Origin: Methanocaldococcus fervens AG86
GTDB lineage: Archaea; AGJL01; Methanococci; Methanococcales; Methanocaldococcaceae
Reading direction: 5' to 3'
Length of the DNA stretch: 64,000 nucleotides
NCBI RefSeq assembly: GCF_000023985.1
Contig: NC_013156.1
Span: 124,001-188,000, forward strand
The notes under the pieces are model-generated. The model ran no database searches, was not told the DNA's origin, and saw nothing but the letters and a program-made list of their open reading frames with translations. The position numbers and the translations under genes are program-made. Position 1 is the first letter of the stretch; each line of letters opens with the position of its first letter. Below, piece after piece: positions 1 to 64,000 of this stretch.

Positions 1-1
1 T

Positions 2-559
2 CCCATCCCTCCAGCTTTAAAAATTTTAACTAGGATAGATAATTTTGATAACACAATATTAAAGGAGTATTTTGGTGTTGATTATGAAAAAGTTGATGAA
101 GAGTTGTTAAAAAAGATTGGAGATAAGAGAGGATATTTAGCTAAAGGTGGAGAAGTGGATTTAATTAGAACTGCTAAAACAATTATAAAAGAGTATCAAG
201 ATGGAAAACTCAACTATTACAGAGTAGATTTAAAGAAATACGGTCAGGATAGAGAAAGAGATATATCATTCATAACCAAATATTTGAAGGATTTTCCATT
301 TATTGAAGATGCTAAAATGGTTGTAACTCATTTAAAAGATTTTGATGAGCTTTACAAAAAAATAAAAAAACCGGTATTAGGTTTTGAAGAGATAGAAGGA
401 AATGTAGTTGTTGTATCCTTTGGAGAGAAAACAAAAGACGCATGTAGGAAAAAAGTAGAAAATCTATGTAAAGAGAAAAATATAGAGGTTTTTTCTAAGT
501 TTGGGGACAAAATTGGTGCTAACAACATCTACATAGCTGTTGGTAAATTTAAGCAGTGA
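2..559 (+). CDS. Circularly permuted GTPase, C-terminal part (partial)
   Basis: The reading frame is open from the window edge, so the N-terminal GTPase domain lies outside. A TTG at 104 is only internal. The visible part carries a helical block reading RGYLAKGGEVDLIRTA followed by a QDGKLNYY motif. This is the RNA-binding C-terminal signature of the YlqF/YawG/NOG2 family of circularly permuted GTPases, which act in ribosome assembly. The last ~100 residues form an extra alpha/beta extension that I do not recognise. The family assignment comes from this motif alone, because the G motifs are not in view. The gene ends 75 bases before ehbM and probably belongs to a separate transcript. Confidence 0.7.
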   Translation, partial: PIPPALKILTRIDNFDNTILKEYFGVDYEKVDEELLKKIGDKRGYLAKGGEVDLIRTAKTIIKEYQDGKLNYYRVDLKKYGQDRERDISFITKYLKDFPFIEDAKMVVTHLKDFDELYKKIKKPVLGFEEIEGNVVVVSFGEKTKDACRKKVENLCKEKNIEVFSKFGDKIGANNIYIAVGKFKQ

Positions 560-634
560 AATAACCATAACCTATTTATATTTTAATTATATCAATTTGT
601 CATTAATGATAATGATAAATTACTGGTGACAGTG

Positions 635-1078
635 ATGATTAAAAAAACGGCAAGGAAAAAATGCATTCATGTAATGCTCGTCTATACCGGCGGATGCAAC
701 GCATGTGATATTGAAGTTGTTAATGCCATATTTTCTCCTTTTTATGATGCTGAGCAGTATAATGTTTTTTTAACATTTAACCCAAGAGAGGCGGATATTT
801 TAGTTGTTACTGGATGCGTAACTAAAACTGTTGCCGAATCTTTAAAAAAGATTTATGAGAAGATTCCCGAGCCTAAAGCTGTTGTTGCCGTTGGAGCGTG
901 TGCATTGATGGGAGGAGTTTATAAAAATATAGGGGGAGATTTGGGAACATCAGACTTTGTAGCTGGACCTGTTGAAAATATCATTCCAGTAGATGTTAAA
1001 GTGCCTGGATGTGCTCCAAGACCTGAAGATATTATAACTGGAATAATTAGGGCATTACCTAAAGTTATTGAGGGATAA
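635..1078 (+). CDS. ehbM: Energy-converting hydrogenase B, small subunit EhbM
   Basis: This is a 147-residue NuoB / [NiFe]-hydrogenase small-subunit homolog. Cysteines for the proximal [4Fe-4S] cluster are visible: GGCNAC near residue 21, TGCV near 60, GACALMGG near 93 and VPGCAPRPE near 125. In the membrane-bound Ehb complex it passes electrons between the NiFe centre and low-potential ferredoxins used for biosynthetic CO2 fixation. I chose the ATG at 635 because GGTGA at 625-629 sits 5 nt upstream; the GTG at 626 lies inside that ribosome binding site. The next gene, ehbO, starts 2 bases downstream. Ehb is preferred over Eha because the partner is a 322-residue NuoH-like protein. The large subunit EhbN is not in this window. 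Confidence 0.8.
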
Positions 1079-1080
1079 TT

Positions 1081-2049
1081 ATGATTGATGAAATAGTTTC
1101 AATAATTGGCATTCCTGCTTTAGCATTTGCAATCTCCACATATATCCCCGGAATTCAAAGAAAAATAGAGGCAAGGATACAGCAAAGAATAGGGCCAAGT
1201 ATATTAGCTCCTGGATTTTGGGCACTTTTTAAATTTTTGTATAAGGAAGTAAAAACACCAGATGCAAATTTACCAAGATTATACAACTTATTACCTTTAT
1301 TATCTATAACTGTGTTGTGGATACTGTTAGCAATAACATCGTTAACCTCATTTCATATTTTATCCAACGAGATTGGTATTGTTGGTTTGCTAAAATTGGA
1401 GGAGATGATGTATGTCATTCTCGGCTCTTTAGCGTTTTCAATTATGGGCTGGAGAATGCCATTTATAGATGAATGTAAAGGAACTTCATTCATAAAAACC
1501 TTAAAACTTTCATTGGAACAATTGGGGGCAGTAAGGAGCTTTAAAATGATAACCATTGGTTCATTTCCATTTTACTTAGCTACATTCTTACCATTTGTTC
1601 AAAAAAAGAGTATATTTTTAAAAGATGTAATTGGCGAGCCATTTTTATTCTCATTGGCTGGAATATTTGGGGCGATATGTTACTTTATAGGTTATGTTAT
1701 AATGGTTAAGGAGTATCCTTTTTCAATAACACACACAAAGGCAGATGTTATTGAAGGACCTGCAATGGAATTGATGGCTAAGTATAGGGCTTTGTATTTG
1801 GCAAGTAAGGAGCTTTTATTAATAACTTTGGGAAGTTTATTCGCCACTTTATATTTAGGAATACCTCCAGATATACAAAATCCAATAACAATAGTTGAGA
1901 ACTTTGTCATAGCAATAATATTCCCTATATTGGCTACATTTGTTAGAGCGTTCTCTCCAGTACTCTTATTTAAGCAGATATATCCTATGTCCTATATTGC
2001 AACGTTAATTGGAGTTGTTGGATTTATCTTTGCCCTGCTCGGCTGGTAA
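1081..2049 (+). CDS. ehbO: Energy-converting hydrogenase B, membrane subunit EhbO (NuoH-like)
   Basis: This polytopic membrane protein of 322 residues has about eight hydrophobic segments. It carries the NuoH/HycD-type signature: RKIEARIQQRIGPS near residue 30 and the EYPFSITHTKADVIEGPAMELMAKY loop near residue 210, where conserved acidic residues line the quinone-like or ion-coupling cavity of complex I relatives. It anchors the Ehb peripheral arm and couples ferredoxin redox chemistry to ion flow. It is translationally linked to ehbM (2-base gap). Its 3' end overlaps the convergent CofE-like gene by 45 bases. EhaJ is the main alternative identity. Confidence 0.78.
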   Translation: MIDEIVSIIGIPALAFAISTYIPGIQRKIEARIQQRIGPSILAPGFWALFKFLYKEVKTPDANLPRLYNLLPLLSITVLWILLAITSLTSFHILSNEIGIVGLLKLEEMMYVILGSLAFSIMGWRMPFIDECKGTSFIKTLKLSLEQLGAVRSFKMITIGSFPFYLATFLPFVQKKSIFLKDVIGEPFLFSLAGIFGAICYFIGYVIMVKEYPFSITHTKADVIEGPAMELMAKYRALYLASKELLLITLGSLFATLYLGIPPDIQNPITIVENFVIAIIFPILATFVRAFSPVLLFKQIYPMSYIATLIGVVGFIFALLGW

Positions 2050-2910
2050 GTACTCTTCTTTCATTTTAACAACAACCACTGGAGTATGTTCAAGCTTTTC
2101 CAAAATCTCTTCAGTTATGATATAGCTGTTGTATTTCTCCAAAACTTCGTTTATGTTTTTTATTGTTTTATGAACTCTATCGCAAATAAATGCTATTCTA
2201 ACAAGCTCATAAATTGAATATTTTTTATAATATTTTTCATTTCCAGCTATTGCTAATGGAGTGCATCCTACAAATCCTCCAATTTTTAGAACATCGGCCA
2301 ATCTTCCAAGTATAAAACCAAAAACACCAATTCCACTAATTATTCCATCTATTGCGTATGGTAAAGCAGTTACATAAAAATTCAAAACTTTATATGTGGC
2401 ATCGGTATCTGCAACCATAACAACTACATCAACCCCTAACTCTTTTTTTATTTCTTTATATAGCTCTTCAGCCCATTTTTTTGGATTTTTTGGTAGCGGG
2501 CAGGCATAAGTTCCGGGAACGTTTGTTAAATCAACACCCCCCTCAGCATAAGGTTTTAAAGCATATCTCAACCCAACAGTTTCTATTATTGTTTGTTTAT
2601 GCTTTAACGTTTCTTCTTTTGGCATATTCCTTAAATTTTTTATTTTATCTTCTTTAACTTTTAACAGCTTTCCAAGTATATGGCCCCATAAGTATTTTGA
2701 CCAATAATAGCAAAAATAAGCTAAAATTCCTGGTTTGAAGTTATTTTCATCAACAAAGTTTCCTTCAGCAGTTGAAACCATCTTCTCACTTAAAACAACA
2801 AAATCCCCATCCTCTAAACTAATTCCGCTGTTTTTTATAGCTTCAACGACAATTGGAATAAAATTTTCCCCTCTTTTTATGTATTTCGTTTTGATAGGAT
2901 AAGCTCTCAT
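2005..2910 (-). CDS. F420-0:gamma-glutamyl ligase-like protein (CofE paralog)
   Basis: This 301-residue protein resembles the CofE family, which adds glutamate to coenzyme F420-0. Visible family features are the opening GDFVVLSEKMVSTAEGN block near residue 35, a VVMVADTDATY block near 165 and ISGIGVFGFILGRLAD near 190. It is longer than CofE itself and its substrate is unknown. The start at 2910 (MRAYPIK) is chosen because ACGTGAG lies just upstream; an in-frame ATG seven codons earlier lacks a ribosome binding site. The C-terminus is encoded in DNA that also encodes the end of ehbO on the other strand. Confidence 0.65.
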   Translation of the reverse strand: MRAYPIKTKYIKRGENFIPIVVEAIKNSGISLEDGDFVVLSEKMVSTAEGNFVDENNFKPGILAYFCYYWSKYLWGHILGKLLKVKEDKIKNLRNMPKEETLKHKQTIIETVGLRYALKPYAEGGVDLTNVPGTYACPLPKNPKKWAEELYKEIKKELGVDVVVMVADTDATYKVLNFYVTALPYAIDGIISGIGVFGFILGRLADVLKIGGFVGCTPLAIAGNEKYYKKYSIYELVRIAFICDRVHKTIKNINEVLEKYNSYIITEEILEKLEHTPVVVVKMKEEYLPAEQGKDKSNNSN

Positions 2911-3023
2911 GTTCTCACGTAATAATAACATTTTGTTAGCTATATTGAATTAGATAGGATATTTATAAATATACCTAGTTGATAAAGTATTATTTTGTGT
3001 AAAATTTTAATGTGTGGGGAAGC

Positions 3024-3311
3024 ATGGTGAGAAAGAGAGTAGATAAAATACATGTAAAAATCTATTTCGAAGGTAACACGTTAGAAGGGGATTATGACTT
3101 TGATGCAGTCACAAACTTAAAGAATGGTATATTAAAGTACCTATGGACTGGAAAAAAAGATGCTGTAATGGTTTGGAATATGGATAGCAAGTCATTTGCC
3201 ATTATTGACCCGTCAAAAGTATGTGCTATAGAAGTTCAAGGTTCATTAATGTTCTTAGATGATATTCCTGAAAAGAAATTAGAAATGAGATCATTTAGAG
3301 AAATGGATTAA
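3024..3311 (+). CDS. Conserved hypothetical protein, 95 residues
   Basis: This small soluble protein is not recognised. It has alternating beta strands (KIHVKIYFEGNTLEGDY, KDAVMVWNMDSKSFAIIDPSKVCAIEVQG) and a charged C-terminus. The pattern suggests a compact beta-rich domain. The start at 3024 follows GTGGGGA; the upstream in-frame GTG at 3012 has no ribosome binding site. It lies 46 bases ahead of a KaiC-like ATPase on the same strand, so co-transcription is likely. No function is proposed. Confidence 0.55.
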   Translation: MVRKRVDKIHVKIYFEGNTLEGDYDFDAVTNLKNGILKYLWTGKKDAVMVWNMDSKSFAIIDPSKVCAIEVQGSLMFLDDIPEKKLEMRSFREMD

Positions 3312-3357
3312 AATTCAAAAAATTTAATTTTTAATTTAATTTAAGATGGGTGAAAAT

Positions 3358-4086
3358 ATGAGAAGAGTAAAAACTGGAATTCCAGGAATGGATGAAATTT
3401 TGCATGGTGGAATACCTGAAAGAAACGTGGTTTTGCTATCTGGGGGGCCAGGGACTGGAAAATCCATATTCTGTCAGCAGTTTTTATACAAAGGAGTTGT
3501 TGAATACAACGAGCCAAGTGTTTTAATTGCTTTAGAGGAACATCCAGTTCAAATTAGAGAGAATATGAAGCAGTTTGGATGGGATGTTAGAAAGTTAGAG
3601 GAAGAAGGAAAATTTGCCATAATAGATGCATTTACCTATGGTATCGGTAGTGCTGCAAAGAGAGAGAAATATGTGGTAAACGACCCAAATGATGAGAGAG
3701 AATTAATAGATGTGTTAAAAACTGCAATAAATGATATTGGAGCTAAAAGAGTTGGAATTGATTCTGTAACAACATTATATATAACCAAGCCAATGTTGGC
3801 AAGAAGAACTGTATTTTTATTAAAGAGGGTTATCTCTGGTTTAGGATGCACGGCTATATTTACATCCCAGATATCTGTTGGAGAAAGAGGATTTGGAGGG
3901 CCGGGAGTTGAGCATGCTGTGGATGGGATTATAAGGTTGGATTTAGATGAAGTTAATGGAGAGTTGAAGAGAAGCTTAATTGTATGGAAGATGAGAGGGA
4001 CAAGCCATTCATTGAAGAGGCATCCATTTGACATAACGGATGAGGGAATCATAGTATATGCAGACAAAGTATTGAAACTTAGATAA
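3358..4086 (+). CDS. KaiC-like RecA-superfamily ATPase
   Basis: This is a single-domain 242-residue KaiC/RadA-like ATPase. The Walker A motif GGPGTGKS is at residues 29-36, preceded by the family hallmark [16 protein letters not shown] Walker B-like strand ending in GIDSV lies near residue 138. The domain ends with an RGTSHS segment typical of archaeal KaiC-like proteins. Archaeal members are implicated in signalling or motility control, but none of those partners is adjacent. The ATG at 3358 is preferred over 3346 because GGTGA at 3349-3353 precedes it by 4 nt. Confidence 0.75.
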
Positions 4087-4440
4087 TGCCCCCAACTTAT
4101 CCGTTTTCTCGTTATCTGTCTTATATTATTACTTCATCATGTTTGTATAATCCCTCTACTTCAAAACTAAATTCCAGAAATATGAGTTTTTCATGAAGTT
4201 TGATAGACATTTTTTGTTTTATTTTGTCTCTATTTCATGTTGTAAATTAATTGCAGATACTTTGGCTATAACCGTATTAGTTTGAAAATTTGCAAGATAC
4301 GGCTATTACTACCGAAAGCTGTGATGATCTTAGAGAATAACAAACAAGTGCATTAAATTCATTTTTAATCTTTAATAGGTTAAGCAAATATTATTGCATT
4401 TAAATTATTTAAAAGATTTTGGTTTTTTGGAGGAGGTATT
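4087..4440. other. Intergenic stretch without recognisable gene
   Basis: These 354 bases follow the KaiC-like gene. I find no convincing open frame or tRNA. Stop codons occur in all frames. The sequence is probably decayed DNA belonging to the adjoining restriction-like relic. It ends with a strong GGAGGAGGT ribosome binding site directly before the ATG at 4441. Confidence 0.4.
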
Positions 4441-5089
4441 ATGAAAAAGGCTTTTGAAAACATGAAAAAAAACAACTTATCATCTTGAAACGCTCCATGA
4501 GATTTTTCTAGAAGAGGATGAACGATACAAAGAGTTCAATGAAAAATTAACAGAAATTCTAACCGATCTTGGCTTCTTTAATGAATTATATCAAGAGAAA
4601 GGAAGACAAATGATATTGGCTGACTATATAGAATATCTCTTTTTAGGAAGAGGGTATTATTCTGTAAAGAAAAAAGAGGACAAATCAAAATTCATAAAAG
4701 CAATACTATATTTTGTGAACATGTTGATGAGGTATGATTCTCTCACTGTAGATGTTGAGCTGAGAAAGAAAGTACTTGATGAACTAGGTAGAGAACGTCC
4801 TCAAATAACTACTGAAGAGGAATATGAACGGTTGAAAAATTTCGATGGAAGTGTTGGCCTTAAAAAGGGAGAATCAGACGCAGACGATAAATTGAACAGG
4901 TATTTTGACACAATATTACCAAAAACAGCTGGTGGGTTATGGCATGAGTTACTGGCATATGTATTCCTACTTAGAAATGATGTGGGATATATTGTTCCCC
5001 TTTTACTATCTCAACGATTGTTAAGTCTTGAAGATCACGTTGTACCCCCAGATTTCCAGGAAGATAAGGGAGGTAGAACACAAGCTTAG
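4441..5089 (+). pseudogene. Frameshifted, truncated restriction-endonuclease-like gene
   Basis: A good ribosome binding site precedes ATG 4441, but the frame stops after 15 codons. Removing one A from the run of eight As near 4467 joins it to a coherent frame running to 5089: MKKAFENMKK, then TTYHLETLHEIF, EEDERYKEFN and onward. The product is rich in charged helices and ends near LLSQRLL...HVVPPDFQ, then a short unrelated tail. In restriction enzymes a segment of this kind can precede the PD-(D/E)xK core, which would be missing here. The restriction assignment is a weak resemblance; the broken state is directly visible. No methyltransferase is adjacent. Confidence 0.5.
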
Positions 5090-5172
5090 TATCTTTAAGG
5101 ACGAGCTCATTAAAGTTGAATCAAAGCTTGAAAATCTCGAACAATGAAAAATAAAATTAACGAAAATGAATT

Positions 5173-5274
5173 TTACTCTTTTATTTTTAGGTGAAAGATA
5201 CTCTCATAATATGGCCTGCGGTCATGTTCTGTCCTATTTAGAACTGGTCGTTTAAACTCTTTTATAAGCTCTAA
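5173..5274 (-). pseudogene. Orphan 33-codon C-terminal coding fragment
   Basis: On the minus strand, a frame with no start codon encodes a protein-like tail including KEFKRPVLNRTEHDRRPY and ending HLKIKE before TAA. Upstream in that frame is a stop at about 5281. The amino-acid texture (charged and aromatic) looks like real protein rather than random AT-rich DNA. I do not recognise the family. It lies between the restriction-like relic and the transposase relic and may be the end of a deleted neighbour gene. Confidence 0.3.
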
Positions 5275-5340
5275 TCTTGTTTATTTGACTATACCTTAGG
5301 CTTAATATAAACTTATAGGAATTAAATTTACTGTTACTTG

Positions 5341-5820
5341 AAAATTGATTGTAAAATACTTTGTTCTTCGTTTTAAGCACTAAGGAAAGCTTTCAACACA
5401 ATTTCTCAATTCGAATCTAATCACTTTGAATTTTAAGCTTAATTTTCTCAACGTTCTGGATGTTACCTAATAAAATCTTTGGCTTATTCGAGCAAAATTT
5501 TAATATGGATAATATTAGTATTGGGGGAATTTCTCATCTTGGAAACATAACTTCTAATCATTCCTTCAATTCAACATCGATGGTAGACCTATAAATATGG
5601 TTTCACTCCTAACCTTTAACTTAGTCTCATCGATTTCAATTAACTTTTTCTCATTTCTTTCTGAATCGTTCAAAACCACTTTATCTTTATGATAGTAAAT
5701 TTTAACCGATTCATAGCTTACATCTCGATTGGAAGAGAAATAAGCTTACTTCCTCAACCACAATCCGAAATAATATAAAAACCCTGCTAAGATTTTAACT
5801 TCTATCGACTTCTTATTCCT
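5341..5820 (-). pseudogene. Decayed IS transposase (IS6/IS240-like DDE type)
   Basis: Reading the minus strand from 5820 gives transposase-like blocks separated by stops and frameshifts: [13 protein letters not shown], then RDVSYESVKIYYHK, then KKLIEIDETKLKV (containing the first catalytic Asp block), then after shifts LRKLSLKFKVIRFELRN with CVESFP and LKRRTKYF. This order matches DDE transposases of the IS6/IS240 type (helix-turn-helix, IDETK strand, then a C-terminal LRN-x-VE-x-F segment with the final Glu). At least three stops interrupt it, so it cannot be active. Terminal inverted repeats were not found. Confidence 0.6.
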
Positions 5821-5988
5821 TTTAAAAAATTCTTCTCCTCAATTCTCCTCTTTATAATTTGTATTGTAGGTTTCAAATTTATTATTTTTTATTGATATAT
5901 CGATAAATACTTAAATTGACAGTCTCTTATGAAGTATACAAAAACTATATATAGACCATTTACAAAAAGTATTTGGAAAGGTTAGGAG

Positions 5989-6459
5989 TTGATTAATTTG
6001 ATTAAAAAAGGCGATTATGTTAAGGTAGACTACATTTTAGTAGTAGATGGAGAAGTTATTGACACGTCAATCGAAGAAGTAGCTAAAGAAAATGGTATAT
6101 ACTACCCTGAAAGAGAATATGAACCATTAGGTTTTGTTGTAGGTAATGGAGATTTAATTGAGGGTTTTGAAGAAGCTGTTATAGGTATGGAAGTTGGAGA
6201 AGAAAAAACTGTAACAATCCCTCCTGAAAAAGGTTACGGGTTTAGGGATGAAAAGTTAATTCAAGAAATCCCTAAGGAAATGTTTGCTGGTGCAGATTTT
6301 GAGCCAGAAGAAGGAATGTTAATCTTAGCAAGCGGAGTTCCTGCTAAGATAATAAAAGTTACAGACAATACAGTAACTTTAGATTTCAACCACGAGCTTG
6401 CTGGAAAAGAATTAACATTCACAATAAAAGTATGTGAAGTCCAGCCAGCTGAGCAATAA
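5989..6459 (+). CDS. FKBP-type peptidyl-prolyl isomerase, short archaeal form
   Basis: This 156-residue cytosolic FKBP/SlyD-like isomerase and chaperone has an N-terminal FKBP half ([21 protein letters not shown]). It is followed by the [20 protein letters not shown] core and the archaeal insert-in-flap domain ([21 protein letters not shown] to [14 protein letters not shown]). It catalyses proline cis-trans isomerisation during folding. The start is TTG: AGGAG at 5984-5988 abuts TTG 5989, while a second in-frame TTG at 5998 is better spaced (9 nt), so the true start is uncertain by three codons. It is preceded by a TATA-like ACTATATATA around 5944 and appears monocistronic. Confidence 0.85.
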
Positions 6460-6728
6460 CTACCTTTTTTAAATTTTTAAAACTAATTATATCTATTTTT
6501 CTTCAGATTTTAAATGTTATTTTAATCGTTTTATTTTTTTATTTCTTCATTTTTAATCTCATGTTTTAAAAAAGCGTTTTAACTACCTAAAAATTTATAT
6601 AGGATTGTTAATTTTATCATTATTTACGATTCCTTTATGATAAAAAATATTAAATAAATGAAGATAATACTAAATAAACACAAACAAATTTACTGACTTG
6701 AATTTTTAACGTTTTTTTTGGTGATTGG

Positions 6729-8504
6729 ATGAAAGGTGCTGAGGCAATTATAAAGGCATTAGAAGCTGAAGGAGTTAAGATTATATTTGGTTATCCAGGA
6801 GGAGCGATGCTACCTTTTTATGATGCACTATATGATAGCGATTTAATCCATATACTAACGAGGCATGAGCAGGCAGCAGCACATGCAGCAGATGGATTTG
6901 CGAGAGCAAGTGGAGAAGCAGGGGTTTGTGTTTCTACATCTGGGCCGGGAGCTACGAATTTAGTTACGGGGGTAGCGACTGCTTATGCAGATTCGTCACC
7001 AGTTATTGCTTTAACAGGACAAGTTCCAACTAAATTAATAGGGAATGATGCATTTCAAGAGATTGATGCTCTCGGTTTATTTATGCCAATAACAAAACAC
7101 AACTTTCAAATAAAAAGACCAGAAGAAATTCCTGAAACATTTAGAGCTGCTTTTGAAATTGCAACTACTGGGAGACCTGGACCAGTTCATATCGATATCC
7201 CAAAAGATGTGCAAGATGGAGAGATTGATATTGAAAAATACCCAATCCCGGCAAAGGTTGATTTGCCCGGCTACAAACCAAAAACTGTGGGGCATCCTTT
7301 ACAGATAAAAAAAGCCGCTAAGTTAATAGCTGAGGCAGAGAGACCTGTAATTTTGGCTGGTGGGGGAGTTATAATTAGTGGAGCCTCAGAAGAGTTAATG
7401 AGATTAGCTGAATTTGCTAAAATCCCAGTTTGCACTACCTTAATGGGTAAAGGAAGTTTTCCAGAAGACCATCCTTTAGCTTTGGGAATGATTGGAATGC
7501 ATGGAACTAAGGCTGCAAATTATGCAGTCACAGAATGTGATGTTTTAATAGCTATTGGATGTAGGTTTTCAGATAGAGTTACTGGTGATGTTAGATATTT
7601 CGCCCCAGAAGCAAAAATAATACATATTGATATAGACCCTGCTGAAATTGGTAAAAATGTTAGGGCAGATATACCAATAGTTGGAGATGCAAAAAATGTT
7701 TTAAAAGATTTATTGGCTGCATTAATTGCTTTGGAAATTAAAGATAAAGGAGCATGGCTTGAGAGAATTTATGAGTTAAAAAAGATATCAATTCCAATGA
7801 TGGACTTTGACGACAAGCCAATAAAACCACAGAGATTTGTTAAAGATTTGATGGAAGTTTTAGGGGAGATTGACCCAAAACTAAAAAATACAATTGTAAC
7901 AACAGATGTTGGTCAAAATCAGATGTGGATGGCTCATTTCTTTAAAACAAAGATGCCAAGAAGCTTTTTAGCTTCCGGTGGTTTGGGGACCATGGGCTTT
8001 GGATTTCCAGCAGCAATTGGGGCAAAAGTAGCTAAGCCATATGCAAACGTTATATCAATTACAGGGGATGGAGGATTTTTAATGAATTCTCAAGAGTTGG
8101 CAACAATTAGCGAGTATGATATCCCGGTTGTTGTATGTATATTTGACAATAGAACGTTGGGAATGGTTTATCAGTGGCAAAATCTTTATTATGGGCAGAG
8201 GCAGAGTGAGGTTCATTTAGGGGAGAGCCCGGACTTTGTAAAATTAGCTGAAAGTTATGGAGTTAAAGCTGATAGAATAACAAGCCCAGACGAAATTAAA
8301 GAGAAGTTAAAAGAGGCGATATTAAGTAATGAACCATACCTCTTAGATGTCGTTATAGACCCTGCCGAAGCTTTGCCAATGGTTCCACCAGGAGGAAGGC
8401 TAACAAATATAGTTCAGCCAGTTAGAGTAGAGCCAAAGATTAAAAAGGCAGAGTTTGAAGAGATTAAAAAAATAAGAGAAATGGCTTCTGTTAAAGAGCT
8501 CTAA
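6729..8504 (+). CDS. ilvB: Acetolactate synthase, catalytic subunit
   Basis: This 591-residue thiamine-diphosphate enzyme condenses two pyruvates, or pyruvate and 2-oxobutyrate, in the first common step of valine and isoleucine synthesis. The catalytic Glu lies in RHEQAAAHAADGFARASG near residue 47. The ThDP motif runs from GDGGFLMNSQELATI to NRTLGM near residues 450-480. A central FAD-type domain with DIDPAEIGKN is present. Full length. The start follows GGTGATTGG. Its regulatory subunit gene, ilvN, is far away at 62.1 kb in the same window, and cimA at 12.1 kb supplies 2-oxobutyrate precursors. Confidence 0.95.
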   Translation: MKGAEAIIKALEAEGVKIIFGYPGGAMLPFYDALYDSDLIHILTRHEQAAAHAADGFARASGEAGVCVSTSGPGATNLVTGVATAYADSSPVIALTGQVPTKLIGNDAFQEIDALGLFMPITKHNFQIKRPEEIPETFRAAFEIATTGRPGPVHIDIPKDVQDGEIDIEKYPIPAKVDLPGYKPKTVGHPLQIKKAAKLIAEAERPVILAGGGVIISGASEELMRLAEFAKIPVCTTLMGKGSFPEDHPLALGMIGMHGTKAANYAVTECDVLIAIGCRFSDRVTGDVRYFAPEAKIIHIDIDPAEIGKNVRADIPIVGDAKNVLKDLLAALIALEIKDKGAWLERIYELKKISIPMMDFDDKPIKPQRFVKDLMEVLGEIDPKLKNTIVTTDVGQNQMWMAHFFKTKMPRSFLASGGLGTMGFGFPAAIGAKVAKPYANVISITGDGGFLMNSQELATISEYDIPVVVCIFDNRTLGMVYQWQNLYYGQRQSEVHLGESPDFVKLAESYGVKADRITSPDEIKEKLKEAILSNEPYLLDVVIDPAEALPMVPPGGRLTNIVQPVRVEPKIKKAEFEEIKKIREMASVKEL

Positions 8505-8572
8505 GTTAGTATTTTAATTTAAATTTTAACTCTTTTTTGATTTTTAGATTTAAAGTATAAGGAGGGGATTTA

Positions 8573-9673
8573 ATGAAAGTAGAATTCATGCAGGGAAACC
8601 AGGCATGTGCAAAAGGGGCTATAAAGGCAGGATGTAGATTTTTTGCTGGTTATCCAATAACCCCTTCTACAGAGATAGCTGAGGCAATGGCGAGAGAATT
8701 GCCAAAGGTTGGAGGCTATTACATTCAAATGGAGGACGAAATAGGAAGTATAGCAGCGGTTATTGGTGCGAGCTGGGGAGGATTAAAATCAATGACTGCC
8801 ACATCTGGACCTGGATTCAGCTTAATGCAGGAAAATATGGGATTTGCATACATGACAGAAACGCCATGTGTAATCGTCAATGTTCAAAGAGGGGGGCCGT
8901 CAACAGGACAGCCGACTTCAGCCTCTCAAGGAGACATGATGCAGTGTAGATGGGGAAGTCATGGGGATTATGAGGTTATAGCTTTAGCTCCAAGTTCTGT
9001 TCAAGAGATGTATGATTTTACAATAATGGCGTTTAACTATGCTGAAAAATACAGAATTCCAGTTTTTGTAATGGCTGATGAAATAGTTGGGCACATGAGG
9101 GAAAAAGTAATCTTACATGATAATATAGAGATAATAGAAAGAAAAAAACCGGAAGAAAAGCCATGCAAAAATCCATATCCTTTTGATGTTGATGTTCCAC
9201 CAATGCCTGTCTTTGGTGAAGGGTATAATGTGCATATAACTGGTTTAACACACGATGAAAGAGGCTACCCAGATGTTTCAGCTGAAACTCACGACAGGTT
9301 GGTTAGGAGGATAGTAAATAAAATAAGGAAGAATAAAGATGATATAGTTAAATGGGAAGGTGAACATTTAGATGCAGAGATAATGTTTGTTTGTTATGGA
9401 ACACCTTCAAGAACTGTAAAACATGCAGTTAGAAATTTGAGAGATAAGGGCTTAGATGTTGGATATCTTAGGTTGATAACTGTTTATCCATTCCCTGATG
9501 AGTTATTAAAAAGCTTAAAGGCAGATAAAGTTATAGTTCCGGAGATGAATTTAGGGCAGATATATTACGAAGTTGAGAGATGTTGTAAAAACTCTGAGGT
9601 AATTTTAGTTGATAAGATTGGAGGAGAATTACATAGACCGGAAGAATTAGAGAAAGCTGTTAGCGTAACTTAA
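8573..9673 (+). CDS. korA: 2-oxoglutarate:ferredoxin oxidoreductase, alpha subunit
   Basis: This 366-residue subunit of the 2-oxoacid:ferredoxin oxidoreductase family carries the GYPITPSTEIAEAMA motif near residue 28, the TSGPGFSLMQENMG block near 83 and the QRGGPSTGQPT loop near 107 that distinguishes KorA/VorA-like alpha chains. It makes 2-oxoglutarate from succinyl-CoA, CO2 and reduced ferredoxin in the incomplete reductive TCA pathway. The other Kor subunits (beta, gamma, delta) are not adjacent, so the enzyme is encoded in pieces. The start follows AAGGAGGGG. It lies 68 bases after ilvB. VorA is a less likely alternative. Confidence 0.85.
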   Translation: MKVEFMQGNQACAKGAIKAGCRFFAGYPITPSTEIAEAMARELPKVGGYYIQMEDEIGSIAAVIGASWGGLKSMTATSGPGFSLMQENMGFAYMTETPCVIVNVQRGGPSTGQPTSASQGDMMQCRWGSHGDYEVIALAPSSVQEMYDFTIMAFNYAEKYRIPVFVMADEIVGHMREKVILHDNIEIIERKKPEEKPCKNPYPFDVDVPPMPVFGEGYNVHITGLTHDERGYPDVSAETHDRLVRRIVNKIRKNKDDIVKWEGEHLDAEIMFVCYGTPSRTVKHAVRNLRDKGLDVGYLRLITVYPFPDELLKSLKADKVIVPEMNLGQIYYEVERCCKNSEVILVDKIGGELHRPEELEKAVSVT

Positions 9674-9708
9674 CATTCATTTAATTACTAATTTATTTAG
9701 GGATAGTT

Positions 9709-10284
9709 ATGAGAAAGCCAATAATATTTTTTCTATCTTTAATTTTAATTGCATCCATTTGCGGATGTTATGATAATGAAAAAGATGTTGATGAGGTAAA
9801 AAATAAATCAATGGAAAATTTAAATGATGAAATTGTCAACAATATAAACGATACAAATGATATTCTATATAACGAAACAAATAATTCAGAAGAGGATAAA
9901 AAATATAATTTTTTAAAGGAAGTTGATATAGAAGATATGTTTTTAAATCTACCTTATGAAGAAACAAAAGAAGATAATAATTATATAATAAAAAAATACA
10001 GCAAAGATGGATTTAATGTTACATTTGAGGTTAGCAAAGAACCAATTGACTTCTCTTACGCATATCTCTACAACGACGTTAGAGAATATCAGCAAAGAGA
10101 TGTTTATGGAGATTATATTTATTATGAGTTCATTCCAAAAACTGCAGGTTTGCCCGTTAGCTACTGCTACTATAGGGAGATAAATGGCTATTATATAGTT
10201 ATGCAGACATTTGAAAAGAGTAGGAGAGCTAATGATTTATGGTTAAATTGGACTAAGCATATATTTAGCTTATTTGAAGAATAA
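9709..10284 (+). CDS. Putative lipoprotein of unknown function
   Basis: This 191-residue protein has a signal peptide (basic MRKP, then a hydrophobic stretch to about residue 17) and a lipobox-like ASICGC, so it is probably tethered to the outer face of the membrane. An Asn/Asp/Glu-rich linker (about residues 22-65) leads into a compact domain with many Tyr residues ([16 protein letters not shown] to [14 protein letters not shown]). I do not recognise the domain. It sits 35 bases after korA and is followed at once by a hairpin with a T-run. Confidence 0.6.
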
Positions 10285-10320
10285 AGCTTTAATAAAGCTT
10301 TTTTATTTTTATTTTTTTAA
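10283..10320 (+). terminator. Hairpin plus T-run after the lipoprotein gene
   Basis: AAAGCTTT, a three-base AAT loop and AAAGCTTT form a perfect short stem followed by a long T-rich tract. This is a plausible intrinsic terminator for the plus-strand transcript. It overlaps the stop codon of the lipoprotein gene by two bases. Confidence 0.5.
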
Positions 10321-10336
10321 ATTATTTTAAAATTAT

Positions 10337-10402
10337 GAATCGCCTCAGTGCTCATACGGCTCATCACAAATCAGCAAAGCCAATCGTCATCATCGGCGAT
10401 TT
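10337..10402 (-). ncRNA. C/D box small RNA (2'-O-methylation guide)
   Basis: On the minus strand all four boxes are exact. The terminal stem arm AATCGCC (10395-10401) is followed by C box ATGATGA (10387-10393), a 12-nt guide, D' box CTGA (10371-10374), a 3-nt spacer, C' box GTGATGA (10361-10367), a second 12-nt guide, D box CTGA (10345-10348) and the closing arm GGCGATT (10338-10344). The symmetric 12/3/12 spacing is typical of archaeal guide RNAs bound by L7Ae, Nop5 and fibrillarin. The local G+C content is far above the flanking DNA, as expected for a stable RNA in a hyperthermophile. It is antisense-oriented between two plus-strand genes. A TATA-like AATATTAAAG lies about 27-36 bases upstream, inside the neighbouring coding region. 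Confidence 0.85.
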
Positions 10403-10414
10403 TTGGGGGTTGTT

Positions 10415-11950
10415 ATGATAGAGAGAGCTTTAATATTAGATGGTTATACAGATGAACCAGCTGGTTTAGGAGTTCCTCCCTATATAGGAATTTATCCAAG
10501 ATACGCCTATGGTGTTTTAGATAAATATAATGTTAAAACCGATTATATAACTATCGATAAATTTAGAGAGGTTAGAGGAAATTTTAATTTAGATAAATAC
10601 GATGCAATAATCTGCATTTGCGGATTTCACACACCTGGAAAATATTTAAATGCAAATCCTGCAACATTAAAGGAGTTTGTCTCAATATTATATAAATATA
10701 ATGGCTTAAAAATTTTAGGAGGTCCAGCGGCAACAAAATATGGTTCTTCAATGATTGGAGGGAGAATAGAGGATGAAAGTAAATATAAAGCATTTTTTGA
10801 TGTAGTTGCCGAAGGGGATTTGGAAGCGGTATTAAACGATTTATTAAGAGAGGGAAGTATAGAGAAGATAGATTTTAATAGATATAGGAGCTATGAAGAG
10901 CTTAAAGAGTTTGCAATTAGGGGGGTTAAGGTTGTTAAAAAGCATCCAAACTACCCATACATAATAGCTGAGATTGAAACATATAGAGGATGTTCAAGGG
11001 CATTAACTGGAGGTTGCTCCTTCTGCACAGAGCCGAGAAGACTTGGATTGCCAAAATTTAGAGATGAAAAAGATATTGTAGAGGAAATTAAGGCTTTGTA
11101 TGATGAGGGGATAAGATATTTTAGAATTGGAAGACAGCCGTGCATATTTTCATATAAATCAGTTGAATCTGAGAAGGAAGAAGTTCCAAAGCCAAATGTT
11201 GAAGCAATTGAAAAGCTATTTAAAGGAATTTGGAATGTCTCAAATCCAAAGGTTTTGCATATAGATAATGCCAATCCAGCAGTGATAGCAAGGCATGAAG
11301 CTGAGAGTAGGGAAGTAGCTAAAATACTGGTTAAATACTGCACTTCTGGAAATGTTGCTGCGTTTGGTGTAGAGAGTTTTGATGAAAAGGTTATTAAGGC
11401 AAATAACTTATTAACAACACCAGAAGATGTTTTAAAAGCTGTGGAAATATTAAATGAAATTGGAGGGAAAAGAGGGGAAACTGGATTGCCGTATTTGTTG
11501 CCGGGCATAAATTTGTTGTTTGGACTGAAAGGAGAGAGAAAAGAAACCTTTGCTATAAATTTTGAATATTTAAAAGAAATTTACGATAGGGGTTTTATGC
11601 TTAGAAGGATTAACATAAGGCAAGTAGTTCCATTTTTTGGAACTGATATAACTCTAAAAGACATAAAGAAGGCAGAAAAAAGGAAGAAATTATTTTTATG
11701 GTTTAAAGAGAAGGTTAGGGAAGAGATTGATAACAAGATGCTTAAAAGGGTTGTACCAAAAGGAACAATATTAAAGGATGTGTTTGTTGAAGTTAAAGAA
11801 AGAGACAACTTATATTTTGGAAGGCAGTTTGGAACGTATCCAATTTTGGTTGGAATTGTAGATAAAAATCTTAAAATTGGAGAATTTGTAGATGTAGAGA
11901 TTGTTGATTATGGAAGAAGGTCTATAACTGGAAGAGTCGTTAAGTTATAA
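10415..11950 (+). CDS. Radical SAM protein with C-terminal TRAM-like domain
   Basis: This 511-residue protein has three parts. An N-terminal cobalamin-binding-like alpha/beta region (about 1-170) contains CICGFHTPGKY. A radical SAM core has cysteines at residues 193, 201 and 204 (spacing C-x7-C-x2-C rather than the usual C-x3-C-x2-C) in YRGCSRALTGGCSFC. A beta-barrel C-terminus (IGEFVDVEIVDYGRRSITGRVV) resembles the TRAM RNA-binding domain of MiaB relatives. The combination hints at RNA or tRNA modification, but the substrate is unknown. The start at 10415 is chosen because the upstream TTG at 10403 lies inside the 5' edge of the sRNA. Confidence 0.75.
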   Translation: MIERALILDGYTDEPAGLGVPPYIGIYPRYAYGVLDKYNVKTDYITIDKFREVRGNFNLDKYDAIICICGFHTPGKYLNANPATLKEFVSILYKYNGLKILGGPAATKYGSSMIGGRIEDESKYKAFFDVVAEGDLEAVLNDLLREGSIEKIDFNRYRSYEELKEFAIRGVKVVKKHPNYPYIIAEIETYRGCSRALTGGCSFCTEPRRLGLPKFRDEKDIVEEIKALYDEGIRYFRIGRQPCIFSYKSVESEKEEVPKPNVEAIEKLFKGIWNVSNPKVLHIDNANPAVIARHEAESREVAKILVKYCTSGNVAAFGVESFDEKVIKANNLLTTPEDVLKAVEILNEIGGKRGETGLPYLLPGINLLFGLKGERKETFAINFEYLKEIYDRGFMLRRINIRQVVPFFGTDITLKDIKKAEKRKKLFLWFKEKVREEIDNKMLKRVVPKGTILKDVFVEVKERDNLYFGRQFGTYPILVGIVDKNLKIGEFVDVEIVDYGRRSITGRVVKL

Positions 11951-12112
11951 AGTTTAAATTTGCCTTTTAGCTAATCTTTTTTAAAGTTTGTTGTCGATAT
12001 TTTACCTAAAATTTTAAATATATTATAGCTAATATTTGAAACAGTTTTATTGGTATTAAATTCATCAAATTAAATTTAAATATTCATGTAGTTATTTTTA
12101 TGAGGGATTATC

Positions 12113-13588
12113 ATGAGAGTGAGAATATTTGATACAACTTTAAGGGATGGAGAGCAAACACCAGGAGTTTCTTTAACACCAAATGATAAATTGGAGATAG
12201 CTAAAAAATTGGATGAGATTGGAGTTGACGTTATAGAGGCAGGTTCAGCTATAACTTCAAAAGGAGAAAGAGAGGGAATAAAATTAATAACAAAAGAAGG
12301 ATTGAATGCTGAAATCTGCTCATTCGTTAGAGCTCTGCCAGTTGATATAGATGCGGCTTTAGAATGTGATGTAGATAGCGTTCATTTGGTAGTGCCAACC
12401 TCACCAATCCATATGAAGTATAAATTAAGAAAAACAGAGGATGAAGTTTTAGAATCTGCTTTGAAAGCTGTTGAATATGCTAAAGAACATGGATTAATCG
12501 TTGAATTGTCAGCAGAGGATGCAACAAGAAGTGATGTAAATTTCTTAATAAGGTTGTTTAATGAAGGGGAAAAGGTAGGGGCAGATAGGGTTTGCGTCTG
12601 CGATACAGTGGGTGTTTTAACTCCACAAAAAAGCCAAGAGTTATTTAAAAAAATAACTGAAAATGTTAATCTACCAGTTTCAGTTCACTGCCACAACGAC
12701 TTTGGAATGGCTACGGCAAATACATGTTCAGCAGTTTTAGGTGGAGCTGTTCAATGCCACGTAACAGTTAATGGAATTGGAGAAAGAGCCGGAAACGCCT
12801 CATTGGAAGAGGTAGTTACTGCATTAAAAATACTTTACGGCTATGATACAAAAATAAAAATGGAGATGCTTTATGAAGTTTCAAGAGTTGTTTCAAGATT
12901 GATGAAACTCCCAGTTCCTCCAAATAAGGCAATTGTTGGAGATAACGCATTTGCTCATGAAGCTGGAATACATGTTGATGGTTTAATAAAAAATACTGAA
13001 ACATATGAGCCAATAAGGCCAGAAATGGTTGGAAATAGGAGAAGAATTATATTAGGAAAGCACTCTGGTAGAAAAGCATTAAAATACAAGCTTGATTTGA
13101 TGGGTATAGACGTTAATGAGGAGCAGTTAAATAAAATATATGAAAAGGTTAAAGAATTTGGGGATTTAGGTAAATATATTTCAGATGCTGATTTATTGGC
13201 TATAGTTAGAGAAGTTTTAGGTAAGGAGATTGAAGAGAAGATTAAATTAGAAGAATTAACCGTTGTGTCTGGAAATAAGATAACGCCAATTGCATCTGTT
13301 AAGCTCCACTATATAGGAGAAGATATAATGCTAATTGAAACTGCTTATGGAGTAGGGCCTGTAGATGCGGCAATAAACGCAGTCAAAAAGGCAATAAGTG
13401 GTGTTGCGGATATTAAATTGGAGGAGTATAGCGTTGAGGCAATTGGAGGAGGAACTGATGCATTAATAGAGGTTGTAGTTAAATTGAGGAAGGGAAGCGA
13501 AATTGTTGAGGTTAGAAAATCAGATGCAGACGTTGTAAGGGCATCTGTAGATGCCGTTATGGAAGGAATTAATATGCTCTTAAATTAA
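12113..13588 (+). CDS. cimA: (R)-citramalate synthase
   Basis: This 491-residue enzyme condenses pyruvate with acetyl-CoA to citramalate, the first step of the threonine-independent route to 2-oxobutyrate and isoleucine. The HMGL-like catalytic barrel opens with RIFDTTLRDGEQTPGV. Metal ligands are visible in SVHCHNDFGMA near residue 200. The LeuA-type dimerisation domain begins near ILGKHSGRKALKYKL. It closely matches my memory of the characterised M. jannaschii citramalate synthase rather than isopropylmalate synthase or the homoaconitate-pathway synthase. It feeds ilvB/ilvN, encoded elsewhere in this window. Confidence 0.9.
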   Translation: MRVRIFDTTLRDGEQTPGVSLTPNDKLEIAKKLDEIGVDVIEAGSAITSKGEREGIKLITKEGLNAEICSFVRALPVDIDAALECDVDSVHLVVPTSPIHMKYKLRKTEDEVLESALKAVEYAKEHGLIVELSAEDATRSDVNFLIRLFNEGEKVGADRVCVCDTVGVLTPQKSQELFKKITENVNLPVSVHCHNDFGMATANTCSAVLGGAVQCHVTVNGIGERAGNASLEEVVTALKILYGYDTKIKMEMLYEVSRVVSRLMKLPVPPNKAIVGDNAFAHEAGIHVDGLIKNTETYEPIRPEMVGNRRRIILGKHSGRKALKYKLDLMGIDVNEEQLNKIYEKVKEFGDLGKYISDADLLAIVREVLGKEIEEKIKLEELTVVSGNKITPIASVKLHYIGEDIMLIETAYGVGPVDAAINAVKKAISGVADIKLEEYSVEAIGGGTDALIEVVVKLRKGSEIVEVRKSDADVVRASVDAVMEGINMLLN

Positions 13589-13811
13589 CTTGAATTAAAT
13601 TCTATTTTTTTATTTTTAAAGTTAATTTAATATTATATTCAAAAAATTCAGCACACATTAGAAAAATAGCTAATGATTAAACCTTAACGTTGAACTGTAA
13701 GATACAATTTAAGAAAGTTAGAATCCCTTGGGATTATATCTTCTGAGGAATAAGGAAATAAAATAATATACAAAATAAGTGAACCTATCTTACATCATTT
13801 GAGGTGATTAA
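13589..13811. other. Intergenic region with two small hairpins
   Basis: Between cimA and the agmatinase gene are 223 bases with no open frame. CATTAG/CTAATG and AATCCC/GGGATT form two perfect six-base stems around 13657-13676 and 13722-13735. No C/D boxes or tRNA features are present. The hairpins may belong to the agmatinase leader, but nothing stronger can be said. Confidence 0.3.
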
Positions 13812-14666
13812 ATGAAAGAGCATTTTATTGACCTGTCTAAATTTATAATGGCTAATGCATCTTATGAGGATGCCGATGGAGTTATATACTCAATACCTTA
13901 CGATGAAACAACTTCTTTTAAACCAGGGACAAGAGAAGGAGGAAATGCCATAAGAACCGCATCCTGGGGATTAGAGACCTATAGCCCAATATTGGATAGG
14001 GATTTATCAGAATTGAAATACTGCGATTTAAAGGATTTGGATTTGTATGGGAACCAAGTAGAGATATTCAATACAATCCAATCAGTTTCAAAAGAAATAT
14101 TAAAAGATGGAAAAAAAATCATTGTCTTTGGTGGAGAGCATTCTATAACTTATCCAATAGTTAAGGCTGTGAAAGATGTTTACAATGATTTTATTGTTAT
14201 TCAATTTGACGCCCATTGTGATTTAAGGGATGAGTATTTAGGGAATAAGCTGTCTCATGCATGCGTTATGAGGAGAGTTTATGAGTTAACCAAAGATATA
14301 TTTCAATTTGGTATTAGAAGTGGAGATAAAGAGGAATGGGATTTTGCAAAAGAAAATAATATCTACCTAAAAATGGATTTAATGAATGAAGAGGATTTAG
14401 AGTTTATAAAAAGTTTGGATAAACCAATATATCTAACTGTGGATATTGACGTGTTAGACCCTGCCTATGCCCCAGGAACTGGGACGCCAGAGCCATGTGG
14501 TTTTTCAACAAAAGAGTTGTTTAACTCGTTATATTTATTGAAAGAGGTTAAAGATAGAATTATAGGATTTGATATTGTTGAAGTTTCCCCAATTTATGAT
14601 ATTGCAAACATTACAGCAATAGCAGCGGCAAAAATTGCAAGAGAACTTATGTTGATGATTCTTTAA
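13812..14666 (+). CDS. speB: Agmatinase
   Basis: This 284-residue ureohydrolase converts agmatine to putrescine and urea for polyamine synthesis. Binuclear manganese ligands are visible in GGEHSITYP (near 114), [11 protein letters not shown] (near 135-145) and [19 protein letters not shown] (near 213-231). The residue after PEP is Cys where the family normally has Gly (PEPGG), a small departure beside the active-site loop. Start chosen from GAGGTGATTAAATG. The agmatine-producing arginine decarboxylase is not in this window. Confidence 0.9.
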
Positions 14667-14754
14667 ACAAAAAATATTTTATACAAAAACTATAATTTTT
14701 ATTCAATATTTTATCTAAAGTTCCAATCAAATGTGGACACTCTCAAATGATTTA

Positions 14755-14936
14755 ACTAAGAGGCTTTATGAGGGCTTTAGCCTCTCCTTAAGCATAGAGG
14801 CACAGCCTCTATCAGATGAAATCCTTCAGATTTCATTACTCGCCTATTGGCGATTGCTGTACTCCAGAGCGGAGTTGCCAAAAGGCAACTCCACTTTAAC
14901 TAAGAGGCATTGCCGAGCGTAGCGAGGCAATGCATC
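14755..14936. repeat. Array of short perfect hairpins
   Basis: Six or seven GC-rich inverted repeats follow one another: GAGGCT/AGCCTC (6 bp), ATAGAGGC-ACA-GCCTCTAT, ATGAAATC-CTTCA-GATTTCAT, CGCC-TATT-GGCG, ACTCC-AGAGC-GGAGT, GGAGTTGCC-AAAA-GGCAACTCC, and GCATTGCC with GGCAATGC. The fifth and sixth share GGAGT, so they are mutually exclusive. A 63-codon frame at 14731-14922 crosses the array but is judged non-coding. The array runs directly into the 111-bp repeat before thrS. Confidence 0.75.
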
Positions 14937-15042
14937 CGTTTTGATCAACGCACCATAGGACTCACGCCCTATTGGTATACCCATAAGTTTTGATCAACCT
15001 TTTCTTAAAAGGTTGTTCGAGCAACCTTTTACTAAAAGGTTG
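14932..15042 (+). repeat. 111-bp hairpin repeat, copy A
   Basis: By base-by-base comparison it matches 20101-20211 in inverted orientation at 109 of 111 positions. It contains two TTTTGATCAAC boxes, a stem-loop in CACCATAGG...CCTATTGGT, the palindrome GGTATACC, and two tandem perfect hairpins of the form CAACCTTTT-nnn-AAAAGGTTG. It ends 22 bases before the thrS start codon, so it would form most of the thrS leader. Confidence 0.9.
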
Positions 15043-15064
15043 TTATAAAAGTTTCGGTGAGAGA

Positions 15065-16927
15065 ATGAAAATGTTATTAATCCACTCTGATTATTTGGAG
15101 TTTGAAGCAAAGCAGAAAACAAAAATTGCAGAAGAGACTGAGAATTTAAAAGGCAAGTTGGATGAGTGTTTAGCATGCTTTATTGCCGTTGAAAGGGAAG
15201 ATGAAAACAACCCAGAAGGAGTAGTTTTAGGAGCAGTTGAAGAGATTGAAAAAGTTGCAGAGCAGTTAAAGGTTAACAATGTTGTTATCTACCCATATGC
15301 TCATTTATCAAGTGATTTATCCTCACCTGAAACAGCTATAAAGGTTTTAAAAGATATTGACAATGTTTTGAAAGAAAAAGGATATAACGTATTAAGAGCT
15401 CCATTTGGATGGTACAAGGCATTTAAAATTAGTTGTAAAGGGCATCCATTGAGTGAGTTATCAAGAAAAATTGTAGCTAAAGAAGAAAAGAAAGAGAAAG
15501 GGGAAGAGTCAAAGTTTTATTTATTAAACCCAGAAACAGAGGAAGTTGTTGAATTAAATGAAAATAACATAAACATAATTAAAGATGAAGAACTCTTAGC
15601 TTTGGCTAAACACGAATTAGGGATTAAAGAAAATAAAGAACACGATGAACCACCACATGTAAAGTTCATAAAAGAAAAAGATATCTGCAGTTACGAAGAG
15701 GCATCAGATGCTGGGCATTTTAGATGGTATCCAAAAGGTAAGTTGATTAGGGATTTGTTGGCAGATTACGTTTACAATATGGTGGTTAACTTAGGAGCTA
15801 TGCCTGTAGAAACACCAATTATGTATGATTTAGGAAATCCTGCAATTAGAGAACATGCAGATAAATTTGGTGAAAGGCAGTATAGGTTTAGACAGGGTAA
15901 TAAAGAGCTAATGTTGAGATTTGCAGCATGTTTTGGGCAGTTTATGATGAAGAAGGACATGTATTTATTACCAAGATATTTACCTCTAAAACTCTATGAG
16001 TTATCAACATACAGCTTTAGATACGAGCAGAGAGGAGAGTTAGTCGGATTAAAGAGGTTAAGATGCTTTACAATGCCTGATATGCATACTGTGTGCTTAG
16101 ATTTAAAACAAGCAATGGAAGAGTTTGAAAAACAGTTTTGGGAGTGTTTAAAGACAGGGGACGATTTAGACTTAAGCTATTCAGTAATATTCAGATTTAC
16201 AAAATATTTCTTTGAGGAGCATAGGGACTGGTTCTTTAAAATAGCAAAGGAATACAAAAATAAATATGGAAAAGATGTTATTTTAGAAATACTTCCAAAA
16301 AGAAAACACTACTGGGTAGGTAAGGTAGATATTGCGGTTATAGACAGCTTAGGAAGGCCCATAGAAAACCCAACTGTCCAAATAGATGTTGAGAGTGCTA
16401 AGAGATTCAATATAAAGGTCCATACAAATGAAGGAGAAGTTTATCCAATAATATTGCACTGCTCACCAACTGGCTCTATAGAGAGAGTTTTATGCGGTTT
16501 GTTAGAAAAAGCTGCAATAGAGGCTGAAAAAGGAAAAGCTCCAATGTTACCTGTTTGGTTATCACCAATACAAGTTAGAGTTATCCCTGTAGCTGAGAGA
16601 CATTATGATTACGCTTTAAAAATTGCTGAGAAGCTAAGAGAAAATAACATTAGAGCAGATTTTGATGATAGGGAGGATAGTGTAAGTAAAAAGATTAGAA
16701 ATGCAGGAAAAGAATGGATTCCTTACGTTGTAGTTGTTGGAGATGAGGAAATGGATTCTGGCGAATTAACAGTAACAGTTAGAGAGAAATCAACATTAAA
16801 GAAACCACATAAAGAGAAGATGACATTGGATGAGTTGATTGATAAAATTAAAAAAGAAACTGCCAACTATCCATACAGGCCATTGCCGTTACCAATAAGA
16901 TGCTCACTACAACCAAAGTTCCATTAA
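15065..16927 (+). CDS. thrS: Threonine-tRNA ligase, archaeal type
   Basis: This 620-residue class II synthetase has the archaeal N-terminal editing domain (about 1-140, starting MKMLLIHSDYLEFEAK), which resembles D-aminoacyl-tRNA deacylase and removes mischarged serine. The catalytic core follows: motif 2 around LRFAACFGQF...YRYEQRGE-like FRYEQRGELVGLKRLRCF, and motif 3 around GSIERVLCGLLEKA. The anticodon-binding domain starts near SPIQVRVIPVAERHYDYA. The start at 15065 follows GGTGA at 15056-15060. A longer frame beginning at 14990 would translate the hairpin repeat and is rejected. Confidence 0.93.
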   Translation: MKMLLIHSDYLEFEAKQKTKIAEETENLKGKLDECLACFIAVEREDENNPEGVVLGAVEEIEKVAEQLKVNNVVIYPYAHLSSDLSSPETAIKVLKDIDNVLKEKGYNVLRAPFGWYKAFKISCKGHPLSELSRKIVAKEEKKEKGEESKFYLLNPETEEVVELNENNINIIKDEELLALAKHELGIKENKEHDEPPHVKFIKEKDICSYEEASDAGHFRWYPKGKLIRDLLADYVYNMVVNLGAMPVETPIMYDLGNPAIREHADKFGERQYRFRQGNKELMLRFAACFGQFMMKKDMYLLPRYLPLKLYELSTYSFRYEQRGELVGLKRLRCFTMPDMHTVCLDLKQAMEEFEKQFWECLKTGDDLDLSYSVIFRFTKYFFEEHRDWFFKIAKEYKNKYGKDVILEILPKRKHYWVGKVDIAVIDSLGRPIENPTVQIDVESAKRFNIKVHTNEGEVYPIILHCSPTGSIERVLCGLLEKAAIEAEKGKAPMLPVWLSPIQVRVIPVAERHYDYALKIAEKLRENNIRADFDDREDSVSKKIRNAGKEWIPYVVVVGDEEMDSGELTVTVREKSTLKKPHKEKMTLDELIDKIKKETANYPYRPLPLPIRCSLQPKFH

Positions 16928-16941
16928 TAAAAATAAATTTT

Positions 16942-18267
16942 TTATTCACCAAAATTGACCATGCTTGACGCGAAGTAAGGATTTGCTACAGCATGATTGT
17001 GTAAATAGCCAGCTAAAACCTTTCCATTGAAAATTCCATCCAAGTTATTAACAATTCCTCTCCCTCTTTTTATTTTATATGCAAATCTTTCCTCTTTTAT
17101 ATTTACGAGTTTTGAATAATGGAATTCATGCCCTTTAAATCTCAACCCTTTTCTTCCAATCAAACAGTTTTCTAAAAATTCAGCTTCAACATAGCTAAGC
17201 CCTTGAACGTTCCTTGTCATAATAGCTGAGCAGTTCAGCAAACCAACCATTGGGGTATTATCAATCGATTTTGTTAGATACATTAAGCCACCACATTCTC
17301 CATAAATGTAGCCTTCAAATTCTCTAATACTTTCTATCATTTCTTTATTTGAACTTAGCTCTTCTTTAAAAAGCTCTGGATATCCCCCACCGATATATAA
17401 GATGTCTGCATCAGGAACTTCTTTATCTTTTAATGGACTAAAAAATTCTATTTTGGCTTTATTTTCTTCTAAAGCATCAAAATTATCCCAATAATAAAAA
17501 TTAAAAACTTCATCATAAGCAACAGCTATTTTTTTATAGTTTTCATTAACCTCCCATAAAAATACATCATCAACCTCTTCAAAATCTTCATCAGCAATTT
17601 CTACAATTTTATCCAAATCTAAATATTTTTCAACCAACTCTCCCCACAGTTCCACTTTATTTTCCATCTCCTTTAAGTTCTCAGGCGTTGGAACTAAACC
17701 AAGATGCCTTCCCTCCACTTTAAAATCTTCATTTCTTGGGATAAAGCCAATTATCTCAACACCTGGGAGATAGTAGTTCATAGCATCTTTCAACTTTTTA
17801 ATATGATTTTCACTTCTAACAAAGTTAAAAATAACTCCCCTAATTTTAACATTATCAAAGCTCATAAAACCTTTTATCATTGCTATTGCACTTCTTGTTA
17901 AGCTTTTTGCATTTACAAGCAAAATTACTGGGCTATCTAACGCTTTAGCAACACTTGCAGTGCTCCCAATATCATTTACTGCGGATATTCCCTCATAAAG
18001 TCCCCTAACCCCTTCAATGACACTTATATCTTTATTTTTTGAATGTTTTTGAAAAATATATTTTATCTGTTCCCTATTCATAAAAAAAGAGTCCAAATTT
18101 CTTGATTTATTTCCAGTAGCTATTGTGTGATACGTAGGGTCTATGTAATCTGGACCAACTTTATAGCCTTGAACGTTATATTTTTTTGATAACGCCTTCA
18201 TAATTCCAGTGGAAATTACAGTTTTCCCAACTTCACTTGATGTTCCAGCGATAACAACTCTTTTCAT
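16942..18267 (-). CDS. cfbB: Cobyrinate / Ni-sirohydrochlorin a,c-diamide synthase
   Basis: This 441-residue glutamine-dependent amidotransferase of the CobB/CbiA family amidates the a and c acetate side chains, in cobamide synthesis and in F430 synthesis (where it is called CfbB). The P-loop-like dethiobiotin-synthetase fold starts with [16 protein letters not shown] (residues 4-19). The triad-type GATase domain has the nucleophilic Cys in [11 protein letters not shown] near residue 330. The C-terminal His lies in GHEFHYSKL. It is convergent with thrS (14-base gap). In methanogens a single protein may serve both pathways. Confidence 0.88.
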
Positions 18268-18388
18268 AATATTACCTCTTTTCCAAAATAGTTTTTCCAG
18301 AAATAGTTATAAAAATTAAGATTTAAGATAATATAAATATTCATCATTTTTAAAATTTACAAAATAGAAAAAATTTAGAATAAAGAGT

Positions 18389-19525
18389 TTATTCCATTAT
18401 CTCGTTGTATGTTTGTAAGTCAAATATTATATTTTCAGCCTCTTCTGATGAAGCATCTTTCAACTTACCGCTCATTAATCCTTGGAGCTTCATAGCTTCA
18501 ACGAATTTTATAACTTGTGGTATTGTTGGTTCTAACCTGTAATCAAATTTTATGTGTGCAATTGAATCTCTTTCAACAGCTTCATCAGTTCCAAGCCATC
18601 TAACAGATGCTTTAACAGCCAATTCTTTGTTTTTATTTAGCTCATCTGTTGCATCTTTCAAGATTTTTGCGAATGTTATCACTGCCTCTCTTTTTTTAGT
18701 TAAAGCATCTCCTGATGCAGCTAAACAACAGCATGGGTGGTCAGTCCATTTTCCTCCTGAAGTGCTTGGTAAGTTTTCACTATAAGCAATGACTTTTCCA
18801 ACACCTTTATTTTCTATAATTTCTGGTGTTGGTTCCCATGCGATAACTGCATCTAACTGATTTTGAGCTAACATTTGTGGCATTGTTCCCTGCCCTTTAC
18901 AGTTCATTAATAAAACCATAGCGTCTTTATCGTTAGGATCTTCAGTGAAGGTTATACCTTCAGCTTTTAAAGCATCTTTAATCATAACGTATTGAATTGA
19001 TGTAGGGAGAGGATGTCCTATTTTAACTTGTTTTCCTTCTTTATATTTCTCTTTTATCCAATTTACAAATTCTTCCCAGTTGTTTACTGGAATGTCTTTT
19101 CTAACAACAACTGCTGAACCTTCTGTATGTAAGTTCATTATAATCTTAGCGTCTGTTCCCTTATCAATATAAAATATTACTGGTGGATTTCCTACTAAAG
19201 CAACGTCAACTTGCCCCTGAGTCATTAAGTTCATTATACTTGCTCCACCTTCAGTAACTTTAACAACCTTTACATCAGCTATTTTTTTATCTCCTTTGTA
19301 TAATTCATAAGCCTCCTTATCTTTAACTGCTTTTAAGTAAATGCCATAATTATTTTTAAATAAATCTGGGTTATCACATGCTACAAATAATGCTGCATGG
19401 TGATCTGTTGGCAAATAAGCAACTGTTAATGTAGGGACTTCTGAACTCTGCTGACTTTGGGTACATCCTGCCAGTGCAACTATAGCTGAGATTAATAAAG
19501 CTATAGCTAAATACAGCTTTTTCAT
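18389..19525 (-). CDS. ABC transporter substrate-binding lipoprotein (SsuA/NMT1-like)
   Basis: This 378-residue solute-binding protein has a signal peptide ending in the lipobox LAGC (residues ~18-21). The mature domain begins with [17 protein letters not shown] and contains [18 protein letters not shown] and [19 protein letters not shown]. These are typical of the NMT1/SsuA/TauA group that binds sulfonates, nitrate or thiamine precursors. The C-terminal part carries [13 protein letters not shown]. No permease or ATPase gene is adjacent, so the ligand cannot be inferred from context. The start follows AGGTGATATT. Confidence 0.8.
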
Positions 19526-19639
19526 AATATCACCTCAAATTATGAACATAAGGAAATTTTGGCTGAATAATATATAAAATTTTTTATTTTCTTGAAGGTG
19601 ATTTGTCTTATAAGAAAACTACGATAGGATAAGAAAAAT

Positions 19640-20092
19640 TTAGATTTTAATCTCCTTATTACAAAACCTTCTAATAATTTCTTTCACTATATCAAAAGAA
19701 CTGTGAAATGGGCATTTTTTATAGCCTTTAAATCTAACAATTTCAGGATGTAAACCATATTTTGCAAGCTCTTCTTTTAATGTTTCTTCATCAAACGTTG
19801 TCTGATCCGGACCAAGAACAATAACATCAGGTTTTAATTCCAATATTGGCTCTAATTTGTTTTTTAAGCTGCCCAATATAGCTTTATCAACAGGTTTTAA
19901 AGCTTCGACCATCTCTCTCCTCTGTTCTTCTGGAATTATTGGCTTCCTACCTTTTATTTTTTTAACCGTTTCATCTCTTGCAACGATAACTATCAATTCA
20001 TCCCCTAAACTCTTAGCAAATTTTAATACCTCATAGTGTCCAGGGTGTAAAATATCAAACGTTCCGGCAGTTACAACTCTTTTCTTCACCAT
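19640..20092 (-). CDS. ribL: FAD synthetase RibL
   Basis: This 150-residue nucleotidyltransferase of the cytidylyltransferase-like fold has the adenylyl-binding HxGH motif in [16 protein letters not shown] (residues 8-22) and a terminal ISS-like segment replaced by KCPFHSSFD. It transfers AMP from ATP to FMN to make FAD. Archaeal RibL enzymes contain redox-sensitive C-terminal cysteines, and two are visible here (C127-region KKCPF and RFCNKEI). The gene begins 9 bases from hairpin repeat copy B, which forms its leader. Confidence 0.88.
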
Positions 20093-20100
20093 ACTAACAC

Positions 20101-20211
20101 CAACCTTTTAGTAAAAGCTTGCTCGAACAACCTTTTAAGAAAAGGTTGATCAAAACTTATGGGTATACCAATAGGGCGTGAGTCCTATGGTGCGTTGATC
20201 AAAACCGATGC
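20101..20211 (-). repeat. 111-bp hairpin repeat, copy B (inverted)
   Basis: This is the inverted partner of 14932-15042, with two mismatches in 111 bases. Read in the direction of ribL it ends eight bases before the ribL ATG, so like copy A it abuts a start codon. It keeps both CAACCTTTT/AAAAGGTTG-type hairpins; in one of them a C-to-G change gives AAGCTTTT. Confidence 0.9.
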
Positions 20212-20299
20212 ATTAAGGAAGGGCTGAAAAGCCCTTCATAATGTCTCTTAATAAAAATGGGATATATACCAATAGAGGGGCGGAACCCCCTCTATGGTC
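20205..20299. repeat. Hairpins adjoining repeat copy B
   Basis: GAAGGGCT-GAAA-AGCCCTTC forms a perfect eight-base stem with a GNRA-type loop, extended outward by CATTA/TAATG. A second element, ATAGAGGGG with CCCCTCTAT around CGGAA, is followed on the minus strand by TTGGTATATATCCC. This mirrors the CCTAT-TTGGTATACCC unit inside the 111-bp repeat, so the unit occurs twice on this side. The stretch ends at the stop codon of the AI-2E-type gene. Confidence 0.7.
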
Positions 20300-20300
20300 T

Positions 20301-21302
20301 TTAAATCTTCTTATCTCTATACTTTGCCAAATAAAATGCATTTAAAGCTCCAACAACTAATGGGCCTATGGCAAATCCGCTAAGCCCCAATGAGAGTGGA
20401 GCCATTAAAAATGCAACGATAACAAGGACTGGATGGATGTCAACTTCTTTTTTAACTAAATAAGGTCTTATTACGAAATCTGGAGCTATTGAAAGCATTA
20501 ATTCTCCATAAATAAACAGAAAAATTGCTTTTGTGTAATCATGTGTTATGAAGTAGTATATTGCTATTGGAATATATACCATCCATCCTCCTAAAATTGG
20601 TAGTAAAGCAAATATTCCAGTTACAACTGCAAATAACTCTGCATATGGAACCCCAACTATAAGGTATCCAATGTAGGATAGGATTGTTATAATTATAGAG
20701 AGTGAAACACAGCTTATAAATAAATTCTTATATGAGTCGTGTAAGTACTCTAAATAAATCTTCATTTTTTCTTTATATTCATTGGGTGTAAATGAAATAA
20801 TTACATTTTCAGCTTTATCTCCTTCTTTTAAAAAGTAGAATGTTATGAATATAACCATAATAACCTTAATTATCAGATAGCCAGTATCGAAAATCTTTCC
20901 AGAAAGTTGGTTAATAAAGTATTTTACAAATTCATCAATATATTTTGTAAGAGTTTGCTCATTAACAAACCCATTAAAGATAGAAGAAGTGTATAAGTTA
21001 AAGACCCCACTTATATACTCCTCTATGACATTAATATTAAATGAAAAAATAAAGTCTATTACTGCAAATAAGGCATAGATTGTTATTACCATAATTGGAA
21101 TAACGTATATACTGAGTGCTAAACCTGCTGAAACAGCCCTACTAAATTTTTTTCTAAACAATTTATATAAAGGCAAAGCCATGTATGCAAATGCACAGGA
21201 GTAGGCTAAAACATCAATGAATGGCCAAATTATATATAATAACACTATCAACAATCCAATAATAACTCCTTTCCTGAAGTATTTGAACTCATTAAATCTC
21301 AT
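20301..21302 (-). CDS. AI-2E / UPF0118 family membrane transporter
   Basis: This 333-residue polytopic protein has about seven or eight hydrophobic segments. It shows the family pattern of a long extracytoplasmic/helical region in the middle (FNINVIEEYISGVFNLYTS to YFINQLSGKIFDTGY) and a conserved C-terminal part with LPILGGWMVYIPIAIYYF and PLSLGLSGFAIGPLVVGAL. Members are proposed to export small molecules or act as sodium/proton antiporters. The substrate here is unknown. Its start codon is only 16 bases from the divergent glycosyltransferase start. Confidence 0.8.
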   Translation of the reverse strand: MRFNEFKYFRKGVIIGLLIVLLYIIWPFIDVLAYSCAFAYMALPLYKLFRKKFSRAVSAGLALSIYVIPIMVITIYALFAVIDFIFSFNINVIEEYISGVFNLYTSSIFNGFVNEQTLTKYIDEFVKYFINQLSGKIFDTGYLIIKVIMVIFITFYFLKEGDKAENVIISFTPNEYKEKMKIYLEYLHDSYKNLFISCVSLSIIITILSYIGYLIVGVPYAELFAVVTGIFALLPILGGWMVYIPIAIYYFITHDYTKAIFLFIYGELMLSIAPDFVIRPYLVKKEVDIHPVLVIVAFLMAPLSLGLSGFAIGPLVVGALNAFYLAKYRDKKI

Positions 21303-21304
21303 GC

Positions 21305-21316
21305 TATCACGTGATA
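21305..21316. promoter_or_regulatory. Palindrome carrying ribosome binding sites of two divergent genes
   Basis: TATCACGTGATA is a perfect 12-base palindrome in the 16-base gap between two divergent start codons (21302 minus, 21319 plus). Each strand reads CACGTGAT, and its GTGAT part provides a Shine-Dalgarno-like sequence a few bases before each ATG. There is no room for either promoter in the gap, so each must lie within the other gene. Confidence 0.6.
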
Positions 21317-21318
21317 AA

Positions 21319-22368
21319 ATGAAAGTTTTAATGCCAACTATATATTACCCACATGTTGGAGGAATTACAATACATGTAGAAAATTTAGTCAAGCATCTAA
21401 AAGATATTGAGTTTCACATATTGACCTATGATAATTATGAAGAAAACGAATATAAAAATGTAGTTATTCATAAAGCTCCATATTTAAAAAAGTTTAGAGG
21501 TATGAGTTATTTACTAAACGCCTATACAATAGGGAAAAACATTATTGAAAAAGAGGGGATTGATTTAATCCACTCCCATTATGCATTTCCACAGGGATGC
21601 GTTGGAGCTTTATTGAAAAACAAATTTTCCCTTCCCCATGTACTAACACTCCATGGAAGTGACGCCTTAATATTAAAAAACTCATTAAAAGGAAAATATT
21701 TTTTTAATTATGCTGTGAAAAATTCTGATAAAATTATATGTGTAAGCAAATATATAAAGGAGCAGTTAGGTGAAAATTTAAAAAATAAGGCGGTTGTTAT
21801 ATACAACGGAGTAGATAAAGAGCTTTTATATAATGAGGGGGATTATAACTTTGGATTGTTTGTTGGAGCTTTTGTTTCGCAAAAAGGTGTTGACATATTA
21901 ATAGAGGCGATAAAGGATATAAATTTTAATTTCAAACTCATAGGAGATGGGATTTTATATAAAAAGATAGAAGATTTTGTTAGAAAAAATAATTTAAATA
22001 ACATTGAACTTTTAGGTAAAAAGAGTTTTGTTGAAACTGCTTCATTTATGAGGAAGTGTAGTTTTTTAGTTGTTCCTTCAAGGAGTGAAGGTTTTGGAAT
22101 GGTTGCCGTTGAGGCAATGGCATGCTCTAAGCCAGTAATTGCTACAAACGTTGGAGGTTTAAAGGAGATTGTTACTGATAAATATAATGGACTATTGGTT
22201 GAGAAAAATAATCCGAAAAACTTGAAGGAAAAAATTTTAGAACTTATAAATGATGAAAACTTAAGAAAAACTTTGGGAAAAAATGGGAAAGAGTTCTCAA
22301 AAAACTTTTCCTGGAAAAAATGTGCAAATAATGTTAGGGAAGTATATGAGGAACTTATAAAAAATTAA
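21319..22368 (+). CDS. Glycosyltransferase family 4
   Basis: This 349-residue GT-B fold glycosyltransferase has an N-terminal acceptor domain beginning KVLMPTIYYPHVGGITIHVENL. The C-terminal donor domain has the E-x7-E retaining motif in SRSEGFGMVAVEAMACSKPVIATNVGG near residues 255-281. It probably acts at the cytoplasmic membrane face in lipid- or protein-linked glycan assembly; donor and acceptor are unknown. The start at 21319 is used because the long upstream extension to 21217 is antisense to the permease gene. Confidence 0.85.
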   Translation: MKVLMPTIYYPHVGGITIHVENLVKHLKDIEFHILTYDNYEENEYKNVVIHKAPYLKKFRGMSYLLNAYTIGKNIIEKEGIDLIHSHYAFPQGCVGALLKNKFSLPHVLTLHGSDALILKNSLKGKYFFNYAVKNSDKIICVSKYIKEQLGENLKNKAVVIYNGVDKELLYNEGDYNFGLFVGAFVSQKGVDILIEAIKDINFNFKLIGDGILYKKIEDFVRKNNLNNIELLGKKSFVETASFMRKCSFLVVPSRSEGFGMVAVEAMACSKPVIATNVGGLKEIVTDKYNGLLVEKNNPKNLKEKILELINDENLRKTLGKNGKEFSKNFSWKKCANNVREVYEELIKN

Positions 22369-22492
22369 TAATGATAAAATTTAAATATTAGAATTTTTAT
22401 TATTAATTCCATATGGTATATAAATGATAACCAATAATAACTATTATCTAATTGCAATAACTCACTTATCTTAAATTTACTCGGTGATAATT

Positions 22493-23785
22493 ATGGTTTT
22501 TGAGGAATTCATTTCATCAGAATTAAAAAAAGAAAAGAAATCATTTACTGAAGAATTTAAAGAAGAAAAGGAAGTTAATGAAGATAAATTAAATAATAAT
22601 GATTTAATTAAAGAAGAACTTCAAGAAAAGGCAAAAATTGCAGAATTAGAGAGCAAAATTTTAAAATTAGAGTTAGAAAAGAAGGAACTTGAAAGAGAGA
22701 ATTTACAGTTAATGAAAGAAAATGAAATTTTAAGAAGAGAATTGGACAGAATGAGAATTCCTCCATTGATAGTTGGGACTGTAGTTGATAGAGTTGGGGA
22801 AAGAAAAGTGGTTGTTAAAAGCTCAACAGGACCAAGCTTTTTAGTTAATATATCTCACTTTGTAAATCCTGAGGATTTAACTCCTGGAAAGAGGGTTTGC
22901 TTAAATCAGCAAACATTGACAGTTGTTGATGTATTGCCAGAAAACAAAGATTACAGAGCTAAGGCTATGGAAGTTGACGAAAGACCAAATGTTAGATACG
23001 AAGATATTGGAGGTTTAGATAAACAGATACAAGAAATTAGAGAAGTTGTTGAACTTCCATTAAAGCACCCAGAGTTATTTGAAAAGATTGGAATTGAACC
23101 ACCAAAAGGTATATTGCTTTACGGACCTCCAGGAACTGGTAAGACGTTGTTGGCTAAAGCGGTAGCAAGAGAGACAAACGCTACATTTATAAGGGTTGTT
23201 GGTTCTGAATTGGTTAAGAAGTTTATTGGAGAAGGGGCTACATTAGTTAAAGATATCTTCAAATTAGCTAAAGAAAAAGCTCCATCAATCATATTTATAG
23301 ATGAGATTGATGCTATTGCAGCAAAAAGAACAGATGCTTTAACTGGTGGAGATAGAGAAGTTCAAAGAACATTAATGCAGTTATTGGCTGAGATGGATGG
23401 ATTTGATGCGAGAGGGGATGTTAAAGTTATTGGGGCTACAAACAGACCAGATATTTTAGACCCTGCAATATTAAGACCTGGAAGATTTGATAGAATTATT
23501 GAAGTCCCTGCTCCAGATGAAAAAGGTAGGTTGGAGATATTGAAGATACATACAAGAAAGATGAACTTAGCTGATGACGTTAATTTAGAGGAAATAGCTA
23601 AGATGACTGAAGGTTGTGTGGGAGCTGAGTTAAAGGCAATCTGCACGGAGGCAGGGATGAATGCAATTAGAGAGTTGAGAGATTATGTAACAATGGAAGA
23701 CTTCAGAAAGGCCGTTGAAAAAGTTATGAGTAAAAAGAAGGCTAAAGCTGAAGAACCTAAACATTTGGAAGTCCTCTACAGATAA
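22493..23785 (+). CDS. pan: Proteasome-activating nucleotidase PAN
   Basis: This 430-residue hexameric AAA+ unfoldase feeds substrates to the archaeal 20S proteasome. Order of parts: a charged N-terminal tail, a coiled coil (about residues 45-90, [18 protein letters not shown]), an OB domain ([21 protein letters not shown]), then the AAA core with Walker A GPPGTGKT, Walker [10 protein letters not shown], the SRH block [20 protein letters not shown], and a C-terminal LYR that fits the HbYX gate-opening motif. The start at 22493 follows GGTGAT; the GTG at 22484 lies within that site. Confidence 0.95.
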
Positions 23786-23842
23786 ATCTTTTTTATTTTT
23801 AATTTTATTTTTTATTTAAGCAGATTTTTTTTGGTGACATTA

Positions 23843-24967
23843 ATGAACACCTATGGGGATATGTTTAGAGTTACAGTTTTTGGAGAGAGTCATGGAAAAG
23901 CAGTAGGAGCAGTTGTTGATGGTTGCCCAGCGAATCTGCCTTTATCTGAGGAGGATATTCAGAAAGAGCTTGATAGGAGAAAGCCGGGGCAAAGTATATT
24001 CTCAACTCCAAGGAAGGAAGAAGATAAGGTTGAAATTCTTTCTGGAATTTTCGAAGGAAAAACTACCGGAGCTCCAATTTGTTCAGTAGTTTATAACAAA
24101 AACATGCGACCTAAGGATTACTCAGCAATAAAAGATACTCCAAGGCCAGGGCATGCAGATCTAACCTACAAATTGAAGTATAAAAATTACGATTATAGAG
24201 GAGGAGGAAGGGCAAGTGGAAGAGTTACTATAGGGCATGTTATTGGAGGAGCTATAGCTAAAAAGCTCTTATCTTACACTCACAACATAAAAATTATAGG
24301 CTATACCATAAAAATTGGAAAGATTGAAGGAGATTTTAACTATTACAACAATCCTGAAATCTTTGAAAATGAAAAATCCTTAGAAAGCTTGGTAGAGAGT
24401 ATTGAAAGTAACCCATTGAGATGCCCATCAATGAATGAGAAAGAGATGGAGGAGTACGTTTTAAAAGCCATGGAAAATAAGGACAGTGTTGGAGGAGTTG
24501 TTGAGATTGTAGCTTTAAATGTTCCAGTTGGTGTAGGAAATCCAATATTTAACAAGTTAAATGCTGAGCTGGCTAGAGGTTTGATGAGTATAAATGCAGT
24601 TAAAGGTGTTGAAGTAGGTGTTGGCTTTAAAGCTGCTGAAATGTATGGAAGTGAAATGAACGATGCTCTCTACTTTGACGACGATAAAAATATAAAATTT
24701 GAAACAAATAACTGTGGTGGCATTTTAGGGGGGATTAGTTGTGTAACCCCAATAGTTTTAAGGATTGCAGTAAAGCCTACACCTTCAATAGGTAAAAAAC
24801 AAAAAACTATAAATTTAAAAACCTTTGAAAATACTGAAATTGAAATTAAAGGAAGGCACGACCCTGTTATAGTTCCGAGAATTATTCCCGTAGCTGAGGC
24901 AATGGTTGCCATAACATTAGCTGATTTAATGATTAAAGGTGGTTTTATCCACCCATGTAGCTTATAA
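23843..24967 (+). CDS. aroC: Chorismate synthase
   Basis: This 374-residue FMN-dependent lyase converts 5-enolpyruvylshikimate-3-phosphate to chorismate, the last shared step of aromatic amino acid synthesis. Family signatures are visible: FGESHGKAVGAVVDG (residues 11-25), RPGHADLTYKLKY and the RGGGRASGRVT block near residue 120-131. The start at 23843 follows GGTGAC; a TTG at 23831 is too early. It lies downstream of pan and upstream of pyrG on the same strand, each pair separated by T-rich gaps, so independent transcription is possible. Confidence 0.95.
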   Translation: MNTYGDMFRVTVFGESHGKAVGAVVDGCPANLPLSEEDIQKELDRRKPGQSIFSTPRKEEDKVEILSGIFEGKTTGAPICSVVYNKNMRPKDYSAIKDTPRPGHADLTYKLKYKNYDYRGGGRASGRVTIGHVIGGAIAKKLLSYTHNIKIIGYTIKIGKIEGDFNYYNNPEIFENEKSLESLVESIESNPLRCPSMNEKEMEEYVLKAMENKDSVGGVVEIVALNVPVGVGNPIFNKLNAELARGLMSINAVKGVEVGVGFKAAEMYGSEMNDALYFDDDKNIKFETNNCGGILGGISCVTPIVLRIAVKPTPSIGKKQKTINLKTFENTEIEIKGRHDPVIVPRIIPVAEAMVAITLADLMIKGGFIHPCSL

Positions 24968-25011
24968 TCAAGATTTTTTATTTTTATTTTGTTAATTTTA
25001 TTTTTTATTAA

Positions 25012-26643
<1,632 letters not shown>

Positions 26644-26667
26644 AAAATTTTTAAAAATTTTTTAAAA

Positions 26668-27489
26668 TTAGATTAAATCTGGGTTGCTATCAACTGAAAT
26701 ATACAACTGTCCTTTTGGTTTTCTATTTACATAATCTCCGCTGAACTTATAGAATGTTCCTGTTATTGGTGTTCCTTCATCTTTTTTACTCAATTTTATA
26801 ACTGGGTTTTCAACTATTCCCTCAAACTTGAAGGATGGTAAAACCTCTTCAACCTTTCCATAGACAACTATGGCTCCTGCTTTCATTTCTCCTCCAACTC
26901 TTACATCAACGTTTCCATCAATAATAATTATTCCACCGTTTTGGTGGATTCCTGCCATTATTCCAACATCTCCCTTTATGTGTATGAGACCTTTGCTCAT
27001 GAACTCTCCAATTTCATTTCCAGCGTTTCCTTCAACAATAATTGTTCCTCCACTCATACCTCTCCAATCCCCTCTATAAGCAGAACCAACGTAATCTCTT
27101 GCATCTCCTTTAATTACTAACTCTCCTCCTTTCATATTTTGCCCAGCCCAGCTGTCAGCATTTCCATTAACTATGATTTTTCCTCCTTTCATTTCAGCTC
27201 CAACGTACATTCCCACATCTCCTTCAACTACAATCTCCCCTTTTGTCATCTTTGAACCAACGTACTTTAATTTTTGATTTGAGTTTTTAATAACAACTCT
27301 TGGGTCCCCTTCAATATTATTCAACTCAATATCAAAAATATCAGCTAACTTAACTCTCTTTCTTCCTTGAACTAACTCAATGTTTTTTATTTCATCTAAG
27401 CTCATCTTTTCAATGACTTCTGGCAATACTTTATCCATCTCTACTGGAACCATTATCTCTTTTTGTAATGTTAATATCAACTCTTTCAT
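26668..27489 (-). CDS. fwdC: Formylmethanofuran dehydrogenase subunit C
   Basis: This 273-residue subunit consists mostly of a GXGXG-type right-handed beta helix. Repeats such as GDVGMYVGAEMKGGKIIVNGNADSW and GDARDYVGSAYRG recur about every 19 residues between residues 70 and 210, followed by a C-terminal beta segment. FwdC helps hold FwdB and FwdA together in the enzyme that reduces CO2 to formylmethanofuran, the first step of methanogenesis. It is last in the visible operon; FwdB, the molybdopterin subunit, is not in the window. Confidence 0.9.
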   Translation of the reverse strand: MKELILTLQKEIMVPVEMDKVLPEVIEKMSLDEIKNIELVQGRKRVKLADIFDIELNNIEGDPRVVIKNSNQKLKYVGSKMTKGEIVVEGDVGMYVGAEMKGGKIIVNGNADSWAGQNMKGGELVIKGDARDYVGSAYRGDWRGMSGGTIIVEGNAGNEIGEFMSKGLIHIKGDVGIMAGIHQNGGIIIIDGNVDVRVGGEMKAGAIVVYGKVEEVLPSFKFEGIVENPVIKLSKKDEGTPITGTFYKFSGDYVNRKPKGQLYISVDSNPDLI

Positions 27490-27499
27490 ATCATCACCA

Positions 27500-27766
27500 T
27501 TACTTTTTCTCTACTTTTTCAACAACTACAGCTGTTCCATACGCATAATATGTTAATTCTGGAACTGCGTAGTTTTCATCGGAGATGATTTCAGTGGTTA
27601 ATTCGTTAGCTATTCTAATACCAATAATTGCATTAGCCCCCAGATTTTTGGCAATATCTATCAAATCTTCTAACGCATCGTCAGGATCATCTCCATATCC
27701 AATTACAACGCCCAAATATTTTACAATTTTAAAACCTTCTAAGTTATCAGTTGTTGTAGTTATCAT
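27500..27766 (-). CDS. UPF0145 / YbjQ-like protein
   Basis: This 88-residue protein of the YbjQ (UPF0145) family forms small alpha/beta pentamers sometimes called heavy-metal-binding. Typical features are [18 protein letters not shown] at the N-terminus and [15 protein letters not shown] in the middle. Biological role is unknown. Its position between fwdA and fwdC inside a catabolic operon suggests a link with formylmethanofuran dehydrogenase assembly or metal handling (inference). The ATG at 27766 is preferred over the GTG at 27775, which overlaps the GTGAT ribosome binding site. Confidence 0.75.
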
Positions 27767-27802
27767 CAAAATCACAAAATCAAAAATTTTTAAAGAAAGG
27801 AT

Positions 27803-29506
27803 TTAGTTAATGTCAGTTGCATCTATCTTTATAACTCTCCAGCTGTTTGCATATTCTTCTGAAACTGGGTAGTTTTCTAAGTTAACTGAGTAGTATGACC
27901 TAAATTTCTCCTCAACATCTTTAAGAACTTCGTTCATTAAATCTTCTCCAACTTGTACGTCTAAGTACATTGTGTCTCCAAAGATTTCTTTAACAATATT
28001 TCCATCTTTAACAACTACTTCTCCACCTTTCAATACATATTTAGCATATCTGAATGCCTTTTCAATCTTCTTACCATCTTTTTCTTCTGGGTCTATTGCA
28101 TATATGGCTATATCTGCCTCAGCTCCGACTCCTAAGTGTCCTTTTGTCTCACTCAATCCTAAAACCTTAGCCTGGTTTGCTCTTGTTACCTTTGCTATCT
28201 CATATAAGTCATATTCTTTATCAGCATCTGCTACGTGGCTTCTTTGCTGAGCCCACTTATGAACTTTGTTGTATAGCCATTCGTCTCTGTATTTTTTACT
28301 CATCAACCATGCAATAACTCTTGGATATCTTGTGAATGGTCCTGCATTTGGATGGTCTGTTGTTAGCATTACTTTATCGGTATCTATATTTAGGAAGAGC
28401 TCTAAACCAATTGCCCACTGAACTGAGTAAACTGGACCTTTTGGACTGTAGATGAATGGAACAACTCCAGAACCAGTTTCAAGCTCAACGTCACAGTTTG
28501 CCCACTTCAATCCATTAGTCATGTGTAAATCATACTCCATTGGTCCATCTGCAGTCATTGTTGTTGTTTCATCCAATGTAACTTGTCCAACGTCAACAAC
28601 TACATGTTTTGATTTGTTTACATATTCGGCAATCTCTAACGCTTTACTTTCAAAGTCTTTCCATGAAGTTCCTCCATAGGAGTGAAATTGGAGGTGTGTG
28701 TTGTAGAAGGTAGTCTCTCTTTCTCCAACTCTTGGCTTTGCCTCGATTCCTTCAACACATTTCATTGTTTCCAATGTTGTTTCCCAGTTTCCAGGGTGTC
28801 CTAAATTATTTGGGTGAACGTGTATTGAGTGAGGTAATCCAAGCAACTCATTAACTTGTGCTAAACCTCTAATAATTTCTCTTGGAGTTATGTCAAAGTA
28901 TGGAACTGGGTCATCTATGCTGTGAACGTTTTTACCCCATCCCCATGCTTCTGTTCCTCCAGGGTTAACTATCTTTATTGCAAAACCTTTAACAGTTTTC
29001 AACATCCAAGCAACGAATGCAGCACATGCTTTAATATCTCCTTCTTTTAAATATTCCATGACCATCCAGTTGTTTCCAAATAATGGCATTGCAGCTTTAT
29101 CTATTTGTGGTGTTTCCATAAATTCTTCGTGAGTGTGTCTTGCAATTAATGGAGGCATTGCAGCTTCAATAACTGTTGTATAACCCATTTCTGAATATTG
29201 GTAACCTGTTTTGTATGTTGATGGGACTGAAAATCCAGTTCCACTTCTTAATCCTTTTTTAGCGTAGACCTCCATTTTACTATCTTCTGGTCTAAATATT
29301 CTCCCAACGTTAACTTTTGCCCCTGCAATGTGACTGTGTGAATCTATACCTCCTGGCATTACTACGCATCCAGAGGCATCGATAACTTTAGCTTTATCGG
29401 ATACACTTTCAACTATTTTTCCATCTTTAACACATATATCCATTTTTTCTCCGTTAACCCCATTTAATGGGTCGTATACGATTCCATTTTTTATTATGTA
29501 TTCCAT
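27803..29506 (-). CDS. fwdA: Formylmethanofuran dehydrogenase subunit A
   Basis: This 567-residue amidohydrolase-superfamily subunit joins formate, produced at FwdB, to methanofuran at a binuclear metal centre. The first metal-ligand motif appears as GGIDSHSHIAGAKVN near residue 55. A further His block is HSIHVHPNNLGHPGNWE near 250, and TTDHPNAGPFTRYP near 385 supplies the catalytic Asp region. The start at 29506 lies 5 bases after GGTGA; adjacent in-frame ATGs at 29509 and 29518 are less well spaced. Length fits the family. Confidence 0.92.
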   Translation of the reverse strand: MEYIIKNGIVYDPLNGVNGEKMDICVKDGKIVESVSDKAKVIDASGCVVMPGGIDSHSHIAGAKVNVGRIFRPEDSKMEVYAKKGLRSGTGFSVPSTYKTGYQYSEMGYTTVIEAAMPPLIARHTHEEFMETPQIDKAAMPLFGNNWMVMEYLKEGDIKACAAFVAWMLKTVKGFAIKIVNPGGTEAWGWGKNVHSIDDPVPYFDITPREIIRGLAQVNELLGLPHSIHVHPNNLGHPGNWETTLETMKCVEGIEAKPRVGERETTFYNTHLQFHSYGGTSWKDFESKALEIAEYVNKSKHVVVDVGQVTLDETTTMTADGPMEYDLHMTNGLKWANCDVELETGSGVVPFIYSPKGPVYSVQWAIGLELFLNIDTDKVMLTTDHPNAGPFTRYPRVIAWLMSKKYRDEWLYNKVHKWAQQRSHVADADKEYDLYEIAKVTRANQAKVLGLSETKGHLGVGAEADIAIYAIDPEEKDGKKIEKAFRYAKYVLKGGEVVVKDGNIVKEIFGDTMYLDVQVGEDLMNEVLKDVEEKFRSYYSVNLENYPVSEEYANSWRVIKIDATDIN

Positions 29507-29529
29507 CATTATCACCATCTATTATGTGT

Positions 29530-29931
29530 TTATTCAACTGATTCTATGTATTTTTTCCTCATTAAAGCCCTCATATCTAAAAATTCTTCATCAGTTTTTT
29601 CTACTTCAACGTAAAATCCTGGGTATCCTTTAAATGTAGGCATTCCTGTACTGTGTGTGTCTGGTTTAACAACTGAGTTAGCCCATGGGCCCATTGGTAT
29701 GTAGATCATTCCTTCTGGCATTCTTTCAGTTGCCTTTTTTACATAAACAACAACTTCTCCATATTCTGACTTAACTTTAACTTTATCTCCTTCCTTAACT
29801 CCTAATTTCTCCATATCTTCTTCGTTGATATAAGCAACTCCAGCCGCTTTAACATATAAATCAAGGTTTTTTCCAGCTTCTATTGCCTCTCCCTGCCATA
29901 TTGTTCTTCCAGTATTTAAGATAAATTTCAT
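29530..29931 (-). CDS. fwdD: Formylmethanofuran dehydrogenase subunit D
   Basis: This 133-residue beta-barrel protein of the molybdopterin dinucleotide-binding type completes the FwdB active site as a separate chain. Characteristic segments are KFILNTGRTIWQGEAIEAGK, EEDMEKLGVKEGDKVKVKSEYGEVVVYV and IYIPMGPWANSVVKPDTHSTGMPTFKGYP. The start at 29931 follows GGTGAG by four bases; the preceding ATG is too close. It lies between fwdG and fwdA with short gaps. Confidence 0.92.
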   Translation of the reverse strand: MKFILNTGRTIWQGEAIEAGKNLDLYVKAAGVAYINEEDMEKLGVKEGDKVKVKSEYGEVVVYVKKATERMPEGMIYIPMGPWANSVVKPDTHSTGMPTFKGYPGFYVEVEKTDEEFLDMRALMRKKYIESVE

Positions 29932-29949
29932 CATCTCACCAATTGTGGT

Positions 29950-30198
29950 TTATTTTCTTTTGAAAACCAATTCTATTGCGTTAACTGGACATGCTTCTAT
30001 ACAGGCCCCACAACCTCCACATAAATCTTGATTAACTACTGTAACGACTCCATTCTCAACTCTAATAACTACTTCATCGCTGTAAGGCCCTTTACCTCCC
30101 CATGTTTCTGGATTTTTAGCGTTAACTGGACAAGAAACTACACAGTTTCCACATCCATGACATCTTTCTGGATAAACTACCAACTCATAAGCTTTCAT
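29950..30198 (-). CDS. fwdG: Formylmethanofuran dehydrogenase subunit G (ferredoxin)
   Basis: This 82-residue 2[4Fe-4S] ferredoxin has motifs CHGCGNCVVSCP (near residue 13) and CGGCGACIEACP (near 60). It relays electrons between FwdF and the FwdB tungsten/molybdenum site. The start at 30198 (MKAYELVVYP) follows GGTGAGG; the longer frame from 30213 would start inside that ribosome binding site. Confidence 0.92.
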   Translation of the reverse strand: MKAYELVVYPERCHGCGNCVVSCPVNAKNPETWGGKGPYSDEVVIRVENGVVTVVNQDLCGGCGACIEACPVNAIELVFKRK

Positions 30199-30232
30199 TT
30201 CCTCACCTTTCAATGATTTTTAAGTTTTATGT

Positions 30233-31300
30233 TTATTCCATTAACTTTTTAAATGCGTTTTTCCATGCAATTGCTTTAGGCTCTCTTTCAAAGTTAATCT
30301 CTGTTCTCTTAACTTTTATAGCATTAACTGGACATGCTTTGGTGCAAGCTCCACATAAGACACATAAGTTCTGGTTAACAACGATTCTTGGAACTTTTTC
30401 AGCCTTATCTTTTGGTGCTGGGAATTCTAATGCACCACATGGACAGATGGCAATACAAGCTCCACAAGCGTTACATGCGTTTTCATCAATTATTAACTCT
30501 CCTTTGAATGGCTTCTCTACTTCAATAGCATCTGCAGGACAGATGAAGGCACACCAACCACATGTTACACATAAATCTTTATCAACAACAGTTTTTCCAT
30601 TAATGTCGTTGTATAACTCTGCCTGCGGAATTCTCTTCATCATTGGACACTTGTAACAGATGACTTCAATGGCATTGTGAGGGCAAACAAACTCACAAAC
30701 CTTACAGTAGACACACTTGTCCTTGTTAACTTCAATATCGGTTATTGGCTTTGGATTTGTTGGCGTTGGGTAGTTGTATTTTAAGTCTATAGCATCTGCT
30801 GGACAGTATTCAGCACAAATTCCACATAAAACACACTTATCTTTATTTATATTTACTTCTCCAATAACAAACTTCTTTCTTTCAGCCAACTCTCTTTCAA
30901 CGCTTATTGCCAATTGAGGACAGACCATTTCACACTGTTCACACAAAACACACTTTTCTTGGCTAATTTTGATATCTCTCTTAATTTTTGGATATTTCTC
31001 ATCTTCTTTTATTGATTTTCCATTGATTTTCAAGTCCATAGCATCAAATGGACATGCAGAAGCACATAAACCACATAATGCACATACATCCTTGTCAATA
31101 TCTAATTTTGGAGCTATAACATCTCCTTTAGCAATAGCCCCCAAAGGTCCTAAAGCTATAGCACCAACTGGACATATGTCAGCACAGATACCACAACCAA
31201 CACAGGCATCATCACTCCAAAACAGCTCTCTTTTTTCTACTTCTCCATCTCTGCATATGATAAGGCCGTTTTCATAAACTTCTTTTACTTGCTCAATCAT
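30233..31300 (-). CDS. fwdF: Formylmethanofuran dehydrogenase polyferredoxin subunit F
   Basis: This 355-residue polyferredoxin has eight visible CxxCxxCxxxCP motifs, from CVGCGICADICP near residue 34 to CVLCGACTKACP near residue 325. It could therefore hold eight [4Fe-4S] clusters arranged as four ferredoxin units. It forms the electron wire from heterodisulfide reductase or hydrogenase to the Fwd core. One extra CYKCP (near residue 220) is not part of a full motif. Its start overlaps the upstream regulator gene by eight bases, so the two are translationally coupled. Confidence 0.93.
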   Translation of the reverse strand: MIEQVKEVYENGLIICRDGEVEKRELFWSDDACVGCGICADICPVGAIALGPLGAIAKGDVIAPKLDIDKDVCALCGLCASACPFDAMDLKINGKSIKEDEKYPKIKRDIKISQEKCVLCEQCEMVCPQLAISVERELAERKKFVIGEVNINKDKCVLCGICAEYCPADAIDLKYNYPTPTNPKPITDIEVNKDKCVYCKVCEFVCPHNAIEVICYKCPMMKRIPQAELYNDINGKTVVDKDLCVTCGWCAFICPADAIEVEKPFKGELIIDENACNACGACIAICPCGALEFPAPKDKAEKVPRIVVNQNLCVLCGACTKACPVNAIKVKRTEINFEREPKAIAWKNAFKKLME

Positions 31301-31739
31301 AATTCTCCCTCACAAAGTTTAATGAATTTGTAGGACATCTGAATATACAAGATGCACATAAAAAGCAGGCATCGTAATCTATATTGACAGTGAAGTTGTC
31401 GAGTGTGAGTGCTACACACCCCAAACAGGATCCGCAAGCTATGCAGGATTTTTCATCCCACAAAAATTTTATGTTGTATAATTCCTCTATCAAGTTCTTT
31501 GCAAGCTCCTTATCGTCAGTTAAAGAATGGATGAGCTTAGCTCCATATTTTGGTGGAAGTTCTTCAAAAATTTCCGCAACTTTTAAGATTTTTTCCTTTG
31601 GATACCTTCCAGAAAGATAATGAGAAACTATTGACCTGTCACTTTTAATAATTTCTGCTATTTCTTTTTGAAGGAGTCCTTTTCTTCTTAATTTCATTGC
31701 TACTATTGCCTTTATTCCTGAAAGAATATGCTCTGGCAT
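31293..31739 (-). CDS. Helix-turn-helix protein with C-terminal 2[4Fe-4S] domain
   Basis: The N-terminal HTH (KGLLQKEIAEIIKSDRSIVSHYLSGRYP) resembles archaeal regulators that read DNA through a Cro-like fold. It is followed by a helical linker and a ferredoxin-like end with CIACGSCLGC and CFLCASCIFRCP. As first gene of the fwd operon it is a likely redox- or iron-responsive regulator of that operon (inference). The start is uncertain: the frame is open to a GTG at 31841, but the ATG at 31739 is favoured. A TTTATATAAT element on the minus strand lies about 35-45 bases upstream, and the extra 34 residues look unlike protein. Confidence 0.7.
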   Translation of the reverse strand: MPEHILSGIKAIVAMKLRRKGLLQKEIAEIIKSDRSIVSHYLSGRYPKEKILKVAEIFEELPPKYGAKLIHSLTDDKELAKNLIEELYNIKFLWDEKSCIACGSCLGCVALTLDNFTVNIDYDACFLCASCIFRCPTNSLNFVRENYD

Positions 31740-31771
31740 TCTACCACATGGACATATTTTTAGTAGGCTAA

Positions 31772-31784
31772 TCTTATTATATAA
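31772..31784 (-). promoter_or_regulatory. TATA-like promoter of the fwd operon
   Basis: On the minus strand TTTATATAATAAG lies 33-45 bases before the ATG at 31739, the right distance for a TATA box and a short leader. It would drive the regulator-fwdFGDA-UPF0145-fwdC transcript. Confidence 0.45.
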
Positions 31785-31894
31785 AGAGTATGTATAAAAA
31801 TTAAGTAGAAACTCATTTATATTATTGTGTGCGTCACTCACATTCTCATCTGTAGTTCATTATATATGAATATAAGTTCTATTTTTGGTAGGTA

Positions 31895-31914
31895 AACTTT
31901 ATATTTGTAAAGTT
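31895..31914. promoter_or_regulatory. Inverted repeat between two divergent regulator genes
   Basis: AACTTTA and TAAAGTT are perfect seven-base arms separated by six bases (TATTTG). The palindrome lies about 55 bases beyond the longest start of the fwd regulator and 75 bases before the start of the divergent HTH protein gene. It has the size and symmetry of a dimeric regulator site, but AT richness makes chance occurrence possible. Confidence 0.4.
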
Positions 31915-31988
31915 AAATAATATATAGCTTAGACCACAAAAAATAAATATTACCATGATTTAGATTAGAAGGATTTACGGTGATGTGT

Positions 31989-32942
31989 ATGAGAGAGATT
32001 TTAATATCTGAATGTATAGAATTATTAAGAGCTCATAAATTTACAGTTTCAAAACCACTGGGCAGAAGTTGCTTTGACATGGTTGCAAGTAGAGATGATA
32101 TTAGGTTAATTTTAAAGGTTCTAAAAAATATTGATAGCTTAAGTAGGGAGCAGTCAAAAGAATTGAAGAAAATTAGTAAGATATTGCACGGTACTCCTTT
32201 AATAATAGGAATTAGGACAAGAAACGCTCCTATGGAGCATGGAATTGTTTACGACAGATACGATATAAAGGCAGTAACATTTGAAACCTTCAGAGATTAT
32301 TTAGAGGGTAGCCCACCAGTAGTTTATTCAAATAGAGGAGGATTCTTTGTAAAAATCGATGGTAAGGTTTTAAAAGAAGTAAGAGAGGCTATGGGGATAT
32401 CAGTTGGAAAATTGGCTGAGGTTGTTGGGGTTTCAAGAAAGGCAATCTACAAGTATGAAACACAGGCTGCAAATCCTTCAGTAGATGTTGCTATAAAAAT
32501 AGAGGAGTATTTGGATGTTCCATTGGTTAAAGGTATTGATTTATTTGAGCCTATTAAGGATGAGAATGTTGAAAATAAATTAGAGAATTTAGAAGATTTT
32601 AAGAAAGAGGCAATAAATTTTTTAAACGAACTAGGATTTAAATCATTCGTTGTTGAAAAAGCTCCATTTGATGCTGTAGCTGAGAAAGATATGGACAACA
32701 ATCCAAATATATTATTAACAAATATTGAAGAAAAGGATACTGAAGAGGTGAAAAGAAAGGCGTTGTTTGTTAGGGAATTGTCAAGGTTGTTAGATAGCTA
32801 CTCTTTATTGATACTGGAAGAGAAGGAAAAAGAATATAAAAACCTCCCAGTTATCAGCATTGAAGAATTGAAAAAAATGGACGATGCCATCGAATTAATT
32901 GAACACATAAAATCAATGCTAAAAAATCAACAATCACTATAA
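31989..32942 (+). CDS. HTH-type transcriptional regulator (archaeal COG1395-like)
   Basis: This 317-residue protein has an N-terminal domain (about 1-120) of restriction-like or sensor character, beginning REILISECIELLRAHKF and containing CFDMVASRDDIRLILKVLKNID. A Cro/CI-type HTH near residues 125-175 (VREAMGISVGKLAEVVGVSRKAIYKYE) and a C-terminal alpha/beta domain follow. The family is confined to archaea and annotated as putative HTH regulators. The start at 31989 is five bases after GGTGA; GTG 31980 and ATG 31983 overlap that site. It is divergent from the fwd operon, so it may regulate fwd (inference). Confidence 0.75.
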   Translation: MREILISECIELLRAHKFTVSKPLGRSCFDMVASRDDIRLILKVLKNIDSLSREQSKELKKISKILHGTPLIIGIRTRNAPMEHGIVYDRYDIKAVTFETFRDYLEGSPPVVYSNRGGFFVKIDGKVLKEVREAMGISVGKLAEVVGVSRKAIYKYETQAANPSVDVAIKIEEYLDVPLVKGIDLFEPIKDENVENKLENLEDFKKEAINFLNELGFKSFVVEKAPFDAVAEKDMDNNPNILLTNIEEKDTEEVKRKALFVRELSRLLDSYSLLILEEKEKEYKNLPVISIEELKKMDDAIELIEHIKSMLKNQQSL

Positions 32943-32960
32943 AAAATAACAAAATAAAAT

Positions 32961-33614
32961 TTATAAATCTAATGGCTCTCCAATCTTTGGAACTATAACC
33001 TCAACCCCCAATGCTTCAGCTTTTTTCACGAATTCATTTACATCAACTTCAATCAATGGGAATGTGTTGTAATGCATTGGAATGACTATTTCTGGATATA
33101 TTAGTTCAATAGCTACTAAAGCTTCATCAATTCCCATTGTGTATCTTCCGCCTATTGGCAATAGAGCAATTTGTGGAGCGTAGATTTCTCCAATTAACTC
33201 CATATCTCCAAATACTCCAGTATCTCCAGCATGATAAACCCTATCATTTATGATAAATCCAGCAGCCACTCCCCCACTTATTGTTGGAGCAATATCTGAT
33301 GAATGCTCAGCCTTAACCATTGTTAATTTTGCTCCATTTATCTCTATAGTTCCTCCAATATTCATCCCTTCAGCATTGACTCCTTTTTCTGATAAATAGA
33401 CACTAATCTCATGATTTGATACAACTGGAACATTGTACGCTTTAGCCAATTCTTCGGCATTTCCTAGGTGGTCTGCATGTCCATGAGTTACTGCTATTAC
33501 ATCTACTCCATCCATTATTTCATCGTAAGGTAAATTACATAGAGGATTTGGAACAAATGGGTCTATTAAAACGTTATCTACTTTAAAGCATGCATGGCCA
33601 TACCATGTTATCAT
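32961..33614 (-). CDS. UPF0173 metal-dependent hydrolase
   Basis: This 217-residue compact metallo-beta-lactamase-fold hydrolase has zinc ligands visible in VTHGHADHLGNAEEL (HxHxDH, near residue 45), ...AEHSSD, HAGDTGVFGDM (near 128) and PMHYNTFP near 188. It lacks the extra domains of RNase Z or beta-CASP enzymes. The substrate is unknown. Start after GTGAGAGG. The next 164 bases toward 33778 hold no gene. Confidence 0.88.
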   Translation of the reverse strand: MITWYGHACFKVDNVLIDPFVPNPLCNLPYDEIMDGVDVIAVTHGHADHLGNAEELAKAYNVPVVSNHEISVYLSEKGVNAEGMNIGGTIEINGAKLTMVKAEHSSDIAPTISGGVAAGFIINDRVYHAGDTGVFGDMELIGEIYAPQIALLPIGGRYTMGIDEALVAIELIYPEIVIPMHYNTFPLIEVDVNEFVKKAEALGVEVIVPKIGEPLDL

Positions 33615-33778
33615 CCTCTCACCTCACATAATAATTTTAATCTCAAGCTATTTAAATTTTTATTTTAGGATGTATCTCAAATTATAAAACTTAAGCTTAT
33701 AGTTATAGGAAGGATGAGAATTTTAAGGGAAAATAATCGCGCATTTTTTATTTTACTTTAGCTATTAAATTTTCTAAT

Positions 33779-34469
33779 ATGAAGTTTTATATATTTAATT
33801 ACCTTACATTATTTTGTGGTAGCATGATAGGCATCTGCATGCGTTCTAAAAAAGGATTCCTTTTTAATAACAAATTATTGGATTGGGGTTTGCATTACCA
33901 TCCAAAAATAGTGAAAGAAAATAACATTATTGGATATCATGCTCCAATTTTAAATTTAGATGAAAAAACAGCATTCCTATTTTAAAAAATACCATCGAAA
34001 ATATTAAAGGGAGGGATTATTTAACAATCCACCCACACAATGGAAAAAATAAAGATATTGATAAAAAAACTTTTAATTGAAAATCTAACAATAATTAATG
34101 AATTTGCAAAAAGAAATAATGTAAAATTATGCATTGAAAATTTAAGACATGGATTTTCTTCAAATCCGAACAATATAATTGAAATAGCCGACGAAGTGGA
34201 TTGTCTTATAACGTTTGATATTGGGCACAGCCTTATAAAAAAAGGTTAGAATTTTTGGAGATTTGCTCTGAAAGGGTTTATAATTGCCATGTTTATGAGA
34301 TTGAAAGGATGGAAAACATTTACCACCAAAAAATCTCGACAATATAAAGCCAATATTAGATGCTCTTTTAGATATTAAATGTGAGATGTTTTTGATTGAA
34401 TTGATGAACATTGAGGATATTTTAAAAACTGAAAAGATGTTAAGAGATTATTTTGAGATTTATAGGTGA
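33779..34469 (+). pseudogene. Broken sugar-phosphate isomerase/epimerase (AP endonuclease 2 fold)
   Basis: Successive frames give a continuous TIM-barrel protein: MKFYIFNYLTLFC..., IIGYHAPILNLDEKTAF, then after a shift PILKNTIENIKGRDYLTIHPHNG, then LTIINEFAKRNNVKLCIENLRHGF, then ADEVDCLITFDIGHSL, then LEFLEICSERVYNCHVYEIE, then LPPKNLDNIKPILDALLDIK. The HPHNG, CIEN and FDIGHS blocks are the metal-ligand strands of the family. At least four single-base indels, mostly one-base losses in A or T runs, separate the pieces. It begins a run of decayed genes to 38036. Confidence 0.75.
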
Positions 34470-34475
34470 TAATAC

Positions 34476-35222
34476 ATGATTGTTAATGAAAACAGCAATT
34501 TTATTGACTTTAAAAAATCATTTAAAGAGCTAACTTTACCTAATGAAACACTTAAAGTAATTGAGGAAAATGGAATAAAGCTTAGTGAAATAGCAATTGG
34601 GGAGTTCTCAGGAAGGGATAGTGCAGCTGCAATAATTAAAGCAATGGAGGAAGGGGTTGATGTTGTTTTACCCGTTGTTGTATTTACGGGACTGATTATG
34701 GAAATACAGGCACATTTTACAAAAATTGGGAAATTGTAAATAGAAGGATTAAGGAGATTGGTAAAGATAAAATCTTACTACCTCTAAATTTTACGTTTGA
34801 GCCAAAGCTTTGGAATGCGTTAAATGGTAGATGGGCAGTTTTGTTTATAAAAAGATACGGCTACTACAGCCCATGTATTGGATGCCATGCTTATCTAAGG
34901 ATAATGAGAATTCCTTTGGCAAAACATTTAAAAGGAGAGATAATTAGCGGTGAAAGGTTTCACCACAACGGAGATTTTAAAATAGACCAGATAGAAGAGA
35001 TTTTAAATGTTTATAGCAAAATTTGTAAAGATTTTGATGTTAAGTTAATTTTACCTGTAAAACACATAAAGGAAGGGAAGAAGATTAAGGAGATTATAGG
35101 AGAAGAATGGGAACAGGGGAAAAAGCAGTTTCATGTGTTTTTAGTGGAAATTACAGGGATAAAGATGGAAAGGTAATTTTTGAGAAAGAGAGTATTTTAA
35201 AGCTATTGAATGAATTTATATG
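34476..35222 (+). pseudogene. Broken PP-loop superfamily ATPase
   Basis: Joining three frames gives about 250 residues. FSGRDSAAAI (near residue 45) is the PP-loop that binds ATP. It is followed by VDVVLPVVVFTG, a shift, TDYGNTGTFYKNWEIVNRRI, then YYSPCIGCHAYLRIMRIPLAK with a CxxCH pair, GERFHHNGDFK, a second shift, and VSCVFSGNYRDKDGKVIF. Each shift is mended by adding one G (ACGGGA near 34690; GGGGAAAAA near 35115). The PP-loop plus paired cysteines recalls enzymes that activate and thiolate a substrate, so a sulfur-transfer role is suspected. The true function is unknown. Confidence 0.7.
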
Positions 35223-35720
35223 TTTAGAGGATTGGCAAGATTTTTAGGTATGGATTTTATAAAAATTGATAGTTTTGAAGAAGGTATAGATCTAATTCCA
35301 GAATTAGATTATGATTTTATCCATCTACACACAAAGGAACCTGATGAAGCTGCTCATACTAAAAATCCATTGAATAAGGTTAAAGTTATTGAGAAGATTG
35401 ATAAAGCCATAGGTAATTTAAAATTAAATGATGATTTATTGATAATAACTGCAGATCACTCATCACCTTCTGTTGGAAATTTAATCCACTCAGGAGAGAG
35501 CGTTCCAATACTATTTTATGGAAAAAATGTTAGAGTAGATGATGTTAAGGAATTTAATGAGATAAGTTGCTCAAAGGGACATTTGAGGATAATGGGAGAA
35601 GATTTAATGCCTTTAATTTTAAACTATACAGATAGGGCTTTGTTGTATGGTTTAAGGGCTGGAAATAAGTTAAGGCGTTATATACCAAAAGATGATGAAA
35701 TAGAGTTTTTGCAAGAATAG
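35220..35720 (+). pseudogene. apgM: C-terminal fragment of archaeal phosphoglycerate mutase
   Basis: The frame begins inside the family at FRGLARFLGMDFI and runs through YDFIHLHTKEPDEAAHTKN, KVKVIEKIDKAI, LIITADHSSPSVGNLIHSGESVPILFYGKN to the natural C-terminus. The HTKEPDEAAH and TADHSSPS blocks carry metal ligands of 2,3-bisphosphoglycerate-independent mutases of the ApgM type. The N-terminal half of the enzyme, including the catalytic Ser, is absent. The fragment abuts the end of the PP-loop relic, so an internal deletion is likely. Confidence 0.75.
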
Positions 35721-35733
35721 ATGGAGGGATAAC

Positions 35734-36296
35734 TTGATAGAGAAATTAAAAAAGATATTTAAATTGGGTAAAAGAGAAAAAGAAAGCCAGACGGGAAAGG
35801 ATTAATTATATTTGAGAGCACAAAGGATGCAATGAAAGCGGAGAGTATTTTAAAAGATAAGTATAAAATTAAGGTTGTTGCTCCACCGGTGGAGATAAGA
35901 GAGGGCTGTGATTTGGCTATAGAGTATGATTTAGTTGATGAATTTGGAATTAAAAGATTGTTAGAGAATAATAATATAAAACCCCTAAAATTTATTCCTT
36001 TAAACGATTATTCTTTAAAACCTTTAGAGTTAGTAAAAATTAAAGAAGTTGATGGATTTATTTTAGTTAGATGCGGAAATATGAAAATAACTATCGATAA
36101 GGAAGGGAATATAGTTAATATCTCTGGTGGAGGTTGCCCAGATGTTCCTTATTTAGCGTTAAAATTGAAGGGAAGAAATATTAAAGATATTAAAGAGGAG
36201 GAGACACCAAAAAATTTAGGCTTTACTTTATGTGCATACACATTAAATAAAGCGTTTGAAAAGGCAAGGGAATTGGTTATGGAAAATAAAATTTGA
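35734..36296 (+). pseudogene. Frameshifted DUF3343 (putative Se/S carrier-like) gene
   Basis: The gene starts at TTG 35734 after GGAGGG and encodes LIEKLKKIFKLGKREKESQTGK, then stops at about 35802. Adding one base to GGGAAAGG restores GLIIFESTKDAMKAESILKDKYKIKVVAPPVEIREGCDLAIEYD, typical of DUF3343 proteins annotated as putative Se/S carrier-like. The rest carries a MKITIDKEGNIVNISGGGCPDVPYLA segment and a C-terminal helix. One single-base loss therefore disables an otherwise complete 187-codon gene, unless translation restarts at ATG 35832. Confidence 0.6.
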
Positions 36297-36309
36297 AATA
36301 GGGTTGCAA

Positions 36310-36805
36310 ATGAATGGAAAGAAAATAGCAATAGTTTCCCATTGTATATTAAACCAAAATAGTGTTGTTAAAGGTTTGGAGAGGGCAAAAGAGGCATTTA
36401 ATGAAGTTGTTGAAATAATTTTAAATGAAAATTATGGGATAATACAACTTCCATGCCCAGAGATGCTTTATTTAGGAATAAATAGGCGTGGTATGGTTAA
36501 GGAAGAATACAATACTAAAGAATACAGAGAGCTTTGCAGAGAGATTTTAAAGCCAATAATTAAATATTTGAAGGAATATAATAAAGAAGGGTTAAATTTG
36601 TTTTAATTGGGATTGAAGGTTCTCCAACATGTGGAATCTTTAAAACTGTAAGAAAAGAAGGTTTAACGGATGAAAGCGGCATTTTGATAGAAGAGTTTTT
36701 AAAATTTTTATTAAATAAAATATAAAAGTTGAGATGATAGATTATCCAAATGAAGAAAAATACAAATGTTTTATAGAAAATTTAAGAAAAATGTTGGGGG
36801 GATAA
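36310..36805 (+). pseudogene. Frameshifted three-cysteine protein (DUF523/TudS-like)
   Basis: Three frames join to about 165 residues: KKIAIVSHCILNQNSVVKGL, NYGIIQLPCPEMLYLGINRRG, then (after adding a G near 36594) VLIGIEGSPTCGIFKTVRKEG, and (after adding an A near 36720) IKVEMIDYPNEEKYK. The layout CILN..., PCPE and GSPTCG places three lone cysteines in the order seen in DUF523 proteins, where TudS enzymes bind a [4Fe-4S] cluster and desulfurate thiouracil. The gene is broken twice. The family link is motif-based inference. Confidence 0.6.
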
Positions 36806-36807
36806 TG

Positions 36808-37209
36808 ATGAAGATAAAAATTAAAGTTAAGGATTTTGAAGTTGAAGGAGAGCTTTATGAAGATGTTGCACCAAAAACTGTAAGTGCAATAGCTAAGGCT
36901 TTACCAATAAAAGGAATTGTTAATAGGTGGGGGGATGAGATATACTTTGAAACAGATGTCGTTGTTGATGAGGAGGAAAATTCAAAAAAATTTGTTGAAT
37001 TGGGAGATATCACTTATTGGATTCCTGGAAGGGCTATTTGCATTTTCTTTGGAAAAACTCCAATAAGTGATGATAAGATAAGGCCTGCAAGTGCTGTAAA
37101 TGTTATTGGTAAAGTTAAAGATTGGGAAAAGTTTAAAGATGTTTGGGATGGGAAACAATTGAAATATTTAAAGAATGACATATTTTCTAATTTTTATTTA
37201 AATGATTAA
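36808..37209 (+). CDS. Cyclophilin-like-fold protein (COG2164-like)
   Basis: This 133-residue protein has the pattern of small archaeal cyclophilin-like proteins: IKIKVKDFEVEGELYEDVAPKTVSAIAKALP, then RWGDEIYFETDV, LGDITYWIPGRAICIFFGKTPISDD and ASAVNVIGKV. They lack the isomerase active site, and their ligand is unknown. It is the only member of the 33.8-38.0 kb cluster with an unbroken frame. The start is either ATG 36805 or ATG 36808 after a G-run; it overlaps or abuts the stop of the preceding relic, so the ancestral genes were tightly coupled. Confidence 0.7.
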   Translation: MKIKIKVKDFEVEGELYEDVAPKTVSAIAKALPIKGIVNRWGDEIYFETDVVVDEEENSKKFVELGDITYWIPGRAICIFFGKTPISDDKIRPASAVNVIGKVKDWEKFKDVWDGKQLKYLKNDIFSNFYLND

Positions 37210-37219
37210 GGTTGAGATT

Positions 37220-38036
37220 ATGATTATTGCTGGAACTATGCCAATAAAAGGTTTGGATTTGATAGAAGGGAAACCGGAGCTAAAGGGAGAAAATAATTAT
37301 AAACAATAAAGAATTTCCAGTATCTATGGGTACAGGAGCTTTAATAGGGGCTGTTTTGAGGGTTTTGGAGTATTTTGATAACAACAATATTAAAGTAATA
37401 ACTGCTGGAGATATTGGAGAAGGATATGGGAGTTTAAAGATTTATGATAGGTTGAAAGAGGTTGATGATGATTTGTTAGTTATCCATTATATAAAGCCAA
37501 AGATTTCAAAAATTAAAGAGATAGATTTCTCTCCAAAGATTATTGCAGATGCTGGAGGGATGTATGCAGGGAAAGCGGCAAATATTGGAGATAAGTTTTA
37601 TCTCTTTTTGCCGGATGTTGGAGAATTGGCTTTTTTAGCAGATGAAAAAGCCATACATCCTGCCTATGTTAGAGGTTTTATATCAGAGATTGACGATAAA
37701 GAAGTTCCAAAACTTATTGAAAGAGCTTATAAATTAAAGATGCCCAAATATATGATTGTTAAAGGGGAGAACGACTATGTCGTTAAAGAAGGAAAAATTA
37801 TTGACATTATAAAAGAGCCAAAGATAGAGGCAATGGAGTGCATTGGAGGAACGGGAGATACATTAACTGGAATTGTATCAGCTCTAATAAGTGCTGGGTT
37901 TAAAGCAGAGGAAGCTATGAGTTTAGGATGTAGAATAAATAGAAAACTTGGGGAAGTTGTTAATGCTAAGCCAAATACTCAAATTTTGGGAATAATTAAT
38001 GCCATTCCAAAAGTTTTGAATGAATGCATAAAATAA
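37220..38036 (+). pseudogene. Frameshifted ribokinase-like / NAD(P)HX-dehydratase-like gene
   Basis: ATG 37220 encodes MIIAGTMPIKGLDLIEGKPELK and stops at about 37309. Removing one A near 37298 links it to INNKEFPVSMGTGALIGAVLRVLEYF and onward for about 240 residues. The terminal ECIGGTGDTLTGIVSALISAG is the anion-hole and catalytic Asp signature of ribokinase-fold enzymes. ITAGDIGEGYGSLKIYDRL and IIADAGGMYAGKAANIGD are further conserved blocks. The downstream part alone has an ATG at 37326 but lacks the first 35 residues, so activity is doubtful. Confidence 0.65.
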
Positions 38037-38138
38037 TTGGTGATATTCTTAATAATTGCTAAGAATAAATAATAAAATATTTATAGAGCAATTTTCAAAA
38101 ACTTTAATTGTTATTTAAAAAATCTTAAGGTGTAGAAT

Positions 38139-39167
38139 ATGAAAGTATCTGTCTATGGTGCTGGAAATCAAGATTTGTATGTAAATCAACTAAAGCTACC
38201 AGAGAAGTTTGGAGGAGAACCACCTTACGGCGGTTCAAGGATGGCTATTGAGTTTGCTAAAGCAGGGCATGATGTTGTTTTAGCTGAACCAAATAAAAAT
38301 ATAATGAGCGATGATTTATGGAAGAAGGTTGAAGATGCTGGAGTTAAGGTAGTTAGCGATGATATAGAAGCAGCGAAGCATGGAGAAGTTCATATATTAT
38401 TTACTCCATTCGGTAAGGCAACATTTAACATTGCAAAGAATATTGTAGAACACGTTCCTGAAAATGCAGTTATCTGTAATACCTGTACTGTCTCGCCTGT
38501 TGTTTTATACTATTCATTAGAGCCAATTTTAAGGACAAAAAGGAAAGACGTAGGGATTAGCTCAATGCACCCAGCAGCCGTTCCAGGAACTCCACAACAT
38601 GGGCATTATGTTATTGGTGGAAAAACTACGGATGGCAAAGAATTGGCGACTGAAGAACAGATAAATAAATTGGTAGAACTTGCTAAAAGTGCAGGAAAAG
38701 AGGCTTATGTTGTTCCAGCAGATGTTTCTTCAGTAGTAGCTGACATGGGAAGTTTAGTAACTGCAGTAGCACTTGCCGGTGTTTTAGATTACTACAGTGT
38801 AGGAAGGAAAGTTATAAAAGCCCCTAAAAAGATGATAGAGCATCAGATTATTATGGTTTTACAAACAATGGCATCTCTCGTTGAAACATCTGGCATTGAA
38901 GGGCTGTTAAAAGCGTTAAATCCTGAGCTTTTAATAAAAACTGCCTCATCAATGCATCTATTGGAAGAACAGAAAGATTTAGATGCTGCTTTAGAAATTC
39001 TTAAAAACTTGGATGAAGAATTGAAAAAAGAAGCTAAAAATGCAGAAATAAAACCAACAACACTTGTAGCAGCTCAATCGTTAGTTAAGGAGATAAAAAC
39101 CTTAATAGGTGGGGCTGCTGCTGAAGGAGCTATAAAAAGAAGTGCTAGAAAGTTATTCGAGCATTAA
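38139..39167 (+). CDS. Hmd paralog (H2-forming methylene-H4MPT dehydrogenase-related)
   Basis: This 342-residue protein has an N-terminal Rossmann-like domain and a C-terminal helical dimer domain like [Fe]-hydrogenase. The iron-ligand Cys appears as Cys116 in ICNTCTVSP, and the His of the active-site loop appears in SSMHPAAVPG. The opening GAGNQDLYV aligns with GAGCYRTHA of Hmd, so the catalytic His14 is replaced by Tyr. Such HmdII/III paralogs are thought not to be efficient hydrogenases and may sense or carry the FeGP cofactor. Monocistronic in appearance; it ends 23 bases before the GTPase. Confidence 0.82.
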   Translation: MKVSVYGAGNQDLYVNQLKLPEKFGGEPPYGGSRMAIEFAKAGHDVVLAEPNKNIMSDDLWKKVEDAGVKVVSDDIEAAKHGEVHILFTPFGKATFNIAKNIVEHVPENAVICNTCTVSPVVLYYSLEPILRTKRKDVGISSMHPAAVPGTPQHGHYVIGGKTTDGKELATEEQINKLVELAKSAGKEAYVVPADVSSVVADMGSLVTAVALAGVLDYYSVGRKVIKAPKKMIEHQIIMVLQTMASLVETSGIEGLLKALNPELLIKTASSMHLLEEQKDLDAALEILKNLDEELKKEAKNAEIKPTTLVAAQSLVKEIKTLIGGAAAEGAIKRSARKLFEH

Positions 39168-39190
39168 ATTATTATTTTTGGGGAAGAGTT

Positions 39191-39652
39191 ATGAAAAAAG
39201 AGATAAAGGTTGTAGTTATTGGCTCAAGTGATGTAGGAAAAACAACTTTAATGGAGAATTTAATTGGCAAAATAGGGAAAGTTGAACATAATGGGATTAC
39301 AACAGCAATTGATTATGGTTCATTAAAAATAGATGATAAAAAAATACACTTCTTTGGAACACCCGGACAAAAAAGGTTTGAATTTATGAGAGAATTGGCA
39401 TTGCGAGGGACGGATTTTGCTTTATTGGTTTTAGATGCTTCAAAAGGAGTGACTGAAGAAGATAAAGAAATTATAAAAATGTTGGAATCTAAAAAAATTC
39501 CATATGGGGTTTTCATAAATAAGGTAGATGTTGGAGAGATTGATGCAGAAAAGATTTATAATTTATGTAGCCCAGAATTTATTGCTAAAGGATGTGCAAT
39601 AAAAAAAGAAGGTTTTGATGAGCTCATAAATAAAATCATATCACACGTATAA
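39191..39652 (+). CDS. Small Ras-like GTPase
   Basis: This 153-residue single-domain GTPase has P-loop GSSDVGKTT (residues ~12-20), a switch II-like FFGTPGQKRFEF (with G instead of the usual DxAGQ), and FINKVD as the NKxD guanine motif near residue 117. Its closest styles are archaeal Rab/Arf/SRbeta-like GTPases and the MglA group. It is followed 49 bases later by a Roadblock/LC7 protein, the kind of partner that acts as a GAP or scaffold for MglA. A two-component switch is likely (inference). Confidence 0.82.
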   Translation: MKKEIKVVVIGSSDVGKTTLMENLIGKIGKVEHNGITTAIDYGSLKIDDKKIHFFGTPGQKRFEFMRELALRGTDFALLVLDASKGVTEEDKEIIKMLESKKIPYGVFINKVDVGEIDAEKIYNLCSPEFIAKGCAIKKEGFDELINKIISHV

Positions 39653-39701
39653 TAATTTATATAAATAGTTTGTGTAATATTTAATAATTGAGGTGGAATG
39701 C

Positions 39702-40046
39702 ATGATTGATAGGGCCTTAATAGAGCTAAATAAAACTGAAGGTATTAAAGGTTCAATGGTTGTTGGTAAGGATGGGTTGGTCATAGCCTCCCAGCTGCCA
39801 GGAAATATTGATGCTGAGTTAGTTGGTGCTATGGCTTCAGCATCGTTTGGGGCTGCTGAAAGAACTGCAGCAGAGTTAGGTATGGGTAATTTAGAGCAGA
39901 CAATGATTGAAGGAGAGCATGGAAAAGTTTTGATGGTTGATGCAGGGGAGGGTATTTTAGTAGTTTTAGCTGATGCAAAAGTTAACTTAGGTTTAATAAG
40001 GATAACAATGAAGAGAACTGCAGAAAAGATAAAGGCAATGTTCTAA
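39702..40046 (+). CDS. Roadblock/LC7 domain protein
   Basis: This 114-residue single-domain protein has the Roadblock pattern: a helix ([16 protein letters not shown]), the strand pair [15 protein letters not shown], the long helix [24 protein letters not shown], then [19 protein letters not shown] and [16 protein letters not shown]. Members dimerise and bind small GTPases. The adjacent upstream GTPase is the obvious partner. The start at 39702 is chosen from AGGTGG; the GTG at 39693 overlaps that site. Confidence 0.82.
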
Positions 40047-40047
40047 A

Positions 40048-40983
40048 TTATAAAATAGATGATAATATTGCAATGATTTCATCTATAACCTCTTTGTTTA
40101 ACTCAGAAACATCAATTTTCTTTGTTTCAAATACAACTCCATTTTTTAAAATCCTATCATAGTTTGGACAGATTGTTGTTATTGATTTTTTGTTATCCAA
40201 TTTAATTAAATTGTTGATTTTTTTAGACACTTCTTTAGGATTATCACACTCTATAAATATTGATATTCCCTCATCTTCTTTGAAATATGCTTTTTCAATC
40301 TCTTTTTTAATCATTTTATTTGCCGTAACATATTTTTTGTAAGTTTTTTTAGCATTTAACAATTCTTCTTTTAAAAGTCCAAAGTAATTTATCGTTTTAT
40401 ATGTCTTAGCCACTATTTTAAAATCATTTAAAATATTTCTTAATTTATCTTCAACCTCTCTACTTATTCCCAAAAAACCCCCGTATTCGCAGTTCAATAT
40501 CTTTGGACTTCCGGTAGAGCAGATAACTATATCCCCATATCCACAATCTCCTCCAATTTTTCCTGAAATGTCTTCAATAAATAAAACTTCCTTTTCCTCG
40601 CACAATTTTTTTATTTCTTTTAATGGTTGTGGAGATAAATACCCAGCTAATGATGTTAAAATAATTGATGAATTTTCTTTTATGTTATCTAATTTTTCTA
40701 TATCAATAATCCCCAAATTTGTTTCTATCATTTTAGTTTTTAAATTCAATACCTTCGGGAACTTTAAAAATCCCTGCCAACCTCCCATATTTGGAATAAA
40801 GATATTATCGCTATAGGATTTTGCTATCCACATTGCCAAAAAAACTGCAGAGCTTCCTGAAGGTAAAAAGGTTATTGTATACTCTCTATTTAGCAAATCA
40901 TTTATTATAGCTTCAACTTCTCCTTTATCTCCTTCTTTGTTTATTAATCCATATATATTTGGCCTTCTATGTTTTAGAATCAT
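40048..40983 (-). CDS. PLP-dependent aminotransferase-fold protein (DegT-like)
   Basis: This 311-residue protein has the type I fold pattern of small DegT/DnrJ-like enzymes: [18 protein letters not shown] near residue 40 (phosphate-binding helix start), [26 protein letters not shown] near 130 (Asp that contacts the pyridine nitrogen) and [20 protein letters not shown] near 150, where the Lys could form the Schiff base. The substrate is unknown and there is no sugar-gene context. It is convergent with the roadblock gene (1-base gap) and divergent from the TPR gene. Confidence 0.6.
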
Positions 40984-41111
40984 TATTTCACCAAAAATAG
41001 AAATTATTAGGGAATAAAATTTATTAATATCAAATATGGGATATATATTATTACTAATTACAAAATAATTATAAATACTATAAAACGATATAGAACAATA
41101 AGGTGAAAGTT

Positions 41112-42050
41112 ATGAAGGATGATATTAACAAATTATGGAAAAAATATGTAAATGCATTGGAAAATCATGATTACGAAAGATCTCTTAATTTAATGGATGA
41201 GATGTTAAATGTTGAAGGATTAAGTAGTAAAGAAATTTCAGAACTTTATGCAGAAAAAGGAAAGCTATTAAGAAAAATGGGTAAGAATGAAGAAGCATTA
41301 AAAGCTTATGATAAAGCATTAGAATTAAATCCAAACTACATTTTAGCATATCTGTATAAAGGAATTTTATTAATACATTTAGGTAGATTGGAGGAAGCGG
41401 AAAGAGTATTTTTAAAGTTGCATGAATTAAATCCATCTGACTTGGTTTGTAAATATATTATAGCATATGTATTAAAAAGACTTGGAAAGTACAGCGAGGC
41501 GCAAAAAATTTTTGACGATGTAGTAGAAAGACATCCACAAGCATTTATTGCATGGCTTATGAAAGGGAAACTATTACATAGGGAAGGAAAGCTTAAAAAG
41601 GCATTAGAATGTTTTGAAAAAGCTTTAGAAATAAACCCTAAAGATTATGAGCTATTATATCATAAAGGGGAGATATTACTCAAACTTGGGAAATATTGTG
41701 AAGCTTTAGAATGCTTTAAAGTTTTGCATGAAAAAAATGATAGAGATATATCCTCATTAATGCATATAATAGAAATTTTGGTATTATTGGGAAGAATATC
41801 TGAAGCAAGAGAATACGTTGAAAAGGCATTAAAGCTAAACCCTGATGACCCAATGATTTACTTTTTCTATGGAATTATATTAAATAAGCTTGGAAGATAT
41901 GAAGAAGCAATTAAATACTTTGATAAGGCATTGGAATTAAACCCAAACTTCCCAGACGCTTGGCAGGGTAAAGCTGTAGCTTTGGAAAAGCTTGGAAAGA
42001 TTGAGGATGCATTAGAATGTTACAATAGAGCTCTCGATATTTATGAATAA
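41112..42050 (+). CDS. TPR repeat protein
   Basis: This 312-residue protein is built from about eight or nine tetratricopeptide repeats, with the 34-residue consensus seen as GKNEEALKAYDKALELNPNY, GKLKKALECFEKALEINPKD, GRYEEAIKYFDKALELNPNF and GKIEDALECYNRALDIY. It is a protein-protein scaffold with no catalytic motif. The start at 41112 follows GGTGAAAGT. It lies 116 bases upstream of glnA on the same strand; in this window no amtB/glnK genes lie between. Confidence 0.85.
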   Translation: MKDDINKLWKKYVNALENHDYERSLNLMDEMLNVEGLSSKEISELYAEKGKLLRKMGKNEEALKAYDKALELNPNYILAYLYKGILLIHLGRLEEAERVFLKLHELNPSDLVCKYIIAYVLKRLGKYSEAQKIFDDVVERHPQAFIAWLMKGKLLHREGKLKKALECFEKALEINPKDYELLYHKGEILLKLGKYCEALECFKVLHEKNDRDISSLMHIIEILVLLGRISEAREYVEKALKLNPDDPMIYFFYGIILNKLGRYEEAIKYFDKALELNPNFPDAWQGKAVALEKLGKIEDALECYNRALDIYE

Positions 42051-42102
42051 ATTTTTATTATTTATTTTTAATATTTTTATATTTAAATTTTTAGATAAAA
42101 GC

Positions 42103-42117
42103 AAATTATATATATAT
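42103..42117 (+). promoter_or_regulatory. TATA box of glnA
   Basis: AAATTATATATATAT is a strong archaeal TATA element about 50-64 bases before the glnA ATG. The NrpR-type operator begins immediately downstream of it, where a bound repressor would block initiation. Confidence 0.65.
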
Positions 42118-42138
42118 GGAAGTAGGAATCTTACTTCC
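42118..42138 (+). promoter_or_regulatory. NrpR-type nitrogen operator before glnA
   Basis: GGAA-TCTTAC-TTCC (42125-42138) matches exactly the GGAA-N6-TTCC operator of the methanogen nitrogen repressor NrpR, which lets go when 2-oxoglutarate is high. It is nested within a larger palindrome, GGAAGTA and TACTTCC (42118-42138), whose left half also provides a GGAA. It sits just downstream of the TATA box and about 30-50 bases before the glnA start. Confidence 0.8.
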
Positions 42139-42166
42139 AGATATCAAATATCCTTGGTGAATAGGT

Positions 42167-43513
42167 ATGGATGTTGAGCAGGCAATAGAGTATATAAAAA
42201 AATATGATGTTAAATTTATAAGATTCCAGTTCGTTGACATTTTGGGATATCCAAAAAACGTTGCATATCCTGTTAAAGCTGGAGAAAAAGGAATTAAAGA
42301 ATTAATAGATATTTTTGAACATGGATTGTGGTTTGATGGTTCATCAATTACTGGTTTCGTTGGTATTGAAGAATCAGATATGTTGTTGAAACCAGATTTA
42401 TCAACACTCTCTGTCTTACCATGGAGACCAGAGCAGAAGAGCGTTGCAAGGGTCATCTGCGACGTTTATAAAAGTGATACCAAGCCATTTGAAGGAGACC
42501 CAAGAAGTAGATTAAAAGCAATATTAAATGAATTGAAAGAAGAAATGAATGGGGAGTTTTTTGTTGGGCCGGAGCCAGAATTCTTCTTATTAAAGAGAGA
42601 TCCTCACAACCCCCACAAATGGGTTCCTGCAGATAGCGGTAACTATTTTGACGTTGAACCATTAGATGAAGCTCCAGATATTAGGAGAGATATTGTCTTA
42701 GCTTTAGAAAACCTCGGTTTCCACGTTGAGGCGTCACACCACGAAGTTGCTCCAGGACAGCATGAGGTAGATTTCAAATTCGACAACGCCCTAAAAACAG
42801 CTGATAGTGTTGTAACGTTTAAAATGACTATTAAAAACATCGCTAAAAAACATGGCTTAAAAGCTACTTTCATGCCAAAACCATTCTTTGGTATAAACGG
42901 TAGCGGCATGCACTGCCACCAAAGTGTTTGGTTAAATGGAGAACCATCATTCTACGACCCAGAAGGACCATACAATGGATTAAGCGAGATGTGTTTAAGC
43001 TACATTGCTGGACTTTTACATCATGCTAAGGCGTTAGTTGCAATAACAAACCCAACAGTTAATTCATACAAGAGATTAGTTCCAGGTTACGAAGCTCCAG
43101 TAAACATTGCATGGGCTAACCAAAATAGAAGTGCCATCATTAGAGTTCCAGCTGCAAGAGGAAAAGCTACAAGAGTTGAGTTCAGGGCTCCAGACCCAGC
43201 ATGCAACCCATACTTAGCATTTGCATGTATGTTGGCAGCTGGATTGGATGGAGTTAAGAAGAAGATGACAGCTCCAGAACCTATTGAGAAAAACATCTAC
43301 AAAATGTCAGAAGAAGAGAAAAAGCAGTTAGGAATTGAGTCAGTTCCTGGAAGTTTATCAGCAGCGTTGGATGAGTTGGAAAATGATGAAGTTTTACAAA
43401 AAGCATTAGGTAAGCACATTTATGAAAACTACATGGAAATTAAAAGGGCAGAATGTGATGCTTTCAGAGTGGCAGTTACAGATTGGGAACTAAACCAATA
43501 CTTGGACTATTAA
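42167..43513 (+). CDS. glnA: Glutamine synthetase
   Basis: This 448-residue type I glutamine synthetase joins glutamate and ammonia with ATP. The beta-grasp N-domain contains FEHGLWFDGSSITGFVGIEESDMLL, and the catalytic domain carries GPEPEFFLLKRD (metal ligands), SHHEVAPGQHEVDFKFDNAL, PFFGINGSGMHCHQSVW and the loop NRSAIIRVP. It is the shorter GS-I-alpha style without a clear adenylylation loop, so control is expected through transcription and PII-type proteins. The operator at 42118-42138 shows nitrogen control. The start follows TTGGTGAATAGGT. Confidence 0.96.
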   Translation: MDVEQAIEYIKKYDVKFIRFQFVDILGYPKNVAYPVKAGEKGIKELIDIFEHGLWFDGSSITGFVGIEESDMLLKPDLSTLSVLPWRPEQKSVARVICDVYKSDTKPFEGDPRSRLKAILNELKEEMNGEFFVGPEPEFFLLKRDPHNPHKWVPADSGNYFDVEPLDEAPDIRRDIVLALENLGFHVEASHHEVAPGQHEVDFKFDNALKTADSVVTFKMTIKNIAKKHGLKATFMPKPFFGINGSGMHCHQSVWLNGEPSFYDPEGPYNGLSEMCLSYIAGLLHHAKALVAITNPTVNSYKRLVPGYEAPVNIAWANQNRSAIIRVPAARGKATRVEFRAPDPACNPYLAFACMLAAGLDGVKKKMTAPEPIEKNIYKMSEEEKKQLGIESVPGSLSAALDELENDEVLQKALGKHIYENYMEIKRAECDAFRVAVTDWELNQYLDY

Positions 43514-43595
43514 AAATTTTTTATTTTTAAATTTTTATTTTTTATTCTAATAAAATTTAAGAATTTTAATTATCCAATATAAATAGAGTGAGATT

Positions 43596-44294
43596 ATGAA
43601 GGCAGTTACTGTTTTAAGTGGTGGATTAGATTCTACAGTATCTACACTTATAGCTAAGAATTTAGGCTATGAGATTACAGCAATAACTTTTAATTATGGA
43701 CAAAAGGCAGTTAAAAGAGAAATAAATGCATCAAAGAAGATTTGTGAGATTTTAGATATTAACCACATTGTTGTTGATTTACCATTTATCAAACAATTTA
43801 AAAAAAGCTCGTTAATAACTGAAAATGAAATTCCTTCACTAAAAATTGAAGATTTGGATAGTGAAAAAGCTCATGAAACTATGAAAACAGTGTGGGTTCC
43901 TGCAAGAAATTTAATAATGTTAAGTATAGCGAGTGGTTTTGCTGAGGCATTAGATGCAGAAAAAGTATTTATTGGAATAAATAAGGAAGAGGGATTAACA
44001 TTTCCAGATAACACGATAGAGTTTGTTGATGCATTAAACAAAGCTTTAGAATATGGAACACTAAATAAAGTTAAGATAGAAGCTCCCTTGTATGATAAAA
44101 CAAAGGAGGAAATTGTTAAAATTGGTAGGGAGATTGAGAAAAAGCTTGGTTTAGAAGTTTTAAAATATAGCTACTCATGTTATAAAGATAATGGAGAGGA
44201 TTTTTTACATTGCGGAGAATGTGAGAGTTGTATGAGGAGGAAAAGAGCTTTTTTAATGGCTGGAGTTGAAGATAAAACAAGATATATCAAATAA
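43596..44294 (+). CDS. queC: 7-cyano-7-deazaguanine (preQ0) synthase
   Basis: This 232-residue PP-loop enzyme converts 7-carboxy-7-deazaguanine to preQ0, the precursor of archaeosine in tRNA. The ATP-binding SGGLDST is at residues 8-14. Zinc-binding cysteines close the chain: SYSCYKDNGEDFLHCGECESCMRRKRAF. VWVPARNLIMLSIASGFAE near residue 105 is a family block. It is downstream of glnA but likely transcribed separately across an 82-base T-rich gap, and convergent with the glutamate synthase group. Confidence 0.93.
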   Translation: MKAVTVLSGGLDSTVSTLIAKNLGYEITAITFNYGQKAVKREINASKKICEILDINHIVVDLPFIKQFKKSSLITENEIPSLKIEDLDSEKAHETMKTVWVPARNLIMLSIASGFAEALDAEKVFIGINKEEGLTFPDNTIEFVDALNKALEYGTLNKVKIEAPLYDKTKEEIVKIGREIEKKLGLEVLKYSYSCYKDNGEDFLHCGECESCMRRKRAFLMAGVEDKTRYIK

Positions 44295-44308
44295 TATAAG
44301 TTTATAAT

Positions 44309-45382
44309 TTATTGTTTATTTACTCTCTTTTTCTTTAATTCTGCAAGCTTTTTAACTGCTTCCAAATCAACATCTTCATCATATGATATATAACCGTTAT
44401 GAACTGCTCTTTTAAAGAATCCTTCTCCCCATTTGTTTCTTATTAAAACTGTTGAATATCCTTCCCCGCTTCCTACATTACCAACTGAAATATCTGATGT
44501 TAAGCCGGTGAAGTCTCCACAAACTTTACAACCTTCTCTCATCGCAAATTCTACATCTTTTAGCTTATATTCAACAACATTCCCATCAACCAATGTAATC
44601 TTTAATTTTCCAGATTCAATATCCATCTTTTTAATTTCCCAAGCCTCTATTCCATCATCTTTTAGCTTTTTAATCATCTTACTGTAATCATAGGTTTCAA
44701 AGCAGAATAAAGATATTTTTAACCTTATAGCACTTCTAAATGGTTTTAACAAATCGTTATCTGATGATAGTATTTGATAAATTGCATTTATTACACAAGG
44801 AGTTCCAACGACAGCTAATTTTTTAAGTTTTTTCTCCATAACAGCTGTTTTTAATGCTTTTAATATAGGGCATTTCCATAAATATTTACTTCCAGCTGAT
44901 TTTATAACATCTTCTTTTGACAATGCCAAATATGATTCCGGTTCCAACGTCCATTTATCGTCAATCATTACAATTGCTCCATCAATCAACCCTTCATCGA
45001 ACGCATTGGCTAATATGGCAGTAACAACCCCTCCATTTTGAGCGTTCTTTGCCTCAATTCCTGCCTTTGCCTTTACAGCTTTTAATACATTCCCTAATCC
45101 TTCCAACTTAGGAATTACTGATTTTTTTATTCTTGGGCATGCATCATAGCAAGCTCCGCAAGGCACGTCATAAACAGCTGTTTTACAAAACTCAGCTGAA
45201 ATTGGATGCTCAATAATATCTGATGGAGCTATTGTACAGGAACATTCATCACATTCAAACTTTACAGGACTTTCTTCTCTAAAATATAGGTTATTTACTG
45301 GACAAACAGCTACACAAGCTCCACAACCACTACATATATTTGCATCCCAAACCTCTTCTTTTAGGTTTTTATATGACTTCAT
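44309..45382 (-). CDS. F420-dependent oxidoreductase subunit (FrhB/FpoF-like) of glutamate synthase cluster
   Basis: This 357-residue protein opens with a ferredoxin motif (CSGCGACVAVCP, residues ~17-28) and has additional cysteines (FECDECSC, CGACYDACP). An FrhB-type domain follows, with AKAGIEAKNAQNGGVVTAILANAFDEG, VVGTPCVINAIYQIL and EGCKVCGDFTGLTSDISVGNVGS. FrhB domains bind FAD and coenzyme F420. As the last gene after three glutamate synthase components, it probably delivers electrons from reduced F420 to glutamate synthesis (inference from context). The start at 45382 follows GGTGAG. Confidence 0.78.
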   Translation of the reverse strand: MKSYKNLKEEVWDANICSGCGACVAVCPVNNLYFREESPVKFECDECSCTIAPSDIIEHPISAEFCKTAVYDVPCGACYDACPRIKKSVIPKLEGLGNVLKAVKAKAGIEAKNAQNGGVVTAILANAFDEGLIDGAIVMIDDKWTLEPESYLALSKEDVIKSAGSKYLWKCPILKALKTAVMEKKLKKLAVVGTPCVINAIYQILSSDNDLLKPFRSAIRLKISLFCFETYDYSKMIKKLKDDGIEAWEIKKMDIESGKLKITLVDGNVVEYKLKDVEFAMREGCKVCGDFTGLTSDISVGNVGSGEGYSTVLIRNKWGEGFFKRAVHNGYISYDEDVDLEAVKKLAELKKKRVNKQ

Positions 45383-45435
45383 TAATCTCACCTAAATTAT
45401 TTTAAATTTTGAGTGTTTCAATAATTCAAAGTGTT

Positions 45436-46212
45436 TTACATTAAATCTGGCGTATAGAGTTTTCCAAACGGTCTTTTTGAAATTGGTGCTATTTTTGTCC
45501 ATTTTGAATTTAACAATCTATTTTTAACATCTTCTGATAGATTAAACCATTTGCAGAATTCTTCAATGTATGGCTTTATTTTTTCCAAATCTTCCTTAGT
45601 AAATTCTTTTATATCTGCGGCAACACCTAATTGGTCCCTATCTACATCTCCTCTAATGTAAATAGCTCCTCCATGAATTCCAGTTCCTATCATTCTTCCT
45701 TTAACTTTTCCTAAGTCATTTCCCTTCTCATCAATATTTAAAACAATTATAATTCCTCCAGCCATATATTCTCCTAAGAAATCCTTTGCCCTTCCACCTA
45801 TAACAAGGACAGGGATTTTATCTTTATAAGCTTTCATGTGGATTCCACTTCTATAACCAACATCTCCCCTAACAAAAACCTTTCCTCCTCTCATTGAATG
45901 GGCAGTTACATCTCCACTACTTCCATAGATAACTATTGTTCCATCATCCATCGTGTTTCCTGGAGCAAATTCAGCATTGCCATGAACTATAATTGTAGGG
46001 CCATTCATGAACATTCCTAAATCTCCACCAGGAATACCGTAAATCTCTATAGTTAAATCTTTCTTCTGTAATCCAGTCCCAATAAATCTCTGCCCCAAAA
46101 CATTTTTCAATATAATTTTTTTAACATCCGGATTTTTTCTCAAAACTTCATGTATTTTTTCATTTAGCTCTTTATAGTGCATATCCTTTGCATCTATAAC
46201 GACCTCTTCCAT
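45436..46212 (-). CDS. Glutamate synthase GXGXG-domain subunit
   Basis: This 258-residue protein with the right-handed beta-helix of the C-terminal domain of bacterial GltB appears here as a separate chain. Repeats include GNAEFAPGNTMDDGTIVIYG, GSSGDVTAHSMRGGKVFVRG and GDVGYRSGIHMKAYK. It has a structural role, coupling the amidotransferase and FMN synthase parts. The start at 46212 (MEEVVIDAKDMH) follows GGTGA; an earlier GTG is inside that site. It lies 24 bases after the FMN subunit gene. Confidence 0.85.
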   Translation of the reverse strand: MEEVVIDAKDMHYKELNEKIHEVLRKNPDVKKIILKNVLGQRFIGTGLQKKDLTIEIYGIPGGDLGMFMNGPTIIVHGNAEFAPGNTMDDGTIVIYGSSGDVTAHSMRGGKVFVRGDVGYRSGIHMKAYKDKIPVLVIGGRAKDFLGEYMAGGIIIVLNIDEKGNDLGKVKGRMIGTGIHGGAIYIRGDVDRDQLGVAADIKEFTKEDLEKIKPYIEEFCKWFNLSEDVKNRLLNSKWTKIAPISKRPFGKLYTPDLM

Positions 46213-46245
46213 GCCTTTCACCTTAAAAAATTGAAAATTTAAAAG

Positions 46246-47778
46246 TTATTCTCCAGCAGCTTTTATTCCTAAAACCTCTAACTCTTTCTCATTCAGTCCT
46301 ACTCCTCTCAATCTATCTCTGTTTCCTCTTAAACTTTCAATTGAGTTAATTCCAGCGGCTCCTAAGAGTTCTTTAATCTCATGTGTCCATGCTTTAATCA
46401 AGTTAGCTACTCTTTTAGCTCCAACTTCTGGATCCAGTCTCTTAACTAACTCAGGTTTTTGTGTAGCTATTCCCCAAGCACACAATCCAGTATAGCATCT
46501 TCCACAGACTCTACATCCAAGGGCAACCATTGCGGCAGTTCCGATATATACTGCATCAGCCCCCAAAGCTATTGCTTTAAATACATCTGCAGAGCATCTA
46601 ATTCCTCCACTTGCTATAATGCTAATTTCATTTCTAAGCCCTTCCTCTCTCAATCTCTGATCTACAGCTGCAATAGCCATTTCTATTGGAATTCCTACGT
46701 GATCTCTAAATACCTTTGGAGCTGCCCCGGTTCCTCCTCTGTATCCATCAATAACAACTGCATCAGCATCACTTGTAGCAATTCCAACAGCTATAGCTGG
46801 GGCGTTATGGACAGCGGCAATTTTAACAAACACTGGTTTTTTCCATCTTGTTGCTTCTTTCAAACTCCTAACCAACTGAGCTAAATCCTCAATTGAGTAA
46901 ATGTCATGGTGAGGAGCTGGTGAGATAGCATCACTTCCCTCGGGAATCATTCTTGTCGCTGAAATCTCTGCTGTAACCTTCTCTCCAGGTAAATGTCCTC
47001 CAATTCCCGGCTTAGCTCCTTGCCCTATCTTAATCTCTATTGCCGCACCTTTCATCAAATACTCTTCATTAACTCCAAACCTTCCACTTGCAACTTGGGT
47101 AATTATGTGATCTGCGTAAGGGTAGAGAGGCTTTGGTAATCCCCCTTCACCAGTTCCCATGAATGTTCCACATTCCTTAACTGCCTTGGCAAATGATAGG
47201 TGGGCGTTTAAAGATAAAGCTCCATAAGACATGTGGGCAATCATTATTGGAGTGTCTAACTTTAAATTTGGAGCTATTTTTGTTTTTAGCTTGGCTTTTT
47301 TAATCTTTTTACCATCAATTTCTTCCTCAACAAAGTCAAACTCCAATTGTTTTGGCTTTTTACCAATGTATGTTCTCAATTCCATTGGCTCTCTCAATGG
47401 GTCAATGGATGGATTTGTAACTTGACATGCATCTAAAACAATTTTATCAAAATAGATTGGATGTTCTTTGGCGTTACCCATCCCACTTAATAAAATACAA
47501 CCGGTCTTTGCTTGGTTGTAGATATCTGCCCTTGCATCTATATCCCATAGTGGATGGGACCTCCAAGAAATTGCGTTTTCTTTAATTGTTATGGCATCCC
47601 TTGGACACATTGCAACACATCTATGGCATGCCCCACATCTGTTTGAATAGCTTATTATTCTATCTCCTTCTCTCCTATGAACTCCCCATGAACACTCTAT
47701 TGTACATCTCTCACATAACATACATTTGTTTGGGTCTACTTCAACCTTATACTTTGGAGGAACGTATGAAGGAATCAT
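46246..47778 (-). CDS. gltB: Glutamate synthase FMN/ferredoxin subunit, archaeal type
   Basis: This 510-residue protein has an N-terminal 2[4Fe-4S] ferredoxin domain (CMLCERCTIECS and CGACHRCVAMCP, residues ~19-58). The FMN-binding synthase barrel follows, with IAHMSYGALSLNAHLSFAKA, GEGGLPKPLYPYADH, KIGQGAKPGIGGHLPGEKV and IDGYRGGTGAAPKVF, then a cluster-binding loop CRVCGRCYTGLCAWGI near residue 420. It combines 2-oxoglutarate with ammonia released by the amidotransferase chain to give glutamate. It corresponds to the central part of bacterial GltB fused to ferredoxin. Confidence 0.92.
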   Translation of the reverse strand: MIPSYVPPKYKVEVDPNKCMLCERCTIECSWGVHRREGDRIISYSNRCGACHRCVAMCPRDAITIKENAISWRSHPLWDIDARADIYNQAKTGCILLSGMGNAKEHPIYFDKIVLDACQVTNPSIDPLREPMELRTYIGKKPKQLEFDFVEEEIDGKKIKKAKLKTKIAPNLKLDTPIMIAHMSYGALSLNAHLSFAKAVKECGTFMGTGEGGLPKPLYPYADHIITQVASGRFGVNEEYLMKGAAIEIKIGQGAKPGIGGHLPGEKVTAEISATRMIPEGSDAISPAPHHDIYSIEDLAQLVRSLKEATRWKKPVFVKIAAVHNAPAIAVGIATSDADAVVIDGYRGGTGAAPKVFRDHVGIPIEMAIAAVDQRLREEGLRNEISIIASGGIRCSADVFKAIALGADAVYIGTAAMVALGCRVCGRCYTGLCAWGIATQKPELVKRLDPEVGAKRVANLIKAWTHEIKELLGAAGINSIESLRGNRDRLRGVGLNEKELEVLGIKAAGE

Positions 47779-47816
47779 ATTTTCACTTCCCTATTATTTT
47801 TTACTTTTTTATTTTG

Positions 47817-48905
47817 TTATTTCCATGGTCTTGCAATAACTGGCATTCCAGCGTCAGGCATCCAAACTCTATCTAAATCAGGGCAGATTTTCCTTATAGC
47901 AGATTCTTCACTTGAAACAAATACCATATCATCCTTCTCAGCTGCAATTAATGGTCTTAACTTAATTCTATCTGTTAAACCAAACATTGTTGTATCTTCT
48001 TCAATGTCTCCATTCATAAATATTAATCCGTGTGGAGTTCCAACTGCTATAGCGAAAGGACCATTTAACATAGCCCCTCCATAGGTCAATCTTATTGCAG
48101 TGTGCAACTCCTTTTCTTCCTCCGGCATCTTGTCTATCTCACCCCAGAATCTTGGAGCTAAAGCAGATAACGCATATTCAACAGGAACTCTATGTTTTCT
48201 CATTAATAAATCCAATATATAGGCAACCACTTCAGTATCTGTTAATAATCTACACTTGTAACCAAACATCTCAACGAACCTTCTGTTTGTCCCATAGCTT
48301 GTTATCTCTCCATTGTGAACAACGCTCCAATTTAATAAGTTGAATGGGTGAGCTCCTCCCCACCACGCCTTTGTGTTTGTTGGATATCTTGCATGACCTA
48401 ACCACATATAGCCTTCATACTTATCTATTCTGAAAAATTCAGCGACCTCATTAGGCCATCCAACTGCTTTAAAGACACCTAAATCTTTTCCACTTGATAT
48501 AACAAACGCACCATCCACTCTATCGTTTATCTCCATAACGATATCTACAACAACATCCTCCTCTTTATCTGCATATTTTTCATCAACCTCATAGAAATAT
48601 CTCCATGGTATATGGACTTTTTCTATAATTCCATCTTCTGTTGGAATCTCCTCATCTTTAATAATAGTCCCATATTGTTCTAAAACTTTCTCAACTTCTG
48701 CCTTTATTTTTTCAAATTTTGGGCTATTGTCAATTAATACATGGAAAGCATAACAATCTTTATACTTTTTTGGATATATTCCATAACCTACATAACCAGA
48801 ACCTTTTCCGTTTCCTCTCTCTTTTAAACTATCGAGTGCTATCGCTACTTTATCCCCTTTTATCATTCTTTTTTTTCTACTCATAAAACCGATAATTCCA
48901 CACAT
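47817..48905 (-). CDS. Glutamate synthase amidotransferase (class II GATase) subunit
   Basis: This 362-residue Ntn-type glutamine amidotransferase starts [12 protein letters not shown], so removal of Met exposes the catalytic Cys. Family blocks are [60 protein letters not shown] and [21 protein letters not shown]. It releases ammonia from glutamine for the FMN subunit encoded just downstream. I set the start at 48905 because the Cys must be second; GGAGGG lies just upstream. First gene of the glutamate synthase operon. Confidence 0.9.
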
Positions 48906-49031
48906 AAACAACCCTCCCAAATTAGGTATAAAAGAGATGGTTTTTAGGTTTTGTAAATATTGGTTGAAGTTATATTTAAATAATTATGGTTGAAGATAAT
49001 CGTTACTCTTAACTTTACAATGATTTAAAAA

Positions 49032-49042
49032 AGTATATATAT
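49032..49042 (+). promoter_or_regulatory. TATA-like element before hfq
   Basis: AGTATATATAT lies about 60-70 bases before the Hfq start codon, at a distance that allows a short 5' leader. No other element was recognised in the 196-base gap shared with the divergent glutamate synthase operon. Confidence 0.45.
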
Positions 49043-49101
49043 GTGATTGGAAATTATAAAGGTAGAACAATTTGCATAATATACACTACAAGGTGAAGTA
49101 A

Positions 49102-49317
<216 letters not shown>

Positions 49318-49437
49318 ATTCTTTTCTTTCCTTTTTTATTTTTTATAACATTTATTATTTATGAAACTATTTTCAGTAAACTTTAAATCTAAGGGTTGGG
49401 ATACTAATTTTTACAATCAAAATAAGGGGGTACATAT

Positions 49438-49722
49438 ATGCCAAAGATGGTCTTATTACCGAGAATGACAATGGCTTTAGGGGGGTATATTAGAGAAACA
49501 ACATTTCCTTATGAAGAAGATGATGAGGTAAAGCCATTCCCATACCGGAACGTTATAGTAGGAAATCCAACAGATGAGCCGATAAAAATAGAGGTCCCTG
49601 CCTATGATGAGGGTTGGATAGATAGGCATAAAAAATTGGGGTTAATTGTTGTTCCTGTTAATGAGGATGATGATTTTGTTGGATTATTCCAAATGGTTAA
49701 GGAGAAAGTTAAAAGGGAATAA
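49438..49722 (+). CDS. Conserved hypothetical protein, 94 residues
   Basis: This small soluble protein is not recognised. It begins MPKMVLLPRMTMALGG, has a central RNVIVGNPTDEPIKIEVPAYDEGW and ends in a charged helix. The composition suggests a small alpha/beta fold. It ends 3 bases before the HAD gene and is likely in one operon with it and cobS. A GGGGGT lies 12 bases upstream of the start. Confidence 0.6.
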   Translation: MPKMVLLPRMTMALGGYIRETTFPYEEDDEVKPFPYRNVIVGNPTDEPIKIEVPAYDEGWIDRHKKLGLIVVPVNEDDDFVGLFQMVKEKVKRE

Positions 49723-49725
49723 ACC

Positions 49726-50412
49726 ATGATAAAAGGAATTTTATTTGATTTGGATGATACCCTATATAACTCATCAGAATTCGTTGAGATTGCAAGAAGA
49801 GAGGCGGTTAAATCAATGATAGATGCGGGTTTGAATATAGATTTTGAGGAGGCAATGAATATATTAAATAAAATTATTAAAGACAAGGGTTCAAACTATG
49901 GAAAGCATTTTGATGATTTGGTTAAGGCAGTTTTAGGCAGATATGACCCAAAGATAATAACCACCGGAATAATAACATATCACAACGTTAAATTTGCTTT
50001 ATTAAGACCTTATCCACATACAATAAAAACATTAATAGAGCTTAAGGCAATGGGGTTGAAGTTGGGGGTTATAACCGATGGATTAACTATAAAACAGTGG
50101 GAAAAGCTTATTAGATTGGGGATATATCCGTTTTTTGATGATGTAATTACATCAGAAGAATTTGGTTTAGGAAAACCCCATTTAGAGTTTTTTAAATATG
50201 GGTTGAATAGGATGGGATTAAAAGCTGAGGAAACAATATACGTTGGAGATAGAATTGATAAAGATATAAAGCCGGCAAAAGATCTAGGAATGATTACAGT
50301 TAGGATATTAAAAGGTAGATATAAGGATATGGAAGATGATGGTTATAGCGATTATACAATAAAATCGCTTCAAGAGCTCGTGGATATTGTTAAAGAACTA
50401 AAAAATAAATAA
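49726..50412 (+). CDS. HAD-superfamily hydrolase
   Basis: This 228-residue phosphatase-like protein has the nucleophile motif GILFDLDDTLYNSSEF (residues 4-19), motif II in LGVITDG near 107, motif III Lys in EEFGLGKPHLEFF near 145, and motif IV VGDRIDKDIKPAKDLG near 170. A helical C1 cap lies between. It belongs to the archaeal HAD IA type; substrate unknown. Operonic with cobS 18 bases downstream, where a phosphatase step of cobamide assembly is conceivable. Confidence 0.82.
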   Translation: MIKGILFDLDDTLYNSSEFVEIARREAVKSMIDAGLNIDFEEAMNILNKIIKDKGSNYGKHFDDLVKAVLGRYDPKIITTGIITYHNVKFALLRPYPHTIKTLIELKAMGLKLGVITDGLTIKQWEKLIRLGIYPFFDDVITSEEFGLGKPHLEFFKYGLNRMGLKAEETIYVGDRIDKDIKPAKDLGMITVRILKGRYKDMEDDGYSDYTIKSLQELVDIVKELKNK

Positions 50413-50430
50413 TTTTATTTTGGGATAACC

Positions 50431-51192
50431 ATGTTTAGGGAATTTAAAGCTCTGCTGTCATTTTTTACGAGAATTCCAACTTATGTTGAGGAGTTTGATT
50501 TTGAAAGGATTGCAAATTATTTTTATTTAATTGTTTTAATTGGCTACATATTCGGGATTTTTAGCTTAATAATGGGCTATGTTTTTAACTTTTTGTTGCC
50601 AAATCTCTTAGCTGCTGTTTTAATTTTGTTTTTCATTGAGTATTTAAATGGATTTCACCATATTGATGGGTTAATTGATTTTGGAGACGGATGGATGGCT
50701 GTTGGAGATAAGAGAAAGAAATTAATGGCTATGAAAGATAGATACATTGGCTGTGGTGGTTTAGTTTTTGCAGTATTTATTAATTTATTGGCAGTTGCAT
50801 CAATTTCTTACATTTTGGATATTAATATTTTTTATTTGCTGGCTGTAGAGGTGTGTACAAAGCTCGGGATGTTGAGCTGTTCAACGTTTGGAAATCCTCT
50901 GATTGAAGGAACTGGAAGATACTTTGTTAAAAAAAGTGATGAAAAGTTTTTAACAATTGGTATTATTTTAGCTTTGCCTTTAATTTTGATATTTGATGGA
51001 ATTGAGAGAAAAATTATAATAATAGCCATAATAACAGCAATAATTAGTGGCTTATGTATGGCCAAGATAGCTAAAAAGCATTTTGGGGGAGTTAATGGGG
51101 ATGTGTTGGGGGCTTCAAACGAGATAACGAGGGTTGTTGTTTTAATAGCTGTTATAATATCAACTAACTTAGTTTCATTAATTAAGGTCTAA
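50431..51192 (+). CDS. cobS: Adenosylcobinamide-GDP ribazoletransferase
   Basis: This 253-residue integral membrane protein has about six transmembrane segments. The signature [25 protein letters not shown] near residue 75 contains acidic residues that bind metal and substrate. It joins adenosylcobinamide-GDP with alpha-ribazole (or its phosphate) to form the cobamide. [16 protein letters not shown] near residue 210 is the second conserved loop. Part of a row of tightly spaced genes with the HAD hydrolase and nuclease. Confidence 0.9.
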
Positions 51193-51202
51193 TTGTGACA
51201 TT

Positions 51203-51772
51203 ATGACATTTAAAAAAGAACTCATAACTTTAATAATTGTTTTTACTTTTTTAGGAGGATGTATCAGCCATAATTTTAATAATGGCGATTTTATAAGATC
51301 TCATGAGCATTATTACGGAAAAGTTACTAAAGTTGTTGATGGAGACACGGTTTATGTAAATGTTAATGGAGAGATGTGGAAAATTAGGCTGTTGGGGGTT
51401 GATACTCCAGAAACTTATGGGAAAAATAGCCCTTATGAGTATTTTTTATTAAATGGAACGCCAATAACAAACACCACCTATTTAAAAATTTGGGGAGAAA
51501 AGGCCAAATATTTTGCAAAGAAAGAATTGGAAAATAAAACAGTTATTATTGTCTTTGATAATAGAGCTCCAAAAAAGGATAGATATGGAAGATATTTAGC
51601 TTACATTTTTATAAATGATAGCAACAATTTAATAAATTTCAATGAAGAACTTTTAAAATATGGTTATGCAAGGGTCTATATAAGCAATTTTGAGCTGAAA
51701 AATGAATTTTTAGAGGCTGAAAAAGAGGCTAAGAAAAATAAAATTGGCTTATGGAATTGGAAAAATAATTAA
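51203..51772 (+). CDS. Staphylococcal-nuclease-like (TNase) lipoprotein
   Basis: This 189-residue protein has a signal peptide and lipobox (FLGGC, Cys near residue 19), so it is surface-anchored. The OB-fold nuclease domain shows GKVTKVVDGDTVYVNVNGEMWKIRLLGVDTPETYG with calcium-binding and catalytic Asp/Arg residues, then KDRYGRYLAYIFI carrying the second catalytic Arg, and FLEAEKEAKKNKIGLW near the end. It would degrade nucleic acid outside the cell. It starts 10 bases after cobS and shares that transcription unit. Confidence 0.85.
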   Translation: MTFKKELITLIIVFTFLGGCISHNFNNGDFIRSHEHYYGKVTKVVDGDTVYVNVNGEMWKIRLLGVDTPETYGKNSPYEYFLLNGTPITNTTYLKIWGEKAKYFAKKELENKTVIIVFDNRAPKKDRYGRYLAYIFINDSNNLINFNEELLKYGYARVYISNFELKNEFLEAEKEAKKNKIGLWNWKNN

Positions 51773-51784
51773 GAGGATGATCTT

Positions 51785-52633
51785 ATGGAGGGCAAAGCCT
51801 ATGCTTTAGCTTCTGGAACGATAATAAACGCCATAGCAACTGGGAAAGGTTCAGCTTTTGGTTTGGATTTAAAGGTTTATGCAAGAGTTAAGCTAATAGA
51901 TGATGGGAAAAATAGAATAGAGGGGAGAGTTTTAGATAATCCAAACATTAAGCCAAATTTAATAATAAGATGTGTTAAAAATACTTTGGACTATTTTGGA
52001 TTAAACTACTCTGCTTATGTTGAAACAAAGACGGAAATTCCAATAAAATCAGGTTTAAGTAGCAGTTCAGCCACGTCCAATGCCGTTGTTTTAGCTACAT
52101 TTGATGCTTTAAATGAAAAGATAGACGATGAGCTAATATTAAATTTAGGAATAAAATCAAGCTTTGATGAAAAATTAACTGTAACCGGGGCTTATGATGA
52201 TGCAACTGCTTCATACTATGGTGGAATAACTATAACTGATAATTTAGGGAGAAAAATTTTAAAAAGAGATAAGATGAGGGAAGATTTAAATGTATTGGTT
52301 TTAATTCCAAATTTGGAGAAGAATGTTGATGTAAATAGGATGAGACTAATAAAAGATTACATTGAAATTGCTTTTAATGAGGCTATTGAAGGAAATTACT
52401 TTAAAGCCTTGTTTTTGAATGGAATTCTTTATGCATCTGCTTTAAACTTTCCAACGAATATAGCGATAGATGCCTTAGAGGCTGGAGCAATAACAGCTGG
52501 GTTGTCTGGAACTGGACCGGGTTATATAGCAATAGCTGAAGATGAAGATGTTGAGAAAGTAAAAAACGCCTTAGAAAAGTATGGAAAGGTTATTTTAACA
52601 AAGCCAAACAATGAAGGGGCTTCTATCTATTAA
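51785..52633 (+). CDS. aroK: Archaeal shikimate kinase (GHMP family)
   Basis: This 282-residue GHMP-type kinase replaces the bacterial AroK fold in archaea. The ATP-binding motif is [24 protein letters not shown] near residues 85-110, and the C-terminal GHMP motif 3 is [15 protein letters not shown] near residue 238. It phosphorylates shikimate in the aromatic pathway whose last step, aroC, is at 23.8 kb. The start at 51785 follows GAGGATGATCTT. It closes the cobS-nuclease gene row. Confidence 0.88.
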
Positions 52634-52656
52634 TTTAAATTTTTTTATTTTTATGA

Positions 52657-52684
52657 AATTTATCATGATTTTTGATGATAAATT
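52657..52684. promoter_or_regulatory. Perfect 10-base inverted repeat upstream of cobN
   Basis: AATTTATCAT and ATGATAAATT are exact complements separated by eight bases (GATTTTTG). The element lies 24 bases after aroK and about 75 bases before cobN. It could end the aroK transcript or control cobN. AT richness lowers its weight. Confidence 0.4.
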
Positions 52685-52758
52685 ATAAATAGTAATAAAT
52701 CTTATAGAAAATTAACACTAAGGTAGCTATTATATACTTTTAATATTATGGTGGTATT

Positions 52759-55700
52759 ATGAAAATCACATTCTATATGTGGGCATCCTACTGCTCAATA
52801 TTAAAAAAAGCTTTGGATGAGCTTAAAAAAGAAGGAAAAAACATTGAATATAAGATATATTCCAACAGAAATCCAATAGATGATAAATTTTTAGAAGATA
52901 TTAAAGATTCTGATATAGTATTTATTTATAAAACCTCATCTGATGACATTGATTTGAAAAAAATAGAAAAAATAAATAAAAATGTTGTGGTTGTTGCACA
53001 AGATCCAAGCGTTTGGAATTCTGAAAAATCTGCTAAATGCTATTTATTTACAACCTATGGAGGTTTAGACAACTTTAAAAATATGGTTTTGTATTTGATG
53101 GGTGAAGATAAAGAGGTTATAAAAAAACCTTTCCAAGGTATTTATTATAAAGGGAAGATTTACGAGGAGTTAGAGGAGTTTTTAAAGGATGTTAAGTTCG
53201 ATAAAAAATATACGGTTGGAATTTTATTCTCAAGGCATTATTTGGTTAATGACGATATGGATGTGATTAATAAGCTTTTAAATAGGTTAGAGAAAGAGTT
53301 TAATGTAATTCCAGTATTTTCTTATGGAGCTAAATGTGAGGAGTTGAATGCATTAGGTGGGGGAGAAAGTATTTTAAAATACTTTTTAAAGGATGATAAG
53401 CCAATAATAGACGCTTTAATAAATTTATTATCCTTCCCATTGGGAACTGTAAAAGATAAATCCAATTTAAATAAAATCTCTGAAGTTGAGATACTTAAAA
53501 AATTAGATGTTCCAGTATTTCATCCAATAATGAGTTATTATAAAAGTTACAACGACTGGAAAAAAGATGAACAAGGTTTATCTGCAGATATTGGTTGGAC
53601 GGTTACTTTGCCAGAGTTTGAGGGGGTTATTGAGCCAATTATTATTGGAACTACTGAAAATGAAGAGGGGTTGGAAAAGAAGTTTGGAATTGAGGAGAGG
53701 ATAGATAAGGTTGTTAGAAGAATAAAAAGATGGGTTGAGTTAAAATACAAGCAAAAAAAAGATAGAAAGGTTATATTTATTTTGCATAACAATGCGTGTG
53801 CCTCTGTTGAAGCAACGGTTGGAAGTGCGGCTCATTTAGATAGCTTTCAAAGTGTTGTAAATATTATGAAAAGATTGAAGGAAGAAGGTTATTATGTGGA
53901 AGATATTCCAAAGGATGGAGAGGAGTTGGCTCAGCTAATTATGAAAAAGAAGGCAATTTCAGAATTCAGATGGACTACTGTAAATGAAATCATTGCTAAA
54001 GGAGGGCATTTGTATTTAATGGATGAGGATGAATATTATGAATATTTCAACAAATTACCTGAAAATGTAAAAAACAAGATTTTAGAGACCTGGGGAGATT
54101 TAAACGGCAAAGACATTCCCGCAGGTATGATTTATAAAGTTAATGGAAAAAACGAGATAGTTATAACTGGTTTAAAGTTTGGAAATGTCTATGTTTGCGT
54201 TCAACCAAAGAGAGGATGTGCTGGAGCAAGATGTGATGGTAGAGTTTGTAAAATACTACACGACCCTTACTGCCCACCAACTCATCAATACATAGCAAGC
54301 TATAAATACTTCAACGATATTGGCGATGTAATAATCCACGTTGGAACTCATGGAACTTTAGAATTTTTACCTGGAAAAAATGTTGGTTTATCCAATGAGT
54401 GTTATCCAGACATCTGCATTGGAGATATTCCTCACATCTACATATACAATTCAGACAATCCTCCAGAGGGAACTATAGCAAAGAGAAGGAGTTATGCAAC
54501 AATTATTGACCATATGCAGACAGTTATGGTAGATGCATTTTATGAGGAGCTAGAAACGTTAAACAGCTATGTAGAGGAATATATGAAAGAGATAGATGCT
54601 TCAAGAAGGCATCAATTAGAACATTTAATAGTTGAAGAAGTTAAAAAAACTAATTTATTAAAAATAAAAGAAAAGATTGAGAAGATTGAAAAAGAAGGAA
54701 ACATTCATGAGAAATTTGATGAGATATTTGAAGAGATAAGAGATACATTGGAGATGATAAAGAATTCAAAGTGTAACGATGGCATGCACATCTTTGGAGA
54801 GCTTCCAAGTGGGGAGAAGAGGGTTGAATTTATAAAAAGTATCTTAGAGTTTGAATATAAAGATATTAAATTAAAAGAGAAAATCTCCAATGTATTGGAT
54901 GGAAAAAGCATAAAAGATAAAGAATTAGAAGAAAAAATTAAAGATATCAATGAAAGAATTGAAAAATCTGATGAAATTGGCTCTCTATTGAGAGGCATTG
55001 ATGCCAAATACATTGAACCAGGACCTTCTGGATTGATAACGAGAGGGAGCTACGATATTTTACCAACTGGAAGAAACTTCTATTCATTAGACCCTTACAG
55101 GATTCCTACAAAATCCGCCTATAGAGTTGGAGTTTTATTAGCTGAAAAATTAATTGAGAAATATTTAGAGGAGGAGGGAAGGTATCCAGAAAACGTTGCT
55201 TTATATTGGATGTGTTCCGATATTATGTGGGCTGATGGAGAAGGTATGGGAATGATATTGTATTTGTTAGGAGTTAAACCAGTTTATAGGGGAGGAAGAG
55301 TTGTTGGCTTAGAAGTTATTCCCTTAGAAGAATTGGGAAGGCCAAGAATTGATGTAACAATTAGGGTTAGTGGAATAACAAGGGATATGTTTCCAAACTG
55401 TATAGAACTTGTTGATGAGGCAATAATGAAAGTGGCAAATTTAGATGAGCCTTTAGAAATGAATTTTGTAAAAAAACATGTTTTTGAAGGATTAGATAAA
55501 GGTTTATCATTTAGAGAAGCAACATTTAGGATTTTCTGCTCTGCTCCAGGGACATATGGAAATGGGGTTAAGTATGCTGTCTATGCAAGTGCATGGGAGA
55601 ATAAGGAGGATTTAAAAGATGCGTTCATCCATTGGAACTCATATGCCTATGGAAAAGGAGTTTATGGAAAAAAGGCAGTGGATTCATTTGAAAATATATT

Positions 55701-56316
55701 AAAAACAGTTGATTTAACGTTTAATAAAGTTGTTACAGATGAATACGATTTATTTGGCTGTTGTTGTTACTTTGGAACTCATGGAGGCTTAACAAATGCC
55801 GCAAGGGTTTTAAAAAATAAAGATGTTAAAGCTTATTATGGAGATACAAGAAATCCAAACAGTGTTGAAGTAAGAACTTTAAAGGAAGAGATCGAGAGGG
55901 TTGCATTAACAAAACTCCTAAATCCAAAGTGGATTGAGGGGATGAAGAAGCACGGGTATAAGGGGGCTGGAGATATAGCTAAGAGGATTGGAAGAGTTTA
56001 TGGTTGGAGTGCTACAACTAAAGAAGTTGATAACTGGGTTTTTGATGAGATATTCAACACATTTGTAAAAAATGAAGAAAACAGAAGGTTTTTTAAAGAA
56101 CATAACATATATGCATTGGAGGAAATCTCAAGAAGGTTGTTAGAAGCATATCAGAGAGGATTGTGGAAAACCTCTGAAGAAAACATTGATGAGCTTAAAA
56201 GAGTTTATTTAGAAATAGAAGGGGATATCGAAGAAAGTTATAACAATATAGAAGAAATTGGTGAATTTCAGGGAGGAAGTGTTGATATAGACATATCCTG
56301 GAAGGAGAAACTTTAG
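52759..56316 (+). CDS. cobN: CobN / magnesium-chelatase H-type large subunit
   Basis: This 1185-residue chelatase subunit inserts cobalt into the corrin ring (or another metal into a tetrapyrrole). Blocks seen: a FILHNNACASVEATVGSAAHLDS region near residue 340, DIPAGMIYKVNGKNEIVITGLKFGNVYVCVQPKRG near 450-490, VIIHVGTHGTLEFLPGKNVGLSNECYPD near 530, GEGMGMILYLLGVKPVYRGGRVVG near 840 and CCYFGTHGGLTNAARVLKNK near 1005. It is somewhat shorter than bacterial CobN. No ChlI/ChlD-type partners are nearby. The start follows ATGGTGGTATT. Confidence 0.9.
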   Translation: MKITFYMWASYCSILKKALDELKKEGKNIEYKIYSNRNPIDDKFLEDIKDSDIVFIYKTSSDDIDLKKIEKINKNVVVVAQDPSVWNSEKSAKCYLFTTYGGLDNFKNMVLYLMGEDKEVIKKPFQGIYYKGKIYEELEEFLKDVKFDKKYTVGILFSRHYLVNDDMDVINKLLNRLEKEFNVIPVFSYGAKCEELNALGGGESILKYFLKDDKPIIDALINLLSFPLGTVKDKSNLNKISEVEILKKLDVPVFHPIMSYYKSYNDWKKDEQGLSADIGWTVTLPEFEGVIEPIIIGTTENEEGLEKKFGIEERIDKVVRRIKRWVELKYKQKKDRKVIFILHNNACASVEATVGSAAHLDSFQSVVNIMKRLKEEGYYVEDIPKDGEELAQLIMKKKAISEFRWTTVNEIIAKGGHLYLMDEDEYYEYFNKLPENVKNKILETWGDLNGKDIPAGMIYKVNGKNEIVITGLKFGNVYVCVQPKRGCAGARCDGRVCKILHDPYCPPTHQYIASYKYFNDIGDVIIHVGTHGTLEFLPGKNVGLSNECYPDICIGDIPHIYIYNSDNPPEGTIAKRRSYATIIDHMQTVMVDAFYEELETLNSYVEEYMKEIDASRRHQLEHLIVEEVKKTNLLKIKEKIEKIEKEGNIHEKFDEIFEEIRDTLEMIKNSKCNDGMHIFGELPSGEKRVEFIKSILEFEYKDIKLKEKISNVLDGKSIKDKELEEKIKDINERIEKSDEIGSLLRGIDAKYIEPGPSGLITRGSYDILPTGRNFYSLDPYRIPTKSAYRVGVLLAEKLIEKYLEEEGRYPENVALYWMCSDIMWADGEGMGMILYLLGVKPVYRGGRVVGLEVIPLEELGRPRIDVTIRVSGITRDMFPNCIELVDEAIMKVANLDEPLEMNFVKKHVFEGLDKGLSFREATFRIFCSAPGTYGNGVKYAVYASAWENKEDLKDAFIHWNSYAYGKGVYGKKAVDSFENILKTVDLTFNKVVTDEYDLFGCCCYFGTHGGLTNAARVLKNKDVKAYYGDTRNPNSVEVRTLKEEIERVALTKLLNPKWIEGMKKHGYKGAGDIAKRIGRVYGWSATTKEVDNWVFDEIFNTFVKNEENRRFFKEHNIYALEEISRRLLEAYQRGLWKTSEENIDELKRVYLEIEGDIEESYNNIEEIGEFQGGSVDIDISWKEKL

Positions 56317-56433
56317 AACTTTGAACATATTTAAATGAAACAGTGTTTTTTATAATTTGGTGTTCAACCTCTCAACATTCATCAACCATGTGTGCAAAAA
56401 TTTTTCAACAACAGCTATGAAAAATGAAAACAA

Positions 56434-56449
56434 CCGAAAAGTTTAAATA
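56434..56449 (+). promoter_or_regulatory. BRE/TATA promoter of the histone gene
   Basis: CCGAAAA followed by GTTTAAATA reads as a purine-rich BRE next to a TATA box, about 48-63 bases before the histone start codon. The fit to strong archaeal promoters matches the high expected expression. Confidence 0.65.
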
Positions 56450-56496
56450 AAGGATTCTATAACAATATTTATTGTAAATCAGTTTGAGGTGGTATT

Positions 56497-56700
56497 ATGG
56501 CTGAGCTTCCAGTTGCACCATTTGAAAGAATCTTGAAAAAAGCTGGTGCTGAGAGAGTTAGCAGAGCAGCAGCAGAATACTTAGCAGAAGCAGTTGAAGA
56601 AATCGCATTAGAAATCGCAAGAGAAGCAGTTGATTTAGCAAAACACGCAAAAAGAAAAACAGTAAAAGTCGAAGACATAAAATTAGCTTTGAAGAAATAA
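56497..56700 (+). CDS. Archaeal histone (HMf type)
   Basis: This 67-residue single histone fold reads [21 protein letters not shown], then a long central helix ([29 protein letters not shown]), then [16 protein letters not shown]. The RKTVK loop and the N-terminal PFERI arm contact DNA. It forms dimers and longer filaments wrapping DNA. No tails or insertions. GAGGTGGTATT precedes the ATG, and T-rich DNA follows the stop. Confidence 0.96.
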
Positions 56701-56807
56701 ATTCTCAATTTTTCTTTTAATTTTCTATTTTATTCGTTTGGCTGATTTTCTATTATTTCAATTTATATTCATTTATTTATATATTCATTTTCTTAAATGG
56801 TGAAAAT

Positions 56808-57305
56808 ATGCATAAAAGAATAAAAATAGAAGATATAAAATTTGCAGTAGTTACTGTAAGTGATAGCAGATACAACAGCTTAATTAAAGGAGAAAAAATA
56901 GAAGATAAATCTGGAAATTTGTTAAAACATGAGTTGAATGCTAAAATATATACAATAATTCCAGATAATAAAAACATGATTAAAGGAATAGTAGAGCATA
57001 TAGTTGAGTCTTTTGATGTTGATTGTATTGTCTTTACGGGCGGAACGGGAATAGCTGAGAGAGATGTTACCATTGAGGCGTTAAAGGAGATTTTTGAAAA
57101 GGAGTTAGATGGATTTAAAATTATATTTCAAAAGCTGAGCTATGAGGAAGTTGGGTTTTCAGCCATATTGTCAAGAGCTACTGCTGGAATTTATAAAGGG
57201 AAAATTATATATGCTCTCCCAGGCTCAGTAAATGCATGTAAAACAGCATTAAAGATAATTAAAGAAGAGACTGGGCATATATTAGGACATTTAAGAGAGG
57301 GATAG
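56808..57305 (+). CDS. moaB: Molybdopterin adenylyltransferase-like protein MoaB
   Basis: This 165-residue MogA/MoaB-family protein shows VVTVSDSRYNS at the start and the substrate loop FTGGTGIAERDVTIEALKEI near residue 77-96. IYALPGSVNACKTALKII lies at the end. It adenylates molybdopterin before metal insertion, which in this organism serves the tungsten/molybdenum enzymes such as formylmethanofuran dehydrogenase. It is one base from dtdA, so the two share a transcript. Confidence 0.9.
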   Translation: MHKRIKIEDIKFAVVTVSDSRYNSLIKGEKIEDKSGNLLKHELNAKIYTIIPDNKNMIKGIVEHIVESFDVDCIVFTGGTGIAERDVTIEALKEIFEKELDGFKIIFQKLSYEEVGFSAILSRATAGIYKGKIIYALPGSVNACKTALKIIKEETGHILGHLREG

Positions 57306-57306
57306 G

Positions 57307-58074
57307 ATGAAATTTTTATTGATAGCTTCAAACAAAGATTTGGCAAGCAAAAATATAGCCAACCATATTAAAGAATATTTTGATGTATTTGAAACCGATA
57401 AGGAGCTTTTGTCATTAACAGACAAAGATTTAGAAAAGGCAGATTATTATATATTTTTATCAAAGCATAGAAGCACAGCCAATAAACCTTCTTTAACAGT
57501 CCACACTCCCGGAAATTTAACTGAAGACAATTCTTTTGGAGGAAATCCTAAGGAGGTTTGCCCGTGTGATGCAGTTTTAAATACTCTTTTATTAAAAAAT
57601 ATTTATAAAAATTACAGAAATTATTTTGAAAGTGGCAAAATTAAAGAGTTTGATGTCTCTTTTGAAGTAGTTCACCACTCACCAACTGATTTAAAATCAC
57701 CAACGGTATTTGTTGAAATTGGAAGCAGTGAGAAAGAATGGGTTTTAAAAGAAGCTGGAGAGATAATAGCCAAATCAGTTTTAGAAACAATCGACGCTAT
57801 AAAAAACAACGAGTACGATAAAAAAATTAGAGCCATTGGATTTGGTGGGGGGCATTATGCTCCAAAATTTACAAAACTTGCTTTAGAAGGCAAATATTAT
57901 TTTGGCTATTTAATTCCAAAATATGCTTCAGTTTCTGAAGAGGTTTTAAACCAACTCATCAATAAGATGGAGCTGGATAAAGCCCTTATAGACTGGAAAG
58001 GATGTAGAGGGGAAGATAAAAGAAAGTATATTGAATTCCTCGAAAAGAATAGAATTGAATGGGAGAGAGTTTAA
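57307..58074 (+). CDS. dtdA: D-aminoacyl-tRNA deacylase, archaeal DtdA
   Basis: This 255-residue enzyme of the DtdA (GEK1-like) family removes D-amino acids from tRNA. Zinc-dependent family blocks are SKHRSTANKPSLTVHTPGN near residue 58, VVHHSPTDLKSPTVFVEIGSSEKEW near 120 and IGFGGGHYAPKFTKLALEGKYYFGYLIPKYA near 178. Full length. It follows moaB by one base, and larB starts 46 bases downstream. Confidence 0.93.
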   Translation: MKFLLIASNKDLASKNIANHIKEYFDVFETDKELLSLTDKDLEKADYYIFLSKHRSTANKPSLTVHTPGNLTEDNSFGGNPKEVCPCDAVLNTLLLKNIYKNYRNYFESGKIKEFDVSFEVVHHSPTDLKSPTVFVEIGSSEKEWVLKEAGEIIAKSVLETIDAIKNNEYDKKIRAIGFGGGHYAPKFTKLALEGKYYFGYLIPKYASVSEEVLNQLINKMELDKALIDWKGCRGEDKRKYIEFLEKNRIEWERV

Positions 58075-58120
58075 TTTTTAATTTATTTATATTTATTAAT
58101 TTTATTTTGGAGGGAATCAA

Positions 58121-58939
58121 ATGACAAAGAATTTAAGAGATTTACTTTTAGCATTTAAAAGTGGAGAAATTAGTTTAGAAGAAGTTGAGAAACAAATAAA
58201 ATTTAATTATTTTGAAGAAATTGAAAATAAATTAAAATTAGATGTTAATAGGCATTTTAGGACAGGGGTTCCAGAGGTTGTTTATGGTAGGGGGAAGGAG
58301 TTGGATGAAATAATTAAAGCGACAATAAAACTTGCAGAAAAAAATGGTATTGCGTTGGCAACTAAAATAGAGGATGTGGAAAAGCTTAACGAAGAGATAA
58401 AAAAGTATGATTTAAAAAACTATATTATAAAGATTAACAAAAAAGCTAAGACATTAATAATAAAAAATAAAAACTACAGCGTTAAAAAAATAGGTAAGGT
58501 AGGGATATTAACAGCTGGAACTTCAGATATTCCAATAGCAGAGGAGGCTAAAGATACGTTAGAAGTGATGGGGGTTGAAGTTATAACATATTACGATGTA
58601 GGGATTGCTGGCATTCATAGGTTGTTCCCAGCCCTAAAAAAGATGGTTGAGGAGAATGTTTGCTGTATTATTGTTGTTGCCGGTATGGAGGGGGCTCTTC
58701 CATCTGTAGTTTCATCAATGGTTGATATCCCAGTTATTGGAGTGCCAACATCAACATCTTATGGAATAAAGATAACTCCACTCCTAACAATGCTACACAC
58801 CTGCTCTCCAGGAATAGTAGTTGTTAATATTGATAATGGGTTTGGAGCAGGAGTTTTTGCAGGTTTAATAGCTAAAAAAGTTTATGAGGGAAATCATGAT
58901 AAAAATCATAGAGGGGGAGTTAATAGAAACACTGAATGA
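58121..58939 (+). CDS. larB: LarB-like / PurE-related protein
   Basis: This 272-residue protein has a short helical N-terminus ([22 protein letters not shown]), then [19 protein letters not shown], and a C-terminal PurE-like AIR-carboxylase domain ([50 protein letters not shown]). In bacteria LarB carboxylates nicotinate adenine dinucleotide in nickel-pincer cofactor synthesis. It was formerly annotated as NCAIR mutase-related. No larC or larE is in the window. Its end overlaps the next gene by 44 bases. Confidence 0.85.
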
Positions 58940-60032
58940 TGGAAAAATAGATGATACTATAAAAGAATTGGAAAATGGATACATCCTTATTTTAGTTAAA
59001 GATAACAATACTCTGCATGAGGGATATGTGTTTGTTGAAGATGGGAAAATTGTTGGTTATTTTTATACTGATAATAAATCAACTGAAATTTTTGGAAATG
59101 CTGAAAAAGTCCTCGAATTGTTAAACCATGAAAATAAAGTTATAGAGGTTTACAAATATGATAAAGATAAGTTAAACCTAATGAAATGGCTATATCCAGA
59201 GATGTTTGCAATAGAAAAAGATGAAAAAAAAGATAAAAAAGAAATTAAAAAAGAGGATATAAAATATCTTGATATAAAACTTAACATTCCTTTAGATGTT
59301 CCTATTGCAACAGATGTAAAAGATTTTAAGGAATATTTAAAAGATGATAAATATATTATTGTAAATGCATATAGAAAAAATCCTGAAGGATATGAAAACG
59401 CATACATTGTATACAAAGGAAAAAACCCTATAGCAGCAGCCTGTGAATGTAACTATGGAGTTTTACTTGGAAAAGATGCATGTAAAAAGATAGAGCAAAT
59501 GTTAAATGATAAAAATTCAGTTGTTGATGTATATGAATACGATGAAATGAAATTAAATGTTTTATTGGATTTATATCCTGAAATGAAGATTGAAGAGGAA
59601 AAAGAGAGTGAAAAAGAAGTTTATAATGAGATGGGAGAAATTGATAAAGAAGAAGAAATTGAAATATCGAGGGAGGAGTTATTAAAAAGATTGGGGCTGA
59701 AAGAACCTGATGAAGAATGGGTAGAGGCAGTGTTAGAAGATCTATTTAGACCAGGTGATGAAGAAATAAATGAATTGAAGAGAAAAATAGAAAATGAAAT
59801 AATTGAAAATGTTAAAAATATTGATGGGGTTGAGGATGTTAAGCCCAATATAGAGATCAAATGGGAGAATGGAAGGTACTTTATACTTGGAGATGTTAAT
59901 ATAAAAAGAAAGAGAATATTTGGAATTATTAAAAAAGATGTGGATCCCTCAATTATTAAATTTGAAATTGATAGAATACTTAAAAATAATATTCTAAACT
60001 ATACTTCAGACATATCGATTAATATCGAATAA
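58896..60032 (+). CDS. Large acidic protein of unknown function (DUF2226-like)
   Basis: This 378-residue acidic protein has two similar segments in its N-terminal two-thirds: [22 protein letters not shown]...[20 protein letters not shown] and [20 protein letters not shown]...[20 protein letters not shown]. An internal duplication is therefore likely. A charged linker with [24 protein letters not shown] follows, then a C-terminal domain. It resembles archaeal DUF2226 proteins as I remember them. It is translationally coupled to larB (start after GAGGG) and followed 16 bases later by a membrane roadblock protein. Confidence 0.6.
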
Positions 60033-60048
60033 AAAGAGAGGTTTAATT

Positions 60049-60597
60049 ATGAATGAGGGGATGTTATTTTTAATCTTATTTATACTTGGAGTGACCATCG
60101 GAGCAGGGATTTATTGCTATAGAGAAAAGGAAAAAAGAAAGACTTATAAATTTATTGAAATGGAAATTATTGAAGGTCTTAAAGAATTAAAGCCCTATAT
60201 CGCTCCAGACGAAAATAAAGAATATACTGAGGAATTTGATTTAGTGGAGATTGCCCTTTCCCACGATATAGAAGATATTGTTGTTGTTAATGATGAAGGA
60301 TTAGTTGTAGCCTCTACATTAAAAGGTGGGGATGACTTTGGAGCTATCGGACTTGGAATATTTGAATACATTAAAAAATTCCATGACAATATTAAAAAGG
60401 TTGTGATACAGAAGGGAGATAATTACATTCACATATACCCATTAAAGTGTAATAATGAAAACTTATATGCTATTATAGAATCAAAAATTATGCTTGAAAC
60501 TATAGAGGAAAAAGAAATACTTAGAAAAGTAAATGAAGTCCTTAAAAAATATTTTGGAAATGTTGAAAATATAAAAAAGGAAAATATTAATTTTTAG
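60049..60597 (+). CDS. Membrane-anchored Roadblock/LC7-like protein
   Basis: This 182-residue protein has one N-terminal membrane segment (residues ~5-24, MLFLILFILGVTIGAGIYCY) followed by basic residues, so the domain faces the cytoplasm. The soluble part shows a roadblock pattern: EDIVVVNDEGLVVASTLKGGDDFGAIGLGIFEYIKKF, then KKVVIQKGDNYIHIYPLKC. It is operonic with the DUF2226-like gene. It is a second roadblock protein in the window, distinct from the GTPase-linked one at 39.7 kb. Confidence 0.65.
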   Translation: MNEGMLFLILFILGVTIGAGIYCYREKEKRKTYKFIEMEIIEGLKELKPYIAPDENKEYTEEFDLVEIALSHDIEDIVVVNDEGLVVASTLKGGDDFGAIGLGIFEYIKKFHDNIKKVVIQKGDNYIHIYPLKCNNENLYAIIESKIMLETIEEKEILRKVNEVLKKYFGNVENIKKENINF

Positions 60598-60600
60598 ATT

Positions 60601-61866
60601 TTAAATTGGTAAAATAGTTCCTTTAACTGGAACATATGTTGGGATCTTTAAAGTTTTCCAAATAGTCATTGCAAATGATAAGGATTGATACCTCTCACCA
60701 TGCATAACTATTGCCTTTTCTGGCTTAGGAATCTTTTTTATATACCTAACTAATGAGTTGTAGTCACCATGGGCTGAAAATTCTATTTTAACAACCTTCC
60801 CTCTTACAGGAATTTTATTTTTAAATGGCTGAATTTCTTTAGCTCCTTCTTCCAATTCTCTACCTAAAGTTCCCTCCGCCTGATAACCAGTTAATATTAG
60901 TTTATTTTTTGGATCTTTTAATAATTTTAAATATTTTAATACTGGCCCTCCTTGAACCATTCCAGATGTTGATACAATAATACATGGCTCTTTATTGAAA
61001 ACTAAACTTTCATCCGCTTTTTTCACAACGCCAAATGGATTAATTCTATTTTCAACCATATTCTTTATTTTAGGATTTAACCAATTTATATAGCTTAGAT
61101 AAACGGCAGTAGCATGAATTAAAGCGCCATCAGTGTATATAGGAACTTCTTTTAATTTCCCACTTCTCATATAGTTATTTATGATCAATAGTATTTCCTG
61201 AGCCCTACCAATCGCAAATACTGGAATTATTACTTTTCCTCCATTTTCTATTGTTTCAGCTATTTCTTCAATTAACTGCTTCTCTAACGTTTTTCTCGCA
61301 GGTTTTATATCCAATGAAGAGCCGTAGGTGGATTCTATAATTAAAACATCAATTTCATCGATATCAGTATCTGCTGGAAGTAGGGTTCTTGAAATCCCCT
61401 CATTTATGTCTCCAGTGTAGAGGATTTTCTTCCCATCTGCTTCCAAATAAATGGAAGCACTTCCCAATATATGCCCTGCATTGTAAAACTTAAATTTTAT
61501 ATCATCAGTAATCTGCCTCTCTTCATAGTAGTTTAAGCATTCAATACTTTCCATCGCCTGCTGAATATCCTCTTCTTTATAAGCTTTTGTCAGATTTAAA
61601 GTATCTCTCCATGTTATAAACATTAAATCAGCTGTTGGATGTGTGCAATAGATTTTTTTGAATTTATAGAAAGGAACTGCCCCACAGTGGTCGAGATGAG
61701 CGTGAGATATGATAACGGCATCTATTAATTTATCATCAACTTTTGGAATCTCTCCAGTATCTGGAGACATACCACAATCTAACAACACTCTACTTTTTTG
61801 CGTTTCTACTTCAACACAACTCATTCCAATCTGCTGACAACCTCCATGAAACTTTAATAAAACCAT
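60601..61866 (-). CDS. Beta-CASP RNase, aCPSF2-like
   Basis: This 421-residue metallo-beta-lactamase plus beta-CASP nuclease has HxHxDH in ISHAHLDHCGAVPFY near residue 53, LYTGDIN near 150, beta-CASP motif A in IIESTYGSS near 178, and VPVKGT-type end after MHGERYQS. It lacks KH domains, so it fits the shorter aCPSF2 class rather than aCPSF1 or RNase J. It cuts RNA, possibly in 3'-end maturation or decay. The start at 61866 is supported by a GGGATGA nearby; an ATG 9 bases earlier is less likely. Confidence 0.88.
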   Translation of the reverse strand: MVLLKFHGGCQQIGMSCVEVETQKSRVLLDCGMSPDTGEIPKVDDKLIDAVIISHAHLDHCGAVPFYKFKKIYCTHPTADLMFITWRDTLNLTKAYKEEDIQQAMESIECLNYYEERQITDDIKFKFYNAGHILGSASIYLEADGKKILYTGDINEGISRTLLPADTDIDEIDVLIIESTYGSSLDIKPARKTLEKQLIEEIAETIENGGKVIIPVFAIGRAQEILLIINNYMRSGKLKEVPIYTDGALIHATAVYLSYINWLNPKIKNMVENRINPFGVVKKADESLVFNKEPCIIVSTSGMVQGGPVLKYLKLLKDPKNKLILTGYQAEGTLGRELEEGAKEIQPFKNKIPVRGKVVKIEFSAHGDYNSLVRYIKKIPKPEKAIVMHGERYQSLSFAMTIWKTLKIPTYVPVKGTILPI

Positions 61867-62089
61867 AGCGATCATCCCAAAAATTATATATATTTTTTTA
61901 AATAAATCCTAATTACCCTGAGGCGTAGAAAAGCTATTTGAATATCCACCATAATAAATTAAATCAAATTGACCTTAATTAATCGATATTAAATCAATCA
62001 TAAAAATAAAAACTAAAAGTAAGCTGTAACCTTATGGGCGTCTATTTTATTATTTTTAATCTTACTATAAAAAGGCATTGGTGAAGGTA

Positions 62090-62596
62090 ATGGAACATAG
62101 ACATGTCATATCTGCATTAGTTTTAAATAAACCAGGGGTCTTACAGAGGATTTCGGGATTATTTACAAGAAGGGGTTTTAATATTTCAAGCATAACAGTT
62201 GGAGTAACAGAGAATCCACAGATTTCAAGGGTTACGATTGTTGTTAATGGCGATGATAAGATATTAGAGCAGGTTGTTAAACAACTCAACAAATTAATTG
62301 ACGTTATAAAGGTTAGTGAGCTAGAGGAAAAGAAATCCGTTCAGAGAGAACTCTGCTTAATAAAAGTATATGCACCAACGGAAAGTGCTAAATCTCAAGT
62401 TATTCAATATACGAGCATATTTAGAGGAAATGTTGTCGATTTAAGTCCTGAATCTTTAATTGTGGAGATAACTGGTAGTGAAGATAAAATAAACGCATTC
62501 ATTGAATTAGTTAAACCTTTAGGAATTAAAGAAATGGCAAGAACTGGAATAACAGCGTTGGCAAGGGGACCTAAAGTTTTAAAGCCAAAAAGTTAA
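62090..62596 (+). CDS. ilvN: Acetolactate synthase regulatory subunit
   Basis: This 168-residue ACT-domain protein has the ACT fold visible in [34 protein letters not shown]. The C-terminal half ([33 protein letters not shown]) has the second ferredoxin-like fold. It binds valine and controls the IlvB enzyme, whose gene is at 6.7 kb. Start chosen after GGTGA at 62081-62085. It lies 17 bases before gatB, a pairing with no clear functional reason. Confidence 0.93.
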
Positions 62597-62612
62597 TGTT
62601 AAGGTGAAAAAC

Positions 62613-64000
62613 ATGGATGAAGCTAAAATGAAATGTGGTTTGGAGATACACGTTCAAATTGATACAAAGTCAAAATTATTTTGTAATTGTTCAACAAATT
62701 ATTTAGATGCTGAACCAAATACAAACGTTTGCCCTGTCTGTTTAGGTTTGCCTGGAGCTAAGCCACTCTCTCCAAATAAAAAAGCAGTAGAAGTTGCTAT
62801 AATGGTAGCAAAGATGCTTGGATGTAAAATTGTTGTTGATAAAGATATTTACTTCCAAAGAAAGCATTACGATTATCCTGATTTACCAAGCGGTTATCAA
62901 AGAACTTCAACACCTATTGGAGTTGATGGGGAGTTTATGGGTATTGGAATAGCTGAAGTGCATTTAGAAGAAGATCCTGGGCAGTATAACCCAAGTTTTG
63001 GAATTGTTGATTACAATAGGAGCGGAACTCCTTTGATTGAGATTGTTACAAAGCCAGATATAAAAAGCCCTGAAGAGGCAAGAGAGTTTTTAAAACAGTT
63101 AATGACTTTGTTTAGGTATCTTGGTTGTTTGAGAGGAGAAGGGACGATGAGAGCTGACGTAAACATATCTATCGAATATATGGGCGTTCAAGGAAACAGG
63201 GTTGAGGTTAAAAACGTTAACTCAATCAAAGGAGTTTATAAAGTTTTAAAATATGAATTAATTAGGCAGAAAAACATTATTAAGAGAGGGGGAGAAGTTA
63301 AGAGAGAAACAAGGGCATTTTTGGAAAGCCAAATGATAACTAAGGCTATGAGAAGTAAGGAAACAGCTGAAGATTATAGATACATCCCAGACCCTGACAT
63401 TCAGCCAATTGTTATCTCTGAAAAATGGGTTAAGGAAATAGAGGAGAAGATGCCTGAAACTCCTTTAGCTAAGAAGAAGAGATTTATTGAAGAGTATGGG
63501 ATAGATGAAGATGATGCCAGTGTATTAGTTTCTGATTTAGATATGGCTGAGATGTTTGAAGAAGTTGTTAAATCTTTAGGAATTAATAAAGAAAATGTTG
63601 ATTTGGCTGTAACTTGGATTAGAAATGAGTTGAGAAGAAGTTTACAGTATCACAAAGTAGATTTATATGAAAGTGGGGTTAAGGCAGAGCATATAGTTGA
63701 GTTAATAAAATTAATTAAAGAGGGAGTTATATCACAAAAGATAGCTAAGGAGATTGTTGATTTATTGGTTATAAATAGAGGAAGTAAGATGCCAAAACAA
63801 ATAGTTGAAGAGCTTGGATTAACAGTAATTAAAGATGAAGACGCCTTAATCAAAGCTGTTGAAGAGGCTATTAAAAACAATCCAAAGGCAGTTGAAGATT
63901 ATCTAAGCGGTAAGAAAGAAGCGCTAAACTTCTTAATGGGGCAGGTAATGAGATTAACAAGGGGAAGAGCAGAGCCTAAGAGAGTTATTGAGTTATTGAA
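62613..64000 (+). CDS. gatB: Aspartyl/glutamyl-tRNA amidotransferase subunit B (partial)
   Basis: The gene runs beyond the window; 462 codons are present. The GatB/E kinase-like domain shows CGLEIHVQIDTKSKLFCNC near residue 8, NVCPVCLGLPGAKP near 35, HYDYPDLPSGYQ near 84, and EVHLEEDPGQ near 107. The helical and YqeY-like tail starts near PETPLAKKKRF. Cysteines near residues 24-42 may hold structural zinc. In GatCAB it phosphorylates Asp/Glu-tRNA and amidates it, needed where free Asn- or Gln-tRNA synthetase is lacking. Start after GGTGA, with a spacer of five bases. Confidence 0.95.
   Translation, partial: MDEAKMKCGLEIHVQIDTKSKLFCNCSTNYLDAEPNTNVCPVCLGLPGAKPLSPNKKAVEVAIMVAKMLGCKIVVDKDIYFQRKHYDYPDLPSGYQRTSTPIGVDGEFMGIGIAEVHLEEDPGQYNPSFGIVDYNRSGTPLIEIVTKPDIKSPEEAREFLKQLMTLFRYLGCLRGEGTMRADVNISIEYMGVQGNRVEVKNVNSIKGVYKVLKYELIRQKNIIKRGGEVKRETRAFLESQMITKAMRSKETAEDYRYIPDPDIQPIVISEKWVKEIEEKMPETPLAKKKRFIEEYGIDEDDASVLVSDLDMAEMFEEVVKSLGINKENVDLAVTWIRNELRRSLQYHKVDLYESGVKAEHIVELIKLIKEGVISQKIAKEIVDLLVINRGSKMPKQIVEELGLTVIKDEDALIKAVEEAIKNNPKAVEDYLSGKKEALNFLMGQVMRLTRGRAEPKRVIELL

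Follow-up and report, generated by a model that had tools for sequence, protein, structure and literature searches.

Background

The closest described relatives of the locus treated here are known from selenium and sulfur metabolism. YedE and DUF3343 have been proposed as genes of selenium transport or trafficking, the archaeal YedE being divided into two parts (Lin et al. 2015, PMC5322559). In Methanococcus maripaludis the yedE mRNA increases by 5.28 log2 units (about 39-fold) under selenium depletion, and deletion of yedE yields no clear selenium phenotype (PMC11097638), so that the YedE system is a putative selenium transporter. TudS is a desulfidase with three cluster cysteines and the catalytic residues Glu, Ser and Ser (PMC10611767).

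Here we describe a cluster of seven damaged genes in a window of 64,000 nucleotides, the whole stretch of Methanocaldococcus fervens DNA that was analysed. The original prediction took the cluster for a single undescribed pathway of sulfur or selenium transfer in the course of being lost. The word "undescribed" is half right only, as DUF3343 and split YedE were proposed in 2015 (PMC5322559) and YedE was tested in 2024 (PMC11097638). We consider it probable that the locus is a recently inactivated composite, in which two unrelated operons became neighbours in Methanocaldococcus and both decayed, and into which a Methanotorris-type TudS-like gene was inserted.

Organisation of the cluster

Seven gene remnants are arranged head to tail on the + strand between positions 33,824 and 38,036; the first gene begins at 33,824 and not at 33,779, where the start of the cluster had been placed. 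Judged from the distribution of its genes across 36 Methanococcales genomes, the cluster is composed of a module A (isomerase-like protein, PP-loop protein and ApgM), a module B (DUF3343 protein and kinase, linked to YedE) and a TudS-like gene of foreign type:

33,824-34,466, + strand: gene 1, module A, xylose-isomerase-like TIM-barrel protein (PF01261); four single-base indels against intact orthologues of 215 aa (tblastn and nucleotide alignment)
34,476-35,220, + strand: gene 2, module A, PP-loop ATPase with CxxCH; two single-base losses, 3' end deleted; orthologues 267-282 aa
35,218-35,226, + strand: PP-loop/apgM junction of the deletion of about 0.8 kb; the PP-loop match stops at about residue 250 of 276 and the ApgM match starts at about residue 262 of 428
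35,220-35,720, + strand: gene 3, module A, remnant of an ApgM-type phosphoglycerate mutase (PF01676), C-terminal 40% or so only; intact orthologues 428 aa
35,734-36,296, + strand: gene 4, module B, DUF3343/Se_S_carrier protein (PF11823, E=2.7e-12); 10-base deletion near the 5' end
36,310-36,804, + strand: gene 5, TudS-related protein of the CD3072 family (NF045597 match of a relative); two single-base losses
36,808-37,209, + strand: gene 6, optional member of module B, cyclophilin-like protein (PF04126, E=6e-44); frame open, 3' end frameshifted
37,220-38,036, + strand: gene 7, module B, ribokinase-like (Carb_kinase) protein (PF01256); 2-base deletion near the 5' end
38,139-40,983: intact control flank with an Hmd paralogue (PF03201), a GTPase-like protein and two more genes; no frameshift

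Gene 1 had earlier been labelled a sugar-phosphate isomerase; xylose-isomerase-like TIM-barrel protein is the label used here.

Possible roles of module A

In nearly all examined loci that carry it, the PP-loop gene is flanked by the isomerase-like gene and apgM, the two latter being judged from these loci. Two genomes depart from this pattern: in G018 the PP-loop protein is longer and an isomerase-like ORF was not seen next to it, and in G008 the isomerase-like ORF is short. In the relative, ApgM reaches 349.9 bits against TIGR00306 (cut-off 320), and the window keeps the C-terminal part only. The nearest solved relative of the isomerase-like protein is MJ1311. A literature search on the M. 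jannaschii locus names returned nothing relevant.

The PP-loop family has no match in Pfam or NCBIfam, and its alignment found no meaningful match among PDB sequences. Residues C135, C138 and C222 do not vary among 16 orthologues, and the AlphaFold2 model (pLDDT 83) has its closest folds in MnmA, TtuA and YcfA (E 5e-4 to 7e-4). The protein may work like thiolation enzymes of this kind. The TtuA/NcsA profile TIGR00269 does not match the gene, and a profile comparison with the TtuA/NcsA-type proteins of the order was not significant and lay in a different register.

For module A we infer that a small sugar or nucleotide phosphate would be thiolated in a reaction that depends on ATP and possibly on an Fe-S cluster. 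In its full form, this reading would make the trio an undescribed operon present across all five sampled Methanococcales genera, in which the PP-loop protein, as member of a new family with an Fe-S site on three cysteines, adds sulfur or selenium to a small molecule that carries a phosphate; we regard it as tentative and, taken as a whole, unlikely. A serious possibility, although one that we would not call probable, is that module A is an operon for the salvage of cobamides or nucleotides, free of sulfur chemistry. The TIM-barrel protein would then be a phosphodiesterase or an isomerase, ApgM would serve as a mutase or a phosphatase, and the PP-loop protein would catalyse an ATP-dependent amidation or ligation. 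The sole NCBIfam match of the TIM-barrel protein, CbiR (NF041277), points in this direction, yet its 38.6 bits are well under the cut-off of 105. Likewise, PP-loop enzymes include non-sulfur ligases, and two of these, argininosuccinate synthetase and nitrile synthetase, are among the fold matches of the model, but the top matches are thiolation enzymes and the three invariant cysteines also speak for sulfur chemistry. The salvage alternative competes only with the proposed role of module A and leaves both the decay and the division into two modules untouched.

Distribution and neighbourhood of the genes

Presence and absence were scored across 36 Methanococcales genomes, and the 27 near-complete ones were used in the tests; as these genomes belong to one order and are related by descent, p-values overstate independence and are to be read as descriptive. 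Of the 27 near-complete genomes, an identical set of 21 has DUF3343, the kinase and YedEa, and the other 6 lack all three (Fisher p=3e-6, a weak 18.9-bit DUF3343 match in G013 being scored absent). YedE, DUF3343 and kinase genes also adjoin in loci of the Methanococcus type (L105), the Methanotorris type (L016, L017) and others. The PP-loop gene, on the other hand, occurs in 18 of the 21 genomes with module B and in 4 of the 6 without it (p=0.3). Co-occurrence of the families, which the original prediction implied, is thus perfect for DUF3343 and kinase with YedE; the PP-loop trio is distributed independently of them, and the TudS-like gene has a distribution of its own.

The TudS-like gene was found at high identity in 12 of the 36 genomes. 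In its tree the window copy groups with the Methanotorris copy and not with its own genus (support 0.99); the closest relatives of DUF3343 and the kinase lie within the own genus. An intact relative (L012) scores 176.4 bits against NF045597 (CD3072 TudS-related; cut-off 130), the window copy being broken, and the DUF523 Pfam score of 23.1 is under the cut-off of 34.7. C12, C49 with E51, and the SPTC stretch are kept, the second Ser being replaced by Thr. A gene for a predicted TudS-like desulfidase of Methanotorris type would accordingly be an insertion into module B. Only five genomes have the cyclophilin-like gene at full or nearly full length, and two others carry remnants; the closest solved chain of its protein is 2nnz. 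Phylum-wide searches, in which Methanococcales was the sole order represented, gave matches in this order. In a scan of genome contigs the protein also appeared in two Archaeoglobaceae, where the rest of the cluster does not lie beside it.

In the loci examined, module A adjoins DUF3343 only in Methanocaldococcus, and outside the genus both operons are far apart. From the differing distributions, the loci and the TudS tree it follows that two operons and one foreign-type gene were probably brought together. That all seven genes formed one undescribed sulfur or selenium transfer pathway, lost as a unit, appears improbable to us. Such a pathway would fit the joint decay of all seven genes, the sulfur- or selenium-type relatives of several members, the contiguity of the isomerase-like, PP-loop, ApgM and DUF3343 genes in several congeners, and the association of the PP-loop gene with the double-cubane protein (a descriptive p=0.013). 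It is difficult to reconcile with the genomes in which either set occurs without the other (four with the PP-loop gene but without DUF3343 and kinase, G009, G013, G023 and G029; three with the reverse, G012, G021 and G028), with the foreign type of the TudS-like gene and with the distance between the operons outside the genus. The sulfur or selenium link is supported for part of the cluster, namely the DUF3343 Se_S_carrier, its YedE-type partner, the CD3072 relative and a PP-loop model nearest to thiolation enzymes; a cluster-wide pathway is not.

Module B and selenium use

PF11823 scores 46.4 bits in the DUF3343 remnant of the window and 63.2 bits in an intact relative (cut-off 25), and C61 in the REGCDL motif is invariant in 15 orthologues. 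The YedEa half remains below the TIGR04112 cut-off (76.4 against 200 bits) and exceeds that of PF04143 (Sulf_transp). Neither the kinase nor the DUF3343 alignment found a meaningful match among PDB sequences, and the DUF3343 fold search yielded none at E<=0.001. We consider a sulfur or selenium link of module B plausible.

For its mechanism we infer that the two-part YedE channel would bring a reduced sulfur or selenium species into the cell, and that the DUF3343 protein would ferry it on the invariant cysteine to a downstream enzyme, while the kinase would phosphorylate a small organic acceptor. Module B might then serve as an accessory supply route when the preferred selenium is scarce, and as an accessory route only it would be dispensable without loss of selenocysteine.

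The M. fervens genome keeps an intact YedEa at C1:620,320 and, at C1:947,253, an intact double-cubane protein, which was found in 27 of the 36 genomes. SelD with an in-frame TGA occurs both in genomes that have module B and in genomes that lack it, M. fervens included, so that module B is not bound to the use of selenium in general. The retention of a SelD of the Sec type, of YedE and of the double-cubane protein indicates that the organism is not losing its use of selenium; the SelD distribution and the retained YedEa suggest that module B is at most an accessory route.

Decay of the cluster

Compared with intact orthologues, the cluster has 11 small frame-breaking indels, 9 of which are single-base changes (8 losses and 1 gain). 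Four lie in the isomerase-like gene, two each in the PP-loop and TudS-like genes, and one each in the DUF3343 (10 bases), cyclophilin-like and kinase (2 bases) genes. In addition, a deletion of about 0.8 kb took the 3' end of the PP-loop gene together with the first 60% or so of ApgM and fused both genes. The decay claimed in the original prediction is hereby confirmed, but the count of "all but one" broken genes has to be raised to seven of seven: the cyclophilin-like gene, the one regarded as intact, has an open frame but has lost a single base near 37,152, which shifts the reading frame of its final residues and abolishes the native stop. Selenocysteine recoding was considered as a source of the broken frames and ruled out, since the breaks are frameshifts and deletions.

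Alignment of the four genes directly downstream (38,139-40,983) with two relatives revealed no frame-breaking indels. Frames of 150 codons or more fill almost all the remainder of the window, and besides the cluster there is one sizeable stretch without clear genes, at 5.1-6.0 kb (about 0.9 kb). The assembly is near-finished (1,507,251 bases in 2 contigs, 99.9% complete). With this clean downstream control, the large deletions and an excess of changes at conserved sites, the view that the damage is local and no random sequencing error is upheld. Intact copies, which the original prediction expected in other methanogens, are present in several Methanocaldococcus and Methanotorris genomes, including at least five congeners.

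In module A and DUF3343 together we counted 58 changes at 651 positions that are invariant in five relatives, against 2-23 changes at about 600 positions for each relative in turn, an excess that is partly branch length and amounts to about 1.5-2-fold after normalising. Third-position change is 0.19 in M. fervens versus 0.15 in the relative G003, and most changes in the decayed genes are at third positions. The same comparison found no excess of amino-acid changes in the kinase. We interpret the modest normalised excess and its absence from the kinase as an indication that the decay of the cluster is real but young.

A second Methanocaldococcus congener displays independent damage in module B. 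Its kinase is frameshifted, its YedEa contains two in-frame TAG codons, and the C-terminus of its DUF3343 is replaced. Behind it lie ORFs on the opposite strand; they belong to a family (c5) that is also present in another locus and look like an inserted element.

Individual single-base sites apart, sequencing error is insufficient to explain the damage as a whole, because deletions of 10 bases and of about 0.8 kb are no errors of base calling, the assembly is close to finished and conserved sites have changed; that assembly or sequencing errors disguise a live cluster is therefore very improbable, even with 9 of the 11 small indels being single-base and several of them beside runs of A or G, given also the undamaged flanks and the second congener hit independently in the same module.

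Comparison with known systems

The broken cluster itself is a case of ordinary gene loss, but it exposes two testable gene sets: the association of YedE, DUF3343 and kinase, and a conserved three-gene operon with a PP-loop enzyme of no named family. As a constant partner of YedE and DUF3343, the ribokinase-like protein adds to the new candidates for selenium uptake or trafficking in methanogens, where deletion of yedE alone gives no clear phenotype.

The best whole-length fold agreement of the PP-loop model is with YcfA (PDB 9kq7; TM 0.59/0.73), at an identity of 14%. YcfA is the PP-loop enzyme of the 6-thioguanine pathway. With NcsA and TtuA, the PP-loop enzymes of [4Fe-4S]-dependent tRNA thiolation, the family shares the PP-loop fold and a CxxC followed by a distant third cysteine (135, 138 and 222 here; 142, 145 and 233, which hold the cluster, in MmNcsA, PMC10067955). 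It differs in having SGRDS where the TtuA/NcsA-type proteins of the order have SGGKDS or SGGKDG, and it lacks their N- and C-terminal zinc-finger cysteines. Gene 5 retains the cluster-type cysteines and the CPE and SPTC stretches of CD3072 and TudS, whereas one catalytic Ser of TudS is a Thr.

Module B and the set of Lin et al. (2015, PMC5322559) have in common a DUF3343 protein (PF11823) with a conserved cysteine and the archaeal split YedE. The context lists of that study also hold a 2-hydroxyglutaryl-CoA dehydratase-type subunit and an activase. In contrast to the 80-100 aa proteins of that set, DUF3343 measures 181-197 aa here and has a second conserved domain; the ribokinase-like protein is a constant and the cyclophilin-like gene an occasional partner, and YedF and Sec lyase were not seen beside DUF3343. 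The yedE operon of M. maripaludis (MMJJ_13000-13010, PMC11097638) presumably corresponds to our locus L105, with the order YedEb-YedEa-DUF3343-kinase, the tag assignment being our own. That operon is functional, whereas M. fervens keeps YedE elsewhere in its genome and has lost the DUF3343-kinase half.

Other features of the window

Besides the decayed cluster, the window has only one more sizeable region that lacks clear long frames, at positions 5087-5985. Small features of the window include:
10343-10397, minus strand: C/D-box RNA sR3 (RF01133, 56.5 bits)
49102-49314, plus strand: 71-aa ORF
Judged by eye, the ORF product resembles an archaeal Hfq/Sm-like protein.

Related loci in other Methanococcales

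Genes of the cluster also depart from the usual form in other genomes:
L107:6352-6553: short isomerase-like gene (67 aa), genome G008
L108:5952-7103: PP-loop gene (384-aa product), genome G018
L091:12869-14900: DUF3343 gene with altered C-terminus and three ORFs, second congener
In G008 the PP-loop, ApgM and DUF3343 genes downstream are intact, and the shortening is perhaps a separate loss. The G018 PP-loop protein carries extra insertions, and the region next to its gene yielded no isomerase-like ORF. In the congener the C-terminus of the DUF3343 gene is replaced, and the three opposite-strand ORFs that follow, which belong to a single family also present in locus L096, look like an inserted element.

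In two genomes, each from a different genus, a two-gene insert consisting of an AAA ATPase and a partner gene adjoins the cyclophilin-like gene:
L017:10482-12325: Methanotorris-type locus
L012:5191-6959: locus with the intact TudS-related protein
In one of the two, the insert separates the cyclophilin-like gene from the kinase. The pair resembles the PADLOC candidate defence pair PDC-M38.
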